Assembly (NCBI GenBank): GCA_024690825.1
Contig: JAILOK010000125.1
Coordinates: forward strand, 1-61,628
DNA: 61,628 nucleotides
Direction of reading: 5' to 3'
Source of the DNA: Lachnospiraceae bacterium
Lineage (GTDB): Bacteria > Bacillota > Clostridia > Lachnospirales > Lachnospiraceae
The notes under the pieces were generated by a model. The model did not search any database, was not told where the DNA came from, and was given only the letters and a program-made list of their open reading frames with translations. This document shows positions 1 to 61,628 of the stretch, piece after piece; the first letter of the stretch is position 1, and each line of letters starts with the position of its first letter. Made by a program: the position numbers and the translations under genes.

Positions 1-961
1 TGACCTTATTCCCATCCCTTGTACACGGCATGCATGCAGGCGAACCCAGAGCATCACTCGCAACAAGCGTAAGCTTATACATCGATTCCTGTTCTTCCCC
101 TTCTCTATAGACCTTTGAAGAGAATAAAACCCTGGCAAGATCGACCGTTAAAGCAGGGCTTACTCCGACACTATTATCACTTACACTGTTTTTACTCAAA
201 GAGCCATCCGGCTCCACACTAAAGACGCATGGTTTCGTTTCAGTGCTTCTTGTACGAAGCCACCATTTGGCGGGTTCTCCGTTAATGTCCCTTTTTATAC
301 GGGAATCAGATGCGTCTGTATCTCTGAAATATCCCAGATTACTATTGATCACACTCCTCGCATCCAGCAAGAACACCGGGTCTGTAGCAGTAAGATCATT
401 CTGCCCATACGTTCCATACGGATAGTCAACTACTATCCAGTGATCCTCGTAAGAAGTGTTATCCTCAATGATAGCACCTTTCTCAGCAGTGCTGAATACG
501 CCTGCCTTATTATAAAATTCGTCTACAAGCCACTTATGGATGTCGCTTTCTATGAATAATTCACCGTCTAACGTTACTGCCCAGATATTTGATTCCGTGT
601 CAAACCTGTACTTAGCCAATACATTGTCACAGTCTAAAAGCAAATAATTATTTCCGTCTGTATTACTATCCAATATGCTCAGCACTCTGTACTTCATGGG
701 CTTCCCAGCATATTTGCCAAAGTACACATAGTCTCCATTCCAGGAAACAGACGGTTCACTCGGAGACTCCGGTTCCCTAGCAATCGTCCCAACCCCCAGA
801 CCCGTGATGGTCTTTTCAGCCGGTGTATCGGCCTTTACCTCCATGACAAAGGGCTTGCAGGGCATTGACCCAAAAACTATGGCCGCTGAAAGGATCAGAT
901 TCAGCAGAACCTTTGATAATCTGACTCTGTGTTTTGTGTTTTCCTTCATATTCCGGTTCAT
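1..961 (-). CDS. Secreted DUF6273-type protein, C-terminus outside the window
   Basis: The reading frame stays open for 320 codons from an ATG at 961 and runs off the window edge, so the C-terminus is missing. The start is preceded by an AAGGGGGAG ribosome-binding site about 8 nt upstream. The N-terminus is basic (MNRNMKENTKHRVRLSK) and followed by a hydrophobic stretch ending near residue 45, which fits a signal peptide. Further on are the phrases WNGDYVYFGKYAGKPMKYRVL, AKWWLRTRS and GVSPALTVDL, which recall the DUF6273 domain found in many secreted or surface proteins of Clostridia. Its biochemical role is unknown. A promoter candidate lies at 1044-1073. The family call is from memory of the motif, so moderate confidence; the coding status is firm. 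Confidence 0.75.
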   Translation of the reverse strand, partial: MNRNMKENTKHRVRLSKVLLNLILSAAIVFGSMPCKPFVMEVKADTPAEKTITGLGVGTIAREPESPSEPSVSWNGDYVYFGKYAGKPMKYRVLSILDSNTDGNNYLLLDCDNVLAKYRFDTESNIWAVTLDGELFIESDIHKWLVDEFYNKAGVFSTAEKGAIIEDNTSYEDHWIVVDYPYGTYGQNDLTATDPVFLLDARSVINSNLGYFRDTDASDSRIKRDINGEPAKWWLRTRSTETKPCVFSVEPDGSLSKNSVSDNSVGVSPALTVDLARVLFSSKVYREGEEQESMYKLTLVASDALGSPACMPCTRDGNKV

Positions 962-1043
962 TATTTCTCTCCCCCTTATACAAGCATGTTTATTCAGACT
1001 GTCACATAACGGACTATATTATTGAACAGTATATTCAGAATCT

Positions 1044-1073
1044 ATTGTACCGCATTTTTCTTTATCCGGTCAA
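1044..1073 (-). promoter_or_regulatory. Putative sigma-A promoter for the DUF6273-type gene
   Basis: On the minus strand TTGACC (1068-1073) and TACAAT (1044-1049) are separated by 18 nt. Transcription would start near 1037 and give a leader of about 75 nt before the ATG at 961. Inferred from hexamer match and position only. Confidence 0.45.
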
Positions 1074-1199
1074 TCACGGAACATCAGACATAACCCTCTA
1101 CTCCTTCACGACGCACCGGTTGTTTAGCGCCCTCTACGCAACGATATAATAGCCCTAACTTCTTTCTTTTAATCTACAAACAATATCCAAATGCTTATT

Positions 1200-1339
1200 T
1201 TATAGGCTTCTGATCAGGTACTTGCCGTCCGGTGCGTTTGAATCATATTCGGCGACTGCCCGAAGCCTCTGTCTGATAGCGTATAGAGCCGAATAGTTGA
1301 TCTCATGTTTCCATTCATGTCTGTATTTTTTTCTTTCAT
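1200..1339 (-). pseudogene. Remnant of a VTC-domain polyphosphate polymerase N-terminus
   Basis: Read on the minus strand, this stretch encodes KKYRHEWKHEINYSALYAIR followed by QRLRAVAEYDSNAPDGKYLI-RSL and then a stop. From memory this matches the start of bacterial VTC-domain polyphosphate polymerases (RHEWK...YLIRSLYFDN), which are normally well over 200 residues. Here the gene stops exactly where YFDN should follow. The only nearby ATG (1339) is one base out of frame: it reads MKEKN through a run of seven A, and one extra A would restore MKEKKYRHEWK. So I see a 3' truncation plus a frameshift. No ribosome-binding site is obvious. It is either a decayed fragment left by a rearrangement or a chance resemblance; the length of the match argues for the former. 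Confidence 0.5.
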
Positions 1340-1832
1340 GTCTGTCTATGTATGCTGTGAAATCCGGTCACTCGTTTTTCTTTTTTCCAAAATAAAATAA
1401 AAATCCGTATATTTCACCGGACTTCACAGAATCTACACTCTTTTTCACAGTTTGTTCACAGTATACGCTGCCTTATCTTCATAGCTCCCTGGCATCCCTG
1501 TCTGTCACCTCAGTCACCGTGCCTGCATGAGTAAAGGCGATGCTTATGGCTATCCCAATAGGGGCAAAAGACGGGCTTCCGGGTAAGGATCATCAGACGG
1601 ATAAAAAGCATGTCATCCCGGCTTTAGAGAGTCCGGGACCTGACATATTCAACTTATTTTTACTGAATGCCCAATTGTTTACTTCAGAATATCTTAAAGA
1701 ATAATATGTGGTTTTTTAGCCTTAAGTATCAGCTGTTTGGTTATATTTCGGTTATATCTCTCTATGCTACAGGCTTATCTTAATCCCCCGAATGCCCATA
1801 AATACTAAGCTCAATGCATCACTACTTTTTCA
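1340..1832. other. Gap without a recognisable gene; contains one hairpin
   Basis: No open frame with a ribosome-binding site was found on either strand. An imperfect inverted repeat lies at 1610-1646 (ATGTCATCCCGG against CCGGGACCTGACAT) without a T-tract, so it is not a convincing terminator. Short open stretches exist but none resembles a family I know. Together with the VTC remnant next to it, the area looks like a decayed region. Confidence 0.5.
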
Positions 1833-2507
1833 TCAAGCTTCAAACTTGTAACCCATCCCCCAGATCGTCTTGATAAGGTCACCTTTGGCTCCCATCTTGG
1901 CGCGGAGTTTTTTGACATGGGTGTCTATGGTGCGGGCGTCGCCAAAATAATCGTAGTCCCAGACGCTGTTCAGGATCTTTTCTCTTGAAAGGGCTATGCC
2001 GGCATTTTCCATAAAATACATGAGAAGCTCGAACTCTTTGAAAGAAAGATCGACCGGTTCTCCGTCCACGGTAACCGAATGCGCCGTTTCATCGAGGATT
2101 ATTCCTGCCATTTCAAAGCGTTTCGCTTCTCCTATTGCATTTGTGCGGCGAAGGATCGCATCCACCCTTGCGACCAGGATCTTTGGCGAAAAAGGCTTCG
2201 AGATATATTCATCCACTCCAAGTTCAAAGCCTAAAAGTTCATCCCTTTCCTCTCCTCTTGCGGTCAGCATGATGATGGGGACCTTTGAATATTCACGGAT
2301 GCTGCGCACCACCTGCCATCCGTCAAGTTTAGGCATCATCACATCCAGGATGATGAGCGCAATATCCTTTACATCAAAGAATCTGTCAAGTGCTTCCTGT
2401 CCGTCTGCGGCCTCGATCACCTCATAGTCTTTTTGGGCAAGAAAGTCTCCCACCAGTTTTCTCATGCGGCTCTCATCATCAACGACAAGGATCTTAATCT
2501 TCTCCAT
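1833..2507 (-). CDS. OmpR/PhoB-family response regulator
   Basis: This 224-residue protein has an N-terminal receiver domain (about residues 4-117) with the acidic pair DDE, the phospho-acceptor aspartate in LIILDVMMPKLDG, a TAR switch and the lysine in YISKPF. A C-terminal winged-helix DNA-binding domain (about 128-224) carries the typical LSFKEFELLMYF and RTIDTHVKKLRAK motifs. It is expected to bind DNA when phosphorylated. No cognate histidine kinase is adjacent: the gene overlaps the 3' end of the upstream membrane-protein gene by 14 bp, and that lies behind dut, so all three are probably co-transcribed. It is therefore an orphan regulator here. Family assignment is firm; targets are unknown. 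Confidence 0.93.
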   Translation of the reverse strand: MEKIKILVVDDESRMRKLVGDFLAQKDYEVIEAADGQEALDRFFDVKDIALIILDVMMPKLDGWQVVRSIREYSKVPIIMLTARGEERDELLGFELGVDEYISKPFSPKILVARVDAILRRTNAIGEAKRFEMAGIILDETAHSVTVDGEPVDLSFKEFELLMYFMENAGIALSREKILNSVWDYDYFGDARTIDTHVKKLRAKMGAKGDLIKTIWGMGYKFEA

Positions 2508-3168
2508 TTTGCGTATTCTCCATCTGTTTTTCTTTCTCTTTCAGCTGTCTTTCCCGTTCTTCCAGATTCTGTTCCCAATCCGCATACTGGTTCTCTATCA
2601 CGGTCTTGTAGTTTAATATGTTCGGATTATCCGAATTCAGGGCTATTATAAAAAGCGCGGCGATGACAAGGACCAGGAATATATTTATTATCACGGAGGT
2701 CCTGTAGCCGTTTTTCATCTTCTTCATCTCCTGCCTGGCATCCGGTGCATAAGCGGGACGCATGGCAGCCCTGGCTTCGTTTCTTGCCCTCTGGGTAAAA
2801 AGAGATTCTGTATTTATCGTATAGATAGTGTCCTTATCTATTCCCGGAGACTGTAAAAGATATGCCCTGATCTCAAAAAGAAATTCATGTCCTGTGGGTG
2901 TGACGAACAGTTTGTTTTCTATCATTTTGTTGTAGATTGCAAGCACTTCCGCGGGATTATTCATGTTCATGCGGCTTTTGATATACATTATCTTTTTCAG
3001 TTCTTCTCTTGCTGCCGCGGCATCATGAACAGACGCATATCTGACTCCCTGAACAACAAGTTCGGACGCATTGGCTTTTAACATTTCATCAGCGCCCGGC
3101 TGTCTGGCCGTATCAGAGCTGTTTGATGAAGCTTTGTTTTCGGCCTTAATTTTTTCCTGTACTTCCAA
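2494..3168 (-). CDS. Unknown membrane protein with a C-terminal coiled coil
   Basis: I do not recognise this protein. The longest frame opens at 3261, but that would overlap dut by more than 110 bp. A TTG at 3168 with AGGGGCGG about 3 nt upstream gives 224 residues and only a 23-bp overlap, so I prefer it; an ATG at 3084 is another option. It has a soluble region of about 150 residues, then a single membrane segment ([19 protein letters not shown]), then a charged heptad-like tail ([17 protein letters not shown]) likely to form a coiled coil. The order dut, this gene, response regulator with overlapping ends implies translational coupling. It could sense a signal for the orphan regulator, but it has no kinase motifs, so that is only a guess. 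Confidence 0.7.
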
Positions 3169-3577
3169 AACCGCCCCTGTCCTTTCCTTCAAGCCTGTCT
3201 GTTTCTTCAAATTCGACGACCGGCTGATGCTCATATACCCTGAACTGGCAAATCCTGTCATTTAAGGCTATCTTTGTATCCCTAATCGCAAGTACGGGCA
3301 TGAACCACTGGTCGTTATCTCCGCAGTATGTTTCATCTATGATGCCGCAGCTGTTTGTCTGTATTATCCCGTAGTTTTTGAATGTACTGCTTCTGGGGAC
3401 CACATGCGCCTCATAGCCTTCCGGGAGTTTTATGGCAACACCAAGGGGAATGAGTTTGAACTCTCCCGCTTTCAGTTCGACATCCTCAGCGCATCGGAGA
3501 TCTATCCAGTCGGATTTTCCCTCGATATATTCGAGTTTATCTATCTTATCCGTGAAATATTTTATCTTTATCTTCAT
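3146..3577 (-). CDS. dut: dUTP diphosphatase (dUTPase)
   Basis: The 143-residue protein hydrolyses dUTP to dUMP and pyrophosphate, keeping uracil out of DNA and feeding thymidylate synthesis. Recognisable dUTPase motifs are [12 protein letters not shown] (motif 1), [13 protein letters not shown] (motif 2, with the conserved PRSS), [13 protein letters not shown] (motif 3), a modified motif 4 in [13 protein letters not shown], and the glycine-rich C-terminal arm [10 protein letters not shown] that closes over the active site. Length matches trimeric dUTPases. The ATG at 3577 follows GGGAGGA. It is first in a run with the membrane-protein gene and response regulator, an unusual partnership for dut. 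A promoter candidate sits at 3610-3639. Confidence 0.92.
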
Positions 3578-3609
3578 CCTGACAATCCTCCCGTTCTTTT
3601 ATCCTGTAA

Positions 3610-3639
3610 ATAATACCATTTTTTCATTATCCTGTTCAA
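3610..3639 (-). promoter_or_regulatory. Putative promoter of the dut operon
   Basis: Minus-strand TTGAAC (3634-3639) and TATTAT (3610-3615) are separated by 18 nt, about 35 nt upstream of the dut ATG. Inferred from sequence match. Confidence 0.45.
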
Positions 3640-3714
3640 CCGCGAATGTCATTAATCACTATTGCCATGCGTCCCGTACCGATATTACAAATCGTTTTCG
3701 GATTACTGTCGGCA

Positions 3715-3897
3715 GCGGGACGGTCTGATATTTTCAAAAGCGAACCATCAGCGCAGCAACGAGAGATAACTTCCTACGAAGATTTAGCCTGTGGGGAGAG
3801 AGGCGGAGCCGAACTTCCCGTTCAGGCTTAATCGAAGTTGGAAGTTAACTCGACGGCGGCGGAGCGCGGTGAGCGTTGAAAAATCAGACCGGGCCGC
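3715..3897. repeat. Structured inverted-repeat element, copy 1
   Basis: A non-coding element bounded by GGTCTGATATTTTCAAAAGC on the left and the complementary AAATCAGACC near 3890, extended outward by GCGG/CCGC. The core (AGCGCAGCAACGAGAGATAA at about 3750, and ACTCGACGGCGGCGGAGCG at about 3848) is nearly identical to the reverse complement of the element at 18855-19017. Inner complementary segments AGCCTG/CAGGCT and AACTTCC/GGAAGTT suggest a branched fold. It lies between the dut promoter and the smpB promoter. No protein is encoded. It may be a miniature mobile element or a folded RNA. Confidence 0.75.
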
Positions 3898-3917
3898 GCT
3901 AAAGCAAAAAACTCTTA

Positions 3918-3946
3918 TTGATTTGAAAAAATCTGCGATATATAAT
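3918..3946 (+). promoter_or_regulatory. Putative promoter of smpB
   Basis: TTGATT (3918-3923), a 17-nt spacer and a perfect TATAAT (3941-3946). Transcription would start near 3953, just ahead of the GAAAGGAG ribosome-binding site. Confidence 0.55.
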
Positions 3947-3970
3947 GATTCAGTCCGAAAGGAGCATATC

Positions 3971-4444
3971 ATGCCTTCAAAAATGAACGACCCGGTAAAG
4001 GTCATTGCAAAGAATAAAAAAGCCTATTTTGATTATTTTGTGGAAGAAGAGCTGGAAGTGGGCATTGAACTGTGCGGCACGGAAGTCAAGTCGATACGCC
4101 AGGGAAAATGCAGTATCCGCGAGGCTTATATCCATGTTTTAAAAAATGAACTCTTTATAGACGGCATGAATATCACTCCGTATGAAAAAGGGAATATCTT
4201 TAACAAAGATCCCCTAAGGTCGAGGCGGCTTCTTGCGCATAAAAAGGAGATCCTGAAGCTGAACGGACAGACTTCGGAGAAAGGCTATACCATCATGCCT
4301 TTGGAGGTCTATTTAAAGCAGGGAAAGGTCAAAATGAAGATTGGTCTGTGCAGGGGCAAGAAGCTCTATGACAAACGTCAGGCCATCGCCAAAAAGGATG
4401 CAAAGCGCGAGGCAGAAAGGGAGTTCAGAGTCAGAAACCTTTGA
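3971..4444 (+). CDS. smpB: SsrA-binding protein SmpB
   Basis: SmpB binds tmRNA and brings it to stalled ribosomes in trans-translation. The 157-residue product has the usual length and motifs: KNKKAYFDYFVEEELEVGIE, LCGTEVKSIRQGKCSIREAY, the NI..YEKGN segment, RRLLAHKKEI, and the basic C-terminal tail beginning GKKLYDKRQAIAKKDAKRE. The frame is open upstream to 3791, but GAAAGGAG 6 nt before the ATG at 3971 and the homology start fix the beginning. Its 3' end overlaps the convergent GLUG gene by 14 bp. In many Clostridia smpB sits directly beside rnr and ssrA; here those lie about 49 kb away in this window, so the cluster has been split. Confidence 0.97.
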   Translation: MPSKMNDPVKVIAKNKKAYFDYFVEEELEVGIELCGTEVKSIRQGKCSIREAYIHVLKNELFIDGMNITPYEKGNIFNKDPLRSRRLLAHKKEILKLNGQTSEKGYTIMPLEVYLKQGKVKMKIGLCRGKKLYDKRQAIAKKDAKREAEREFRVRNL

Positions 4445-7400
4445 TGACATAGACTCCCGAATAATCCTCAGCCTCTGTTTCCACATAGCTTCCCCTGACA
4501 TTTGTATCGCATTCTATGAACTTACCGTCCACATATCGGTAGATCGTACCGATTCCCCCACACGGATCATAAAGCCGCAATTTGTAACCGTCCGTATTTT
4601 TGTTTCCGGGATCAGTCACATCGATCCTGTAGGTGATCTGCTTCCTTACATCTTCTCCTTCTTTTTTTATCTTATTGCGGATTGATTCGATGATCCTTGC
4701 CACAAAGTTTTCTTCAAAAACAGGTTCTTCAAGGATCGACGCGTTCAGTTTTGTTTCCTTTTCAAAGACTCCGTCAATAAATGCCATCGGTCTTTCGGTT
4801 CCCGGATACATCTCCCCGCTTTCTACAACCTTTACCGTTTCTATATAACGGCCCTCGACTATCGCGGCTCCCGACATTACCTGACCTGAAAGATCCGGCC
4901 AGCTGACATAGTAACCCGCCTTTTCATCAGGCTCCGGGTAAGAAAGGACTGACAGATCCCCGCCGTAGGGAACCTCCTGTTCCCCGAGCCTTATCACCTT
5001 GTCATCTTCCCGGTCTTCGTCAGTGATGCGAAAACTTACTTTCATATGCGAAAAAGCAGCGGGTACGGCCGGATTCATGAGCAATTCTTCATAGGTTACC
5101 GGTTCTGAAATATCCCTGTAGCTTACTCCGTCTATACCGTTTGTTTCATTTTCCACGAAACGGTTTCCCGAAATGACCGAAAGCTTCGCCTCCTGAGTCT
5201 CTTTGTCTCTTTCAACCTGTCCGGCTATAGACCCGGTCCTGTCCCCTGTTTTCATGAAAGTCGGCATACAGTTATTATCTACCAGAGTGGTGCCATAGCC
5301 TGCTATACCGCCCATGTTATTGTTTCCTCCTATGCAGGAAAGCACATAGCAGTTTCTGATGATCGAGCGTGACTGTCCGGCGATGCCTCCGACATATCCG
5401 CCCTCAAGGCTTTCCACAAGTCCATACCCCTCACAGGCTGTCACTATGCCCTGTGCCATATAACCGACTATGCCGCCTGCGCCATCCTTCTTGCTCTCTA
5501 TCTCTCCGGTGTTCCTGCAGTCACAGATGATATTTTTCAAAAGATATTTATCTCCCGGAGAATAGTGCGCCTCTCCGGCAGCATTCTGTTCGGGGTCGTT
5601 GTCATCTATATCCATGGCTCCGCAGATACCGCCGATATTTATATCACCCTGTATGATCCCGGAATTGTCGCAATTGTCAGTTCTTCCGGAGGTTATTCTC
5701 TCTATCATGATATCGGAAACATCCGTGTATATCTTTTCCATCGCACTTCCGGGATTTCCGAGTCCGTCTATGTCATCGGCCAGGATATGAAAGACGACAT
5801 TGAGCTGGTCATTGACTGCTGCAAGATCTGTATTTGTCTGGTGGGATGTATTCTTCGAATGTTCTCCCAAGGCATTTACCGCGTCAAAGACCCCGTTTAA
5901 CTGACTGGTCAGAAGATTCTTGCTGTTGTCCCAGTCGTTTCCGAGCTTCGTCGCCCGAAGCTCCGACTGTGAGTTTATATAATCAAAGACTCCCCTCGTG
6001 GATCTGTTCGCGCTTTTTAAGTCATTTATCAGGCTGTTCATATCCGAGTTGGTCTTTGCAATGTTTTCGCTCAGCGATCTTCGCGCCTCCCCCAGATACG
6101 GCTTTGTGATCGTATAAATGATATCGAGCTGTCTTGCGATCTCAGCAGCAGCTTCTGCGGCATCGGTCGTATCTTTTGCAAGTCTTGCATTGCACTCCGA
6201 TACTGCAGCCAGATCGTTATCGGATATGGCTTTGGCCAGATCTTCGGCATCCTGTTTCATCCTCTTTGTGGCTTCATCATACTTTGCCCTGTTTTCACTT
6301 AATTTTCTCAATGCTTCATTAAAAGACAGGGCTTCATTTTCCGAAAGTTTGTCGATTATATCGAGATCTCCCAGAAGCTTTTTAAGGTCATTATTGACAG
6401 ACATCATATCATCAGCCGATCTGTCCAGACTGTCAAAGATCTCGGGCATCATTCCCGTAACATGACGCACCCGTCCAGCCAGAGTATTAACTGTCTCAAT
6501 GTTTGTGTTCATGAAGTTCTTGAACTGATCCGACATGACATTGGTCGTATCGACCGCACTGTTTGCATATCCCGTCAGGTTGTCAAGATCCCCGTCCAGG
6601 ACATCCACACCGCCGTCGGCATGATCTATCGTGGCGTCGACCAGATCGTGAAGCTTGTCAACAGCCTCGGTCAGCGACTGGACATCATCAGGTTCAAGAT
6701 GCGGTTCCATCTGTCCGACTATGCCCCCGATATCCTTTCTGCCGTAGATCCTTCCTGAATTTGTGCACATGGCTATGATGCCGGACTGTCTGCCCGCTAT
6801 GCCTCCCGTATTGTATCCTGTATGCTCATAACCCACTGTTCCCCTGTTATCACATCTTATGATGCTTCCCTTCGAATAGCCGGCTATGCCCCCCGTATCT
6901 GTTCCCGTGCTTGCAAGCGGGTTTTCCTCGGTGTTTCCCGATTTCAGGTTTTCAAGGATCTTTGCGCCGGTATTCATCTCATCTTCTTCATTTACCCACT
7001 CGACGGTGTCGTTGAGATCACCTTCATTTTCCGAATCGGATATGGTACCGAAGTTTTTGCCGGCTATCCCTCCCGTATGATAATAGCCCGTAACGGTTCC
7101 CTCATTTTTGCAGAAGCTTATGAGACCGGTTACTTCATTTATGGCGGCAAAGGCTCCCGTAGCGGTTTTTCCCTTTATCTTTCCTTCAAAGGTACAGTTT
7201 CTTATGACACCGTAGTTGATGCCGCAGAATCCTCCCGTGACCTGCTTATCATTTACAGCATCGATGTTTGCAAAAAGCTCCAGGTCCTTTACCACGCCTT
7301 TTGTTCCTATGTATCTGAAAAGCCCTGTCACATATCCGTCTCCGTTGTACGAGTACTCGGAGATCCTGTGGCCGTTTCCGTCAAAGATTCCGTTAAAGAT

Positions 7401-7799
7401 CGGTATGGTCGTAAAATCCGAATTTATGAGACGGATATCATCTTCAAGCCGTATGTATTTGTATTCGGACCATGTATCAAGACCGCAGTTTTTTGCAAGT
7501 TTTTTCAGATCCTCATCTGTTCTGATGCTGATGACTTCCCACTTTCTTTCGTTTCCCGTCTCATCTGAAGTTTCTTCGGAAAAAGCATCGTGCGCCGCAT
7601 CCTGAAGTCTTTCATCCAGCGCCATCTCATTGAGGGCTGCCTCATCGGGAGTCACGGCATTTTCGGCAGCTGCCTCACCTGCAGACACCATTACCGAATT
7701 TCCGGCAGCGAAAACACAGCAGGAGGGTCCGCAGATGATCATCTGCAGACATATGAGGGACGCGATACATGAGCGTAAATGTCTGATCCTCTTACTCAT
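4431..7799 (-). CDS. Large secreted GLUG-repeat protein with a central coiled coil
   Basis: This 1122-residue protein starts with a signal peptide (basic MSKRIRHLR, hydrophobic core, cleavage near residue 32). From about residue 160 to 360 it carries GLUG-type repeats (VTGGFCGINYGVIRNC, HTGGIAGKNFGTISDSENEG, NTGGIAGRQSGIIAMC), expected to form a beta-helix on the cell surface. A long alpha-helical region rich in D, N, E and K (about 370-720) looks like coiled coil. GLUG repeats resume (GAGGIVGYMAQGIVTACEGY, YVGGIAGQSRSIIRNCYV), followed by a C-terminal region without obvious anchor. Its ATG overlaps the stop of the upstream MMPL transporter gene by 4 bp, so the two are translationally coupled and probably work together. 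Function unknown; adhesion, matrix or export partner are possibilities. Confidence 0.85.
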   Translation of the reverse strand: MSKRIRHLRSCIASLICLQMIICGPSCCVFAAGNSVMVSAGEAAAENAVTPDEAALNEMALDERLQDAAHDAFSEETSDETGNERKWEVISIRTDEDLKKLAKNCGLDTWSEYKYIRLEDDIRLINSDFTTIPIFNGIFDGNGHRISEYSYNGDGYVTGLFRYIGTKGVVKDLELFANIDAVNDKQVTGGFCGINYGVIRNCTFEGKIKGKTATGAFAAINEVTGLISFCKNEGTVTGYYHTGGIAGKNFGTISDSENEGDLNDTVEWVNEEDEMNTGAKILENLKSGNTEENPLASTGTDTGGIAGYSKGSIIRCDNRGTVGYEHTGYNTGGIAGRQSGIIAMCTNSGRIYGRKDIGGIVGQMEPHLEPDDVQSLTEAVDKLHDLVDATIDHADGGVDVLDGDLDNLTGYANSAVDTTNVMSDQFKNFMNTNIETVNTLAGRVRHVTGMMPEIFDSLDRSADDMMSVNNDLKKLLGDLDIIDKLSENEALSFNEALRKLSENRAKYDEATKRMKQDAEDLAKAISDNDLAAVSECNARLAKDTTDAAEAAAEIARQLDIIYTITKPYLGEARRSLSENIAKTNSDMNSLINDLKSANRSTRGVFDYINSQSELRATKLGNDWDNSKNLLTSQLNGVFDAVNALGEHSKNTSHQTNTDLAAVNDQLNVVFHILADDIDGLGNPGSAMEKIYTDVSDIMIERITSGRTDNCDNSGIIQGDINIGGICGAMDIDDNDPEQNAAGEAHYSPGDKYLLKNIICDCRNTGEIESKKDGAGGIVGYMAQGIVTACEGYGLVESLEGGYVGGIAGQSRSIIRNCYVLSCIGGNNNMGGIAGYGTTLVDNNCMPTFMKTGDRTGSIAGQVERDKETQEAKLSVISGNRFVENETNGIDGVSYRDISEPVTYEELLMNPAVPAAFSHMKVSFRITDEDREDDKVIRLGEQEVPYGGDLSVLSYPEPDEKAGYYVSWPDLSGQVMSGAAIVEGRYIETVKVVESGEMYPGTERPMAFIDGVFEKETKLNASILEEPVFEENFVARIIESIRNKIKKEGEDVRKQITYRIDVTDPGNKNTDGYKLRLYDPCGGIGTIYRYVDGKFIECDTNVRGSYVETEAEDYSGVYVIKGF

Positions 7800-10420
7800 C
7801 CCTCCTCCTTTCCGGCAGCCGGATCCTTCGCCGGCTTTTTATCCGGCAGAGGAATCTTTGTCGATTTTTTATCGGGCAGCATATCCGAAACATCCGTCAT
7901 CTCCACCGGTTCCGGTTCGACATCTTTCTTTTCATCTTCTTCAGTTTCTCCTGCACTTTGAGTTTCTTCTTTTTCGTCAAGTTTAATGACATTTCCGGAT
8001 CTGACGAGCGCACTCATCTCACCGGTGACCACTGCATGAAGCTCTCCGACTATGGTGCCGTTAAACTGTCCCTGGACAAAGCCGTCGACTCTCATCACTC
8101 CGAAATTCCTGTTAAGCTTGATAGGTACGGAAACCTTGAATGATGTCATATCGATGACTTTCTCTCCAAAGAGCAAAAGCTGGGGAAGAACGAACATGAC
8201 AAGGAAGATGGAAATGATAGTACCCCTGCCCAGACACTGTCCAATGGAGCATATGGCCGCATCGGATGTCATCATTCCTATGGCAATACCTGCCAGGGCC
8301 ATCATGGTACCCGAGGTGATTATGGTGGGAAAGGCGAAATTCATGGTATCTATTATCGCCTGTTTTTTGCTCATTTTGTCCTTCAGTTCAAGGTATCTCC
8401 CGGATATTACTATAGCGTAGTCTATGTTTGCACCCATCTGGATGGAACTGACAATGAGGTAGCTCATAAAGAAGAGATTGTTTCCCTCCAGATAAGGGAA
8501 CGAAAAATTCATCCAGATCGCGCCCTGGATCACTATGATCAGAAGCACCGGCATGCCCGCCGAAAGGAAGGTAAAAAGAAGCACAGCCAGCACAGCAAGT
8601 ATCGATACAACGCTGACGACAATATTATCCGTATCGAAAGTCTTTTTTAAATCGTACTGGCTGGTTGATTCTCCGGCTACAAGAACCCTGCCCTCCGGAT
8701 AATATTTCTTTGCCGTATCCTTCATGGTATCAAGAAAGGCAAAGGTCTCCTCTCCTTCCTGAGGCAGCTTCATATATACGAGCATCCTGCTGTAATCCTC
8801 TCCCTGCAGCTGGTCCAGGGCAAGCTTCATCTGGTCATGCGCCGTCTTTAAGGTATCATAGAGATCGGGTTCAAGAGTCACATAGCCCTCCTCTACCTCG
8901 TCATAAACAAACATGAGCATATCTATCAGGGGCACTGAATAGGCAGACAGGCCGTTTATGACCTTTGCGTAGTTTTCATCATTTACGGCATATGCCATAT
9001 AGGCAAGTTCGGCCACTTCATAATCAAGACCCAGCAGTTCCGAAAACTGCCTTGCAGTAAGCTTGTCGGTCAGCATATATCCCCCGATGGCTTCGGTATT
9101 TGACAGTCCCTGCACATGATCCACTTCTTTCATGCTTTCAAGCTCCAAGGCAAGCCTTCGTTCTGTTGCGTAGTCTCCGGCGGGGATCACAAGCGCAGCG
9201 AAATTTTCCTTTCCGAAACTTTCCTCGATCATCTCGTCAGCGATCTGAACATCGTTTTTTATGGGGGTTTCTATCGTGGAATAACCGTAGACATAGGGAC
9301 ACTTATTTGCAAATATGCAGGCAACAACTACCAGGGCCACAAAAACAGGCGGAACTATAAACCTGGTCAGATATGCAAATTTTCCGACAAAAGGGATCTG
9401 CGGGATAAAGCTTTTGTGCTTTGTTCTGTCCATCAGTCTGCCGAAGACCATGATCAGTCCGGGCATGAGTGTGAACACGGACAAAAGACTGAAAAAGATT
9501 GCCTTGATGAGGCATATGGCCATATCCGGTCCGATGCCATACTGCATGAACATCATTGCAATAAGACCGCCGACCGTTGTCAGCGAACTCGAAGATATCT
9601 CCGGTATGGCTTTGCTTAATGCAACTATATCCGCTTCCCTTGTCGGCAGTGTCTGATGCTCCTCCTTGTAGCGGTTGCAGAATATTACCGCGTAGTCTAT
9701 GGATAGGGCAAGCTGCAGGACTATCGTTACCGAATCGGATACAAAGGATATCTTTCCGAGCAGAAAATTCGTGCCTGAAGCAAGCAGTGCCGAAGCGCCG
9801 AAAGTAAGAAGCAGTACAGGCACCTCCGCATAGGTCTGGGATGTGAAGATCAGAACCGACAAAACGACAACGGCAACGAGGACGCTTACCGTATTCATCT
9901 CCTTGTTTATGATCTCAGCGGCGGAATCGCCCATTGATGTGGAGACATAGATATCATAGCCCGAAAGAAACTCTTTGACATCTTCAAGCGATCTCAAAGC
10001 CCTGTCATCATTTTCGGGATAACTGAATGTGATATCAAATAGCGCGGAAAAATTGTTGAAATGCTCTTTGCTGCTGTCAAAGACAAGCATGGCAACATCA
10101 TCTCTTTTTTCAATCTTTTCTGCCAGGTCCTCCGCCTCATCATAGGTGATGTTCGTCACCATGATCTTTGCGCTGCCGTACGTCACGAACTGCTCGTTCA
10201 TGAGATCGATTCCCTGTCTGGTCTGTGAATCAGCGGAAAGATAGGCTGAAAGGTCGTTTTCGACCTTCACCCAGTTTGACGCTATCACGCAGAAGATTAT
10301 GGCTATAACAAATAAAAGAAAAAAGAGATTTCTCCGGTCCACAATGAAGGTGGCCACCTTCATCATGACGCCGTTATTATCATTTTTTCCGGATCTTTCC
10401 TTTTCTGCCGGGTCACTCAT
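7796..10420 (-). CDS. RND-superfamily (MMPL) membrane transporter
   Basis: The 874-residue protein has the duplicated RND layout: a first membrane helix (about 30-47), an extracytoplasmic loop, five helices (about 180-370) including DYAVIFCNRYKEE, a second loop (about 395-590), and a second helix group (about 600-745) with the parallel motif NIDYAVIISGRYLELK. The paired GANIDYA and LSIDYAV segments carry the acidic residues typical of proton-relay positions in MMPL proteins. A long acidic tail (about 760-874) is cytoplasmic or disordered. MMPL proteins move lipids, fatty acids or similar hydrophobic molecules using the proton gradient; the substrate here is unknown. The ATG follows CAGGAG. 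A promoter is proposed at 10493-10521, and the GLUG protein gene follows with a 4-bp overlap. Confidence 0.88.
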   Translation of the reverse strand: MSDPAEKERSGKNDNNGVMMKVATFIVDRRNLFFLLFVIAIIFCVIASNWVKVENDLSAYLSADSQTRQGIDLMNEQFVTYGSAKIMVTNITYDEAEDLAEKIEKRDDVAMLVFDSSKEHFNNFSALFDITFSYPENDDRALRSLEDVKEFLSGYDIYVSTSMGDSAAEIINKEMNTVSVLVAVVVLSVLIFTSQTYAEVPVLLLTFGASALLASGTNFLLGKISFVSDSVTIVLQLALSIDYAVIFCNRYKEEHQTLPTREADIVALSKAIPEISSSSLTTVGGLIAMMFMQYGIGPDMAICLIKAIFFSLLSVFTLMPGLIMVFGRLMDRTKHKSFIPQIPFVGKFAYLTRFIVPPVFVALVVVACIFANKCPYVYGYSTIETPIKNDVQIADEMIEESFGKENFAALVIPAGDYATERRLALELESMKEVDHVQGLSNTEAIGGYMLTDKLTARQFSELLGLDYEVAELAYMAYAVNDENYAKVINGLSAYSVPLIDMLMFVYDEVEEGYVTLEPDLYDTLKTAHDQMKLALDQLQGEDYSRMLVYMKLPQEGEETFAFLDTMKDTAKKYYPEGRVLVAGESTSQYDLKKTFDTDNIVVSVVSILAVLAVLLFTFLSAGMPVLLIIVIQGAIWMNFSFPYLEGNNLFFMSYLIVSSIQMGANIDYAIVISGRYLELKDKMSKKQAIIDTMNFAFPTIITSGTMMALAGIAIGMMTSDAAICSIGQCLGRGTIISIFLVMFVLPQLLLFGEKVIDMTSFKVSVPIKLNRNFGVMRVDGFVQGQFNGTIVGELHAVVTGEMSALVRSGNVIKLDEKEETQSAGETEEDEKKDVEPEPVEMTDVSDMLPDKKSTKIPLPDKKPAKDPAAGKEEG

Positions 10421-10492
10421 ATTGCTGCTCCTGTATTATGTCCCGATCAAAATATGGTGATCATCCGATCATCGGACACAACATCTTGTAGC

Positions 10493-10521
10493 AATATAAC
10501 TCTAATATAGTTCTTATTCAA
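10493..10521 (-). promoter_or_regulatory. Putative promoter of the MMPL-GLUG operon
   Basis: Minus-strand TTGAAT (10516-10521), 17-nt spacer, TATATT (10493-10498). The leader to the ATG at 10420 contains GATCA three times and the palindrome CCGATGATCGG near 10465-10475, which could serve as an operator. Confidence 0.5.
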
Positions 10522-10545
10522 GCAGAAAAGATGAACTTATACACT

Positions 10546-13212
10546 TTACTTCATCATGTATATAAGTCCGAAAGTATAGGGGCCGCTGTTTATCGAGATC
10601 GCGGGTGAAGCATTCTCGACTATAACATCTTTGAAGGTAACATATTTTCTGACATTATCTACGACCAGTTCCTTTTCGGAAACATTCATTCCGACACATT
10701 CTATGAGAAGCATATCCGGATCTATAGCCTGGCCGTTTCTTAAAGTCTGCGATATATACTTCTCCCAGGAAGCCTTTCGCGTACCGAACATCATTGATCC
10801 CGCGACCATATTTCCGTTTTTCAGGACCAGAACCGGATGCAGCATAAAGGCATTTGATATGGCATTTACAGTCTGGCTCACCCTTCCGCTTCTGGCAAGG
10901 TAAGAGGTTGTATCTACTATAAAGCTTGTCCTTATCTTCTTTTTGACTTCATCAAGCTCTTTGACAAGACTGTCCGCGGTAACGGATTCTTTTGCTCTTT
11001 TTGCGGCATGAAGGACCAGAAGTCCCAGACCTCCGCTCACATGTGCCGAGTCGACAACCATTACATTATCAAAATCCCCTGACGCTTCCGTGGCATTCTC
11101 ATAACCCTGGCTGAACTTGCCTGACATGGTTATGTGGATGACATACTGTCCCTTGGTCAGAAGTCCCGCAAAGAAGGATTCATATTCCTCAACATCAGGA
11201 GCTTCCGAATGGACCTTCTTATCAGGGTCACTCAGGTATGCAAGGATACCTTCCGTCTCTGTTTCTATGCCGTCAAGGAAATATCCTTCCTCAGTGTGGA
11301 CATGATAAGGCATGACCTCGATCTGGTTTTTCTCAATGAGGCTGTCAGGCAGGTCGCAGACACTGTCGGTAGATATGATGAGGGATCTTTTTTTGACACC
11401 TTTTCTGACGAGGTCCCTGACATTTTCAGGATCATCATCTCCCGTGTAATGAACCAGATCCGGAGGAAGATGTTTTGAAAGCTCGGTCTCAAGATCGTCT
11501 CCGCTTACAGGCTTTAAGAGATATCCGTTAAAGCCTTCCCTGTTGTATAATTCCTGATTTTCGCTTCCGGCATTTGCCGTAAGGACCACCACCGGAGTCT
11601 CCCTGTTCAGACCTCCGGCCTGATTTCTGAGCTCATGCAGGCACTCGATACCGTCCATATTGGGCATGAGATGATCCATGAAAATGGTGTCAAAATGCCT
11701 TTTGGAAGCAAGATCGAGCGCTTCCGCTCCTGAGGAAGCGGTATCCATATTGACCTTCGTGTCACGCAGAAGCTTCGTGACAACCTTGATGTTCATTTCA
11801 TTATCATCTACGATGAGGATATGGGCATCAGGAGCCTCAAAGCTCTGCTTGTAATGTTCTCTCCTCTTCATCGAATGCCTTGATTCTATCTTCAGATCGC
11901 CTACTTCGGTATCATCTGCGATCTCCTGGGGAAGCTCTATGACGAAGGTTGAGCCTTTGGTATATACGCTGTTAACGGTTATCCTGCCTCCCATCATTTC
12001 AATGAACTGCTTGACTATGGCAAGTCCGAGACCGGTTCCTTCAATATGACGGTTCTTTCCCTCATCCACTCTCTTAAATGCGTCGAAAAGATAAGGGATG
12101 CTCTCCTTTCTGATACCCATACCGGTATCCGCCACGGAATAGACCACGGTCGTCTTGTTTCCCTCTCCTCTCTTTTCCTGAATGGATAAGGTCACTGAGC
12201 CCTCGCTCGTATATTTAATGGCATTATTAAGAACATTTATGAGTATCTGTTTTATCCTGACCTCGTCTCCGTACAGCTGTACCGGAAGAGTCTGGTCAAC
12301 ATCAACATGAAATTCAAGACCCTTTTCCTTTGCCTTGACCCAGACCATGCCGACTATCTCAGAGAGCATATCGCCTGTCCTGTATGCCACCGGGATTATC
12401 TCCATGCTGCCGGATTCTATCTTTGACATATCAAGGATATCGTTTATCGTTGTAAGCAGCATTTTACCGGCCGCCTTTATATTTCTGGCATCATCTGCCA
12501 CCTCATCTGAGATCTCCTCCCTTAAGATCATCTCATCGAGTCCTATGATGGTATTGATCGGGGTTCTGATCTCATGGCTCATGCTCGAGAAAAATCTGTT
12601 CTGCGCCTTATTCAGCTCTTCGATCTCTTTCCTTTGTTTTTCGGCTACTTCCTTTTCCTGCCTGAACACTCTGCTCTGGAACCAGCTCATTACAGTTATG
12701 ACGATGCCAACCACCAGGACCGATGCCAGGGAATCAAGATAATTTACCCTGATGGAATGTATGCCGGTCTGTATTATATTATGCATGCTCAGATAATAAA
12801 GCGCGCATACTTCGGCGGCGATCATAAACATCGCAATGAAACGCTTCCTGCCGTGAAGAAGGGTGCCCGCAAAAAGGAAACAGAAGGAATACCAGATCGG
12901 AACTCCTCCGAAAATACCGCCGCCGGATATAAATGTTACCGGCATAAGTCCGAGTATCACGCCGATGAACATCAGCCATGTTCCCAGCCTGATCCTGTGG
13001 TATTTTACGGTAAAAAAGCACACCACTGGAGCAAAGATAAGACCGGTTAAAACCGCGATTATCTCACCCATATTTTCTTTCAGGAAGATATCCGCCAGAA
13101 AAACAACCAGTATCGCAGTCCATGTACAGAATATGATCAGAATGAACAGCCTCTCTTCCATATCTCTTGATGTATCATTTAAGACCTTTTTTAATCTCTT
13201 AAACCTGTTCAT
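10546..13212 (-). CDS. Histidine kinase-receiver-DegV fusion protein
   Basis: An 888-residue hybrid. Six or so membrane helices occupy residues 20-185. A HisKA domain follows with the phospho-histidine in FFSSMSHEIRTPINTIIG (about H213), then a HATPase domain with NVLNNAIKYTSEG, DTGMGI and GTGLGLAIVKQ. A receiver domain (about 475-595) has MDHLMPNMDG and YLLKPVSG. The last 270 residues match DegV proteins: IISTDSVCDLPDSLI, a middle GYFLDG, HITMSGKFSQGY, VVDSAHVSGGLG, SYLARSGRVS. DegV proteins bind fatty acids, classically for the Fak fatty-acid kinase. I chose ATG 13212 because GGAGG lies 8 nt upstream; the frame opens slightly earlier. The start overlaps the previous kinase gene. The fusion suggests that acyl ligand binding controls kinase or phosphatase output, which is inference. 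Confidence 0.9.
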   Translation of the reverse strand: MNRFKRLKKVLNDTSRDMEERLFILIIFCTWTAILVVFLADIFLKENMGEIIAVLTGLIFAPVVCFFTVKYHRIRLGTWLMFIGVILGLMPVTFISGGGIFGGVPIWYSFCFLFAGTLLHGRKRFIAMFMIAAEVCALYYLSMHNIIQTGIHSIRVNYLDSLASVLVVGIVITVMSWFQSRVFRQEKEVAEKQRKEIEELNKAQNRFFSSMSHEIRTPINTIIGLDEMILREEISDEVADDARNIKAAGKMLLTTINDILDMSKIESGSMEIIPVAYRTGDMLSEIVGMVWVKAKEKGLEFHVDVDQTLPVQLYGDEVRIKQILINVLNNAIKYTSEGSVTLSIQEKRGEGNKTTVVYSVADTGMGIRKESIPYLFDAFKRVDEGKNRHIEGTGLGLAIVKQFIEMMGGRITVNSVYTKGSTFVIELPQEIADDTEVGDLKIESRHSMKRREHYKQSFEAPDAHILIVDDNEMNIKVVTKLLRDTKVNMDTASSGAEALDLASKRHFDTIFMDHLMPNMDGIECLHELRNQAGGLNRETPVVVLTANAGSENQELYNREGFNGYLLKPVSGDDLETELSKHLPPDLVHYTGDDDPENVRDLVRKGVKKRSLIISTDSVCDLPDSLIEKNQIEVMPYHVHTEEGYFLDGIETETEGILAYLSDPDKKVHSEAPDVEEYESFFAGLLTKGQYVIHITMSGKFSQGYENATEASGDFDNVMVVDSAHVSGGLGLLVLHAAKRAKESVTADSLVKELDEVKKKIRTSFIVDTTSYLARSGRVSQTVNAISNAFMLHPVLVLKNGNMVAGSMMFGTRKASWEKYISQTLRNGQAIDPDMLLIECVGMNVSEKELVVDNVRKYVTFKDVIVENASPAISINSGPYTFGLIYMMK

Positions 13213-15958
13213 CCAAAGTACCTCCATTCACAGCTTCAAGAAGATTTTTTGCCTCCTCGGCTGCTCCCTTCATATCGAAATCGGAAATCGCATCCTTTAC
13301 TTTTTCAAACAGTTCTCCTACCGCTCTGCCGTTATATGTGTAGGCCGACATCTCATTTATGATATCCTCTGCCTTCTGGGCTTCGTAGGTATCCAGGCTC
13401 TGCATGACATTTACTATCGCATCAAGGATCTTTTCCTTATCGGCAGCCTGTTTGTCCGTCTCTTCCTCTTTTTTCTTCTTTCCTATGCAGTCTTCGATAT
13501 CTCCGACCACCTCTTCATACATGAGCATGAGCTCTTCATGATGGGAACCGATAAATACCTCATCGTTCTTTTTGGCCGCTTCCTCCAGATCCTTTGCGTA
13601 ATCGGAAAGATCCGTGGCTCCGATCATCCTCGATGTGCTCTTGAGCGCATGTACCCTGATGTGATAATCCTCGACATTCCGGGAATCGTATGCTGCCTTT
13701 ATGCCGTTCTTCTTTTTCTCATATTCGGAAACAAAGTTATCAAGAAGCTCAAGGTAGAACTCCCTGTCATTTCTGCAGTATCTGATGCCTGCCTGTGTAT
13801 CAATTCCTGTTCTCTGAAGCATTATGACCGGATCGGACTTTGCTTCGGCCGCTGTTATCACAGCCTGATCCGTCACGGAAAGATCTCTGTCTATATATGT
13901 GATCGCAGACTTGGGCAGAACCTTCTTTAACACCCTCTCAAGTTCTGAATACTCGATGGGCTTGGGCACGAAGCCGTCGAAGCCTTCCGACAGGAACATC
14001 TCCCTGGCGCCGCTTACCGCATTCGCAGTCAGAGCCACTATGGTAAATGTCTTTCCCTTTGACCTTTCAAGCGTGCGCAGGTTGTGGAGTGTCTCAACTC
14101 CGTCCATGTCCGGCATCATATGGTCAAGGAAGATAATATCAAACTCATCATTTTCACATCTTCTTATCGCATCCAGTCCTCCGGTGACCGTTGTCACGCT
14201 CATTCCGTAATCACTGAATATACCCTTTGCCACTATGAGGTTCATCGTCTCATCATCGACGACCAGGGCACGAAGTCCGGGTGTAACCAGTCTCTTGCCC
14301 TCATGATCGGCCATTCCTTCATCTCCAGCAAAGGAATTAAGTATATTGACTACGCCAAGTGTATAGAAGGGTTTTTTCAAAAGCACCGCCCTGCTGTCAG
14401 ATGGCTGTTCGAAGCTCTCATTGCAGATGATAACGACCTTGGTCGACCTGTCCAGCCTTTCTATGTAGGCTGCATTGTCATTGTATTCCTCCATATCTAC
14501 AAACAGATGTGTGACATTATAGATATTTGTCATCTTTTCCAGATCATTTCTGCTGTAAACATAGTGAATGAGTATGCCCAGGTTTTTTGACAGATGCTTC
14601 ATCAGTTCCTGATAATACTCTCTCACCTTGGGCACATCGTATTTTTCGAGTCTTATGAAGCATACCAGACATACCTGTTTCCTGTTTTCAACGACCATGG
14701 AGGGCGCGGGATCCACAACCTTCTGAGGAATGCTGATATGTACTTTTGTTCCCTCGCCTTCTTTGCTCTCTATCCTGACAAAGCCTCCCATAGCCTTTAC
14801 TATGCCGTAAACTATGGACAGACCGAGTCCCAGACCTCCGGCGCGGCGGCTTCGTCCGGAATTGACCTGATAAAATCTGTCCCTTATCCTCTCAAGTTCA
14901 TGCGCGGAAATGCCTATACCCGTATCCTCAACATCGATACACAGATTCACTCCGTATGTCTTTTTGAGCGCTGCTACCCTTACGCGGACTCCGCCTTTCT
15001 TTGTGAATTTCACGCCGTTACCGATGACATTCTTTAAGATCTTTTTGATCTTCTCACCGTCACCCTGCAGCACTGAAGGTATGTCCGCATCCACATCAAA
15101 GATTAGTTCCGTTTCCCCGTTTGCCGGCAGGACTTGCTTTTCGGTTATGATGTCATTTATCACCGATGTGAACATATACTCTTCATCGGATACAACAAGT
15201 CTTCCTGTATCGATCTCCGTATAATCAAGGATAGCCGTAACCTGCTCCAAAAGCCTGTTTCCCGCTTCCTTTACGGATTTGATCTCCTCCTTGACCTCTT
15301 CGTTTCTGATCTTTTTCATGATAACTCCGGTAATACCCGTAACGGCATTTATGGGAGTTCTGAGCTCGTGTGATACATTGGTCAGAAAGTCCTCCGTACG
15401 CCGGTTTGTTTCCTCGAGCTCACTGATGATCACTCCGTAGGCGTCTTTTTCTTCCTTTCTGCGGTTGATGATGATGATACAGATCCTTGCCGAAACCAGG
15501 ATCAGAAGCACATGGAGGATACACCTTGAAACAAAAAGCGTATCCACCTCAAAGGTCCCTTCATTAACAAATACCGCCATGTCATAGGCAAAAGTCAGAT
15601 AGTACGAAGCCACCATCATGTAGATAAGTCTTTTCTCGGCGGCCATTGTATAGATGATCATGATGCCGATCCCTACCGGCGCCATGTCAAAGAAGCTTGT
15701 GGAATGTATCCCGTAGAAAAAAAAAGTGACCATTATTATGATCGAATATATAAGCAGCCTGTAGTTTTCGGAAGGCTGTCTTACTATATGCATGATCCAA
15801 CAGATCACGATCGATATGCCCATGAGAGGGATCATCCAGGTTTCCCACCCCATGAGGACCGATTCGGCTATAAGGACTATGCTGAACATCGTGTAGCTTA
15901 TGAGCACGATGAGCATTGACATGTTACTGTTTTCCGTATAACGATGATTGTTTTCCAA
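13199..15958 (-). CDS. Hybrid histidine kinase with receiver and Hpt domains
   Basis: The 919-residue membrane kinase has about six N-terminal helices (residues 13-165), HisKA with VSHELRTPINAV (H197), HATPase with NGVKFTKKG, DTGIGI and GLGLGLSIV, a degenerate receiver-like segment (about 420-545) without a clear acceptor aspartate, a canonical receiver (FLDHMMPDMDG, D612; KPIEYSE), and an Hpt domain with HALKSTSRMIGA (H770). This His-Asp-His arrangement is a complete phosphorelay waiting for an output receiver. The REC-HD-GYP protein encoded 1 bp upstream is the obvious candidate acceptor. It is co-transcribed with the kinase-DegV fusion downstream. Domain calls are firm; the signal sensed is unknown. 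Confidence 0.93.
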   Translation of the reverse strand: MENNHRYTENSNMSMLIVLISYTMFSIVLIAESVLMGWETWMIPLMGISIVICWIMHIVRQPSENYRLLIYSIIIMVTFFFYGIHSTSFFDMAPVGIGIMIIYTMAAEKRLIYMMVASYYLTFAYDMAVFVNEGTFEVDTLFVSRCILHVLLILVSARICIIIINRRKEEKDAYGVIISELEETNRRTEDFLTNVSHELRTPINAVTGITGVIMKKIRNEEVKEEIKSVKEAGNRLLEQVTAILDYTEIDTGRLVVSDEEYMFTSVINDIITEKQVLPANGETELIFDVDADIPSVLQGDGEKIKKILKNVIGNGVKFTKKGGVRVRVAALKKTYGVNLCIDVEDTGIGISAHELERIRDRFYQVNSGRSRRAGGLGLGLSIVYGIVKAMGGFVRIESKEGEGTKVHISIPQKVVDPAPSMVVENRKQVCLVCFIRLEKYDVPKVREYYQELMKHLSKNLGILIHYVYSRNDLEKMTNIYNVTHLFVDMEEYNDNAAYIERLDRSTKVVIICNESFEQPSDSRAVLLKKPFYTLGVVNILNSFAGDEGMADHEGKRLVTPGLRALVVDDETMNLIVAKGIFSDYGMSVTTVTGGLDAIRRCENDEFDIIFLDHMMPDMDGVETLHNLRTLERSKGKTFTIVALTANAVSGAREMFLSEGFDGFVPKPIEYSELERVLKKVLPKSAITYIDRDLSVTDQAVITAAEAKSDPVIMLQRTGIDTQAGIRYCRNDREFYLELLDNFVSEYEKKKNGIKAAYDSRNVEDYHIRVHALKSTSRMIGATDLSDYAKDLEEAAKKNDEVFIGSHHEELMLMYEEVVGDIEDCIGKKKKEEETDKQAADKEKILDAIVNVMQSLDTYEAQKAEDIINEMSAYTYNGRAVGELFEKVKDAISDFDMKGAAEEAKNLLEAVNGGTLDEQV

Positions 15959-15959
15959 T

Positions 15960-16985
15960 TTACTGCTCCCTCATCCTATAGTTTTCATCTTCCTTCATCA
16001 TATCAAGCATGATATCGGCAAAACGGGGATCGAACTGCGTGCCCCTTCCCTTTAAGAGTTCTCCTTTGACCGTATCCTGAGGCAGGATGTCCCTGTAGCT
16101 TCTCCTTGAAGTCATGGCATCATAAGCATCCGCGACCGCGATGATCCTGGCTTCCTCCGGAATATTTTCTCCCTCCAGTCCGTCTGGATACCCCTTTCCG
16201 TCATATCTTTCGTGATGCCATCTCGCGCCTGTAACAAACTGCGGAAATTCAGTGATGTTTCGAAGGATCCTCGCTCCCATGACCGGGTGGTTTCTGATAA
16301 CGCCGAATTCATCCTCCGAAAGCTTTGCGGGTTTATTTATGATCGCATCCGGCACACCGATCTTTCCCACATCGTGAAGCAGTCCCATCATGTATATCTC
16401 TTCCTGCTTCATGTCGCTGTAGCCTGCGCGCTTTGCGATCTCTTTGGAATATTCCGCCACTCTCGTCGAATGACCGTTGGTATAGGTGTCCTTCTCATCG
16501 ATAGCCCTTGAAAGAGCCTTTACTATCTGCATCGACATTCTTTCGATCTTGTCATGCTCTTCGACAAGCTGGGCTGTTTTTTTGCCGACCTCTTTCGTCA
16601 GATCCCTCTGCAGGCTTATAAGCTCGATCGTATGTCTTGCCCTAAGCAGCAGAACCTCGGGAACAAAGGGTTTTTTAATAAAGTCAATGGCGCCGGCCGA
16701 CAATCCCTTCGTCTCCGTCTCTGCATCATCATCCGCTGTCAGGAAGATAACGGGGATGCTTTTTATCCTGTCATCCTGCTTTATCTTTTCAAGAGTTTCA
16801 AATCCGTTCAATTCAGGCATATGAATGTCCAAAAGGATCAGATCCGGAGTATTGGTCTTTAAGAACTCCAGAAGCTCCAGACCCGATTTCAGGCAGCTTA
16901 CCCTGAAGCCCTCTCCCGTCAGGATATGGTTGGCCATTTTCAAATTTGAAACATCATCATCTATGACAGTTATCCAGTCGCCCAT
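15960..16985 (-). CDS. Receiver-HD-GYP protein, probable cyclic di-GMP phosphodiesterase
   Basis: Residues 3-120 form a receiver domain (DDD near 9-11, acceptor D53 in LILLDIHMPELNG, K105 in FIKKPF). A linker coiled coil (about 120-150) leads to an HD-GYP domain with HDVGKIG (H204, D205), NHPVMGARIL, WHHERYDGKGYPDGL and DAYDAMTS. All metal ligands of the family and the GYP signature are present, so hydrolysis of cyclic di-GMP is likely. The ATG follows AGAGGTAAT. It sits 15 bp behind an aldo-keto reductase gene and 1 bp ahead of the Hpt kinase gene, so phosphorylation by that relay is probable. Enzymatic activity is inferred from family knowledge. Confidence 0.93.
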   Translation of the reverse strand: MGDWITVIDDDVSNLKMANHILTGEGFRVSCLKSGLELLEFLKTNTPDLILLDIHMPELNGFETLEKIKQDDRIKSIPVIFLTADDDAETETKGLSAGAIDFIKKPFVPEVLLLRARHTIELISLQRDLTKEVGKKTAQLVEEHDKIERMSMQIVKALSRAIDEKDTYTNGHSTRVAEYSKEIAKRAGYSDMKQEEIYMMGLLHDVGKIGVPDAIINKPAKLSEDEFGVIRNHPVMGARILRNITEFPQFVTGARWHHERYDGKGYPDGLEGENIPEEARIIAVADAYDAMTSRRSYRDILPQDTVKGELLKGRGTQFDPRFADIMLDMMKEDENYRMREQ

Positions 16986-17000
16986 TTCTCGATTACCTCT

Positions 17001-17891
17001 TTAAATATTTTCAGGATTGCTCTTCATCTGCGGTATATGGAAATCCGGATGTTCTCCAAGCCACGTGGTCTGCGGCATATTGGTCAGCATCGAAAGATCA
17101 TCCCCGTCAAGCGCAAAATCAAAAACCTCCAGATTGCTTTGCATATGTTCCTTTGTGGTTGCCTTCGGTATTGGAAGTATGCCTCTCTGGATCAGGAACC
17201 TTAAACATATCTGCTGAATACTTCTGCCGTATTTCTTTGCAAGCTTCGGAAGTATCTCATTGCCGGCAAGGGCATTTTCTCTTCCCCTTCCGAGCGGACT
17301 CCAGGCCATGGGAAGCACCTTGTTCTTCATGCAGTAGTGAAGCGCCCTTTCCTGGGAACATCCCGGATGAAGTTCAAGCTGGTCAACTACAGGCGCGATC
17401 CTGCAGTTATCAAGCAGGTTCTGCAGATGATGCGGCAGGAAATTGCTGACTCCGAGTCTTTTAACTCTTCCGTCGTCCACCATTTCCTCCATTGCTTTCC
17501 ATGTTTCTATATCAAGCTTTTTCCAGTCCTCATCATCTTTACCGGTTTGTCTGGGCCAGTGGATCATGTAAATATCCACATAATCCATATCAAGTCTTTT
17601 TAATGACTTTTCGATCGCGGCCTTTGCTCCCTCATATCCCATCTCGTCTATCCAGAGCTTTGTTTCTATGATAAAATCCTCACGCTTAAGACCGCTTGAT
17701 CTTACCGCGGCTCCCAGATACCTTTCCGTCTCATAAAGGGATGCAGTATCAAAGAAACGGTAACCGCATTCTATCGCTGTTTCTATTGCTTTTGTGTTGT
17801 CCGAAAATTCCTCATTGTAGGTCCCGAAACCTATCCTGGGAAGCTTCGCGCCGTCACTTAAAGTAAAATAGTTTTCCATCAGCTGCTGCAT
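17001..17891 (-). CDS. Aldo/keto reductase
   Basis: A 296-residue soluble NADPH-dependent oxidoreductase of the aldo-keto reductase superfamily. Visible motifs are RIGFGTYN, GYRFFDTASLYETERYLG (catalytic Asp and Tyr), the Lys in ETKLWIDEMG, IHWPRQ with the catalytic His, GVSNFLPHHLQNLL, DQLELHPGCSQ, and the cofactor segment PIPKATTKEHMQSNLEVFDF. The start is ATG 17891, preceded by AAGGGGGAGG; the frame extends 12 codons upstream without a better signal. It reads into the HD-GYP gene with a 15-bp gap, so it may be the first gene of the signalling operon, although a metabolic link is not obvious. Substrate unknown. Confidence 0.93.
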   Translation of the reverse strand: MQQLMENYFTLSDGAKLPRIGFGTYNEEFSDNTKAIETAIECGYRFFDTASLYETERYLGAAVRSSGLKREDFIIETKLWIDEMGYEGAKAAIEKSLKRLDMDYVDIYMIHWPRQTGKDDEDWKKLDIETWKAMEEMVDDGRVKRLGVSNFLPHHLQNLLDNCRIAPVVDQLELHPGCSQERALHYCMKNKVLPMAWSPLGRGRENALAGNEILPKLAKKYGRSIQQICLRFLIQRGILPIPKATTKEHMQSNLEVFDFALDGDDLSMLTNMPQTTWLGEHPDFHIPQMKSNPENI

Positions 17892-17979
17892 ATCATACCT
17901 CCCCCTTATAAAAAAATACACATACATCTGAACTTTATCATAATTTGATGAAAATAGCCACTTATTTTAAATATGAAAA

Positions 17980-17999
17980 GAGACGCCGAAAGGCGTCTC
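17980..17999 (-). terminator. Rho-independent terminator of the mini-flagellin gene
   Basis: A perfect hairpin GAGACGCC-TTTC-GGCGTCTC read on the minus strand, followed by CTTTTCATATTT. It lies 26 nt past the flagellin stop codon. Confidence 0.8.
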
Positions 18000-18025
18000 C
18001 CTTTGCTGTTTATCTCCTCTTTGGA

Positions 18026-18730
18026 TCAGAGCAGTCCGAGCACCGAATTCCGGCTGTCCTGCATCTGGCGGTTCTGCATCTGATACCTGTAGGTTTCAAG
18101 AGTTCTGTTCTTATTTAATTCCGATACTGCCGACCCGTACTCGGTATCAACGATCCTGCTTCGTCCCGCGGTAGTATTATAGGCTTCCGCCTCCTTGTTC
18201 CTGATCCTGTGCTCCAGTCCGTTATATTTCGCGCCATCACGGCTTCTTGCGCTGTTGACGGAATTGATGGAATCCGTAACGGACTTTATATCGAAGTCCT
18301 TGGGAAGATCGTTGATGACATTCTTATCAGCCACCTTTGTCTCATTAAACTTCGTGGTCGAAAGCATTGATTTGGCGTCCTTCTTTAACTGGGCCGAATA
18401 ATCGCTTAAGATTTTTTTGTCATCCGCTGACAGCAGTGGGTTTTCCGCCCGTACAGCCTGGGTGTACATATCCATGAGATAATCGCTTGTACCCTCATAC
18501 ATGCCGTCTGAGACATTTATCATGCTCTTTTCATCCTGATAATTTTCTATCTCTTTATTGGCACGGTTTATGGCCGCAAGCATCTTTTCGGAGATCGCAA
18601 GTCCAGCCGGATCATCCTTTGCGGAGTTGATCTTTTTGCCGCTTGAAAGCTTCTGAAAATCATTTTTCAGGTTTCTCTGACCGATATTGTGATATATGGA
18701 CATATTGTTATTATTTATCGACATTGACAT
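18026..18730 (-). CDS. Short flagellin-like protein
   Basis: A 234-residue protein that resembles flagellin at its N-terminus: SINNNNMSIYHNIGQRNLKN, LSSGKKINSAKDDPAGLAIS and the DGMYEG stretch, which together form the D0/D1 helices, and the C-terminal end (YRYQMQNRQMQDSRNSVLGLL) fits a D0 helix. It lacks the variable central region, so it is near minimal size; ordinary flagellins usually exceed 270 residues. ATG 18730 has AAAGGAGG 10 nt upstream and a promoter is proposed at 18762-18790. No other flagellar, chaperone (FliS/CsrA) or sigma-D gene is close by. It could be a minor filament protein, a regulator that competes with FliC, or a remnant still expressed. Family recognition is good, role uncertain. 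Confidence 0.8.
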   Translation of the reverse strand: MSMSINNNNMSIYHNIGQRNLKNDFQKLSSGKKINSAKDDPAGLAISEKMLAAINRANKEIENYQDEKSMINVSDGMYEGTSDYLMDMYTQAVRAENPLLSADDKKILSDYSAQLKKDAKSMLSTTKFNETKVADKNVINDLPKDFDIKSVTDSINSVNSARSRDGAKYNGLEHRIRNKEAEAYNTTAGRSRIVDTEYGSAVSELNKNRTLETYRYQMQNRQMQDSRNSVLGLL

Positions 18731-18761
18731 ATGCGTTTTCCTCCTTTGCATATCCAATGAA

Positions 18762-18790
18762 ATTATACTGCTTTTGCCCGATAAAGGCAA
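18762..18790 (-). promoter_or_regulatory. Putative promoter of the mini-flagellin gene
   Basis: Minus-strand TTGCCT (18785-18790), 17-nt spacer and a perfect TATAAT (18762-18767). This is a housekeeping-type promoter rather than the sigma-D type (TAAA/GCCGATAT) expected for flagellin genes. Confidence 0.5.
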
Positions 18791-18854
18791 CATTCTGCGA
18801 TAAAACCTCTAACCATACGGACAATCGCTCAACATGAATTTTTTTAGCGTCGCC

Positions 18855-19017
18855 AACTGATTTTCAAAACGAACCACGCTCCGCCGCCGTCGAGTTAACT
18901 GTCAACTTCGACTAAGACTCCCGGAAATTCGGCGTTGCCTCTTTCCCGGCAGTCTAAGTCTTCGTAGGCAGTTATCTCTCGTTGCTGCGCTGATGGTTCT
19001 TTTTTGAATAATCAGTT
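18855..19017. repeat. Structured inverted-repeat element, copy 2
   Basis: Bounded by AACTGATTTTCAAAACGAAC on the left and the complementary TTTTTTGAATAATCAGTT on the right. Its core is the reverse complement of the element at 3715-3897 and nearly identical to it over two blocks. Inner complementary segments are AGACT/AGTCT and AACTG/CAGTT, which differ from copy 1 but keep the pairing. The flank beyond the right arm (GCTCCGCCTGACAAAAAGTA) continues to match the third copy near 42465. The element fills the divergent gap between the mini-flagellin and a hybrid kinase gene. Confidence 0.75.
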
Positions 19018-19070
19018 TGCTCCGCCTGACAAAAAGTATTACACGGTCAGCTGTCCTGCTCCGCGATGCC

Positions 19071-19099
19071 TTGTAATATTGTCTATAAGGCTTTATAAT
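19071..19099 (+). promoter_or_regulatory. Putative promoter of the hybrid kinase/STAS-kinase operon
   Basis: TTGTAA (19071-19076), 17-nt spacer, TATAAT (19094-19099). The start point predicted about 7 nt downstream falls at the ATG at 19107, so the transcript could be nearly leaderless; no ribosome-binding site is visible upstream of that ATG. Confidence 0.45.
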
Positions 19100-19106
19100 A
19101 TGGACC

Positions 19107-21254
19107 ATGAAGTTAAAGAACAGACTGATAAAACAATTTGCGTTTCTGATATCCATTTTTGTTATAACCAGCGTCGTCGTATCGGCTCTCGTCACTTATT
19201 ATACTCAGACAAACAGGTACAGAAATCTCTGCCGGGACAGGATCATGGCTGTCGGGGATTATCTGTGCGGTCTGATCCTTCATGATCCCGAAGATTTTTC
19301 GGATTACAGGGACTATTATCTGGAGCATTACCAGCAGATAAGGATCCCTGTTGATTTTGATGATGACGGTCCCGCCAAGATCGCATTCTATGACGCATTC
19401 AACAAAACCTACCCGGATCTTTCCTTTAAAACCGACATTAAACCCCGGGATATGTCAGAGGATGTCAAACTCCTTTATTATACCTATCTGCATGAACACT
19501 GGCTTCTGATCTTTGAACAGGCAAGAAGTTCTTTTGATCTGCCCTATACCTATTTTCTCGTGCCGGATGATGAGACGAATTATACGATGTACATGATAGA
19601 CGGCGAGCGTACCGAGGACAAGGATCATCCCGGTTTCCTCTATATGGGCGATTCATATTACGAAGAACCCGGCAAGCACGAGCTTATGTGGAACACATAC
19701 CATAACGGTATAAAGTATGACGATGTGTACGAATGGAATAATGAATGGGGCAACACCTATTCATACTATACTCCACTCGTGATCGACGGCCGGTGCCTCG
19801 GTCTCATCGTCACCGAGATAAATGTCAACGATGTCAACAGCATGATAAAAAAGAGCACCTTTGCTCTGGTCATACAGCTTGCCATCTTCCTTATCATCCT
19901 GACATCCCTTCTTCTGTTTGTGATCAACAGGAAGCATATCAACAGGATCGATCATCTCTCGGACCAGATCAATGATTTCTCATCAACCAGAGCCTATGAG
20001 ACCGTGGAGGCGATCAGAGCTTATCCCTACGGCAGGGACGACGAGATACGAAGGCTTGCTGAAAATACGGCAGACATGATTCATGAACTGCAGGTGCACG
20101 AAGATGAGATAGCTCAGGCTGCCCAGTTCAAAAGCGATTTTCTCGCGAATATGAGCCATGAGATCAGGACTCCCATGAATGCTGTTGTAAGTCTCTCAGA
20201 GCTTCTCTCCAAACAGGAGCTTGACGACAAAAGCCGCGAATACGCAGAGCAGATCAACTTCTCGGCAAATACAATGCTTGTCATAATCAATGATATCCTT
20301 GATTTTTCAAGGATCGAATCCGGGACGATGCTCATCAACCCGTCAAACTATGATGTCAAAAAGATGATCCGTGATATAGTGAACATCACATCCATGGGAC
20401 TGGGTGACAAGCCTGTCGAAATGAAACTGGTCATAGACCCGAATGTTCCCTCATACCTGACGGGAGACAGTGCAAGGATCAGGCAGGTTCTGATGAATGT
20501 GGTCTCAAACGCTGTAAAATTCACTGAAAAAGGTTCCGTCAAGATCAGCGTGGACAGTAAAAAGACCGGTGAAGATTCGATCGATCTGAAGATCAAGGTT
20601 TCCGATACCGGTATCGGCATCAGAAAAAAAGATTATGAAAAGATCTTTGATTCCTTCTCACAGGTGGACAGCAGCCGTAACAGAAAGGCAGAGGGCACGG
20701 GACTCGGTCTTGCCATAAGCCAGCGTCTCGTCAGGCTGATGAACGGTACCATAGAAGTGGAAAGCGAATACGGCATCGGCAGCATATTTAAGATAAGCAT
20801 ACCTCAGATGATAGCCGGATTCAGTGATGACAACACTCCCCTTTCTTCCGGTACGGCTCCGGCAGAAAAGTATTTCAGCGCCCCCGATGCTCAGATTCTC
20901 GTAGTGGATGACAACAGCGTCAATATCTATATTGCAAAAAGACTTCTGGAACTCTTTGATATCAAAGCGACCTGCGTCTTAAGCGGAGCAGCAGCCATCA
21001 AGGCATGTAATGACACTGATTTTGATCTGATCCTCATGGATCACATGATGCCCGGAATGGACGGTATCGAAACCATGAAGAGGATACGCGAGCAGTTCCC
21101 TCAATACAAAAAGATCCCGATCATAGCCTTCACGGCCAACGCTGTTTCCGAAGCAAGGGATCATCTCCTTGCCGCAGGCATGGATGATTTCATCTCAAAA
21201 CCGGTAAAAGGCAGGGATCTTGAAGCACTGCTTAAAAAGTGGCTAAAAAAGTAA
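19107..21254 (+). CDS. Hybrid sensor histidine kinase with C-terminal receiver
   Basis: A 715-residue kinase. A first membrane helix (about 10-30) and a second (about 252-272) enclose an extracytoplasmic sensor domain of roughly 220 residues rich in Tyr, Asp and Glu, of no family I recognise by eye. A linker leads to HisKA (LANMSHEIRTPMNAV, H351), HATPase (NVVSNAVKFTEKG, DTGIGI, GTGLGLAISQR) and a receiver (LMDHMMPGMDG, D645; FISKPVKG). No Hpt domain is present, so phosphate may pass to the Hpt kinase encoded near 15 kb or elsewhere. No clear ribosome-binding site precedes ATG 19107, but the start is needed to include the first membrane helix. The STAS-kinase gene follows after 24 bp. Confidence 0.92.
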   Translation: MKLKNRLIKQFAFLISIFVITSVVVSALVTYYTQTNRYRNLCRDRIMAVGDYLCGLILHDPEDFSDYRDYYLEHYQQIRIPVDFDDDGPAKIAFYDAFNKTYPDLSFKTDIKPRDMSEDVKLLYYTYLHEHWLLIFEQARSSFDLPYTYFLVPDDETNYTMYMIDGERTEDKDHPGFLYMGDSYYEEPGKHELMWNTYHNGIKYDDVYEWNNEWGNTYSYYTPLVIDGRCLGLIVTEINVNDVNSMIKKSTFALVIQLAIFLIILTSLLLFVINRKHINRIDHLSDQINDFSSTRAYETVEAIRAYPYGRDDEIRRLAENTADMIHELQVHEDEIAQAAQFKSDFLANMSHEIRTPMNAVVSLSELLSKQELDDKSREYAEQINFSANTMLVIINDILDFSRIESGTMLINPSNYDVKKMIRDIVNITSMGLGDKPVEMKLVIDPNVPSYLTGDSARIRQVLMNVVSNAVKFTEKGSVKISVDSKKTGEDSIDLKIKVSDTGIGIRKKDYEKIFDSFSQVDSSRNRKAEGTGLGLAISQRLVRLMNGTIEVESEYGIGSIFKISIPQMIAGFSDDNTPLSSGTAPAEKYFSAPDAQILVVDDNSVNIYIAKRLLELFDIKATCVLSGAAAIKACNDTDFDLILMDHMMPGMDGIETMKRIREQFPQYKKIPIIAFTANAVSEARDHLLAAGMDDFISKPVKGRDLEALLKKWLKK

Positions 21255-21278
21255 AAGATCAACAGGAGAAAAGGCCGG

Positions 21279-22451
21279 ATGGAATATGAAGTAAAAAACG
21301 GCGGGATCACATTGTTTTTGTCAGGAAGGATCAATTCGGAAAATTCTGAAAGGATCAATGATGAGATAAATGCGGTCCTTGAAAAAGAAAAGGGAATGAT
21401 CCCCTCCTTCGATGTACAGGATCTTGAATATATCTCAAGCGCAGGTCTGCGTGTGCTCATGAAAACCGCAAAAAAATATGACCGTAAGCTTCGGGTATTT
21501 AATGCAAAGCCCGAGGTCTATGAAATCTTTGACATGACCGGATTCACCGGTCTTTTCGATGTGAAAAAGGAGTACAGGAGCATTGATGTAAGCGGCTGTG
21601 AGGTCATCGGCAAGGGATTTTACGGAACGGTCTACCGTCTGGATGAAGACACCATCGTAAAGGCCTATGATTCACCCGATGCCCTGTCAATGATAGAAAA
21701 CGAACGCAGCATGGCACGGCTTGCTTTCATGAACGGCATCCCCACTCCCATTTCCTATGATGTGGTGCGTATCGGAGAAAACTACGGCACGGTCTTTGAG
21801 CTTCTGCGGTCAAAGACCTTTAACGATATGATCATCGATGAACCGGAACGGACGGACGCCATAATAAGGGAGTATGTGGATTTCATGAAGATGGTCCACG
21901 GTACCGTTTTGGAGGAAGGAACCCTTCCCTTTGCAAGAGATGTCTTTATAAAAAATCTCGATGATCTCGACGATTATCTTCCCTCTTCCGTAAAGGAACA
22001 GTTAAAAGAACTTCTCCTTGCAGTGCCCGATGACCATCATGTGGTCCACGGGGATTTTCAGATGAAGAATGTCATGCTCTCAAGCGGCGAGCCCATGCTC
22101 ATCGACATGGACACTGTAAGCTGCGGACAGCCAATATTCGATCTTCAGGGACTCTATATGACCTATGTTCTCTTTGCCGAGGATGAGCCGGACAACACCA
22201 TGAATTTTTTAGGCATCAGCCGAGATACGGCTTCTCATATCATGCAGAAGGTCCTCGAATTCTACTATGAAAAAGAAGATCCCGATACCGTCGCCTGCAT
22301 GAGTGACAGTATCAGGATGCTTTCGTACTTAAGATTTCTTCATATTATCTGCGGTTCTCATTTAAAGGAAGGCGGACTTGGAGAAACCCGCATCCGCCAT
22401 ACTGTCGAGCACATCACAGAACTTCTGCCGCAGATCAAAAGCCTGGTGTAA
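21279..22451 (+). CDS. STAS domain fused to a small-molecule-kinase-like domain
   Basis: Residues 1-100 form a STAS domain of the anti-sigma-antagonist type (GRINSENSERINDEI, then LEYISSAGLRVLMKTAKKY with the serine that is phosphorylated in SpoIIAA-like proteins). Residues 108-390 resemble the aminoglycoside phosphotransferase-like kinase fold, close in memory to the TIGR02172 family: a glycine-rich GKGFYGTVYRL, the lysine in IVKAYDS, a catalytic VVHGDFQMKNVML and a metal-binding LIDMDTVSCG. All key kinase residues look intact. The ATG is preceded by AACAGGAGAAAAGG. It is downstream of a hybrid kinase and probably co-transcribed. A plausible idea is that the kinase part phosphorylates the STAS serine or a partner, but this is inference. 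Confidence 0.85.
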   Translation: MEYEVKNGGITLFLSGRINSENSERINDEINAVLEKEKGMIPSFDVQDLEYISSAGLRVLMKTAKKYDRKLRVFNAKPEVYEIFDMTGFTGLFDVKKEYRSIDVSGCEVIGKGFYGTVYRLDEDTIVKAYDSPDALSMIENERSMARLAFMNGIPTPISYDVVRIGENYGTVFELLRSKTFNDMIIDEPERTDAIIREYVDFMKMVHGTVLEEGTLPFARDVFIKNLDDLDDYLPSSVKEQLKELLLAVPDDHHVVHGDFQMKNVMLSSGEPMLIDMDTVSCGQPIFDLQGLYMTYVLFAEDEPDNTMNFLGISRDTASHIMQKVLEFYYEKEDPDTVACMSDSIRMLSYLRFLHIICGSHLKEGGLGETRIRHTVEHITELLPQIKSLV

Positions 22452-22456
22452 AATTC

Positions 22457-23089
22457 TTATTTCTTTTTGGTTATCCCCATCGCCTTCAATACCTCTGCAA
22501 GGCTCATGGTTCCTATTTTGAAAGCAGATGCTTTGCTTCCGAAAGCGCCCTCTTTTCCGTTAATGCGAAGTTCCGCTTTGCCCTTGTTCTTGTTATTGAT
22601 ATAAGTCACATCATACATGGCAGCCGGAACCGTCTTGTCTGCCACCTTCACCTCGATCACAGGCTTTACTTCTTTTCCGGTATAGGCATAAGTCATATTC
22701 GAAAGCAGTTTATTTGAACATATCATCCTATTCTTCTCCAGCCGCATCTTCCGAAACCGTCTCATTTTCCGATGCGGTTTCCTCTGCGGATCCGGATTCG
22801 TCTTCTGACACAGTTTCTTCAGACACCATACTCTGCTCAGGATCCGTCGAAACTTCCGGTGTACTCTCACCCGCCTCCGGCTGTGATACTTCTCCCGATG
22901 CCGGATCTTCTGTTTCATCTCCACCTGTCTCAGGTGCAGCAACTTCCGGTCCGGATACCTCTCCTGCCGTCTCCTCTGCTGCAGGCTGCGGTACCATTTC
23001 ATCTGCAAATACAAACCACGTAAATGACTGTGACAGCAGTACCGTCGTCAGCAGAAATGCAAGTAACCTTTTATTCTGATGCGTTTCAT
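22457..23089 (-). pseudogene. Broken gene for a small secreted repeat protein
   Basis: ATG 23089 follows TTTGGAGGAG and starts MKRIRIK, then the frame is lost; one base later the neighbouring frame continues RLLAFLLTTVLLSQSFTWFV, a good signal peptide, then a Glu/Ser/Thr-rich acidic linker ending AAGEE and a stop near 22728. The adjacent frame then encodes YAYTGKEVKPVIEVKV, INNKNKGKAELRINGKEG and the C-terminus SLAEVLKAMGITKKK, which parallels the C-terminus of the larger broken gene just upstream (NNKNKGKATL and DIMRALGLKAKE). So at least two frameshifts and loss of most internal repeats separate it from an intact gene. The promoter at 23131-23160 still looks sound. Confidence 0.7.
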
Positions 23090-23130
23090 GATACTCCTCC
23101 AAAAAATGATCCTTAAATAATCTCCATTTT

Positions 23131-23160
23131 CTTATACGAAATGTTTTTAAAAAAGTACAA
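23131..23160 (-). promoter_or_regulatory. Promoter with a conserved spacer, copy A
   Basis: Minus-strand TTGTAC (23155-23160) and TATAAG (23131-23136) with an 18-nt spacer ending in ACATTTCG. The same spacer appears in the promoter at 29508-29537 (16 of 18 positions equal), more similarity than promoter function alone needs. Confidence 0.55.
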
Positions 23161-23180
23161 TAAATCGATCAAACTTAAAA

Positions 23181-23209
23181 ACACAACTGACCATAATGAT
23201 CAGTTGTGT
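23181..23209 (-). terminator. Rho-independent terminator
   Basis: Minus-strand hairpin ACACAACTGA...TCAGTTGTGT followed by TTTTTAAG. It lies 27 nt past the stop of the large broken repeat-protein gene. Confidence 0.8.
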
Positions 23210-23235
23210 ATCATATCTAAAAAACTTAGATCGTG

Positions 23236-25908
23236 TTATTCCTTCGCCTTCAACCCCAGCGCACGCATGATGTCCAGAGGATCCAGGTCTTTAAGGCTTG
23301 CCGCGCCTATGGTGAATTTCTGGGTCTTGCTTCCGTAGGAGGCTTTTCCGTCACCTGTGACGATGAGCGTTGCCTTGCCTTTGTTTTTGTTGTTGAGGTA
23401 GCCTACGCTGTAGGTCTTGTCATCAACCTTGGTCCATGAGCCGTCCTTCTTTACATAGACATCTATCGCGGGTCTTACAGCCTTTCCGGTGTAGGACTGG
23501 TTCGGAAGCGGTGACATCTTCTCATCATCCTTAACCGCGATCTTTGCCTTTGAAAGATCTGCACAGCCTGCGGGAGGAAGCATTATATAATAAGATCCTT
23601 CCGCTGTTCCTTCGGTATAGTTACCCTTTCCTGTTACCTCTACCCTGACCGTCATGGATGATTCACCCTCCGGAAGCAGTATCTTTCCTTTAAGTTCCTC
23701 CTTGCCGTCAAAGTATTTTACAGAGTAGTCCTTTGAGGTAAGCATACTGTCTCCCATCATGACGAAAGGTGATGAGTAATTCTTTCCGTTGGTCTTGTAG
23801 ATAAGATCAGGCGAGCTTACCGTCACATTCTTAAACTCTGCCTTTGTCACGGTAAAGGTCTTATTCTTCACGGGCTTTTGTCCCTTATAGTTTCCGATAA
23901 AGGTGATATTGTACTTCGCCTGTGATTTTTCGGTGCTTATCTTTTTATTTTTCGAATAAGTTACCTTGTAATCCTTTCCTTTCTTCAGGGTTCCCGCAGG
24001 TGAGGTCAACTTTATCTCGGGCACCGCGCCCTTCGGTGAATAGGGTACTTCAGCCTTTACAGTCTCAACAGTGATGACAGATTTTTTATCCGGAAGAATC
24101 TTAAAGCTCTTTACCGCTCTTCCGCTGCATCCGCCTATACCCGCAACTATGACCTTTGCCTTGCCTGCATTTACATTGTTTTTGTACTGCACCTTATAGT
24201 CGGTGCCTTCAGTTAACGCCGAACCTCCGACACTCTTTACGATAAGCTCGCTTCCGGTAAGCGTCTGTTTTGTTCCGTTATAAAAATGCGAAGTATTTGC
24301 TGTCTTTGATACAGTAACGCTTATCTTTGACTTTTTGATCTCTTCCTTTGTCTTTATTATGACAGGGATCTTTTCAAGCTTTCCGGTAAAGTTTCCTTTT
24401 CCGGTGATGGTCACGGTCGGATTTTTCGCCTTGTCCTCTTCTTTGAACTTCAGACTTCCTGTGGAGCTTGTGATATCAAAATCAGAGGATTTCAGCTGAT
24501 AATCTCCATATCCTATCACAGGTTCAAGCTTCTTTCCTGCCTCAGCTACCATTCCGCCCACCGTTATCTCATCATCAGACACGGAAAGCCTCTTCGGCAC
24601 GATATAGAACGGCAGGGTCTTGCTACCTGCAAAACTTCCCTTTCCGGTGACTGTGACTTTTGCGGGACTGTTTTCTTTTGATACCTTTGTGTTGTTAGCA
24701 TATTTGAGAGTATAATCAACACCTTTTTCAAGCTGAGTATCACCGTTTGTGACGATGACTGCAGGCTCGACCTTGCTTCCCGTATAGACTGCCTCATTAT
24801 GACCCGTTGCACTGTTATAGACGGCGATCTCTCCGTCTGTAGGATCGTTTGAGAAGCAGACAGCAAGGCCGTTTACAGGTATCCACTTAGCGTAAAGGGT
24901 GATATCGCTGTTTACTGCAGTACCAAAGTCATAGGCTTTTGTGCACTCTTCGTCGGTAAACCATCCGTCAAACTTCCAGCCGATACCGATAGGGCTTGCG
25001 GGTCTTGCCACAGCCTTTCCTATTTCTGCAAGTCCGTCTTCGGGTGCTGTCCTTCCATGCCCGTTCAGATAGAAGTGGACCATCTTGTAGTGCTTTGTAA
25101 CAGGCTCCTTTGTGATGGTAAACTTCAGTTCCCTTGATCCGGTGAAAGCCTCAAGCCCATATACTACTGCGCTTGCCTCACCAGGCTTCACATTGTTGTT
25201 GTAGGCGACAACATAATCGCTTCCTTCAGTGAGGACCTTTCCGTCCTTTTCAACAGTAACGGTGGGTTTTATCGGAGTCTCTCCTTTGGCCTCGAAGACA
25301 TAGTCATTCAGATAGGCTCTGATGCCGTTTATGTCCTTGCCGTTGCCGTCATCTTCTTTTCCGTTCAGCTCTATACTCTGAACTTCCACATTTGCAAGTT
25401 CCAGCTTTCCGCCTGTATTAAGCGTGATCTGAGCTCCCTGCTCGGCTCCGTTTCCGGTTCCCGAGATCTGGACCGCCTTGTTTTCGGATACATCTCCAAG
25501 ATTTACCGAGAAGGTGTCTCCGTTTCCAAGAGCTATGTTTACATTATTGGTATTCTGAGTGAACTGCAGCCCGAAAACATTTCTTCACAGTCAACACCCG
25601 TTGTTTTTATACCGCTCAGATCTATTTCTTCAAGCAAACCGCAGCAATAGAACATCCTGCTTCCATGAAGACTATCAGCGTATGCTCCGCCTGTATCGAA
25701 AATTTTCACATTTCTTAAAGCAGTACAGCCACTGAACATTTCTGTGCAGTCAGGATAAGCCGGCCCGAAATGCACCTCGCTCAGGTCAACAGATTCGAGT
25801 GATGTCATATCCTTGAACAGACCTTCGGGGCTGCCGTTGATAAATCCCACGTCCCCATCAGCTCTTACAGACAGGAAATGCCATGAGTTTTCTCATTCTT
25901 TTTTTCAT
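23236..25908 (-). pseudogene. Broken gene for a large surface protein with LRR, InlB-type and Ig-like repeats
   Basis: Three pieces in different frames form one ancestral gene. ATG 25908, behind AAGGTGAAGG, gives MKKRMRKLMAF and then hits a stop. A second frame (to about 25539) encodes BspA/DUF285-type leucine-rich repeats (FKDMTSLESVDLSEV, MFSGCTALRNVKIFD, MFSGCSSL). A third frame (about 25570-23236, over 750 codons) begins NVNIALGNGDTFSVNLGDVS, contains an InlB B-type repeat (WKFDGWFTDEECTKAYDFGT...LYAKW), then many Ig-like units of the form GTDYKVQYKNNVNAGKAKV followed by a short GxGxFxG strand, and ends DIMRALGLKAKE. Intact relatives would be secreted adhesins. Small insertions or deletions near 25560 and 25875 break it; sequencing error is the alternative. 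Confidence 0.7.
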
Positions 25909-26001
25909 GTCCTTCACCTTGTTGCTAAATGTCAGTAAACGTTTGGTATTTCTTTGATATATTCCCACTCTATATATACGAAGAAAAAACAAATCCGGCT
26001 A

Positions 26002-26029
26002 ATGGGACACAGAAAGTTCCCTGTCCCAT
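26002..26029. repeat. Small GGGACA palindrome
   Basis: ATGGGACA (26002-26009) and TGTCCCAT (26022-26029) form an 8-bp stem. It lies just after the HD-GYP-like gene but lacks a T-tract directly after the stem on either strand. It recalls the small GGGAC/GTCCC palindromes scattered in genomes of Clostridia. Confidence 0.5.
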
Positions 26030-26039
26030 GCTCTCTCTT

Positions 26040-27965
26040 CTATCCGTTTTCCTGCACATTCTTTAAAAGATTATATGTTTCCTGATAGGTGTCGTGACGT
26101 CCCACTTTCAATAAATACTCAATGTCCCTGAATACCGCCGGATCCTCAAAGATCTCCGGAAGCCAGGGCGCGTATCTCGTGCCGCTTCCTTCTTTCAATT
26201 CTCCGACATAGTCTGCCAGGTTCTTTCCTCTGTTGTAGCTTCGTCCGACGGTGTCGGTTGCCGCGTCGAGGCAGTCTGCGCAGAGCACGATATCGATGAC
26301 CGGCTTGTAGGGGCTTTCAAAGGTCTTGAAGTCCTCCGGATAACCTCTGGAATCGTCATACCATTTATGATGTCCTATCGCGACATCGGCATAATTTTTT
26401 GTGGATTCGTGACTCCTTAAAAATTCTCCGCCGGTGACCGGATGGGTTTTTATTATATTGAACTCCAGGTCAAGGAGCTTCCTGCCGTATACAAAGATCG
26501 TATCTATGATGCTGATCTTTCCGAAGTCGTGGCACAGCGCCGCGTGATAGGTATACGAAAGTATCTCTTCCTTGTGCTTTAATACGGCCTGCTTTGTTTT
26601 GCAGCCGGGCATGCCTATAAATATCTCGGGCTTGATCCTTAAAATGTGGTATGCCAGTCTTTCGGAGATCTGTCCCACCATTCTTGAGTGCACATATGTC
26701 GGCGGGTGCATGGCCGCAAGACACTGGAGCACGAATTCTTCAAAGGATACGCCGCTCGGTATCTCTATGAAATCGGTTATTATTATGGTGAAAAACTCAA
26801 GCAGGAATGACATGACGCCTGTATTGGGGATGCGGAAAAGATAGGCGGAAAGTCCCTGGTAAAGAGTTTTGATCAGGGTAACATCCTCGGCACTTAAGTT
26901 TTCCGGATCAAGGAGGCACAGTGTCTCAAGGGGTATGAGGACATTCTCGCAGCCGCCGTCAACGGAGAAATCTACCCTGTCTCTTTTCCTGTATCTGTCG
27001 AGGAGAAACTCCCTATATTCCTCCTTTGACATCCTTCCGGCAAGGCATCTGCAGCGGGCCGCATGCACCGGATAAAAATAACTCCCCGGTATGCCGCCGA
27101 AGTACTTCGGATTGACCGCAAAAAGACTGTCAAGCTCGTCGGCCCTGTCCGCTATCTTGCAAAGCAGATCAGGGGCAAAACCTCTCGCGTTAAAGATATC
27201 CGTACTCTGGACATAGTATTCCAGAACCCTGTAGGTGAAATAGTCCCAGTCAAAATCAGGCACAGCCTCATGGTAAAACATGTCGCTGGCAACTCTCATC
27301 ATGATATCGAGGATCTCGATATTGCGCCTGTTCACGGTATCGTCTCCCGAGGTCCTCTCATAGAAGGAGGTCATGAACCTGGCATCCGTGAGCACTATCT
27401 CGCGGCATTCCATATCATCTATCGTAAGGAAGACATCCTTGTCGAGCATGGAGAGAAAATTCGTTCCGATATCGACGCCCTTTTCCTTGTAGTCCTGGCT
27501 GATCTTCTGATTGGTGAAAATCCTTTCCGTCATGTTCATCATGGAGTAACAGACTATCATCTGCTCATCCATCTTTCTGATCTTTTCGCAGATATCATCG
27601 GATCCGCAGGCATCCCTCAAAAGCCTTTCAGCAATGAGCGAGGCTATCGGAAGATCGAGGTTTTCAAAATCCTCTTCATCTCCCGCCACATTCAAAAGCG
27701 TATCCGCAAGCTCCTGGAGATCTTCGGAAAGTTCTCCTTCCAGTATCCCGTCCGAATTTAAGAGCGGGTAGAGCTTGCTGTCGAGCATATCTCTGTTTAT
27801 CGCCGCCAGCTCACCGATCCTTTTGAAATTGCTGCTGAGCCTGTCGCTGTAGCTTTCTGCGCTGTCGGTTCTCTGGATGCTCGGAGATGAGAGAATGCGG
27901 ATATCCGACATTCTCTTCGCGTACTCCTCAAATTCTTTTTTTATCGATCCGATTTCATATTCCAT
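26040..27965 (-). CDS. HD-GYP-like phosphohydrolase with a long unknown N-terminal region
   Basis: A soluble 641-residue protein. The last 200 residues carry an HD-GYP-like core: VHSRMVGQISERLAYHIL, CHDFGKISIID (HD pair), THPVTGGEFLRSH, GHHKWYDDSRGYPEDF, and a variant CADCLDAATDTVGRSY in place of the usual ADAYDALT. The metal-binding pattern is close to complete, so cyclic-dinucleotide hydrolysis is possible but less sure than for the protein encoded at 16 kb. The N-terminal 430 residues are mostly helical and match no family I know. AGGTAG precedes the ATG, which lies 17 bp after the M32 carboxypeptidase gene, so both probably share the promoter at 29508-29537. Confidence 0.8.
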   Translation of the reverse strand: MEYEIGSIKKEFEEYAKRMSDIRILSSPSIQRTDSAESYSDRLSSNFKRIGELAAINRDMLDSKLYPLLNSDGILEGELSEDLQELADTLLNVAGDEEDFENLDLPIASLIAERLLRDACGSDDICEKIRKMDEQMIVCYSMMNMTERIFTNQKISQDYKEKGVDIGTNFLSMLDKDVFLTIDDMECREIVLTDARFMTSFYERTSGDDTVNRRNIEILDIMMRVASDMFYHEAVPDFDWDYFTYRVLEYYVQSTDIFNARGFAPDLLCKIADRADELDSLFAVNPKYFGGIPGSYFYPVHAARCRCLAGRMSKEEYREFLLDRYRKRDRVDFSVDGGCENVLIPLETLCLLDPENLSAEDVTLIKTLYQGLSAYLFRIPNTGVMSFLLEFFTIIITDFIEIPSGVSFEEFVLQCLAAMHPPTYVHSRMVGQISERLAYHILRIKPEIFIGMPGCKTKQAVLKHKEEILSYTYHAALCHDFGKISIIDTIFVYGRKLLDLEFNIIKTHPVTGGEFLRSHESTKNYADVAIGHHKWYDDSRGYPEDFKTFESPYKPVIDIVLCADCLDAATDTVGRSYNRGKNLADYVGELKEGSGTRYAPWLPEIFEDPAVFRDIEYLLKVGRHDTYQETYNLLKNVQENG

Positions 27966-27982
27966 AAATTTCTACCTGTTTA

Positions 27983-29491
27983 TCAAAGTTCATAAACCCG
28001 TGAATACTTTTCTTCGAGATATGTCATATAGTCGCTGCAGGTGAGTTCCCTGCCTGTGATATCTTTTATCCATTCCTTTGGGGTAAGTCTGCAGGCTTTA
28101 CGGAAAACATTGTCCTGCATCCATTTATTAATGCTCTTCAGATCTCCGCTCCTTACAAGCGAACCTACATCAATCTCCTTTTTCATCCTCCCGAAATACA
28201 TGGCATTGTAAAAATTGCCTATGCTGTAGGTCGGAAAATATCCGAAATCCGATGACCAGTGGACATCCTGCAAAACCCCCTCCGCATCATTTGAAGGAAC
28301 TATCCCGAGATACTCCCCGTATTTCCTATTCCAGTTTTCGGGGAGATCCGAAACCTTGAGATCACCTTCAAATATTGCTTTTTCCAGCTCGTATCTGATC
28401 AGGATATGAAGGGGATAGGTCACTTCATCTGCCTCCGTCCTGATAAGGCTCGGCGCCACATAGTTTACTGCCTCAAACAGTTCATCGCAGGATACATCCT
28501 TAAATACCTGCGGAAATATCTTCTTAAATTCCGGGTACACGAAATCTATAAATTCTCTTGACCGGCCTATGACATTTTCATAAAAACGGGATACCGACTC
28601 GTGCATACCCAGGGTCTTATTATCATAAATATAAAAATCGCTGTCTTCATAAGGCGAAAGCAGTTCAAAAAGCGAATGACCTCCCTCATGAAGGATGGAA
28701 TAGACATTTGATAAAAAGAAGTAGGGCATATAATATGTCGTAAGTCTCACATCATCCCTGTCTATCCTTTCGGAGAAGGCGTGAGTACATACCTGAAGTG
28801 ACGACCTTTTGGGGTCGAGACCCATGAGTTCCTTTATAAAATCCGCCGCCTTCTGCTGCTGTTCATTTGTTACACGGATGCTCAAAAAATCCGTGCGGAT
28901 CCTCTTGTTGCTGTTTTTTATCTTTTCAAGGAGCACCGTCAGACGATCCTTCATCTCCCCAAACAGGATATCCAGATCCTTTACGGTAACACCGCGTTCA
29001 AAGCGGTCAAGCAGTATGTCATAACCGCATTCAAAATTTTCATCGTCGCCTTTTTCTCTTAATTCTATCCTTTCCCTGTTTATGCCTATGACCTTTTTTA
29101 AGGAATCCGAAAATCTCGAAAACTCTTTATTTTCTTTTGCCACGCTCCAGTCGGCATAGGCCTGCTGCTCTATAAGTGAATGCCTGTGAGATGTCTCATC
29201 AGTCATGTTTTTTTCCGAAAGATATATCCTGTAACGCCTTTCTATAAGGGCCCTTGCTTCCTCATCATAGGAATCCCTGCTCTTATACAGATCAAGAACA
29301 TCACGAACAAAGCCCTCCCCATTTCTTACCATGAAGGCCTGTTTTTCCACCTCTGCGATGAGCTCTCCCTCCCTGCTCATCTCATTTTCGGGACATACTG
29401 TCTGCAGATCGAATTCCATAAGCCTTTCGGCACGCAGATATCCGTCCTCATCTTTTACCCTTTCAAGAAGGGTTCTTATTTTTTCGTCCAA
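27983..29491 (-). CDS. M32-family metallocarboxypeptidase
   Basis: The 502-residue cytosolic zinc carboxypeptidase removes C-terminal residues from peptides. The HEXXH zinc motif is SILHEGGHSLFELL (H268, H272), followed by the third ligand region HESVSRFYENVIGRS, and the family's ADEVTYPLHILIRYELEKA and WSSDFGYFPTYSIGNFYNA are present. Length matches the family (about 500). The start codon is TTG at 29491, placed after AGGGGTAG; no ATG is suitably placed. It directly follows the oppA terminator on the same strand, so it lies next to an oligopeptide uptake operon, which fits use of imported peptides. The HD-GYP-like gene follows after 17 bp. Confidence 0.93.
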   Translation of the reverse strand: MDEKIRTLLERVKDEDGYLRAERLMEFDLQTVCPENEMSREGELIAEVEKQAFMVRNGEGFVRDVLDLYKSRDSYDEEARALIERRYRIYLSEKNMTDETSHRHSLIEQQAYADWSVAKENKEFSRFSDSLKKVIGINRERIELREKGDDENFECGYDILLDRFERGVTVKDLDILFGEMKDRLTVLLEKIKNSNKRIRTDFLSIRVTNEQQQKAADFIKELMGLDPKRSSLQVCTHAFSERIDRDDVRLTTYYMPYFFLSNVYSILHEGGHSLFELLSPYEDSDFYIYDNKTLGMHESVSRFYENVIGRSREFIDFVYPEFKKIFPQVFKDVSCDELFEAVNYVAPSLIRTEADEVTYPLHILIRYELEKAIFEGDLKVSDLPENWNRKYGEYLGIVPSNDAEGVLQDVHWSSDFGYFPTYSIGNFYNAMYFGRMKKEIDVGSLVRSGDLKSINKWMQDNVFRKACRLTPKEWIKDITGRELTCSDYMTYLEEKYSRVYEL

Positions 29492-29507
29492 TTTTCTACC
29501 CCTGAAA

Positions 29508-29537
29508 TTTATACGAAATGTATTAAAAAAAGTACAA
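29508..29537 (-). promoter_or_regulatory. Promoter with a conserved spacer, copy B
   Basis: Minus-strand TTGTAC (29532-29537), 18-nt spacer ending in ACATTTCG, TATAAA (29508-29513). It lies just upstream of the M32 gene and almost repeats the promoter at 23131-23160. Confidence 0.55.
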
Positions 29538-29556
29538 TATTTAAGTCTTAAAAAAA

Positions 29557-29587
29557 GCGGCAGCCCTTATTATGAAGAACTGCCGCC
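29557..29587 (-). terminator. Rho-independent terminator of the opp operon
   Basis: Minus-strand stem GCGGCAG/CTGCCGC followed by seven T, 14 nt past the oppA stop codon. Confidence 0.88.
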
Positions 29588-29600
29588 TTTGGCTTAACGA

Positions 29601-31247
29601 TTATTCAAGCGAGCCGTACATGAAATACCAGTAACCGTAAGGTGAGTGCCAGGTATTCTTAAGGTTGCTCTTCTGCAGCCAGAAGTCATTGTAATAAGCA
29701 ACCGGTGCCATGGCAGCATCATTAAGGACTATCTGCTCTGCCTCGTGAAGCTTCTCATAGTGCTCCTTGATGTCCGTGGTAGACCTTGCATCATCAACAG
29801 CCTTGTCAAAATCAGGATTGGAATATTTTCCGTCATTGTTTCCGTTTCCTGTCTCGAGGAGGTTGATCATGTTTGAAGGATCATCCCAGTCATATACCCA
29901 TCCGTTACGGGCAACATCAAAGTTGCCTTCACGCCTGTCGGCGGTAACCGTCTTCCATTCCTGGATGTTTACGGTCATGGTAAGTCCGAGTTCTCCCCAA
30001 GCGCTCTGCAGATATTCAGCAACAGCCTTGTGATATCCCGCATCATTTGTCAGATATGAAAATTCAGGGAAGCCCTGTCCGTCGGGATAACCGGCATCTG
30101 CCAGAAGCTGCTTTGCCTTTTCAAGATCCTTTTCATAGTTTGATGTATCAAAGTGATCGCCGTACTTCTGCTTTGTCACTTCCTCAAATGAAGAACCTTC
30201 CGCCTCATCCGATACACCGGGGCCTACGAAGTTTGTTGCCGGTGAATAGGTACCCTGCATGATGGTGCCTGCGACATAATCCCTGTCGATCGCAAGTGAA
30301 AGCGCCTCCCTGACCTTGGGATCATTGAAGGGTTCTCTCTCACAGTTGAAGGTTACATAGTAGGTACCCATGATGGGCTCGATATTGAATTCGCCATTTC
30401 CAGCAAGAGAAGGGATCTCCTCTGTGGGAACATCCTTGATCATCGAAAGATCTCCGTTCTGATATGCTGAATATGCAGCGTTTGCATCCTCGATCAGATT
30501 CCATACGATGGTATCAAAGGTGATATTTGCAGCATCCCAGTAATTCGGATTCTTCTGGAATACGATCTGTGAACCGTCGGTATACTCTGTCATATAATAA
30601 GGACCGTCTGTGATATAGGTCGCCGGATTTGTTGACCATCCTTCACCGTTTGCCTCAACAGTTGCCTTCTGAACGGGCACTAAAACTGCGAAAGCGCAGA
30701 TCTTGTCAAAGTATACGCAGGGGCTTGTAAGCTTTACCACGAAAGTCTTTGCATCGGGAGCGGAAACACCGAGCTTGTCGACATCTCCTGCCTCAGCCTC
30801 ATCATAACCCTCGATCATGTTGAGAAGATCATAGCCGTAAGGCGCTGCCGTATTGGGATCAGCAACCCTCTTCCATGAATAAACAAAATCCTCGGCTGTA
30901 AGATCCGATCCGTCCGACCACTTTAAGCCGTCCCTTAAATGGAAGGTCCATGTCAGGCCGTCATCTGATACCTCATAGCTTTCGGCTACACCGGGTACAA
31001 CATCGTTGTTTTTGTCAAATTTCAGCAGGCCTTCAAATGCGTGAATGATCATGTTCGCGCCGTCAACTGCCGAGTTGAGCGCGGGATCGATTGTCTCGGG
31101 TGAAGGTCCCACCTGTACATTGATGCTTGTTCCTCCTGCTGCCGCACCGTCTGCCGCAGCGCCGCTTCCGGCTGCTTTTCCGCAGCCTGCCAATAAAACG
31201 GAAGCTGCCATGACGGTCGTCATCAGGATCGCAATGGTTTTTTTCAT
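29601..31247 (-). CDS. oppA: Oligopeptide ABC transporter substrate-binding lipoprotein
   Basis: A 548-residue SBP_bac_5-family lipoprotein. The N-terminus MKKTIAILMTTVMAASVLL followed by AGC is a lipobox, so Cys22 would be lipidated and the protein held on the outer face of the membrane. Family segments are DPALNSAVDGANMIIHAFEG, DGLTWTFHLRDGLKWSDG, LTAEDFVYSWKRV, NPNYWD and REALSLAIDRDYV. It captures peptides for the OppBC channel. It is the last gene of the operon, after oppF with a 68-bp gap, and is followed by a strong terminator, a common placing that allows separate expression of the binding protein. Peptide specificity cannot be told from sequence. Confidence 0.94.
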   Translation of the reverse strand: MKKTIAILMTTVMAASVLLAGCGKAAGSGAAADGAAAGGTSINVQVGPSPETIDPALNSAVDGANMIIHAFEGLLKFDKNNDVVPGVAESYEVSDDGLTWTFHLRDGLKWSDGSDLTAEDFVYSWKRVADPNTAAPYGYDLLNMIEGYDEAEAGDVDKLGVSAPDAKTFVVKLTSPCVYFDKICAFAVLVPVQKATVEANGEGWSTNPATYITDGPYYMTEYTDGSQIVFQKNPNYWDAANITFDTIVWNLIEDANAAYSAYQNGDLSMIKDVPTEEIPSLAGNGEFNIEPIMGTYYVTFNCEREPFNDPKVREALSLAIDRDYVAGTIMQGTYSPATNFVGPGVSDEAEGSSFEEVTKQKYGDHFDTSNYEKDLEKAKQLLADAGYPDGQGFPEFSYLTNDAGYHKAVAEYLQSAWGELGLTMTVNIQEWKTVTADRREGNFDVARNGWVYDWDDPSNMINLLETGNGNNDGKYSNPDFDKAVDDARSTTDIKEHYEKLHEAEQIVLNDAAMAPVAYYNDFWLQKSNLKNTWHSPYGYWYFMYGSLE

Positions 31248-31315
31248 AATATATCCTCCTTTTTCAAGATCTTTGTATAATTAAACCCGCTCATTGCATG
31301 CGGTTTTAATCCTTT

Positions 31316-32317
31316 TTATTCAGACACCTTACTGCCGTTTTGCGCTCTGTCTCTGTGGTGGCACGCACAGAAATGTCCCTTTGAGATCTCCTCAAACCCG
31401 GGTATCTTTTCGGAACACAGTTCATCCGCATAGGGGCATCTGGTCCTGAACGCGCATCCGCTCGGGGGATTTACCGGACTTGGCACATCTCCTTCAAGGA
31501 TTATCCTCTTTGAAGCCCTGGCGGTCTTCGGATCAGCTACCGGAACAGCGGATATGAGCGATCTGGTATAGGGATGAGCCGAATGGAAGATCAGCTCCTC
31601 AGACTCTGCCATCTCTACCAAATGACCGAGATACATCACTCCTATCCTGTCGGATATATGATTTACCACGGAAAGATCATGGGCTATGAAAAGATAGGTA
31701 AGTCCCAGTTCTTTCTGCAGATCTTCAAACATATTTACAACCTGGGCCTGAATCGAAACATCGAGCGCCGAAACAGGCTCGTCACAGACGATAAATTCGG
31801 GATCCACCGCAAGAGCCCTTGCTATCCCGACTCTCTGTCTCTGTCCGCCGGAAAATTCATGAGGATAACGGTTTGCATGCTCCGAATTTAAGCCCACCTT
31901 TTCAAGGAGACCGATTATCCTGTCATACCTCTCCTTTTTTGAACCGCACAGATGATGGATGTCTATCGCCTCTCCGACTATATCACCCACGGTCATTCTG
32001 GGATCGAGGGATGCGTAGGGATCCTGGAAAACGATCTGCATCTTCCTCCTGTAGGGCATCATGTCTGCCTTTATCTTTTTCTCCCCGTCAAAGAGAACTT
32101 TTCCGTCATAGACTATCCTGCCGTCGGTAGGCTCGATAAGGCGCAGTATGGATCTGCCGGTGGTCGTCTTTCCGCATCCGGATTCCCCCACCAGTCCGAA
32201 GGTCTCTCCCTTATTGATATAGAAACTTACATCATCGACGGCTTTGACAACATTTTTGGTACCCGCAACAGGGAAATACTGTTTAAGCCCTTCGATCTCA
32301 AGAAGCTTTTCGCTCAT
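31316..32317 (-). CDS. oppF: Oligopeptide ABC transporter ATPase OppF
   Basis: A 333-residue ATP-binding subunit. Walker A is [17 protein letters not shown], the signature is [17 protein letters not shown], Walker B is [14 protein letters not shown], and the switch His lies in FIAHDLSVV. The C-terminal oligopeptide-transporter extension [15 protein letters not shown] carries cysteines seen in OppD/OppF proteins. It pairs with OppD to power peptide import. It begins 3 bp after the oppD stop codon and precedes oppA. Confidence 0.96.
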
Positions 32318-32320
32318 CGC

Positions 32321-33376
32321 TTAAGACTCCCCCTTTGCATTGTCTTGAAGTTCAAACTGTTCTTTCTTCTGAAGCCAGCATCTGGAATAATGTTTTCCGT
32401 TATATTCGGTTTCGTCCGGCATGTCCTCAAATGTGCCGTCGGCATTTATTATCATCTTTTCCGGCTTTCTTTCCAGGCATATCTTCATGCAGGAATCACA
32501 TCTGGGCGCAAAGCCGCATCCTTTCGGAGGATTTAAAAGATCCACCGGTGTTCCCTCGATGGGCACAAGCCTTGAGTATTCCTTTTCCTGGAATTTGGGG
32601 ATGGATTTTAATAGTCCCTTTGTGTATTCATGCTTCGGCTCATAAAAGATATCATCGGTCGTTCCGTATTCCACTATCTCGCCGGCATACATGACCGCGA
32701 TATGGTCGCACATCGAAGCGACAACTCCCAGGTCATGGGTTATGAGGATGATGCCCATCTTTAATTTCCGTCTCAGGTCATTCATCAGTTCGAGTATCTG
32801 GGCCTGGATCGTAACATCCAAAGCGGTAGTCGGTTCATCCGCTATGAGGAGCTTGGGTTCGCAGGCAAGGGCTATCGCTATCATGACCCTCTGCCTCATT
32901 CCTCCCGAAAGCTCGTGAGGATACTGCTTTAAGCGCTTGTCGGGCTCGTTTATTCCAACTAAGGTAAGAAGTTCTCTTGGCCTCTGCCTTGCCTCTTCCT
33001 TTGTCTTGTCTCCGTGTACGCGGACCGCTTCCTCTATCTGATTTCCTATGGTGTAAACAGGATTTAAGGATGTCATGGGATCCTGAAAGATTATGCTTAT
33101 CTCCTTGCCGCGGATCTTTCTGATCTCTTTTTCCGTCATTAGATCGACGCGGTGGCCGTTGAAATTGACCTCTCCGTCAACGATCTTTCCGTTGTCCGCC
33201 GTAAGCCCCATGAGAGAATAGGCTGTGACCGATTTGCCGGAACCGGACTCACCGACTATGCCCAAAACCTCGCCTTCCTTCATCTGGATGGAAACATCGT
33301 TTAAGGCCTTCACCTCGCCTACCGGGGTGAAGAAGGATAATTTTTCATGTTTTATATCTACCAAATAATCGCTCAT
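32321..33376 (-). CDS. oppD: Oligopeptide ABC transporter ATPase OppD
   Basis: A 351-residue ATPase with Walker A GIVGESGSGKSVTAYSL, signature HELSGGMRQRVMIAIAL, Walker B LLIADEPTTALDVT and LITHDLGVVA. The tail GCGFAPRCDSCMKICLERKP has the cysteine-rich pattern that binds an iron-sulfur centre in some family members. It works with OppF as the motor of the peptide importer. It lies 9 bp after oppC. Confidence 0.96.
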   Translation of the reverse strand: MSDYLVDIKHEKLSFFTPVGEVKALNDVSIQMKEGEVLGIVGESGSGKSVTAYSLMGLTADNGKIVDGEVNFNGHRVDLMTEKEIRKIRGKEISIIFQDPMTSLNPVYTIGNQIEEAVRVHGDKTKEEARQRPRELLTLVGINEPDKRLKQYPHELSGGMRQRVMIAIALACEPKLLIADEPTTALDVTIQAQILELMNDLRRKLKMGIILITHDLGVVASMCDHIAVMYAGEIVEYGTTDDIFYEPKHEYTKGLLKSIPKFQEKEYSRLVPIEGTPVDLLNPPKGCGFAPRCDSCMKICLERKPEKMIINADGTFEDMPDETEYNGKHYSRCWLQKKEQFELQDNAKGES

Positions 33377-33385
33377 ACTCTGTAC

Positions 33386-34432
33386 CTATTTTTTCATCTT
33401 CGGATCAAACGCATCGCGGAGTCCGTCTCCCAGAAGATTAAAACTCAATATGATCACAAATATCATGAACGCCGGAGCGAACAGTTTCTCGGGATAGGTC
33501 TGAAGGCCGTTTAAGGCATCCGATGCAAGTGAACCCAGTGACGGCATGGGTGCCTGAACACCGAGTCCCAGGAAACTCAAGAACGACTCGGTAAATATCG
33601 ATGACGGTATCTGAAGGGTTGTCGTAACGATCAGGGTACCGATACAGTTTGTTATGAGATGTCTTTTTATTATGCGTCCGTTAGAAGCTCCCAGGGCTTT
33701 TGCCGCGGTAACATATTCATTCTGCTTTAAGACCATTATCTGGCCTCTGACGATCCTTGCCATACCGACCCAGTAAAGAAGGGCAAATACGAGGAACATG
33801 GAGACCATGTTGGGACCTAAGGCCGTGATCCATCCGAAGCCCGGGACATTCGACAGATTCTGCAGAGGGAATTTGAGCACCTGCGCCAGCAGTATGATAA
33901 TAAGCACATCTGGAATGGTATACAGCACATCCACGATCCTCATCATCACCATGTCGACCTTTCCGCCAAAATACCCTGCCACTGCTCCGTAAACCGATCC
34001 TATCAGCAAAATGAGCAGGGATGCCACTATACCTACCGTCATGGATACTCTTGCTCCGACCAGGACTCTGATCGTATAATCCCTGCCGTTCTGATCGGTG
34101 CCAAGGATATGAGGGAATATGCTCTCTCCCGCTTCCATCCGCTGAATTTCCTTCGCGGAATATTCCATTATGCCGAGACGCTCGGAACCTTTAACCTGCT
34201 CTTCATAGGCATAGGGATAAAAAGCCGGGACTATAAAGGCCAGGACTACTATGATCATGACTACGGTAAATGCAGTCATCGCGATCTTGTTGCGCTTAAA
34301 TCTGCGCAGTCCGTCCTTCCAGAAGCCGACCGATTCGCGCATGATGACAAGCGATTCCTTCTCGTCGGCCGTTGCCGGCACGAAATCATCTACATTCAGT
34401 TGTAATGACAAGGGATTTTTCTTTTTATCCAT
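33386..34432 (-). CDS. oppC: Oligopeptide ABC transporter permease OppC
   Basis: A 348-residue inner permease with an N-terminal cytosolic stretch, one helix (about 55-75), a periplasm-side loop and the permease core. The EAA loop contacting the ATPases is EYVTAAKALGASNGRIIKRH, and the core includes ILGTDQNGRDYTIRVLVGAR, typical of DppC/OppC proteins. It forms the membrane channel with OppB. Gap to oppB is 14 bp. Confidence 0.95.
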   Translation of the reverse strand: MDKKKNPLSLQLNVDDFVPATADEKESLVIMRESVGFWKDGLRRFKRNKIAMTAFTVVMIIVVLAFIVPAFYPYAYEEQVKGSERLGIMEYSAKEIQRMEAGESIFPHILGTDQNGRDYTIRVLVGARVSMTVGIVASLLILLIGSVYGAVAGYFGGKVDMVMMRIVDVLYTIPDVLIIILLAQVLKFPLQNLSNVPGFGWITALGPNMVSMFLVFALLYWVGMARIVRGQIMVLKQNEYVTAAKALGASNGRIIKRHLITNCIGTLIVTTTLQIPSSIFTESFLSFLGLGVQAPMPSLGSLASDALNGLQTYPEKLFAPAFMIFVIILSFNLLGDGLRDAFDPKMKK

Positions 34433-34446
34433 TTCCCAAATCCCTC

Positions 34447-35364
34447 CTACTTAAGTTTGATCCTGGGATCTATGAAGGCATAAGCTATGTCCACCACCAC
34501 ATTCATCAGAATGATGAAGCAGGCAAGAAAGATCGTTGTTCCCATGATGAGGGGATAATCTCTCGAGGGGATCGCGCTTACGAATTCGTGTCCGAGTCCG
34601 GGTATGGTGAATATCTTTTCGACGATAAAGCTTCCGGTCATAAGATAGGCAAGCAGCGGTCCGAGATAAGTAACTACCGGCAGGATGGCGTTCCGGAGTG
34701 CGTGCTTGAAGATCGATTTGAAGGTAGAAACTCCCTTTGCCCTTGCGGTCCTCATGTAGTCCTGTCCTATGACATCAAGCATGGAGGACCTCATGAGCCT
34801 TGAGATATAGCTTGCCGGATAAAGCGACAGCGCCAGCACCGGCATGATGTAGCTTGCGGGCGTTGTAAGCCCGAGCGAAGGCAGGAGTTTTAATTTAACC
34901 GATAGGAAATACATCATAAGTGTGGAACTTAAGAAGGTGGGAATCGCTATTCCCGCCGTTGAAAAGACGATTATGATATTGTCGATGACCTTCCCTCTGT
35001 TGTAGGCGGCTATCGACCCCAGTGGAACCCCGATCAGAACGGACAGCAGTACTGCCATTCCTCCGAGGCGGGCAGATACGGGGAATTTGTTTCGGATTAT
35101 ATCATTTACCGTAAATCCCCTTTTCTTTAAGGACATTCCCATATCGCCTTGCAGGATATCTCCCATGTAGGTGAGATACTGTACGAACAGCGGCTTGTCC
35201 AGTCCGTATTTTGCCTCCATGGCTGCCTGGGCCTGGGGTGTTACGGCCTTTTCAGAAAGGAACGGACCGCCCGGGACCAAATTCATTATGAAGAATGTAA
35301 GCGTTGCTACCACAAATGCCGTGAGAACGCCGAACAAAATGCGTTTTATAATATACTTGGCCAT
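34447..35364 (-). CDS. oppB: Oligopeptide ABC transporter permease OppB
   Basis: A 305-residue permease and first gene of the opp operon. It opens with MAKYIIKRILFGVLTAFVVA, has the PGGPF segment after the first helix, and the EAA loop is DYMRTARAKGVSTFKSIFKH. About six membrane helices are visible. The ATG is preceded by AAAGGGAGAG and a strong promoter at 35396-35424. The order oppB-oppC-oppD-oppF-oppA, all on the minus strand, is a complete importer. Confidence 0.95.
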   Translation of the reverse strand: MAKYIIKRILFGVLTAFVVATLTFFIMNLVPGGPFLSEKAVTPQAQAAMEAKYGLDKPLFVQYLTYMGDILQGDMGMSLKKRGFTVNDIIRNKFPVSARLGGMAVLLSVLIGVPLGSIAAYNRGKVIDNIIIVFSTAGIAIPTFLSSTLMMYFLSVKLKLLPSLGLTTPASYIMPVLALSLYPASYISRLMRSSMLDVIGQDYMRTARAKGVSTFKSIFKHALRNAILPVVTYLGPLLAYLMTGSFIVEKIFTIPGLGHEFVSAIPSRDYPLIMGTTIFLACFIILMNVVVDIAYAFIDPRIKLK

Positions 35365-35395
35365 CGATGACTCTCCCTTTCACACGCGCTTCAAT

Positions 35396-35424
35396 ATTAT
35401 AGCGCCATATCGGGAGTATTTCAA
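35396..35424 (-). promoter_or_regulatory. Promoter of the opp operon
   Basis: Minus-strand TTGAAA (35419-35424), 17-nt spacer, perfect TATAAT (35396-35401), about 30 nt upstream of the oppB ATG. The inverted-repeat element at 35458 ends 33 bp upstream of the -35 box. Confidence 0.7.
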
Positions 35425-35457
35425 CAATAACTATGTTGTATTTACCCTATTATGCTA

Positions 35458-35696
35458 ATCGGGATGACCCACATATATTATGGTGCAGTTGTTCAGACGC
35501 TTTATTATCTAAGCTCATGATTTAATCTGTGGCCGGTCACGCAACCGGAGCAATCCGACATCCCTGTCTGACCTCGCTTCGCTCGGTTTTTGCTCCTATT
35601 TGCGCATCCATGCGCAAATTTGCTGACTATTGAGCATTCGCTAAGATAATAACAGCATCCTCACAGAGCACTATAATATATGTGGGTCATCCCGAT
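35458..35696. repeat. MITE-like element with long terminal inverted repeats
   Basis: The ends are inverted copies of ATCGGGATGACCCACATATA followed by TTATGGTGC (left) or TTATAGTGC (right), about 28 of 29 positions matching. A second pairing zone further in (TTATTATCTAAGC against the complement of GCTAAGATAATAA) extends the palindrome. Inside are local hairpins: CCGGT/ACCGG near 35537, GGAGCAA/TTGCTCC, and TTTGCGCA/TGCGCAAA near 35605. No protein is encoded. At 239 bp it has the architecture of a miniature inverted-repeat transposable element; no clear target-site duplication was seen. Confidence 0.7.
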
Positions 35697-35763
35697 CCAA
35701 GTAAAGGGCAGCTAAAAACAGTAACTGCGTCCCCATTATATTAAGATCATATGATGTTGCGAC

Positions 35764-35946
35764 GAATTGCGTCTTCGCTCCGCTTCGGTCGGCGCTACGC
35801 AAACAGCCACTGGCTGTTTAGCGCCGTTGCTAAAGCAACTCTCGCAATTCTGAAACACTCACAATCCGCGCAGTAGCGCTACTTGTTCGTGTTTCTCGGG
35901 TCACAAAGTCATAATGCTTTTCAAACAAGTTTGAACGCATTATGAC
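35764..35946. repeat. Cluster of nested palindromes
   Basis: GAATTGCG (35764-35771) pairs with CGCAATTC (35843-35850) around an inner hairpin made of GGCGCT/AGCGCC and AAACAGCC/GGCTGTTT (35791-35825). A separate strong hairpin uses GTCATAATGC (35908-35917) and GCATTATGAC (35937-35946). The block fills the gap between the MITE-like element and the end of the putative anti-sigma gene and encodes nothing I can recognise. It may be a second non-autonomous element or a folded RNA. Confidence 0.6.
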
Positions 35947-35969
35947 CTTTTGACCCTTACATCATCATA

Positions 35970-36650
35970 TTATTTCACAGTGAATCCGATCCTGCGATCT
36001 GCAATTGTCAGGATGTAGTTTCCGGAAGGAAGATGCAGGTCTGCAAGGTCAAGTGTCAATGGGTTTTCTTCCTTCATGATATTGCCAAGGATGCCTTCCG
36101 CGATGGTTTTTTCTTCGCCGGAAGCTTCTCTTTGGACTATGGTGTACTCCATATCATCGATCTTTTCCGGAAGTGTTTCGGTGGCGGCTATGGTAAGGAT
36201 CCCGTTTTCATAGACTGCTATGTCCGTATCCGGTTCCCTCTTTTCTTTGAGCGATTCGTCCTGTATTCCCGTCGGCGCCAGTGTCTGGCCGGCTGTACTG
36301 TTGTCGTACATCTGCACGGAATCTGAGGGTGCTTCTTCCGCTTCGTATGTATGTGAAGTTTCATCTGCAGGCTCTGCTTCGGCTGCGGGCATTGCCTCAT
36401 CTGCCATACTTTCCGCAGGGGCATAGGATGCGCTCTCGCTCTTGCTGCTTCGGGCAAGTCCCGAGTAAAGTACACTCACCGTGATCAGGACTGCTGCGGC
36501 TGCAGGAAGGAGAACCAGGGCCGTCTTTCTTATACTGAAGATCTTTGCTTTCTTTTCATGTTCCTTACTGTCATGCAGTTCGAAAGCAGCTTCATCTATG
36601 TATTTGGGATCAATGCCGGAAAAGGCATTCATCAGGTCTTTTTCGTTCAC
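35970..36650 (-). CDS. Putative membrane-anchored anti-sigma factor
   Basis: A 226-residue protein with a cytosolic N-terminus of about 40 residues (MNEKDLMNAFSGIDPKYIDEAAFEL), one membrane helix (TALVLLPAAAAVLITVSVLY), then an Ala/Glu/Ser-rich extracytoplasmic stretch and a small C-terminal domain (YTIVQREASGEEKTIAEGIL...IADRRIGF). It lacks the HxxxCxxC zinc motif of classical anti-sigma factors. The assignment rests on position: its ATG overlaps the ECF sigma gene stop by 4 bp, the arrangement typical for sigma/anti-sigma pairs, and on the topology. It would hold the sigma factor at the membrane until an envelope signal arrives. Function is inference. Confidence 0.7.
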   Translation of the reverse strand: MNEKDLMNAFSGIDPKYIDEAAFELHDSKEHEKKAKIFSIRKTALVLLPAAAAVLITVSVLYSGLARSSKSESASYAPAESMADEAMPAAEAEPADETSHTYEAEEAPSDSVQMYDNSTAGQTLAPTGIQDESLKEKREPDTDIAVYENGILTIAATETLPEKIDDMEYTIVQREASGEEKTIAEGILGNIMKEENPLTLDLADLHLPSGNYILTIADRRIGFTVK

Positions 36651-37207
36651 AGTTCATATCCCTCCTTCAGAAGGTATGTTTTCATTTTCTGACGCAGCCG
36701 AAACAGCAGTGATTTTACCGCCGATTCGGACATTTCCATTGCGTCCGCTATTGAACTTAACGGATCGACATAGAAATAGCGTCTGACAAAAATGATCCTG
36801 TCATTTTTATCAAGTCCGGCAAGAAAGCTGTTTATGTGTCCCGACAGCAGTGACATGTCGACCATGTCCTCGGTCGATGACGAGCCTGCCACCTCCAGAA
36901 GTTCATCAAGCGCGAGAGCAGTCTGTCCCGCCCCGCGCTTTTTTGAATGGATCTTTCTGTACAGTGTCAGCGCATGATTTCTCACTATGGCCGCAAGGTA
37001 GGGTCCCAGAAGATCCGGCCGTTCTTCGGGCATGGAATTCCAGGCCGAAAGCCATGTGTCATTTACGCACTCCTCGGTATCTTCATCATTTGCGACTATG
37101 TTAAACGCAATCTTTCTGCAATATCTGCCGTATGCCTTATCCGTTTCGCTTACGGCTTCTTCACTTCTGGCCCAGTAAAGGTCAACGATCTCTTTGTCCT
37201 GCATCAC
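36647..37207 (-). CDS. ECF-type RNA polymerase sigma factor
   Basis: A 186-residue sigma-70 family protein of extracytoplasmic-function type. Region 2 is visible as YCRKIAFNIVANDEDTEECV followed by NDTWLSAWNSMP, and region 4 as FVRRYFYVDPLSSIADAMEM with the helix-turn-helix ESAVKSLLFRLRQKMKTYL. It directs polymerase to a specialised promoter set. It lies between a vWA lipoprotein gene and a putative anti-sigma gene, both with 4-bp overlaps, so the three are tightly coupled. A GAAAC-N16-CGTC promoter in front of the operon is the kind ECF factors recognise and suggests autoregulation. Confidence 0.92.
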   Translation of the reverse strand: MMQDKEIVDLYWARSEEAVSETDKAYGRYCRKIAFNIVANDEDTEECVNDTWLSAWNSMPEERPDLLGPYLAAIVRNHALTLYRKIHSKKRGAGQTALALDELLEVAGSSSTEDMVDMSLLSGHINSFLAGLDKNDRIIFVRRYFYVDPLSSIADAMEMSESAVKSLLFRLRQKMKTYLLKEGYEL

Positions 37208-38991
37208 AATTCTCTTATCAGATCAGCAAACTCCTCTTTATATTCATCATCAAGGGCAAGCTTTGATACCTGCTTTGATACATCCCTTAAACTCACATTT
37301 CCTATGTATTCACTGTCATTTAATATCATGCCGCACTCGGCAACACTTGCCGCAAAGAGTGTATCACAATCCGGGTTTTTAGTATAGCATCTGCTGCTTA
37401 CGGGGAAGTAGATAAGCTTTGATTCATCCTCATCCGGCTCCTTGTAGCGGACCGATACGGTCATCCATTCGTCAGACTTTAAGCCTTCCTCGGAAAGATC
37501 GGTTTCCTGATAACGAAGAGCGATGTCCTCATCTGTCTTTTTGCTTTCATCATTCAGTCTGATCTCATACATCACTGTCATGGCATGTCCGCTTCCGATC
37601 TCGCCGCCGTCCTTTGTATCATCATTGAAATCCTTTGCGGCCATCGTTCTGTTTTCGTATCCGACCAGGCGGTATTCCGACACATACTTCGGATTGAACT
37701 CAGTCTGGAACTTTACATCCTTTGCCACCGTGAAAAGAGTGGAATTGAACTCATCGACGAGCACCTTCTTTGCCTCGTTCATGCAGTCAATATATGAATA
37801 GTTTCCGTTGCCCTTATCTGCAAGAGTTTCCAAAGTGACCTCATTGTAGTTTCCTGTGCCGAAACCGAGAACCGAAAGAAATACTCCGCTTTCCTTTTTG
37901 TCCGTGATCAGTTCCTCAAGTTCATCTTCCGAGGTTACCCCGACATTTAAGTCACCGTCCGTTGCCATGATGACACGGTTATTTCCTCCCTTGATGAAGT
38001 ATTTTTCCGCAAGTCTGTAGGCAGATCTGATCCCCTCTCCGCCGTTTGTGGCACCGCCTGCTTCAAGGCTGTTTATGGCTTTTTTCAGAGTGGTATGCTC
38101 ATTTCCGGGAACTCCCGCGATGACTATATCCGAAGAAGAAGCATAGGTCACTATCGACACCCTGTCATTCTCGTCAAGATCATCCACGAGCATGTTGAAG
38201 CCCATCTGAAGAAGAGGCAGCTTGTCATAGGAATTCATGGAACCCGATACGTCTATGAGGAAAACGATATTTGAAGGCGTATCCTTTGCATCACCGGCCT
38301 CCTTTGCCTTTATCCCAAGGTTTACAAGTTTTGTCTCCTTATTCCAGGGACAGTCGATTATGGAGGCGTTTACAGCAAAAGCATCATTTCCCCTGGGGCT
38401 TCGGTAGTTGCTGTAATTAAAATAGTTAACAAGTTCTTCTGTCCTGACGGAGCCTGCCGGGATATCAGAAAGTCTCAATCCCTCATTTATCATCCTGCGA
38501 AGGTTTGAATAGCTTGCGGTGTCTATGTCAGCCCCAAAGGTGGAAAGCGGTGAAGAGAGCACATCCGTAAATGCGTTCTCGGCCACGCTTTTATAGTTCT
38601 CCCCGTTTGAGTGTGCGGGAACCGGCTGACAGATGCCGGGACACAGAGTATCCTTTGCCATATCATAAGTCCTAACACTGTCTCCTGCCGTTGACGAATA
38701 CAGACTTCCGGAAGCAGCCGTTTCATTCAGATAAAGACTTCCGTCATCATACTCACTGTCATAGGTCTCACACGCTGCTTCTGCTTCCGGATACGAAGGT
38801 TCAATATAGGATGATCCATTATCTGCCGGAGCTGTTTTGCATTCTGCTGCCTCTTCCGTATATTCCGGTTCAATAAATTCCGATGCCGCCTCTTCCCTTG
38901 CTGCAGGCGCACATGATGTAACACCACACCCTGTTAATGATGCCGTTAAAACCGTTCCGATAAGAATTGCTGCGATCCTTTTGTTTTTCAT
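37204..38991 (-). CDS. YfbK-like von Willebrand factor A lipoprotein
   Basis: A 595-residue lipoprotein: MKNKRIAAILIGTVLTASLTGC gives a lipobox with Cys at 22. After a variable region (about 25-130) comes the YfbK-type N-terminal domain (FGADIDTASYSNLRRMINEG, RTEELVNYFNYSNY), then a vWA domain with an intact metal-ion-dependent adhesion site (FLIDVSGSMNSYDKLPL, later ATNGGEGI and ATDGDLNVGV), and a C-terminal domain like DUF3520. Such proteins bind ligands or partner proteins on the cell surface; no enzyme motif is seen. It is the first gene of the operon with the ECF sigma factor and may supply the envelope signal. The ATG is preceded by AAGGAGG. Confidence 0.9.
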   Translation of the reverse strand: MKNKRIAAILIGTVLTASLTGCGVTSCAPAAREEAASEFIEPEYTEEAAECKTAPADNGSSYIEPSYPEAEAACETYDSEYDDGSLYLNETAASGSLYSSTAGDSVRTYDMAKDTLCPGICQPVPAHSNGENYKSVAENAFTDVLSSPLSTFGADIDTASYSNLRRMINEGLRLSDIPAGSVRTEELVNYFNYSNYRSPRGNDAFAVNASIIDCPWNKETKLVNLGIKAKEAGDAKDTPSNIVFLIDVSGSMNSYDKLPLLQMGFNMLVDDLDENDRVSIVTYASSSDIVIAGVPGNEHTTLKKAINSLEAGGATNGGEGIRSAYRLAEKYFIKGGNNRVIMATDGDLNVGVTSEDELEELITDKKESGVFLSVLGFGTGNYNEVTLETLADKGNGNYSYIDCMNEAKKVLVDEFNSTLFTVAKDVKFQTEFNPKYVSEYRLVGYENRTMAAKDFNDDTKDGGEIGSGHAMTVMYEIRLNDESKKTDEDIALRYQETDLSEEGLKSDEWMTVSVRYKEPDEDESKLIYFPVSSRCYTKNPDCDTLFAASVAECGMILNDSEYIGNVSLRDVSKQVSKLALDDEYKEEFADLIREL

Positions 38992-39053
38992 AATAAAAAC
39001 CTCCTTATATTATGCGTTTGTTTTAAGGCTTTTTTGTGCCTTTCAAACATATA

Positions 39054-39078
39054 GACGCAAAACATGAAAGGAGGTTTC
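39054..39078 (-). promoter_or_regulatory. Putative ECF-sigma promoter of the vWA-sigma operon
   Basis: Minus-strand GAAAC (39074-39078), 16-nt spacer, CGTC (39054-39057). This is the AAC/CGT pattern used by ECF sigma factors such as those of Bacillus (TGAAAC-N16-CGT). It lies about 63 nt upstream of the ATG at 38991, fitting autoregulation by the sigma factor encoded in the operon. Confidence 0.6.
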
Positions 39079-39105
39079 GAATTTTTTTGAAATTTTTTTA
39101 TTTTT

Positions 39106-42100
39106 TTATTCAGTGACCGATACCATCACTGTATAGGTTTTTCCGGCAACTTTTGCCGTCAATACAGCGCTGCCTGCATTCTTTGCATATACGGTTCCCG
39201 TCTCATCAACAAAAGCAACGCTGTTGTTTTTGCTTCTAAAGAGTACAGGTTCAAATATCGACTGATCCTTTTCGGGTCTGATCGAACATACATCTCCCGC
39301 CTTCATGCTCAGTTCATAGCCGGTGCCTGCACTGTTTGCCCTGTTCATCTGACCTGCGCCCGTCACCTTAAAGGAAGGATCCTCGGTATAAACCCTGACT
39401 GTATAGTTTGTTACGCCTGCGTTTTTGGCTGCGCTGTAGTTTCCCGAAACAGTTGCCAGTCCCGTAAAGCCCCCGGCTTTGATCTTTCCCTTTTTGATCG
39501 AGGCAACGGATGAAGCATCCGATGACCATAGTATCTTATTCATATTGACGCCCATCAGCGTGAAATCCCTGCTCTTTCCCTTCATCATGTAGAAAGTACG
39601 GACAGGGGGCTCTGCCACCTTAACCTTGAATGTCTTTTCTCCGGATGAGGATGTTACGGTAAGCTTAACTATTCCCGAAGCTACAGCCTTCAATTTGCCG
39701 TCTTTACCGATCTTGACAACGCTGTTCTTCCAGCCGGTTACCTTGCCGTCGGTTTTTACGGCACTTAAGGGTATCGAGGAAGACCAGGACGCCTTTTTAA
39801 GACTGAAGCCGTCGGAGAATTTCAGCGTAACGGTCTGGAAAGGCTGGATGATAAGTTCATTACCCTCTACGGGGCCGGGCGCTTTCTTTTCAACTACCTT
39901 TATCTTTGAAGTAACGGCCTTGCCGTTTACGAAGGCCGTAACCTTGCAGCTTCCCTTCTGGCAGCCGTAGACGATGCCGTTTTCCACCAGGGCAACGGAA
40001 GGTTTTGAGGAATACCAGGCCACATCATAATGATCACCATTGCTGCCTTTATCAAGCACCAGCTGTATCTTTTCTCCCACCATGACGGAAGAAGGCACTG
40101 TAAGCGTGGGAGAAGCGATAACAACCCTGCAGGATATCTCTCCGACTCCCTGTGAAAGCGGTGTTCCTGTAAGCGATACGCCTTCCGATGCAGCCTTCGC
40201 CTTGGCCTTGTTCTTTTTTATTATCTGTAATGACGCGGGATCAGATGATGTCCAGCTGTAGTTTTTATCAAGAAGGTATGTCTGGCCCTTTGTCAGATAA
40301 ACAGTCTCACCTGTTTTTATTACAGGCGCCGTGTTCATAGCACCTGATGCATTTTCTGCCGACGCAGCGGCAAAATGCGCGGTGAGTGTCATGTTTCCCG
40401 TAACAGGCATGGCCGGATTCCACAATGTCTTACTGTCGGAATACCATCCTGCAAAGGTCCCTTCGGGATCAGAGGGAACATTTTTTACAGCTTCACCCTC
40501 CGTGACCTGCTCCGTATAGACTGTTTTTCCGTCATTTACAAAGCTTACTGCATAAACGGGCGGCGCCGACTTCTGTCTTACCCTTACTGTGCAGTAGACA
40601 CTTTTTCCGCCTGCCTCAGCCCTTGCCTCTATGACCGTGTCGCATTCCGACAGACCCGTAACAAGTCCCGTACTGTCAACTTTTGCCACGCTTTCGTCGA
40701 GGCTCTTAAATATGACTGTCTTATTTTCCGTATCTTCCGGGATCACCTCGGCATTCAGCCGGAAGGTCTCATTTATTCCGATAGTGACATCCGTTTTATC
40801 GAGGACGACCCCAATGCCTTTCTTGTCATAGGTGCTTAAGTTTATCGTGCCGCTCGCTTTCATTCCACTGTCATAGCGTGTATAGAGCTGATATTTTAAT
40901 ATGCCGTCCTCAACGATGGCGCCGTAGATATAACCCTTTGCTTTCTCACTGTCAGAGAGCGTGTAGATCGTCTTTTTGGATCCGCTTGCGGAATTGACGA
41001 GCAGGATCTCCGTGGGGGTCGTTGCCGTAAAGTAATTTCCGACGGAACTTAAGCAGCTGTAATTAGCCTGCCACCAGCCGCTTCCGCCCCAGACACCCCA
41101 TCTTGCCTGATAGTCTGTCAGTTTGTTCTTTGCCTTTGTCTTAAAATCGTAGGTATAAAGCGATATATCATCCATGCCTTCATAATATGCCCCAAGACTT
41201 CCGACCATTGGCACGGGTGAATCCATTTCCATCCACGGAGCGTTTTCAAGGTCACTTGAGCCTTTGACCGAACCGTAAATATCGTCGCCTTCCTTATTTC
41301 TCCAGTCTGTGGATTTGTGGCTGGAATGCATCTTGTCACGGCTTAACATGAAGTATTCATGTCTGCAGTTGTATTCATGAAAGTGTCCGTCTGCTCCGCT
41401 TCCCGATATAGGATCATCCCAGGTGCAGTCTATGTAATACTGCTTTCCGCCCACGGTAAGATAATTCCATGCATGATTGATGCCGTTGCTTCCGACATAA
41501 TCACATTTAAACTGCCCTCCGAGCTTATTCATCAGATGCTTAAACGCCAGGCTGTAACCCTCGCAGACAGCGCTGCCCCGGACGATGGCATCCTCGGCGC
41601 TGTATCTTGAATAGGACAGGTCGTACTGGACATGGGTGACCAGATAGTCATGGATATACATTGTCTTCTGAAGATCCGTCCAGGTTTTATCCACTCCCTT
41701 TATGATCTCCGACACTTTCCTGTCAAAAGCATCTGATTCAGCAACCGTGCATCCGTCCTTTATCTTTACGGAAAGGATCCCGGCATTTCCCGACTGATCA
41801 GTGGAGCAGGAATAAGCGCCGTCCACATAGAAAAATTCGGCGTGATCGTTTATTACATCCACGAGCAGCTGCCCTGCTCTGTCCTGCGGTATGTTATATC
41901 CCGAGATATCCGCAGAGATATACGCGGAACCGTCCCAGTTTCCTATGGCTTCTGCCACTGCCTCGCAGGCCTTGTCATAATCATCAAGGGCATGCAGGGA
42001 TGTAAATGCAGCCATGCAGGATGCCTCCTCAAAATCGGGGAAGCCGCCCTCCTGTATGAGCATTTCCGATATGTCGCCGCTTACGGATCCTGCTGCTTCC

Positions 42101-42396
42101 TCAACCGGGTTTGCATCTGGCTCCGATACGGTTTCTTCCGGGATCTGAGGTATCTGTGTCTCATCGGAGGATACCGTCTCCTGCCCTGCTTCATTATCCG
42201 AAAGCGTATCCGGGATCTCTTCGCTGTCACCGGAAACTGTCTTAGGGATCTCTTCATTTTCCGATACGGACATATTTACGGGATCAGGCAGCTGTTCTCC
42301 CGCAAACACGATTCCCGAAGCTCCGATAAGGCCGATTGTCATGGATAACGCCGTCAGGCATGACAGCAGGATATTTTTTATTCTGTATTTCTTCAT
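39106..42396 (-). CDS. Secreted transglutaminase-like protein with Ig-like repeats
   Basis: A 1096-residue secreted protein. The start MKKYRIKNILLSCLTALSM at 42396 follows GGGGAGAAAAAAT and begins a signal peptide; the longer frame upstream is only the inverted-repeat element. A Ser/Glu/Thr-rich linker leads to a transglutaminase-like cysteine-peptidase fold (about 190-320) with all triad regions: GSAVCEGYSLAFKH (Cys), GINHAWNYLTV (His) and YYIDCTWDDP (Asp). Next come Big_2-like domains (DVTIGINETFRLNAEVIPED, DESVAKVDSTGLVTGLSECD), an InlB-like unit (GTFAGWYSDSKTLWNPAMP) and further Ig-like repeats to the end. It may cross-link or cut surface proteins or peptidoglycan-linked peptides. A promoter is proposed at 42519-42547. 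Confidence 0.88.
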   Translation of the reverse strand: MKKYRIKNILLSCLTALSMTIGLIGASGIVFAGEQLPDPVNMSVSENEEIPKTVSGDSEEIPDTLSDNEAGQETVSSDETQIPQIPEETVSEPDANPVEEAAGSVSGDISEMLIQEGGFPDFEEASCMAAFTSLHALDDYDKACEAVAEAIGNWDGSAYISADISGYNIPQDRAGQLLVDVINDHAEFFYVDGAYSCSTDQSGNAGILSVKIKDGCTVAESDAFDRKVSEIIKGVDKTWTDLQKTMYIHDYLVTHVQYDLSYSRYSAEDAIVRGSAVCEGYSLAFKHLMNKLGGQFKCDYVGSNGINHAWNYLTVGGKQYYIDCTWDDPISGSGADGHFHEYNCRHEYFMLSRDKMHSSHKSTDWRNKEGDDIYGSVKGSSDLENAPWMEMDSPVPMVGSLGAYYEGMDDISLYTYDFKTKAKNKLTDYQARWGVWGGSGWWQANYSCLSSVGNYFTATTPTEILLVNSASGSKKTIYTLSDSEKAKGYIYGAIVEDGILKYQLYTRYDSGMKASGTINLSTYDKKGIGVVLDKTDVTIGINETFRLNAEVIPEDTENKTVIFKSLDESVAKVDSTGLVTGLSECDTVIEARAEAGGKSVYCTVRVRQKSAPPVYAVSFVNDGKTVYTEQVTEGEAVKNVPSDPEGTFAGWYSDSKTLWNPAMPVTGNMTLTAHFAAASAENASGAMNTAPVIKTGETVYLTKGQTYLLDKNYSWTSSDPASLQIIKKNKAKAKAASEGVSLTGTPLSQGVGEISCRVVIASPTLTVPSSVMVGEKIQLVLDKGSNGDHYDVAWYSSKPSVALVENGIVYGCQKGSCKVTAFVNGKAVTSKIKVVEKKAPGPVEGNELIIQPFQTVTLKFSDGFSLKKASWSSSIPLSAVKTDGKVTGWKNSVVKIGKDGKLKAVASGIVKLTVTSSSGEKTFKVKVAEPPVRTFYMMKGKSRDFTLMGVNMNKILWSSDASSVASIKKGKIKAGGFTGLATVSGNYSAAKNAGVTNYTVRVYTEDPSFKVTGAGQMNRANSAGTGYELSMKAGDVCSIRPEKDQSIFEPVLFRSKNNSVAFVDETGTVYAKNAGSAVLTAKVAGKTYTVMVSVTE

Positions 42397-42418
42397 ATTT
42401 TTTCTCCCCGGCGTCGTA

Positions 42419-42464
42419 AACTGATTTTCAAAAAGACCCATGGGTCTTTTTTGAATAATCAGTT
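42419..42464. repeat. Structured inverted-repeat element, minimal copy 3
   Basis: The two arms AACTGATTTTCAAAAAGACC and its near-complement GGTCTTTTTTGAATAATCAG sit back to back with no core between them, making a 46-nt near-perfect palindrome centred on CCCATGGG. The flanks (GCGTCG on the left; GCTCCGCCTG on the right) match those of copy 2 at 18855-19017. It is best read as a copy whose core is missing, lying in the leader of the transglutaminase-like gene. Confidence 0.75.
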
Positions 42465-42518
42465 CGCTCCGCCTGTCATAAACATCGATCACACGATCAG
42501 TCTGCTTTCCGATATTTT

Positions 42519-42547
42519 AATATAACAAACTATGCGAATCTGTACAA
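42519..42547 (-). promoter_or_regulatory. Putative promoter of the transglutaminase-like gene
   Basis: Minus-strand TTGTAC (42542-42547), 17-nt spacer, TATATT (42519-42524). The transcript would carry the palindromic repeat copy 3 in its 5' leader. Confidence 0.5.
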
Positions 42548-42555
42548 TAAAAAAA

Positions 42556-42571
42556 CAGGGCAGAAGCCCTG
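42556..42571 (-). terminator. Minus-strand terminator upstream of the transglutaminase-like gene
   Basis: CAGGGC-TTCT-GCCCTG followed by seven T when read on the minus strand. The nearest minus-strand gene upstream is the TIR gene ending at 43999, beyond two plus-strand genes, so it would stop antisense read-through before the next promoter. Confidence 0.65.
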
Positions 42572-42656
42572 ATCATAAAATCCGTTTCCATCAAAGCACG
42601 CGGTTGTGTTATTATAGTAATCAAATTATGCCATAACAATAAAGGAGCGAACGAAT

Positions 42657-43613
42657 ATGCAGTCAAGAGAAGAAATGCTCGACCGTATGCGTTATCTGTA
42701 CCGCGGTCTTTTATCGATCGAAAACCTTACGAATTTTAAGAATAACACTCTCGCACAGGTGAACCAGCTGCAGAAGGAGATCAATTTTGAAGCTGAGCGG
42801 CGGAGAAAGGGTATCAAAAATTCACAGATCAATGTCAACAAAAACAAAAACACGGCAACAAGCATTGCCGGCGTTATCTGCGGAGTGATCTTCGGGATCA
42901 TATTCCTCATATCTCTTGCCATAGGAGCGCTGCTCCGTGCCGCATCCGAGGGCGACCCCTCTATCAGGAGTTTCACCATAGGTTTTTCGGTCTTTGTTTT
43001 CATCCTCGGAGCGATACTTACGACCGCGATCACATTTGCGACCCGCGGGATCGTAGGCGGCGTGAGCAAATCCATCGCGACTACTTCACAGCAGGCCATC
43101 CCCGATGCCGAAAACAAGATCGCCGATTACCAGGCAAGGATCGAATCATATGTGGAAACTCTTTATGATACGGACAGCAAGATCGCGATCTCCTACCTTT
43201 ATATAGATGATCTGGTCAAAGCATTTCCTCCGGATTACTGCTATTCATATGCCGTAGGCAAATTCATATCATATATTCAGAATCTCCGCGCTGACAGTCT
43301 TAAAGAAGCAATAAATCTTTTTGAGGATGAAGAATACAAAAACAAGATGTACGCAGAACAAAGAAAGCAGACGGAATATGCAAAGATCTCCGCAGCAGCA
43401 AATGTCCAGACAGCCTACAATACAGGAGTCATTGCCGATTACAGCAAACAGATCGCAGACAACACGGCAGATATCGCCCGCACAAACAGGATGATAGAGG
43501 CAAACACAAGGGCGACAGCAATGTACACTCAGGCGGCTGCTGCATACGCGCAGCAGAATGCACAGTATACAAAGGACATCAGGGACCGTGCCTGCCCGTC
43601 GTTTTGGGATTAA
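42657..43613 (+). CDS. Unknown membrane protein with coiled coils
   Basis: I do not recognise this 318-residue protein. An N-terminal amphipathic helical stretch (LTNFKNNTLAQVNQLQKEI) precedes two membrane helices (SIAGVICGVIFGIIFLISLA at about 70-90 and FTIGFSVFVFILGAILTTAI at about 106-125), followed by a long helical cytosolic or external region (about 145-300) rich in Ala, Asn and Gln, likely coiled coil. The start follows AAAGGAGCGAACGAAT. The next gene follows after 12 bp and both converge on the DHH-TIR operon. A role in membrane shape, scaffolding or as partner of the TIR protein cannot be told apart from sequence. Confidence 0.8.
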   Translation: MQSREEMLDRMRYLYRGLLSIENLTNFKNNTLAQVNQLQKEINFEAERRRKGIKNSQINVNKNKNTATSIAGVICGVIFGIIFLISLAIGALLRAASEGDPSIRSFTIGFSVFVFILGAILTTAITFATRGIVGGVSKSIATTSQQAIPDAENKIADYQARIESYVETLYDTDSKIAISYLYIDDLVKAFPPDYCYSYAVGKFISYIQNLRADSLKEAINLFEDEEYKNKMYAEQRKQTEYAKISAAANVQTAYNTGVIADYSKQIADNTADIARTNRMIEANTRATAMYTQAAAAYAQQNAQYTKDIRDRACPSFWD

Positions 43614-43625
43614 GGAGGTTTTATT

Positions 43626-43991
43626 ATGGGACTTTTTGATGAACTCGCAAAAGGTGCTCTCGACGGAGTCGTGGGATCGCAGACTGCAAACTTCATATCA
43701 AACAAGCTTGCCCAGTCCAGCAACCCGACTGTCCAGCACTACAGAAACAAGGTCGATGAAGCCTTTGTACAGACCTCTCAAAAACTCAGACAGAATAATC
43801 CAAAGTTTGCCCAGGCCTGCGATAAGGCCACAGGCGTAATGGCTGAATTTGCCAATGAAATGACCGGAAACGCTTTTGCGTCACAGCCGTCCGTACAGGA
43901 TCAGTCCACCGATCCCATAGTTCAGCCAAACGCTGCTGATCCCGGAGACGATTCCCAGAGTGTCGACAAGAACATGTGGGATTTTGAGTGA
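43626..43991 (+). CDS. Unknown small soluble protein
   Basis: A 121-residue protein beginning MGLFDELAKGALDGVVGSQT with a likely helical first half (FISNKLAQSSNPTVQHYRNK) and a disordered acidic second half rich in Asp, Ser and Pro that ends NMWDFE. AAGGAGG precedes the ATG by about 7 nt. Spacing of 12 bp shows it is co-expressed with the upstream membrane-protein gene. No family is recognised. The stop codon is 7 bp from the convergent TIR gene stop, without a terminator hairpin between. Confidence 0.75.
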   Translation: MGLFDELAKGALDGVVGSQTANFISNKLAQSSNPTVQHYRNKVDEAFVQTSQKLRQNNPKFAQACDKATGVMAEFANEMTGNAFASQPSVQDQSTDPIVQPNAADPGDDSQSVDKNMWDFE

Positions 43992-43998
43992 TCTTTAT

Positions 43999-46900
43999 TT
44001 AATCTTCTATACCGTATCTGGACTTAAGCTCATCCGATAACTGTGTATCTTTAAGTATCGCATGAGCTTTGTCTATGAGATCCTTAACCGTATATCTCCT
44101 GAAGTAACCTACTTCCTTGTCTTCACCTGTTTTCTTTGATGTGGTGATAAAGATATCCCTGTCCTTATTATACCCAAAGCAGTTTGCGATGCTTGCGGTC
44201 TCTATGCCGTTTTCCATGTCCACTACGCTCAAAAGATCATCCATGCTTATATAAAGCATTCCGGTCCCGGGATCATGATCGAATATAACATCCCCGGTGT
44301 AATAATAATACACGAGCACATCGATATTTTTCAGGAACTCTCCGCTTTCAACGGAATATCTGTTAAGGCTTCCGTCATTATATAAAACGAGCAGATCGTC
44401 ACCTGAGAAAGTCATGCCGATCGGTGAAATACCCGGACACGCTATCGTCGTCTTAACCTTTCCTCCCTTATCGGCAAGAAGGATCTGTTTTCCGTCGGAT
44501 ACGGCAAAAAGCCCGTTTATGCTTTTGTCGGAATAGCAGTCGGCTCCTGCCCAGTCTTCGGGGACCTCAAGCGCGGCGGCCTCACCGCTTTCGATATTCA
44601 TGATAAAATCCGCATCTCCTTTTATGGCTGCAGCTTTTATCTCTTCAAAATATGCAGGGACGCCGCTGATATAACTGATCTCCTCAGGAATCTTTATCTC
44701 CTTTTTATCAGCGGATTCCATATCAACTGCCACAAGATATTTTTCATAGTCCTCTGTCCTTACGGTATAGATGAACTTCCCGTCCGAAGAGGCAAAAGAA
44801 TCCCTGAAAGAGGTGTCCATATCCGGCAGTTTTTGAGAAGACTCCGCGTCCTTTACGATATCTATCGATATAAGCTCAGGATCGCCGTCTTCCACATCAT
44901 GTCCGAGAAACACCTTCCCATTCCGTATGCCGAGCAGCTTATATTTGTATGAGCCCTCTCCCTCCAGCTGTTTTTTGATATGCTTCGGTTCAGCACCGAG
45001 AGTGAATATATTTAAGACCGGTCTGCTCTCATCCTCCGACAGCACCACAAGGCAGTCATCACCCAGTATATATCCGTTTGACAGATCCGGAAGATATGCA
45101 TCATCACAGAGTGCGGTCCACTCTTCATCATATACATTGACTCCGTAATAAATGATCTCATGTGCAAGATGCTGTCTTGCATATACCCCTTTATTTACGA
45201 TCACCTGGCGGAGATCGTCGGTGAAATTTTTGCTGTAATACACAGCATCCCTGTCCACGCTCGGTGCCGGAGCAGCATATCCGCCGTTTTCGGTTATATA
45301 CACCGGCGTCCCGTCCTTGTCCCTGTCACTTGCATCTATCACGGAATCATTCATGTTGTTGCTGTAGGACACAGCACCCGTTTTTATATCGTATGCGGTG
45401 GCAACATTGCCCGAATAAAATACCACAGAGTCTTCGAGCTTTAAGAAGCCGCTGTTTATCGTAACTCCGTTGCAGGCAAAATCCGAGTTCCACTTTTCGG
45501 CAAGACTGTCCGCATCAATGCACTTTACGGTCGAATGGTCGGTTGTCATGATCTCTTTTGAACCTATGGACATGCTTCCCTTAAGATCCACATCAGTACT
45601 TGCCGTGACGAATGTATCATCACTGACCCATTCGATGTTCTTAATCATCTCATCGACCGGATCCGACATCTTCAGATCCTTTGAATCAAGATCAAAAACA
45701 CCGTAGGTATAACTGTTCCATCCTTCAAGGGCTCTTACGGCAATTCTCTTTCCGTCGGGTGAAAGGCGGCTTTCAACGATGCTTGGTCCGTCAATTCCCA
45801 ATAATTCATTTTCCTCATTTCCCGGCATTGATATCTTATCTTTAAGATTTCCCGTTTTGATATCGAAATTGAGATAATCGTTTCTCAGCGTAGCGATATA
45901 GAATGTATCACCGTTCAGACAGAGGTTGTTTTCATCATCAAACGAGTAATATGCATCTTTTGGAATAGTATATTCCCAGAGTGTATCTCCGTTCGTGACA
46001 TCGTAACAGATGATGGTCTTGTCGCTCCAAACGGCAAGCTTTTCATCATCCAGATACCTCATACCCTTGATGCGCGCGATCTCCCCGTCAAGATATATGA
46101 TGTTTTTGTGGGTTTCGGTATCCCATACACCGACAATGTTCCCGTCATCACGAATGGCAACGGTCTTCCCGTCACCGCCCACTTCAAAATCGGAAATGAC
46201 ATTGGGCATCTCATAATTCCAGGCCGCATGAATGTTGGTGCCCTTGTTTCCCTCATAGGCAAGAGTTGCCTCAGTCAGCGCCCTGACAGCTTCCGCCGTC
46301 ACCGGTCTTTCATCCTGATCATCTTTGGGAAGCGCTTCCAAGGCCAGCTGCAATGCCGTGATACGCTGCTCCTTTTCGAGGAGATTCTGTGATTCCTTTG
46401 CCAGATATCTCGACTGGTTTTTCAGTGATTCAAGATAGGTTTTCCGGATCTTATCCCTGCTATAGAACATATAGGCGCTGAAGGCTGCCATCAGCGCAAG
46501 CGCCACGGAAAAGACCGCCGTCAGTTGTTTTATCCTGTACTGTCTGCGGCGGTTCATGAGCTCATCATAAGCGCAGCCTATGATGCCGCTGGCAAGTCTC
46601 GGCAGTTCGGTCTTTTTTGCTTTGTTAAGCGGCATCCTGTAGTCGCATGAAAGCGGCTCGACCGGGATCCTGACCGTCTGCTCATTTCCGTTATCATCCT
46701 TAACGGTCCTGTCGTCGTATTTTAAGACATCCGGTATCACATCATACGGTTCCCCGTTTACCAGGACCGTGAATATCTCCTTCTTTGAATGGTTTTCAAG
46801 AAAGCATTCTATCTCCCTCGGGACCCATGCAGACTCCTTTGTATTGGTCGAACAGATCACGATGAGATAGTCGGAGTTTTTGAGAGCATTTGAGATCGTA

Positions 46901-47088
46901 TCGCTCAAGTCGCTTGTGATCGGAAGTTCATCCTTATCGCGGAATATCCGGTTAATCCTTTTGACTCCGGTACTGCGCCTGATCTTTCCGGGTATATGAA
47001 AGCGCTCCAGTCCTTTGTGGACAGCCTCAGCAACCCTGTTATCTTCGGGCGCATGCTTGTAGGAAATAAACGCATTATAATGATCCAT
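43999..47088 (-). CDS. TIR-domain membrane protein with a beta-propeller
   Basis: A 1029-residue protein. Residues 1-165 form a TIR domain (YNAFISYKHAPEDNRVAEAV, then RINRIFRDKDELP, NSDYLIVICSTNT and ESAWVPREIECFLE). The glutamate in WVPREIE (about E92) sits where catalytic TIR NADases carry theirs. After a helix RRRQYRIKQLTAVFSVALAL (membrane, about 188-208) and the linker ITALQLALEALP comes a long beta-propeller of WD40/PQQ type (about 280-990) with blades such as DGNIVGVWDTETHKNIIYLD. GGAGG lies inside the end of the DHH gene and the start overlaps its stop (TGATG), so the two are translationally coupled. NAD cleavage or signalling on ligand binding by the propeller is a reasonable hypothesis; defence is possible but unproven. 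Confidence 0.85.
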   Translation of the reverse strand: MDHYNAFISYKHAPEDNRVAEAVHKGLERFHIPGKIRRSTGVKRINRIFRDKDELPITSDLSDTISNALKNSDYLIVICSTNTKESAWVPREIECFLENHSKKEIFTVLVNGEPYDVIPDVLKYDDRTVKDDNGNEQTVRIPVEPLSCDYRMPLNKAKKTELPRLASGIIGCAYDELMNRRRQYRIKQLTAVFSVALALMAAFSAYMFYSRDKIRKTYLESLKNQSRYLAKESQNLLEKEQRITALQLALEALPKDDQDERPVTAEAVRALTEATLAYEGNKGTNIHAAWNYEMPNVISDFEVGGDGKTVAIRDDGNIVGVWDTETHKNIIYLDGEIARIKGMRYLDDEKLAVWSDKTIICYDVTNGDTLWEYTIPKDAYYSFDDENNLCLNGDTFYIATLRNDYLNFDIKTGNLKDKISMPGNEENELLGIDGPSIVESRLSPDGKRIAVRALEGWNSYTYGVFDLDSKDLKMSDPVDEMIKNIEWVSDDTFVTASTDVDLKGSMSIGSKEIMTTDHSTVKCIDADSLAEKWNSDFACNGVTINSGFLKLEDSVVFYSGNVATAYDIKTGAVSYSNNMNDSVIDASDRDKDGTPVYITENGGYAAPAPSVDRDAVYYSKNFTDDLRQVIVNKGVYARQHLAHEIIYYGVNVYDEEWTALCDDAYLPDLSNGYILGDDCLVVLSEDESRPVLNIFTLGAEPKHIKKQLEGEGSYKYKLLGIRNGKVFLGHDVEDGDPELISIDIVKDAESSQKLPDMDTSFRDSFASSDGKFIYTVRTEDYEKYLVAVDMESADKKEIKIPEEISYISGVPAYFEEIKAAAIKGDADFIMNIESGEAAALEVPEDWAGADCYSDKSINGLFAVSDGKQILLADKGGKVKTTIACPGISPIGMTFSGDDLLVLYNDGSLNRYSVESGEFLKNIDVLVYYYYTGDVIFDHDPGTGMLYISMDDLLSVVDMENGIETASIANCFGYNKDRDIFITTSKKTGEDKEVGYFRRYTVKDLIDKAHAILKDTQLSDELKSRYGIED

Positions 47089-48605
47089 CAGTTTTTAACC
47101 TCCCTGTAAAGCCTGGGAAACAGCCTTTTATTGATTATATAGATATCATGGGGATCATCCTCTCTGACCGCAATATAATCCCCCGGTTCTCCCGAATAAT
47201 ATTTTTCCTCATCCCATGCGGTAAATAGTTTTACATGCTCATCAAGCGGTTTCGCAAATATCCTTACACTTCCGGTGCTCATCACCGACTTTGCAAATGC
47301 CAGGATCTTTTTCTTTTCACCCGTGACCACATCCCTTATGGACGGCTCATATTCAAAGGTTTCCCGGTAAGGCTCACCGCTCTTTTCGTAACTGCTTTCA
47401 AGCTTCTTTTTTGTGATCGGATAGATCTCACCCTCTATCCCTATCATGAGAAAGATGTCTTCATCGGCCCTGATATTGATGTCGCCCTCTAAAGTCCTTA
47501 TCTCAACCATCGTATTTACCGGAAAGATATCGGTAAGCTTCACATATCCCAGAAGCTGAGGCAGCTTCTCATAAGTTTTCATGTCCGGAACATCAAGCAC
47601 CGTATCCTTTGCGTAAATGACCCGGTACATTGAAAAATAATCGTCAAGTCTTTTATTAAACTCATCCCTGACTGCCCCTTCAAGACCGTTTTCATCATCA
47701 TCGTTTACGCCCGCAAGTCTTTCCGGACGTATGCTCCCTCCGGCTTTGGTTATATGACCTCCGCCTCCGCCTATGCCGTCCGCAAGAAATGAGGCCAGCT
47801 CATTGGCATGTATCTCCTTATTGCAGCTCCTGACAGAAAACTTTATCTCCTGGGGACTTACATACCATGCAACACAGATATCCACGCCAACTGTCTCAAG
47901 AGAAAAATCACTTATCACTCCCAGGATATTCGGATCACACTGGTCCGCCCTGATGAGCAGGGTCTTATTTTTTCCGTGATACTCATAGTCAAGGATCGCG
48001 CGTCCCGTGATCTTTAGTTCATCCAGGGAAATGCTGGAATTGCTCATCTCGGTGATGAGGCTTTTATTGATAATAAGAGAGTCCCTCATATCCCTGTCAA
48101 GGGGATGTGATATCTCCGACAGCTTGTTAGTATCCGTGTATAGACCGTAATAAAGCGCGGTGGAAAGAAGGATGTCTGCAGAGATGTCCAATCCCTCACT
48201 CCGTATCATGTCCCAGATTATCGTGGCGCAGCTCCCGATGCTGCTCCTTATCTCGGACATCTTTCGTTTTTCACCCGATGACCTGTGATGATCTATGACC
48301 GCGATATTATCGGCATCGGTAAGGGTCACATTTTTCTGGCCGTACTGACAGTCCACGGTAACAAGAAGCTTTGGCTTTTCATTCATATCGGGGACATAGC
48401 TTACGGGTATCTCAAGCTTTTGCACCATGATCAGCAGATTGCTCTTGCTGATCTTATTGCGGCCGCGATATATGAAACGGGCCTTTTTTCCCTGCTTTTT
48501 AAGATACCATAAAAGAGCAAAGCCCGAAGCAAGCGCGTCAGCGTCAGGATTGTCATGACACTGGATCACTATATCATCAAATGTTAAAAGATCGCTCAGT
48601 TTCAT
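47088..48605 (-). CDS. DHH-family phosphoesterase with an extra C-terminal domain
   Basis: A 505-residue DHH/DHHA1 protein. Motifs are HDNPDADALASG (about 17-28), VTVDCQYGQ, the name-giving VIDHHRSSGEK (D105-H107) and, near residue 280, the DHHA1 glycine motif DGIGGGGGHITKAGG. Relatives cut short oligonucleotides or cyclic dinucleotides such as c-di-AMP or pGpG/pApA. Beyond the catalytic part are about 170 residues (PVNTMVEIRTLEGDINIRAD, EPGDYIAVREDDPHDIYIIN) of unknown function. It has no membrane helices, unlike GdpP. AAAAGGATG precedes the ATG. Coupling to the TIR gene suggests a common nucleotide-signalling role, which is inference. Confidence 0.85.
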   Translation of the reverse strand: MKLSDLLTFDDIVIQCHDNPDADALASGFALLWYLKKQGKKARFIYRGRNKISKSNLLIMVQKLEIPVSYVPDMNEKPKLLVTVDCQYGQKNVTLTDADNIAVIDHHRSSGEKRKMSEIRSSIGSCATIIWDMIRSEGLDISADILLSTALYYGLYTDTNKLSEISHPLDRDMRDSLIINKSLITEMSNSSISLDELKITGRAILDYEYHGKNKTLLIRADQCDPNILGVISDFSLETVGVDICVAWYVSPQEIKFSVRSCNKEIHANELASFLADGIGGGGGHITKAGGSIRPERLAGVNDDDENGLEGAVRDEFNKRLDDYFSMYRVIYAKDTVLDVPDMKTYEKLPQLLGYVKLTDIFPVNTMVEIRTLEGDINIRADEDIFLMIGIEGEIYPITKKKLESSYEKSGEPYRETFEYEPSIRDVVTGEKKKILAFAKSVMSTGSVRIFAKPLDEHVKLFTAWDEEKYYSGEPGDYIAVREDDPHDIYIINKRLFPRLYREVKN

Positions 48606-48715
48606 AAAAATGCATCCTTTTCAAGATTACCGTTCATAATGGTTGCTCATTTCTCATTTTGTGTTTATCATATCATTTATAAACATATTCCTACAATACC
48701 GCCAAAGGAGATATC

Positions 48716-48895
48716 ATGCAGACAGGGTTAACCATATTTTTTATGATCGCGGCCGTCGTTCTTCTCATCCTGTACGCAAGACTTTCGATCATGCTCGACA
48801 AGCTTGAAAAACGGATGGCCGAAATTGAAGAGTCACTTAAGGCTCCGGCAAACAAAAAAAGAAGCATTCAGACAAAAAAAGAGGATAAGCGATGA
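48716..48895 (+). CDS. Micro-membrane protein 1 upstream of the fumarate reductase genes
   Basis: A 59-residue protein with one N-terminal membrane helix (GLTIFFMIAAVVLLILYARL) followed by a basic amphipathic heptad stretch (IMLDKLEKRMAEIEESLK) and a Lys-rich tail. AAAGGAG lies 6 nt before the ATG at 48716. Its stop overlaps the ATG of the next small gene by 4 bp. The two small proteins share the same plan, membrane helix then LDxLExRM-like helix, and may be duplicates that pair with each other. Position ahead of the frd genes suggests a linked role, such as assembly or anchoring of the complex; this is a guess. Confidence 0.7.
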   Translation: MQTGLTIFFMIAAVVLLILYARLSIMLDKLEKRMAEIEESLKAPANKKRSIQTKKEDKR

Positions 48896-49074
48896 TAGAT
48901 ACACCCACAATAATCCTTATGTGCATGCTGATAATCCTTATCCTGATGTTCGCAGGGGTTACGATAAGGATTGATAATGCGGACAGACGGATGGACCGCC
49001 TGCAGGAAACAATCTTAAAAAAACAGCTGGAAAAAGCGGCTGAAGAGGAATTGTCAGATATTTCCACCGAATAA
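48892..49074 (+). CDS. Micro-membrane protein 2 upstream of the fumarate reductase genes
   Basis: A 60-residue protein: a membrane helix (TIILMCMLIILILMFAGVTI) then a charged heptad stretch (DNADRRMDRLQETILKKQLE) and an acidic end. The ATG overlaps the stop of micro-protein 1 by 4 bp (ATGA), showing translational coupling. The layout mirrors that of the first one. The cytochrome-like frdC gene starts 42 bp downstream. Confidence 0.7.
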   Translation: MIDTPTIILMCMLIILILMFAGVTIRIDNADRRMDRLQETILKKQLEKAAEEELSDISTE

Positions 49075-49116
49075 GCATTTTTACAGTATCGTATTTTCAT
49101 TTTGGGGGAACCGGCG

Positions 49117-49677
49117 ATGAAACTGAAAAAGTGCAATGCCATATTGTCGCTCTTAAGTGCGCTGACTCTGTTGATCCATATTTTATACAACATATTTGCC
49201 TATGCGGCTTTTTTCTATGATCCCACGTTGAAGATGCTAACCGCTCTCCCGTTTATCATTATCGTCTGCGCTCATGCCATATGCGGCATGTGTTCTGTTT
49301 TCCTGCTCGGTGACGGAACATGTCCTGCACTCTATCCGAAACAGAATGTGAAAACCATCATACAGCGTGTATCTGCGGCGCTGATCTTTCCTCTCCTGAT
49401 AATACATCTGAATTCTTACAGCCTTCTGAAAAAAGGGGCTTCCGAGAGCATGGCTCTGTTTGTCCTTATTATCATCCTCCAGTTACTTTTCTTTGCCGTT
49501 ATCGCTTCACATACGGCAGTCTCTTTTTCCAACGCATTCATAACCCTGGGCATATTGAGCGATATAAACAAAAAGAGAATGATCGATATCGCAATGATCA
49601 TTATGTGCGCACTGTTGTTTATTACAGCAGCCTTCTGCATAATCAGAGGCGAGCTGATCATGTTTTTTTCGGAGTAA
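49117..49677 (+). CDS. Fumarate reductase/succinate dehydrogenase membrane subunit
   Basis: A 186-residue membrane protein with five helices, consistent with a diheme or quinone-binding cytochrome b-type anchor. Histidines lie within or next to helices (LTLLIHILYNIF, VCAHAICGM, LLIIHLNSYSL, IASHTAVSF), as expected for heme ligands. GGGGGAA precedes ATG 49117; the frame opens at a TTG 15 nt earlier with no better signal. The flavoprotein gene starts 6 bp after its stop. I assign the role from these histidines and the operon; by sequence alone the family is not obvious to me. Confidence 0.75.
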   Translation: MKLKKCNAILSLLSALTLLIHILYNIFAYAAFFYDPTLKMLTALPFIIIVCAHAICGMCSVFLLGDGTCPALYPKQNVKTIIQRVSAALIFPLLIIHLNSYSLLKKGASESMALFVLIIILQLLFFAVIASHTAVSFSNAFITLGILSDINKKRMIDIAMIIMCALLFITAAFCIIRGELIMFFSE

Positions 49678-49683
49678 AAGCTA

Positions 49684-51318
49684 ATGAAAGAGGTACTGAT
49701 AATCGGAAGCGGGATTTCGGGCTTGACCTGCGCGGTGCGGTGCGCAGGTCTTGGCATGCATGCCACGCTCATATCTCCCGTTTCCTCGGAACGCGCCCAG
49801 TCCGTGATGGCTGCCGGCGGCATAAATGCAGTCACGGCAGAATGTGAAGAAGGCGATTCCGTTGCCTGCCACATTGAAGACACACTAAAGGGCGGAGGAA
49901 TGATCGCCGGCAGAAATGCCGTCACCGGACTCTGCGGACATGCGGAGGAGATCATACACTTCCTTGAAGGAACAGGCACGGTATTTACGGTAGACGATAA
50001 CGGGCGTCCGGTTGTCAGGGCTTTCGGCGGACAGTCTCATAAAAGGACCCATTACTGCGGTTCCTCCACCGGCAAGCAGATCGTTTCGGCCCTTATTATG
50101 GAAGCGCGCAGGTTTGAGGGCGAGGGTCTGATCGACAGAAAACTCCGGATGTATTTTCATTCGGCGCTGATAAAAGACGGTGAATGCTACGGAGCCATTC
50201 TGTATGATGAAAAAAGCAGAAGTCTTCTGCCTGTCTTTGCCGACGCCGTTGTCATTGCATCCGGCGGTCAGAATGCTCTCTTCGGGAAAACCACAGGCAC
50301 CACGCTGTGCGACGGATATGCCGCCGGAAAGCTCTTTTTGCAGGGAGCGGAGCTTAAAAACCTCGAATTCATACAGTATCATCCCACCACGCTTGAAACA
50401 GCCCAGAAAAGAATGCTCATCTCGGAAGCGGTACGCGGTGAAGGCGGCCGGCTCTTTTATGAAGATAACGGAAAACGGATATATTTCATGGAAGATATCT
50501 ACGGTCCGAAAGGCAATCTCATGACAAGGGATGTTGTTTCCAGGGAGATTGACCGTATCGGCAAAGATGTATTCCTTGATATTTCCTTTCTCGATAAAAA
50601 ACTCATCGACAAAAAGATCCCCGAAGTCCGGGATCTGTGCATGAAATACCGTGGAATAGATATTTCAAAAGAACCGATACCCGTCTCCCCTTCGGTGCAC
50701 TTCTTCATGGGCGGGCTTGCGGTACACTTAAATCACGAGACAAACATAAGGAATCTGTATGCGGCAGGTGAATGCGCTTCGATGTATCACGGTGCAAACC
50801 GTCTCGGAGGCAATTCACTGCTTGCAGCCATATACAGCGGAAATACTGCGGCAGACGACATATCCGGCAGGGTGAAAGAAAACGGTCACCCCGATTTTTC
50901 CCGGACATTAAAAGAGGAACAGGACAGTCTTAACGGTCTTTTATCTTCAAAAAGTTCTTTTTCTGTCATGCACATAAGGGATATGCTCTCTGATACCATG
51001 AGAAAAAACATGAGCATCGTGCGCTCCGGCATCACCCTTAAGGAAGGCATGGATGACATCGACTATTACCTTTCCGTCGCGGATCAGATACATTTTGACA
51101 GCAGTGAGTCCATATATACAAATTACAGTCTCCCTGCAATACTGACGCTGGCCCGCGCCGCTGTCACCTGCGCTCTTTCAAGACACGAAAGCAGGGGCTC
51201 CCATTACCGGAGCGACTATCCGGAAACAAAAGATGATCTTGCATATGCCACACTCATTTCATACGATAACGGAGCATATACTACCCGGCCTGACAAGGAG
51301 AAAATATATGAAAATTAG
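49684..51318 (+). CDS. Fumarate reductase/succinate dehydrogenase flavoprotein subunit
   Basis: A 544-residue FAD enzyme. The dinucleotide-binding start is VLIIGSGISGLTCAVRCAGL. Further motifs are SVMAAGGINAV, RTHYCGSSTGKQI (around the covalent-FAD His region), IASGGQNALFGKTTGTTLC with DGYAAG, EFIQYHPTTL, EAVRGEGGRLFYEDNG with the active-site Arg, MTRDVVSREID, HFFMGGLAVHLNHETNI and LYAAGECASMYHGANRLGGN. It interconverts fumarate and succinate; in a fermenting anaerobe fumarate reduction is more likely. L-aspartate oxidase is an alternative fold member but the neighbouring iron-sulfur subunit argues against that. Its end overlaps the iron-sulfur gene by 11 bp. Confidence 0.9.
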   Translation: MKEVLIIGSGISGLTCAVRCAGLGMHATLISPVSSERAQSVMAAGGINAVTAECEEGDSVACHIEDTLKGGGMIAGRNAVTGLCGHAEEIIHFLEGTGTVFTVDDNGRPVVRAFGGQSHKRTHYCGSSTGKQIVSALIMEARRFEGEGLIDRKLRMYFHSALIKDGECYGAILYDEKSRSLLPVFADAVVIASGGQNALFGKTTGTTLCDGYAAGKLFLQGAELKNLEFIQYHPTTLETAQKRMLISEAVRGEGGRLFYEDNGKRIYFMEDIYGPKGNLMTRDVVSREIDRIGKDVFLDISFLDKKLIDKKIPEVRDLCMKYRGIDISKEPIPVSPSVHFFMGGLAVHLNHETNIRNLYAAGECASMYHGANRLGGNSLLAAIYSGNTAADDISGRVKENGHPDFSRTLKEEQDSLNGLLSSKSSFSVMHIRDMLSDTMRKNMSIVRSGITLKEGMDDIDYYLSVADQIHFDSSESIYTNYSLPAILTLARAAVTCALSRHESRGSHYRSDYPETKDDLAYATLISYDNGAYTTRPDKEKIYEN

Positions 51319-51982
51319 GATACTGAGACAGCAGGAGCCTGATTCCCAAGCCTATTGGGAAGCCTTTGATTATGATGGAACAACGGATATATCCGTAGCC
51401 GGTCTTCTGGATCATTTAAATTATAACGACGATATAATAAACGATGCCGGCAGGAAAACCACCAGGATAGGCTGGGACTGCTCATGCATGCAGGGAATGT
51501 GCGGAGCCTGCGCCATGGTGATAAATGAAACTCCTGCTCTTGCGTGCGAAACCTTTCTTTACAATCTCAAAACGCGCGAGATAACGATACGGCCTTTGCG
51601 GAAGTTTCCGGTCATACACGATCTGATCGTTGACCGCACCCTGATACAGGAAAACCTTAAGATCACGGATGTCTATATCGGAAAATACAATCCGAAGGAG
51701 AACGAGGATCACAGACATCAATATGAGGCTGCAAAATGCTTAAAATGCGGCCTCTGTCTTGAGGTATGTCCTAATTATACCAACGGGGAGTCCTTCTACG
51801 GCGCGATGTATGCAAATGACTGTTATCTGGTCTACGCAAGAAACAAAGAAAAAAGCGCCGATATGAAAAATACATATTCGGCGCATTTCGGAAACAGCTG
51901 TTCCAAATCTCTGTCATGTGTTGATATATGTCCCATGAATATCCCGTCTTTGGCTTCCATGGCAAAGCTTTACCGGAAGTAA
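51308..51982 (+). CDS. Fumarate reductase/succinate dehydrogenase iron-sulfur subunit
   Basis: A 224-residue protein with a 2Fe-2S ferredoxin domain (GWDCSCMQGMCGACAMVINE, then PALACETF) and a C-terminal domain with two cysteine clusters (KCLKCGLCLEVCPNY and SCSKSLSCVDICPMNIP) that hold further iron-sulfur centres. It carries electrons between the membrane anchor and the flavoprotein. ATG 51308 follows AAGGAG, so I reject the longer frame from 51233 that runs into the flavoprotein gene. The next gene is convergent, 26 bp away. Confidence 0.92.
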   Translation: MKIRILRQQEPDSQAYWEAFDYDGTTDISVAGLLDHLNYNDDIINDAGRKTTRIGWDCSCMQGMCGACAMVINETPALACETFLYNLKTREITIRPLRKFPVIHDLIVDRTLIQENLKITDVYIGKYNPKENEDHRHQYEAAKCLKCGLCLEVCPNYTNGESFYGAMYANDCYLVYARNKEKSADMKNTYSAHFGNSCSKSLSCVDICPMNIPSLASMAKLYRK

Positions 51983-52008
51983 GGCGTCTGTCATTGCGCT
52001 GCATACTC

Positions 52009-52686
52009 CTATTTAACCGCCCAAAATCCGGCCTGCATGTATGATGCCCACAAAATGTTTACGGATCTGAATCCGGCATTCTTTATCATCTCAAGATGCT
52101 GTTCTATGGTTATCGGAAACATTTCAACACCCCGTCTTGCCTGATGAGCTTTGACTTTCTCCGGTGTCCAGCCATGATCTAAAAGGAATTGCCCCCAGCG
52201 GTCCAAAGCCATGGCATCGCTTTCTTTGGTTGACATCCTTATATTTTCGAAGGTCATAAATATGCCTTCTTCCTTCAGGGCTCTGCAACATTTTTTTACA
52301 GCAATGCTTCGCGTCTCAATGTCATAATAATGATGACTCTGAATGGCAGTCACGATATCGAACTCATTTTCATATGCAAGTGCATCCGATGCGATATTGT
52401 TGAAACTTATATTCTTCCCCTTGAGTTTTTCCTTTGCTATCTTAAGCATGCCTTCAGACGGATCACAGAGGGTGATCTCTGTATCCGGGAGTTCAGCAAG
52501 CGCTCTTGCAGCAAGGGTTCCCGTACCACAGCCGGTGTCGAGCCATTTTATCCCTTTCTCTCTCCCACGGGATATCATTTTTGCCACATCAATAACCTGA
52601 CTATGGAATTCCGTATAATACGGAAGCACATTTGTGATATTCGCATCATAAATACCCGAATCATAAGATGATTTGTTATCTTTCAT
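52009..52686 (-). CDS. Class I SAM-dependent methyltransferase
   Basis: A 225-residue methyltransferase of the small-molecule type. The SAM site is visible as KWLDTGCGTGTLAARAL (motif I), ITLCDPSEGMLKIAKEKL (motif II), FDIVTAIQSHHYYD and CRALKEEGIFMTFENIRM. The substrate cannot be told. GAAAGGAAT precedes the ATG. It is a single gene between the frd operon and tmRNA; a putative promoter overlaps the tmRNA terminator stem (TTGCCG, 16-nt spacer, TATTAT on the minus strand). Confidence 0.9.
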   Translation of the reverse strand: MKDNKSSYDSGIYDANITNVLPYYTEFHSQVIDVAKMISRGREKGIKWLDTGCGTGTLAARALAELPDTEITLCDPSEGMLKIAKEKLKGKNISFNNIASDALAYENEFDIVTAIQSHHYYDIETRSIAVKKCCRALKEEGIFMTFENIRMSTKESDAMALDRWGQFLLDHGWTPEKVKAHQARRGVEMFPITIEQHLEMIKNAGFRSVNILWASYMQAGFWAVK

Positions 52687-52740
52687 TTTATATTCCTTTC
52701 CTTATGGCCCTTTTGAATCATTCTATAATATTTATATACG

Positions 52741-52786
52741 AAGATTCGGCAAAATCAACATTGGATTGTTGTTTTTGCCGAATCTT
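52741..52786 (-). terminator. Terminator hairpin beyond tmRNA
   Basis: AAGATTCGGC (52741-52750) pairs with GCCGAATCTT (52777-52786), with further pairing of AAAA/TTTT and CAACA/TGTTG inside. A run of T follows on the plus strand and of A precedes on the minus strand. It lies just after the 3' end of ssrA. Confidence 0.7.
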
Positions 52787-52793
52787 TTTTGAG

Positions 52794-53138
52794 TGGAGTA
52801 GGCGGGAGTCGAACCCGCGTCCAAAAACCGATCCACCGTCCTTCTACTATCGTAGTACGCTGTTTAGGATTCCCTCTGCCGCACGGAAGCGCACGCCCTT
52901 ACGGTTTCGGTAGCTTCATGATACGCCCATACACTCAAAGCTTTGCATATGTCGTTTCCTGTCTGTTTGACGCCGGTATCCGGTCGGACAGGTACATCCG
53001 GGCCGACGGCAGCATGCGCTTAGGCAGCTGCTAACGCGTAATTATCGTCTGCGTTTAATTTTAATTTTGAGATTTAACGCGATCTCCTTCGGATAGCTTC
53101 TCCGGCTTCATGGCCCCTGTCGAAACCATTACTACCCC
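52794..53138 (-). ncRNA. ssrA: Transfer-messenger RNA (tmRNA)
   Basis: About 345 nt. The 5' end GGGGTAGTAATGGTTTCGAC and 3' end GGTTCGACTCCCGCCTACTC form the tRNA-like part: acceptor GGGGTAG pairs with CTACTCC, and the T-arm has the loop TTCGACT. The tag frame at 53052-53020 reads GCA GAC GAT AAT TAC GCG TTA GCA GCT GCC TAA, encoding ADDNYALAAA, a normal degradation tag. After the acceptor stem the sequence is ACTC, so the terminal CCA is apparently not encoded. With SmpB it rescues stalled ribosomes. It lies downstream of rnr, as is usual in Clostridia, while smpB is elsewhere. Confidence 0.95.
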
Positions 53139-53200
53139 GTTTATATTATTCTGATCATTATGATACACCGAGACTGTCTTATTATCAATAAACTGACGGT

Positions 53201-55189
53201 TTAATCTTCAGCGGGGAGAAAATCTATCTCCCTTAACTGTATATCGGCGCGTTCGACGGTGATCTTTATTGTCTGACCTACCCTGAAGGTCTTTTTCCCG
53301 AGTCTGCCAAAAACCATAAATCCGTCTGCGTCACAGATATAATAATCATCTGTAAGACTTCTTAGCGGTATCATGCCCTCGACAGTATTTTCAAGTTCCA
53401 CATAGATTCCCCAGTCGGTGACGGAGGAGATCACGCCCTCGTACTCTTCTCCGATGTGTTCCTGCATATACTCGGCCTTTTTGAGTTTTTCGCACTCTCT
53501 TTCGACCTCGACGCTGTTTCTTTCAAGACGGCTCGACTGAACAGCAACATCATTAAGGATGCCCTCGAAATGTGATATCCTCGTTTCATCAAGCCTTCCG
53601 TGCAGGAAATCCTTTATTATCCTATGTATCTGCAGATCAGGATATCTCCTTATGGGTGATGTGAAGTGACAGTAATAGGTGCTTGCCAGTCCGAAATGTC
53701 CTATGGGCTCTACCGTATACCTTGCCTGTTTTAAGGACCTTAAGGTCAGTCTTTCGACCAGTGGCTGCTCGGGTTTTCCGTCACATGAATCAAGCAGCTT
53801 CTGAATCGCAGACGGGTGGATATCTCCTCTCGGGAGTTTAAGCACAAATCCGAGTCCGGCTGCAAACGCCTTCAGGTTCTCAAGTTTTTCCCGGTCCGGA
53901 TTTTCATGGCTTCTGTATATGAAAGGCAGCTCCAGATGACAGAAGGATTCGGCCACTGTCTCATTTGCAGCTATCATGAATTCTTCTATGAGCGAGGTTG
54001 CCCGGTTTCTGTCATACGGACCTATGCTTACAACTCTGCCGCCCTCATCAAGCTTTATCTGCGTTTCCGGAAAATCAAAATCAAGCGACCCTCTTTTTCG
54101 TCTCTTTTTCCTCAATATACCTGCAAGCTCATTCATGCTTAAAAGAATTGGAACAATATCCGCATACTTTTCAGAAAGAGCTGGATCATTTTCTTCTATG
54201 ATCCGGTTCACATCGGAATAGGTCATCCTGTGACAGGATCTGATCACGCTTTCCGCTATCCTGTGATCGATGACTTCTCCGTCGGGTCCGATGGTCATAA
54301 GACAGCTTACGGTCAGCCTGTCCTCATGAGGATTTAAAGAGCATATGCCGTTTGAAAGCCTTTCGGGAAGCATCGGGATCACAAGTCCCGGCAGATATAC
54401 CGAGGTGCCCCGAAGCAGAGCCTCCCTGTCAAGCAGCGAATCCTCCTCCACATAGGCCGTCACATCAGCTATATGGACACCGAGGTGATATACTCCGTCT
54501 TTTATCTCAAGGCTTACCGCATCGTCAAAATCCTTTGAATCATCTCCGTCTATGGTAAATATCATCTGACCACGAAGGTCAAGCCTGTCTGCTGCATCTT
54601 CATCAGATACGGGGCGGTCTTTTTTGCGGGCTTCGCGCGTGATGTCAGACTGAAATGTATCTCTTAATCCATAGGCTTTTACGATACTTTTGATATCCAC
54701 TCCCGGATCGGTCGGAAAACCTAAGATCTCCGTTATTATGCCTTCGCTCTTCTTATGATTTTTTCTGTCTTTGTAACCGGTTATGCGAAGGACCACCTTG
54801 TGTCCCTCCTTTGCGCCCTTGCTCCTTTCCTTTGAAACGCGGAACTTTCCTCCGTAATGGGGATTGTCGGGTCTGACAAACCCGTAGTACTCCGGTACCC
54901 TTCTCCCCTTCTGATGCTTCAGAAAAAAGGTGCCCACTATCTGCGTGGTCCTGCGTTCAAGGATACGGATGATCTCTCCTTCGGCCTTCATATCTCCTTC
55001 GGCTTTTCGTGTCACGACATAGCTTACGAGATCTCCATGCATGGCATCCCCTTTTTTGCTTTTGGGAATGAATATATCCTCTCCCCCGCCTTCGGCGCGT
55101 ATGAAACCGTACCCGGATGATGAACTTTCAAAAATACCAAAAAGCGCCTCCTCTTTCAAGGAAGCGCTCTTCTTTCGATCGTTTTTCAT
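53201..55189 (-). CDS. rnr: Ribonuclease R
   Basis: A 662-residue 3'-5' exoribonuclease of the RNase II/R family. Cold-shock-like N-terminal domains (GIFESSSSGYGFIRAEGG, EDIFIPKSKKGDAMHGD) precede the catalytic RNB domain (FTIDGDDSKDFDDAVSLE with four conserved aspartates, GVHIADVTAYVEEDS, RGTSVYLPGLVIPMLPERLS, YCHFTSPIRRYPDLQIHR) and an S1 domain at the end (EEYEGVISSVTDWGIYVELE). It is shorter than the E. coli enzyme but normal for Firmicutes. It helps degrade structured RNA and non-stop mRNA in trans-translation. The ATG overlaps the secG stop by 4 bp. Confidence 0.96.
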   Translation of the reverse strand: MKNDRKKSASLKEEALFGIFESSSSGYGFIRAEGGGEDIFIPKSKKGDAMHGDLVSYVVTRKAEGDMKAEGEIIRILERRTTQIVGTFFLKHQKGRRVPEYYGFVRPDNPHYGGKFRVSKERSKGAKEGHKVVLRITGYKDRKNHKKSEGIITEILGFPTDPGVDIKSIVKAYGLRDTFQSDITREARKKDRPVSDEDAADRLDLRGQMIFTIDGDDSKDFDDAVSLEIKDGVYHLGVHIADVTAYVEEDSLLDREALLRGTSVYLPGLVIPMLPERLSNGICSLNPHEDRLTVSCLMTIGPDGEVIDHRIAESVIRSCHRMTYSDVNRIIEENDPALSEKYADIVPILLSMNELAGILRKKRRKRGSLDFDFPETQIKLDEGGRVVSIGPYDRNRATSLIEEFMIAANETVAESFCHLELPFIYRSHENPDREKLENLKAFAAGLGFVLKLPRGDIHPSAIQKLLDSCDGKPEQPLVERLTLRSLKQARYTVEPIGHFGLASTYYCHFTSPIRRYPDLQIHRIIKDFLHGRLDETRISHFEGILNDVAVQSSRLERNSVEVERECEKLKKAEYMQEHIGEEYEGVISSVTDWGIYVELENTVEGMIPLRSLTDDYYICDADGFMVFGRLGKKTFRVGQTIKITVERADIQLREIDFLPAED

Positions 55190-55425
55190 ATTCTGCTCAA
55201 GTTAAGAAGGATGGCCAGTATGATGAACAGCGCACACAGCACTCTCGTTCCCAGTACGAGCTTTCCTTCAAGTGAACGGCCCTTGTTTTTTCCCCAATAT
55301 GTATCAGCAGCTCCGGCTATGGCTCCGAGTCCCTGGGACTTTCCCTCCTGCATGAGGACCACTGCCGTCAAAGCTACACAGACAACCATGAACAATATCA
55401 TCAAAACTACTCTTAATCCTGACAT
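55186..55425 (-). CDS. secG: Preprotein translocase subunit SecG
   Basis: A 79-residue protein with two membrane helices (LRVVLMILFMVVCVALTAVV and LGTRVLCALFIILAILLNL) joined by the conserved loop LMQEGKSQGLGAIAGAADTY. It supports SecYE in protein export. TGGAGG precedes the ATG by 7 nt. The pair secG-rnr is typical of Firmicutes. A promoter overlaps the end of rpe. Confidence 0.95.
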   Translation of the reverse strand: MSGLRVVLMILFMVVCVALTAVVLMQEGKSQGLGAIAGAADTYWGKNKGRSLEGKLVLGTRVLCALFIILAILLNLSRI

Positions 55426-55476
55426 TTTCTGCCTCCAAAATCAAAAAATCAAAAATGTGTCTGACACAACCTCATG

Positions 55477-55505
55477 ATAATATCACAGGTTAAGCGGTAT
55501 TTCAA
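55477..55505 (-). promoter_or_regulatory. Promoter of secG-rnr
   Basis: Minus-strand TTGAAA (55500-55505), 17-nt spacer, TATTAT (55477-55482). The -35 box overlaps the rpe stop codon. A perfect palindrome TGTGTCTGACACA at 55456-55468 lies at the expected start of the transcript and could be an operator. Confidence 0.6.
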
Positions 55506-56170
55506 CCTTTTTCCCTTTCGTTGAGGATATTTTTAAAGTATTCCGTATTCTTTACAGGATTTCCGTTAAAGATCGCGGAACCCATCACTATCACATTGGC
55601 TCCGGCATCAAGCACCTTTCCTATGGTCTCCTTCGTCACGCCTCCGTCAACCTCGATATCCAGATCCCTGCCCTCCGCTATGAACTTCTCCCTGAGAGCT
55701 TTTATCTTTCTGGTGGAGCTTTCAATGTATTTCTGTCCGCCAAAGCCGGGATTTACCGTCATGAGCAATACCATATCCACTTCATCGAGAAGATAATCAA
55801 GACATGAAAGCGATGTGCCGGGATTTAAGGCTATACCCACCTTTACACCGGCCTTGCGTATGGTCTTCAAGGCATTTTCCACATCCCTGCAGGCTTCCGC
55901 ATGGATCGTGATGCCGTCAGCGCCGCAGTCCACAAAATCTTTGATGTAGCGCTCGGGATCGGTGACCATGAGGTGCACATCAAAAAACCTGTCCGTAGCC
56001 GATCTGACGGATTTTATGAGCGGCATTCCGAAGGAAATGCTGGGCACGAAATTTCCGTCCATCACATCTATATGGATGGCATCTGCTCCGGCATGATCCA
56101 CCTTTTCCAGATCCCTGCCCAGATTTTTGAAATCAGCCGCCAGTATCGACGGAGCAAGCATATATTTCAT
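55502..56170 (-). CDS. rpe: Ribulose-phosphate 3-epimerase
   Basis: A 222-residue TIM-barrel enzyme that interconverts ribulose 5-phosphate and xylulose 5-phosphate in the pentose phosphate pathway. Motifs: LAPSILAADFKNL, IHIDVMDGNFVPSISFG with metal-binding His and Asp, FDVHLMVTDPERYI, MTVNPGFGGQKYI and DIEVDGGVTKETI. Full length. The ATG overlaps the rsgA stop by 4 bp. The rsgA-rpe order after the kinase gene is a well-known arrangement in Firmicutes. Confidence 0.97.
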   Translation of the reverse strand: MKYMLAPSILAADFKNLGRDLEKVDHAGADAIHIDVMDGNFVPSISFGMPLIKSVRSATDRFFDVHLMVTDPERYIKDFVDCGADGITIHAEACRDVENALKTIRKAGVKVGIALNPGTSLSCLDYLLDEVDMVLLMTVNPGFGGQKYIESSTRKIKALREKFIAEGRDLDIEVDGGVTKETIGKVLDAGANVIVMGSAIFNGNPVKNTEYFKNILNEREKG

Positions 56171-57054
56171 CTGTATCTTTTCGACTCCTTCAGTTGATCA
56201 AATATTGAAACATAGGAAGAATATCTGAGTTCGCTTATGACACCGTTTGAAACCGCTTCCTTTACAACACAGCCCGGTTCGTGGGTATGCGAACACATAT
56301 TGTATCTGCATTTTCCGTTGTATCCGGCAAATTCCGGAAAATGATCCCGAAGACTTTCCGGCTCGATATCCGGAAGATCAAGGCTTGAAAATCCCGGGGA
56401 ATCAAAAATATATGTATCCCTCCCGATGGGAACAAGCTCTGTATGTCTCGTTGTCTGCTTACCCCGATCGACCTTTAAGCTTAAAGATCCTGTCTGCATG
56501 TGATCTTTTCCGAGGAGCACATTTATTATCGAGGATTTCCCCACACCCGAAGGTCCCGCAACTGTAGTTGTCTTTCCCTCAAGCAAAGCTTTCAGTTCTT
56601 CCGTTCCGGTGTTGTTTACGGCGCTCGTAAAGATGAGCTCGCATCCCGAATCCCGATAATCGGAAATGATCTTTTCCGTTTCTCCGCCCTTCTTCAGATC
56701 GTCCTTGTTGATGCAGATGATGCAGGGAATATCGTGACAGGCCATATTGATGAGAAATCTGTCGAGGAGTCCCCAGACAGGTTCGGGGCTGTGGATCGCA
56801 AAAAGAATAAGCGCCTGATCGATATTTGCGACCGGAGGACGTATCAGGCTGTTCTTCCTTTCATGGATACTTACGACATTTCCTTCCACATCATCGCCGC
56901 CGGTCAGTTCTATCCTGACATTATCGCCGGCAAGAGGCTTTAAGTCCTTATTTCTGAAAAGGCCGCGCGCCCTGCACTGAAAAACCCCGTCAGGCGTATC
57001 CACATAATAAAAACCCGCTATGCCTTTTATTATCTTGCCATCGTATTCCTTCAT
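56167..57054 (-). CDS. rsgA: Ribosome small-subunit GTPase RsgA
   Basis: A 295-residue circularly permuted GTPase that assists late 30S assembly. An OB-fold (YVDTPDGVFQCRARGLFRNK) precedes G4 (CIINKDDL-like: CIICINKDDLKK), G1 (VAGPSGVGKSSIINVLLG), G2/G3 (DRGKQTTRHTELVPI, FDSPGFSSLDLP), and a C-terminal zinc site (CRYNMCSHTHEPGCVVKEAV). All key motifs are present. Overlaps both neighbours by 4 bp. Confidence 0.96.
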   Translation of the reverse strand: MKEYDGKIIKGIAGFYYVDTPDGVFQCRARGLFRNKDLKPLAGDNVRIELTGGDDVEGNVVSIHERKNSLIRPPVANIDQALILFAIHSPEPVWGLLDRFLINMACHDIPCIICINKDDLKKGGETEKIISDYRDSGCELIFTSAVNNTGTEELKALLEGKTTTVAGPSGVGKSSIINVLLGKDHMQTGSLSLKVDRGKQTTRHTELVPIGRDTYIFDSPGFSSLDLPDIEPESLRDHFPEFAGYNGKCRYNMCSHTHEPGCVVKEAVSNGVISELRYSSYVSIFDQLKESKRYR

Positions 57055-59501
57055 TCCGCTTCGAAGGTCACCGCAGCTTCCTGAGTCTTTTCCGTGGTGA
57101 CAACTGTTCCGTCATCCATGGTCTCACTCTTTTCATGTGTGACCACAACCTTTCCCGAAGGATCGAGAAGTCCGGAAAGTTTGATGGAAACAGGGAAGCC
57201 CTCCACTGCCTGTTTGAAATATTCAGTGCCCGTGGTATCTCCCTTAAGGATGACAACGGCCCGGCCGCCGGTATAATCAGACGGCGCCGTCACTGAAAGA
57301 TTGCATTTGTATGTATTTGAAACAGGTGTCGGTGTCACATTCTGGGCGGCAGGTCCAAGGCTTACCACATAGGATATGGCTGTCTGGGCATCCACCATCG
57401 AGCCCGGAGCGGGATCCTGTGAAATGATCACTCCAAGAGGCACTGTATCCGAATTTTCATCATTTACGGTACCTGTCCTTAAGTTCTTTGCCGTGATGGC
57501 TGTATCTGCAGCTTTCTGCGCAAGTCCCACAAGGTTGGGCACCTCAACCTTCTGTTCCGTTTGTGATTCTGGTTCTTCGGTCTGGGCCGGCGCGGGTTCT
57601 TCCTGTCCGGTCGAGATAACAACATTCACTATGCTTCCCGGCTCCGCGAAAGTGTTGCCTGCAGGTTCCTGGGATGTGACCACGCCGTCCGTCGTGCCGC
57701 TCTGATTATTGAACATAAGTCCCATGCTCTCGATCTTCACCTTGGCTTCTCCAAGGGTCAGACCCATAACATCGGGAACGGTTATGCTTCCGCTTCCCGA
57801 ACTGACCACAAGTGTTATCGTCGATCCTGCCGGCAGCTGCGTTCCCGCAACAGGCGTCTGTGAGATCACGCTTCCGCTCGGCACCGTGTCGGAGGCAAGA
57901 TTCTGTGATTCAACCTTGAATCCCAGTCCCGTCAGTCTCGTTCTTGCAGCCTCAAAGGTCTGTCCGGAAACATCCTCTACGGTCACAACGGAATCCTCTG
58001 CGGTTGTATTATCCGACTCCGAAGCGGATGACAGAGGTCCGGTAACCTTTCTGACTACAACTATCACTACTATGAGAAGAACGATGCCTATGACCACGGC
58101 CATGATCCTCATGATCTTCTGCATCATGGGATCCATGTCATCGTCATCATCCTCTTCGGCCCTTCTCCTTCTGGCATCAAGTTCTCTGGCTTTTTTCAGG
58201 TCATCATTTCTCTTTGAAGCTGTTTTTCTGTAATCCGGTTTACGGCGGTCATCATATGCCGGCCTGCTCTGGTCTGTAGCTTCCGCTCCTCTGCGGCCTG
58301 AAGGGTGCGCGCTCCTGTCAGATCTGGCCCTTGCATTTTCGCGATAAGCCCTGGAATTATCAAGTATGTTCTCGAGTTCCATTTCATCATCGCGATATGA
58401 ATAATTACCGTAGCCGTTTCCATAGTCGTTTCCGTAGCCGTTGTCGTACTCGTCCCGGTAGTTATCATCATAACCGCCGTTTTGCGGATAGGACGGATCA
58501 TCGTAGGGCATCTCATCCTGGCTGTGTGCTCTGTTCCTGTTGTATACCGAAAGCAGGGATTCGTCTATGTCGATATTTCCGGTCCTGCTCTTGATCGTCT
58601 TCATGTCATCTTCCGTCACGACCTGGGTTGCTCCGCCCGCAAATCCCCCTGAGGGTATGAGTTTTACAAAATCGTCATCGGGAGTCAGAAGCGACTGTTT
58701 GAGATCCGCGATGAGCTCCGTCATGGACATGTATCTCCTGTCCGGACTCTTTTCGCAGCATTTGAATATGATCTGCTCGACGCTCTTGGGTATATCATTC
58801 ACGAAATTTCTGGGACTCGGAACAGTGTCCTGGATATGCTGGATGGCTATCGATACGGTTGTATCGCCGTCAAACGGCACACGGCCCGTAAGCATCTCAA
58901 AAAGGACTATTCCCAGCGAGTAGATATCACTCTTCTCATCGGAATAACCGCCTCTGGCCTGCTCGGGGGAAGTATAGTGCACCGAACCCATGACATTTGA
59001 GGTGATGGTGTCGCTTGTGGCGGCCCTTGCTATACCGAAGTCCGTAACCTTGACCTTTCCTTCCTTCGATATCATGATGTTCTGCGGCTTCACATCCCTG
59101 TGTATGATGTTTGCCCTGTGCGCGCACTCAAGACCCATGGAAACCTGGATCGCTATGCTTATGGACTCCTTTACTGAAAGACGGAGTTTCTTTTCGATAT
59201 AATGCTTTAAGGTGATGCCTTCAACAAGCTCCATCACTATATAATAGAGCCCTTCCTCGTTTCCGACATCATATACATTCACTATGTTCGGATGTATGAG
59301 TCCGGCAGCCGCCTGTGCCTCGGCCCTGAATTTGGTCACAAAAGAACTGTTTTCCGCAAACTCGTTCTTCAGCACTTTCAGCGCCACAAACCTGTTCAGG
59401 GTATGATCGATCGCCTTGTACACATCGGACATACCGCCGGTTCCTATTTTACTTAAGATCTCATAACGCCCTGAAAGCATCATGCCTTCTCTAACTGCCA
59501 T
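57051..59501 (-). CDS. prkC: PASTA-domain serine/threonine protein kinase
   Basis: An 816-residue membrane kinase of the PrkC/PknB/Stk1 type. Kinase domain residues 12-270: GTGGMSDVYKA, FVALKVL (Lys), HRDVKPQNIM, VTDFGIARA and SPEQARGG. A long charged, Tyr/Asp/Asn-rich juxtamembrane region (about 285-455) precedes a helix (MAVVIGIVLLIVVIVVV). Outside are three PASTA domains (about 495-705: TFEAARTRLTGLGFKVESQN, VPDVMGLTLGEAKVKIESMG, VPNLVGLAQKAADTAITAKN) and a final 100-residue domain. PASTA domains bind muropeptides or lipid II. AGAGGTGATTT precedes the ATG. The matching phosphatase gene is directly upstream. Confidence 0.96.
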   Translation of the reverse strand: MAVREGMMLSGRYEILSKIGTGGMSDVYKAIDHTLNRFVALKVLKNEFAENSSFVTKFRAEAQAAAGLIHPNIVNVYDVGNEEGLYYIVMELVEGITLKHYIEKKLRLSVKESISIAIQVSMGLECAHRANIIHRDVKPQNIMISKEGKVKVTDFGIARAATSDTITSNVMGSVHYTSPEQARGGYSDEKSDIYSLGIVLFEMLTGRVPFDGDTTVSIAIQHIQDTVPSPRNFVNDIPKSVEQIIFKCCEKSPDRRYMSMTELIADLKQSLLTPDDDFVKLIPSGGFAGGATQVVTEDDMKTIKSRTGNIDIDESLLSVYNRNRAHSQDEMPYDDPSYPQNGGYDDNYRDEYDNGYGNDYGNGYGNYSYRDDEMELENILDNSRAYRENARARSDRSAHPSGRRGAEATDQSRPAYDDRRKPDYRKTASKRNDDLKKARELDARRRRAEEDDDDDMDPMMQKIMRIMAVVIGIVLLIVVIVVVRKVTGPLSSASESDNTTAEDSVVTVEDVSGQTFEAARTRLTGLGFKVESQNLASDTVPSGSVISQTPVAGTQLPAGSTITLVVSSGSGSITVPDVMGLTLGEAKVKIESMGLMFNNQSGTTDGVVTSQEPAGNTFAEPGSIVNVVISTGQEEPAPAQTEEPESQTEQKVEVPNLVGLAQKAADTAITAKNLRTGTVNDENSDTVPLGVIISQDPAPGSMVDAQTAISYVVSLGPAAQNVTPTPVSNTYKCNLSVTAPSDYTGGRAVVILKGDTTGTEYFKQAVEGFPVSIKLSGLLDPSGKVVVTHEKSETMDDGTVVTTEKTQEAAVTFEAE

Positions 59502-59547
59502 AAATCACCTCTGCCCTTAGATCCCGATCGGATAAGGGGCGTTTTGT

Positions 59548-60279
59548 CTACCTGGAAAAAGGCTCGATGACAACCACTCCTATGTTGTCTATCCCGCCGT
59601 TTTTATTTGCTTTTGCTATAAGATTTTCGGCAATGGCGGCCACATCATCCGAACTTTTGACCACCATCTTTATCTCCTCATCCTCAACCATGTTCGTAAG
59701 CCCGTCGGTGCACATCAGGATGATATCTCCTTCCTTTAGCTTCATGTCAAAGAAATCAACCTTCACCTCATTTGCTCCGCCCACGGCTCTCGTGATCTTG
59801 TTCTTTAACGGATGGACTCTCGCCTCGTTTCTGTCGATCTCTCCTGCCCTGACCATCTCCTCAACCAGGGAATGGTCTCTCGTGATCTGACAGATATCAT
59901 CATCGATAACATAGAGTCTGCTGTCACCTACATTTGCCACATAAAGATAATCATCGATAACCGAGGCGACCACAAGTGTAGTCCCCATTCCGACCCTGTC
60001 ACTGCGTTTTTTTGCCTCTTCGATGATGCCGGCATTTGCGGCTTCATACGCATGCCTGATGAGCTTGATCGGGTTTTTTTCCATTGAGGTCGATATCTCG
60101 CTTACCACCGTGTCAGTTGCGAATCTCGAAGCAAAGTCACCCGCATTATGGCCGCCCATTCCGTCTGCCACCACAAAAAGATTAGGCAGGTTTCCCACTG
60201 CCTCCTCTGATGTGAAAACATAATCCTGATTGATTTTTCTCTTCATTCCCACGTCAGTCAGGGAAAATGTCTTAAGCAT
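59548..60279 (-). CDS. prpC: PP2C-family protein phosphatase
   Basis: A 243-residue metal-dependent Ser/Thr phosphatase. Motifs: DVGMKRKINQDYVF, LFVVADGMGGHNAGDFAS, MGTTLVVASVIDDYLYVANV with GDSRLYVI, ITRDHSLVEEMVRAGEI, NKITRAVGG, LMCTDGLTNMVEDEEI and GGIDNIGVVVIE. It reverses phosphorylation by the PASTA kinase encoded next. The start overlaps the rlmN stop by 8 bp. Confidence 0.96.
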   Translation of the reverse strand: MLKTFSLTDVGMKRKINQDYVFTSEEAVGNLPNLFVVADGMGGHNAGDFASRFATDTVVSEISTSMEKNPIKLIRHAYEAANAGIIEEAKKRSDRVGMGTTLVVASVIDDYLYVANVGDSRLYVIDDDICQITRDHSLVEEMVRAGEIDRNEARVHPLKNKITRAVGGANEVKVDFFDMKLKEGDIILMCTDGLTNMVEDEEIKMVVKSSDDVAAIAENLIAKANKNGGIDNIGVVVIEPFSR

Positions 60280-61318
60280 ACTCGCTTCCTTGTTTCTTTC
60301 GTTTTCTTCTCAACTGCCCGCAGGCTCCGTCGATATCCGAGCCCAATTCCCTTCTAATAGTAACATTTATTCCAAAGTTTTCAAGTCTAACCTTGAAACG
60401 GCGTGCTTTTTCGCCGTCCGGCCGTCTGAAATCCCTCTCTTTAACCGGATTTACGGGTATCAGGTTCACATGACTCATCTTTCCCTTAAGTAAATCCGCA
60501 AGCTCAGCCGCATCTTCCCCGGTATCATTAAAACCGTCTATCAGGGCATATTCAAAGGTGAGTCTCCTGCCTGTCTGTTCAAAGTAACAGACACAGGCAT
60601 CCATCAGCTCCGCGATGGAGTATTTTTTCGCTATGGGCATTATCTGCTGTCTCTTTTCATCGGTCGCCGCATGAAGCGATATGGCAAGATTGATCTGCAG
60701 CTTCTTTTCCGCAAGTTCTCTTATCTTCGGCACTATGCCGCAGGTAGACACGGTGATACTCCTCTGGCTTAAGTGTTTGCCGCCATCTGCTGTGATGATC
60801 TCAATAAATCTCAACAATTCATCAAGTAAAAGCAGGGGTTCTCCGCTTCCCATGACCACGACACTGTTTATCTTCTCCCCTGTATATTCCTCCATGGTAT
60901 ATATCTCATCAAGCATCTCCGCAGCCGTAAGGGAACGCACGCAGCCGTCGATTCCCGATGCGCAGAATCGGCAGCCCATGTCACAGCCGGCCTGGGATGA
61001 AATACAGGCGCTGTTCCATTCCCTGTACTTCATGAATACGCTTTCTATGAGATTTCCGTCATGAAGTTCATACAGAAATTTCTTTGTCCCGTCTTTCTTT
61101 GAGCTCTGTACTTCGGCGATCTTAAGATGGACGATACAGTAATCGCCGGAAAGCTTCTGTCTTAGGTCTTTTGATATGTCGGTCATCTCTTCAAATCCGG
61201 AGACTCTTTTTTCATGGAGCCATGAAAAGATTTGGGATGCGCGGTAGGGTTTTTCGCCGTAGGATGCGAGAATGGTCTTCAGTTCTGAGATTGTGTATGA
61301 TCGTAAATCGTTCATCAT
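60272..61318 (-). CDS. rlmN: 23S rRNA (adenine2503-C2)-methyltransferase RlmN
   Basis: A radical-SAM methyltransferase of about 348 residues that modifies A2503 of 23S rRNA and A37 of some tRNAs. The CX3CX2C cluster is GCDMGCRFCASG; other motifs are YTISELKTILASYGEKPYRA (N-terminal domain), VVVMGSGEPLL, STCGIVPKIREL, LAISLHAATDEKR, EYALIDGFND and the late cysteine in DGACGQLR. The frame is open to 61447, but homology starts near MMNDLRSYT, so I place the start at ATG 61318 (61315 is also possible); neither has a strong ribosome-binding site. It follows rsmB, as in the common rsmB-rlmN-prpC-prkC-rsgA-rpe order. Confidence 0.93.
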   Translation of the reverse strand: MMNDLRSYTISELKTILASYGEKPYRASQIFSWLHEKRVSGFEEMTDISKDLRQKLSGDYCIVHLKIAEVQSSKKDGTKKFLYELHDGNLIESVFMKYREWNSACISSQAGCDMGCRFCASGIDGCVRSLTAAEMLDEIYTMEEYTGEKINSVVVMGSGEPLLLLDELLRFIEIITADGGKHLSQRSITVSTCGIVPKIRELAEKKLQINLAISLHAATDEKRQQIMPIAKKYSIAELMDACVCYFEQTGRRLTFEYALIDGFNDTGEDAAELADLLKGKMSHVNLIPVNPVKERDFRRPDGEKARRFKVRLENFGINVTIRRELGSDIDGACGQLRRKRKKQGSEYA

Positions 61319-61421
61319 AAAAAAATTTTGTGTCAACAGGACCGTCCCTGTGACATTTGCTTTTATTTTGAATAATACAGTATGTGTTTTGTGAACGGCT
61401 CGGACAATTCTAAACAGTGTG

Positions 61422-61500
61422 TTATTCGGAAATATTATTTTATTCAAATATAAATTCTGCTCTATTCAGAAATACTGTTTTGTCCATACATAAATACTGC
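61422..61500 (-). repeat. Degenerate tandem duplication of the rsmB tail
   Basis: On the minus strand the last 39 nt of rsmB (61500-61462, from GCAGTATTTATG to GAATAG) are followed, one base later, by a second 39-nt copy (61460-61422, from GCAGAATTTATA to GAATAA). By eye 30 of 39 positions agree without gaps. The second copy lies after the stop codon and does not extend the protein. Confidence 0.65.
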
Positions 61501-61628
61501 GTAATAGAAGCCGTCGCAGGGATCGATGCCCTGCAGGAACTGTCTTTCGGAAACGAGGTTAAATCCGGGTTTATTTCTGATGTAGTCTCTCTGGCTGACG
61601 GTTTCTTCTTTTGTGATCGTGCAGGTGG
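61462..61628 (-). CDS. rsmB: C-terminal end of 16S rRNA cytosine methyltransferase RsmB
   Basis: Only the last 54 codons are in the window. They read TCTITKEETVSQRDYIR, NKPGFNLVSERQFLQGIDP, CDGFYYAVFMYGQNSISE and stop. The TCTI (normally YSTCTI), final catalytic-domain strand and CDGFYYA ending are characteristic of RsmB/Sun proteins, and rlmN follows directly as expected. The N-terminal part lies beyond the window edge. Confidence 0.8.
   Translation of the reverse strand, partial: TCTITKEETVSQRDYIRNKPGFNLVSERQFLQGIDPCDGFYYAVFMYGQNSISE

Follow-up and report, generated by a model that had tools for sequence, protein, structure and literature searches.

Two repeat copies in opposite orientation lie between genes in the window, which is the whole 61,628-nt stretch of DNA analysed here, from a Lachnospiraceae bacterium. 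They raise the question of whether the repeat is a structured RNA or a miniature mobile element that depends on its fold. The features of the window are given in Table 1. Three paired differences between copy 1 and copy 2, on which the initial annotation had been built, were all read directly in the sequence. The outer arms are GGTCTGAT/ATCAGACC (3722-3729/3883-3890) in copy 1 and AACTGAT/ATCAGTT in copy 2, an inner stem is AGCCTG/CAGGCT in copy 1 against AGACT/AGTCT in copy 2, and a further stem is AACTT/AAGTT against AACTG/CAGTT. The position first assigned to copy 1 (3715-3897) was right as to location but slightly too broad, the paired core being 3722-3890. GCGCAGCAACGAGAG had been described as an unpaired block, and this was partly correct; in the consensus, CG, GC and GAG inside it pair across asymmetric loops.

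Table 1. Repeat copies, neighbouring genes and promoter-like sites in the window.
Feature	Position	Strand	Basis or sequence
Copy 1, hairpin core: one long stem interrupted by internal loops	3722..3890	+	sequence, alignment, fold
Copy 2, hairpin core, opposite orientation to copy 1	18855..19017	-	sequence, alignment, fold
Arms-only derivative: outer arms meeting in a short perfect palindrome, without the core	42411..42482	-	repeat comparison
dUTPase-like gene, copy 1 neighbour	3146..3577	-	
smpB, copy 1 neighbour	3971..4444	+	
Flagellin-like gene, copy 2 neighbour	18026..18793	-	
Hybrid histidine kinase gene, copy 2 neighbour	19107..21254	+	
Promoter-like site facing the divergent dUTPase-like gene	3610..3639	-	9/12
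Promoter-like site facing smpB, between copy 1 and smpB	3918..3946	+	TTGATT-17-TATAAT
Promoter-like site facing the flagellin-like gene, between copy 2 and the gene	18762..18790	-	TTGCCT-17-TATAAT
Promoter-like site facing the histidine kinase gene	19071..19099	+	TTGTAA-17-TATAAT

A repeat search of the window returned copies 1 and 2 as inverted arms that are 85-86% complementary. Copy 1 was predicted to fold at -77.8 kcal/mol (z -7.64) and copy 2 at -70.8 kcal/mol (z -8.27), and for neither copy was any of 200 dinucleotide shuffles as good. With DNA parameters, copy 1 gave a z score of -5.80. At the junction of the arms-only derivative, a left arm ending GACCCA abuts a right arm starting TGGGTC. 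No Rfam match at gathering scores was obtained for the window copies, nor across 11 loci with other copies of the element; at a relaxed threshold, copy 1 had two Rfam matches, both weak (E 0.55 and 1.3).

DNA search of the 2.95-Mb draft of the same genome found the element at nine places. These copies are just 76-88% identical to copy 1, so that recent movement in this genome is without support. One of them (C124:69468; G, C and L numbers are our handles for genomes, contigs and loci) lacks part of the left side. A divergent full copy (C115:19995) was added by a covariance model; C65:24357 is a left-half remnant, and C112:41016 and C22:172617 are right-end matches. The element is a dispersed, extragenic, multi-copy palindrome folding as a hairpin.

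A plain DNA search with copy 1 gave no match in 60 relatives, while a search with the C129 copy matched six of the 48 genus genomes (the own genome included), two of them marginally. The covariance model R1 matched 13 of the 48 genus genomes at E <= 0.01, again including the own genome; it was run with stricter filters, and absences from genus genomes are therefore not firm. R1 matches numbered 14 in G066, nine in G012, seven in G030, four in G014, three in G016, two each in G028, G008 and G021, and one each in G013, G029, G026 and G061. The own genome had 19, both strands counted. Additional copies and fragments were found in G066 and G014 by DNA search. When a second model, R2, was run over 392 genomes of the order, six matched (a lower bound, seven candidates being scored per listed genome): the own genome, G061 and four from other genera of the family, namely G339 (one place, both strands), G088 (three), G345 (five, one weak) and G189 (one). 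Copies in G029 and G016, two genomes of the genus of the window, share 81% identity with the G339 copy, and subfamilies therefore cross genus borders. The initial annotation had looked to further copies in related genomes, and they occur in the own genome, in the genus and in other genera.

Copy 1 had no match in plasmid and phage collections, and two other subfamilies had none in the plasmid collection. A 15-base pattern that picked out 52 stretches of viral contigs was put down to chance, an nhmmer profile of the own-genome copies scoring the contigs at E 0.005 or worse, and a second pattern found nothing in viral contigs. Likewise, the 27 stretches found with a 19-base pattern in named genomes were rejected as chance, since the folds of 11 of them had no such hairpin. 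No description of this repeat family was found in the titles and abstract openings of open-access literature.

Several copies stand in compound arrangements. Inverted pairs of copies, about 100 bases to 1.1 kb apart, were seen in G345 (L318, L320), G088 (L317, L319) and G016 (L219), and those of G345 are embedded in larger nested palindromes. A second module, about 250 bp in length, lies upstream of several copies in G066 (L198, L201, L204, L205) and G030 (L211); the two modules that were folded form long hairpins, and composite units of about 450 bp exist.

To assess covariation, the nine own-genome copies were aligned in one orientation with a 57-pair consensus. In this alignment 95.7% of cells pair, and 14 of the 57 pairs have changed on both sides. 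There were 31 double-change cells against 10.3 after shuffling, a number reached by none of 500 column shuffles, which ignore kinship. In slid controls pairing fell to 29-44%. A less striking measure, further pair types, was reached by 33 of the 500 shuffles. A wider alignment, A3, was built from 36 copies of 11 genomes, chosen out of 53 available; the truncated copy C124b and 16 others were left out by hand to limit near-duplicates, and two further places were unused. In its predicted 24-pair core, 93.4% of cells are paired and 23 of the 24 pairs have changed on both sides at least once. The core has 146 double-change cells against 33.7 in shuffles that ignore kinship (0/500), and its covariation score is 0.562 against 0.209 for shuffled columns. 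None of 500 shuffles reached any of five measures, and slid alignments were at most 35.3% paired. Covariation among the copies, as initially proposed, is thus far above column shuffles, which ignore kinship, and slid controls. RNAalifold on A3 recovered the 24-pair core alone. The outer stems are paired in single-sequence folds and align poorly between subfamilies. The 63-pair structure behind R2 was averaged from single-sequence folds and is for that reason no independent evidence.

The unit measures about 165-210 nt, with some subfamilies reaching about 260 nt, and folds from end to end into a single hairpin. In most subfamilies, GAGAT on the left stands opposite AGCTC on the right, with variants such as AAGAT/AGCTT. 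Most subfamilies also have a TAC-GAA-GAC/GTC-GAA-GT segment, whose GAA/GAA gives way to complementary bases in the G016-like subfamily. Close to the tip, most subfamilies carry an AGA/GAA loop, which was not seen in that of G012. Nearly invariant alignment columns include loop residues. A foot starting CAGG (or CAGA) and ending CCGTC is present in most G066, G030 and G014 copies, in the G088 copies, in G016_C225 and in G029. The own-genome copies mostly start CAGGCG, and their right end is without a clear CCGTC. One or both end motifs were missing in four of 35 copies, but this search took CAGG/CCGTC-type motifs as its patterns and is therefore no measure of how conserved they are; several left ends were also placed wrongly. 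In the 31 of 35 copies whose ends were found by pattern, no offset or length stood out convincingly for target duplication, and with the misplaced left ends this test is weak. The arms vary among subfamilies, and just a few terminal bases recur.

The two strands are not equivalent. The fold of the strand oriented like copy 1 was the more stable one in 49 of 53 copies, the mean advantage being 7.8 kcal/mol. At pairs with a Watson-Crick majority, G-U exceeded A-C in alignment A1 (19 vs 5, p 0.007) and in the A3 core (35 vs 11, p 0.0005); the difference was not significant in the 63-pair structure (93 vs 73, p 0.14). Among unpaired bases of alignment A1, 72% are A or G. From the strand preference and the excess of G-U over A-C, the fold appears to be kept on the copy 1-oriented strand. 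This points to one strand that would fold alone, and it would do so alike as RNA or as ssDNA.

As shown in Table 1, each window copy sits between two divergent promoter-like sites. A further 9-of-12 promoter match (18867-18838, minus strand) begins within the 3' arm of copy 2 and is directed outward. The copies had been described as lying upstream of genes, which is correct as to position. In both cases a sigma-70-like site separates the element from the gene on its downstream side, and a leader-RNA role is therefore unlikely at the window copies. By crude ORF calls at 61 copies, the upstream gene was on the same strand in 24 cases and on the opposite strand in 25, with 12 copies having none, and the downstream gene was on the same strand in 31 and on the opposite strand in 28. 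Overlap with a predicted ORF was seen at five of the 61 copies, in one case just because the smpB frame was called too long. Inward promoters were not in excess at 59 copies by a home-made score (means 9.33 into the folded strand vs 9.26 into the other, p 0.44), and no shared regulated gene was seen among the copies. Many copies have neighbouring ORFs of about 300 aa, which were put down to the 1-kb length of the flanks fetched.

Site occupancy was compared at smpB and between two sister species. SmpB was found in 43 of the 48 genus genomes and 30 loci were fetched; R2 matched the own locus and gave nothing in the 29 from relatives. In the plasmid collection, the best SmpB hits, at 57-58% identity, were in Monoglobus and Acetoanaerobium, both of them Clostridia. 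The dUTPase-smpB pair is kept in three relatives (G027, G063 and G012), and the element site is empty in all three. The gap between the two genes is 207 bp in G027 versus 393 bp here, and a TATAAT-like box and the start codon align. Gain by insertion would be the simplest reading of these sequences, with loss in other lineages as an alternative. At another site, a G030 copy abuts a gene remnant of about 110 bp where G014 has an intact nucleotidyltransferase and substrate-binding pair. Homology begins there within a few bases of the 5' foot of the element; about 700 bp of G014 sequence are without a counterpart, and the case is therefore no clean insertion. Between G014_C1 and G030_C3, homology spans the left flank and the element and ends at the 3' foot. 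Other G030 and G014 copies have both flanks in common, and some sites must accordingly be inherited. A precise empty site with both junctions was not found among the sites compared. The same two genomes differ by two other segments. L212:795-940 of G030 is a 146-bp palindrome-rich segment against about four bases in G014, a cleaner presence/absence difference than that of the element. L161:3876-10130 of G030 is a 6.2-kb segment missing from G014, with a 13-bp overlap at the junction; besides a second copy of the element, it encodes a ResIII/T5orf172 protein and an Eco57I-type methylase.

Taken together, these data make it probable that the element is a non-autonomous mobile palindromic repeat family, present in several genera of one bacterial family, in which the fold of the copy 1-oriented strand is under selection. 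The initial proposal of a structured RNA or a fold-dependent miniature mobile element is thereby supported, and its mobile-element branch is favoured over a dedicated RNA gene by the even orientation, the lack of promoter excess, the lineage-specific sites and the end motifs. Against the mobile-repeat reading stand the lack of a precise empty site, the lack of a linked transposase and the absence of a clear CCGTC in the own subfamily.

Structured small RNA genes could be supposed instead, transcribed from copies multiplied by gene duplication, the purine-loop hairpin being bound by a protein or processed. Such genes would account for the RNA-like covariation, the strand preference and the recurrence of non-canonical loops across genera. 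However, the inward promoter-like sites at 59 copies (home-made score) are not in excess, orientation to neighbours is even, R1 matched just 13 of 48 genus genomes (strict filters), and the smpB site is not common to relatives, though G030 and G014 share some sites; we consider small RNA genes unlikely. Long palindromes are prone to arm-to-arm correction, and paired changes might arise by template switching, one arm being copied from the other with no selection on the fold. The arms-only derivative of the window resembles a hairpin-tip deletion, and the complementary bases in place of the GAA/GAA loop in the G016-like subfamily would also suit this explanation. Yet correction would erase mismatched loops, whereas AGA/GAA and the GAGAT/AGCTC-like loops persist in divergent subfamilies and other genera, and loop residues are among the near-invariant columns. 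Template switching is thus improbable as the source of the pattern. A cis-acting site of the neighbouring genes (an mRNA leader, a terminator or a regulatory DNA site) would fit the position of both window copies between divergent genes, but the intervening promoter-like sites at both, the even orientation and the unrelated genes next to the window copies leave it very little credit. The same small credit is due to a site for an integron-like or other site-specific recombinase, folded as ssDNA like attC, since the copies, save some close inverted pairs, are dispersed and not in cassette arrays, even though strand preference would agree with it, as would the loss of homology at an element end, or no more than a few bases from it, in two sister-species comparisons.

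In the mobile-repeat reading, selection would keep the fold and not the sequence of the stems, since the arms change in pairs while purine-rich loops and short ends recur. A trans-acting enzyme may recognise the folded single strand, either as DNA exposed in replication or as an RNA copy. By analogy with REPINs, in whose stems compensatory changes occur too (PMC3116915), a single-strand mechanism of the HUH/Y1 type may be supposed; it would fit best with the lack of detectable target duplication, a weak test, and with the unpaired end motifs. Y1_Tnp matches were obtained in six of the eight genomes searched, and none in the copy-bearing genomes G012 (87% complete) and G016 (84% complete). None of six Y1_Tnp loci read contained a copy of the element. 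These results, the two unmatched genomes being incomplete, argue against an enzyme of this type. By coordinates, the nearest Y1_Tnp-element pair is about 6 kb apart, in G066. The sole Y1_Tnp match of the own genome (G000:C107:20804-21169, L281) is on another contig than the window, is divergent from a frame that is TnpB-like by eye and is hence IS605-like, with no copy of the element in the locus read. A more specific version of the mobile-repeat reading may be offered as tentative. It would be a structure-addressed mobile element, one of several long-hairpin families, in which the fold with its non-canonical purine internal loops would be the address and a single strand, RNA or ssDNA, would be mobilised by a trans-acting enzyme.

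IS200/IS605 ends and integron attC sites work as folded ssDNA hairpins with strand preference, and they are shorter; ERIC repeats also fold. The element is like the first two in being a hairpin with strand preference, and is unlike IS200/IS605 in that no Y1 gene was linked to it in the loci read. Classical MITEs share terminal inverted repeats with an autonomous transposon; search of the own genome for a parent transposon with the arms of the element returned its copies and short weak matches, and no larger element with the same arms was seen there. REPINs are dispersed extragenic non-autonomous palindromes with predicted ssDNA or mRNA hairpins, and compensatory changes in their stems are termed common (PMC3116915). 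The element resembles them in these respects. REPINs consist of two short, highly conserved REP ends flanking a variable spacer (PMC3116915), whereas the element, by comparison with that description, keeps internal loops and varies in its arms; moreover, no RAYT gene (a Y1 transposase) adjoins its copies in the loci read. ERIC/RU repeats are described as small mobile enterobacterial sequences of 103-168 bp, occurring in many intergenic regions and compared with MITEs (PMC2759123). By this description they are small mobile intergenic repeats, as the element probably is; they are enterobacterial, while the subfamilies of the element diverge across genera with the fold kept. REPINs, ERIC/RU repeats and MITEs are the nearest kinds, from which the element is set apart by having neither a linked RAYT nor long conserved ends. 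By analogy, its manner may be REPIN- or ERIC-like, but the unit is longer and its internal loops are conserved, and no transposase was found linked to it. The family adds a multi-genus group of one bacterial family to the repeats apparently selected as folded nucleic acid, and differs from REPINs in keeping internal loops instead of long conserved ends. It becomes testable which enzyme would read a long hairpin by its shape, and whether movement would be as RNA or as ssDNA.

Other structured sequences were noticed in the window. The minus strand at 35455-35700 also folds into a very long hairpin (-114.3 kcal/mol, z -10.5), whose outer arms of 29 nt are 97% complementary. A TwoAYGGAY match in Rfam (35503-35651, 44.7 bits, gathering score 43) falls inside it, and its CTTAG/GAGCTTAG parts resemble, by eye, other G014 and G030 repeats. 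TwoAYGGAY RNA (RF01731) is, in the cited account (PMC2864571), a candidate structured element that occurs in Clostridiales and elsewhere; the element studied here differs from it in having no Rfam match at gathering score. A Clostridiales-1 RNA was found at 35812-35964 (minus strand), and a tmRNA gene with the tag ADDNYALAAA at 52791-53138 (minus strand).

G030 has two other dispersed repeats, each about 200 bp long (L213:808-1009 and L212:1970-2183), with 43 and 23 match rows, respectively, in G014, some rows being pieces of one copy. The L212 repeat folds as a very long hairpin and the L213 repeat not clearly so. R2 gave no match on nine G014 loci holding these repeats. About 240 bp separate an L213-type repeat (G014:C23:52145-52345) from a Y1_Tnp gene (52586-52945), and it is possible that this repeat family is linked to a Y1 transposase.
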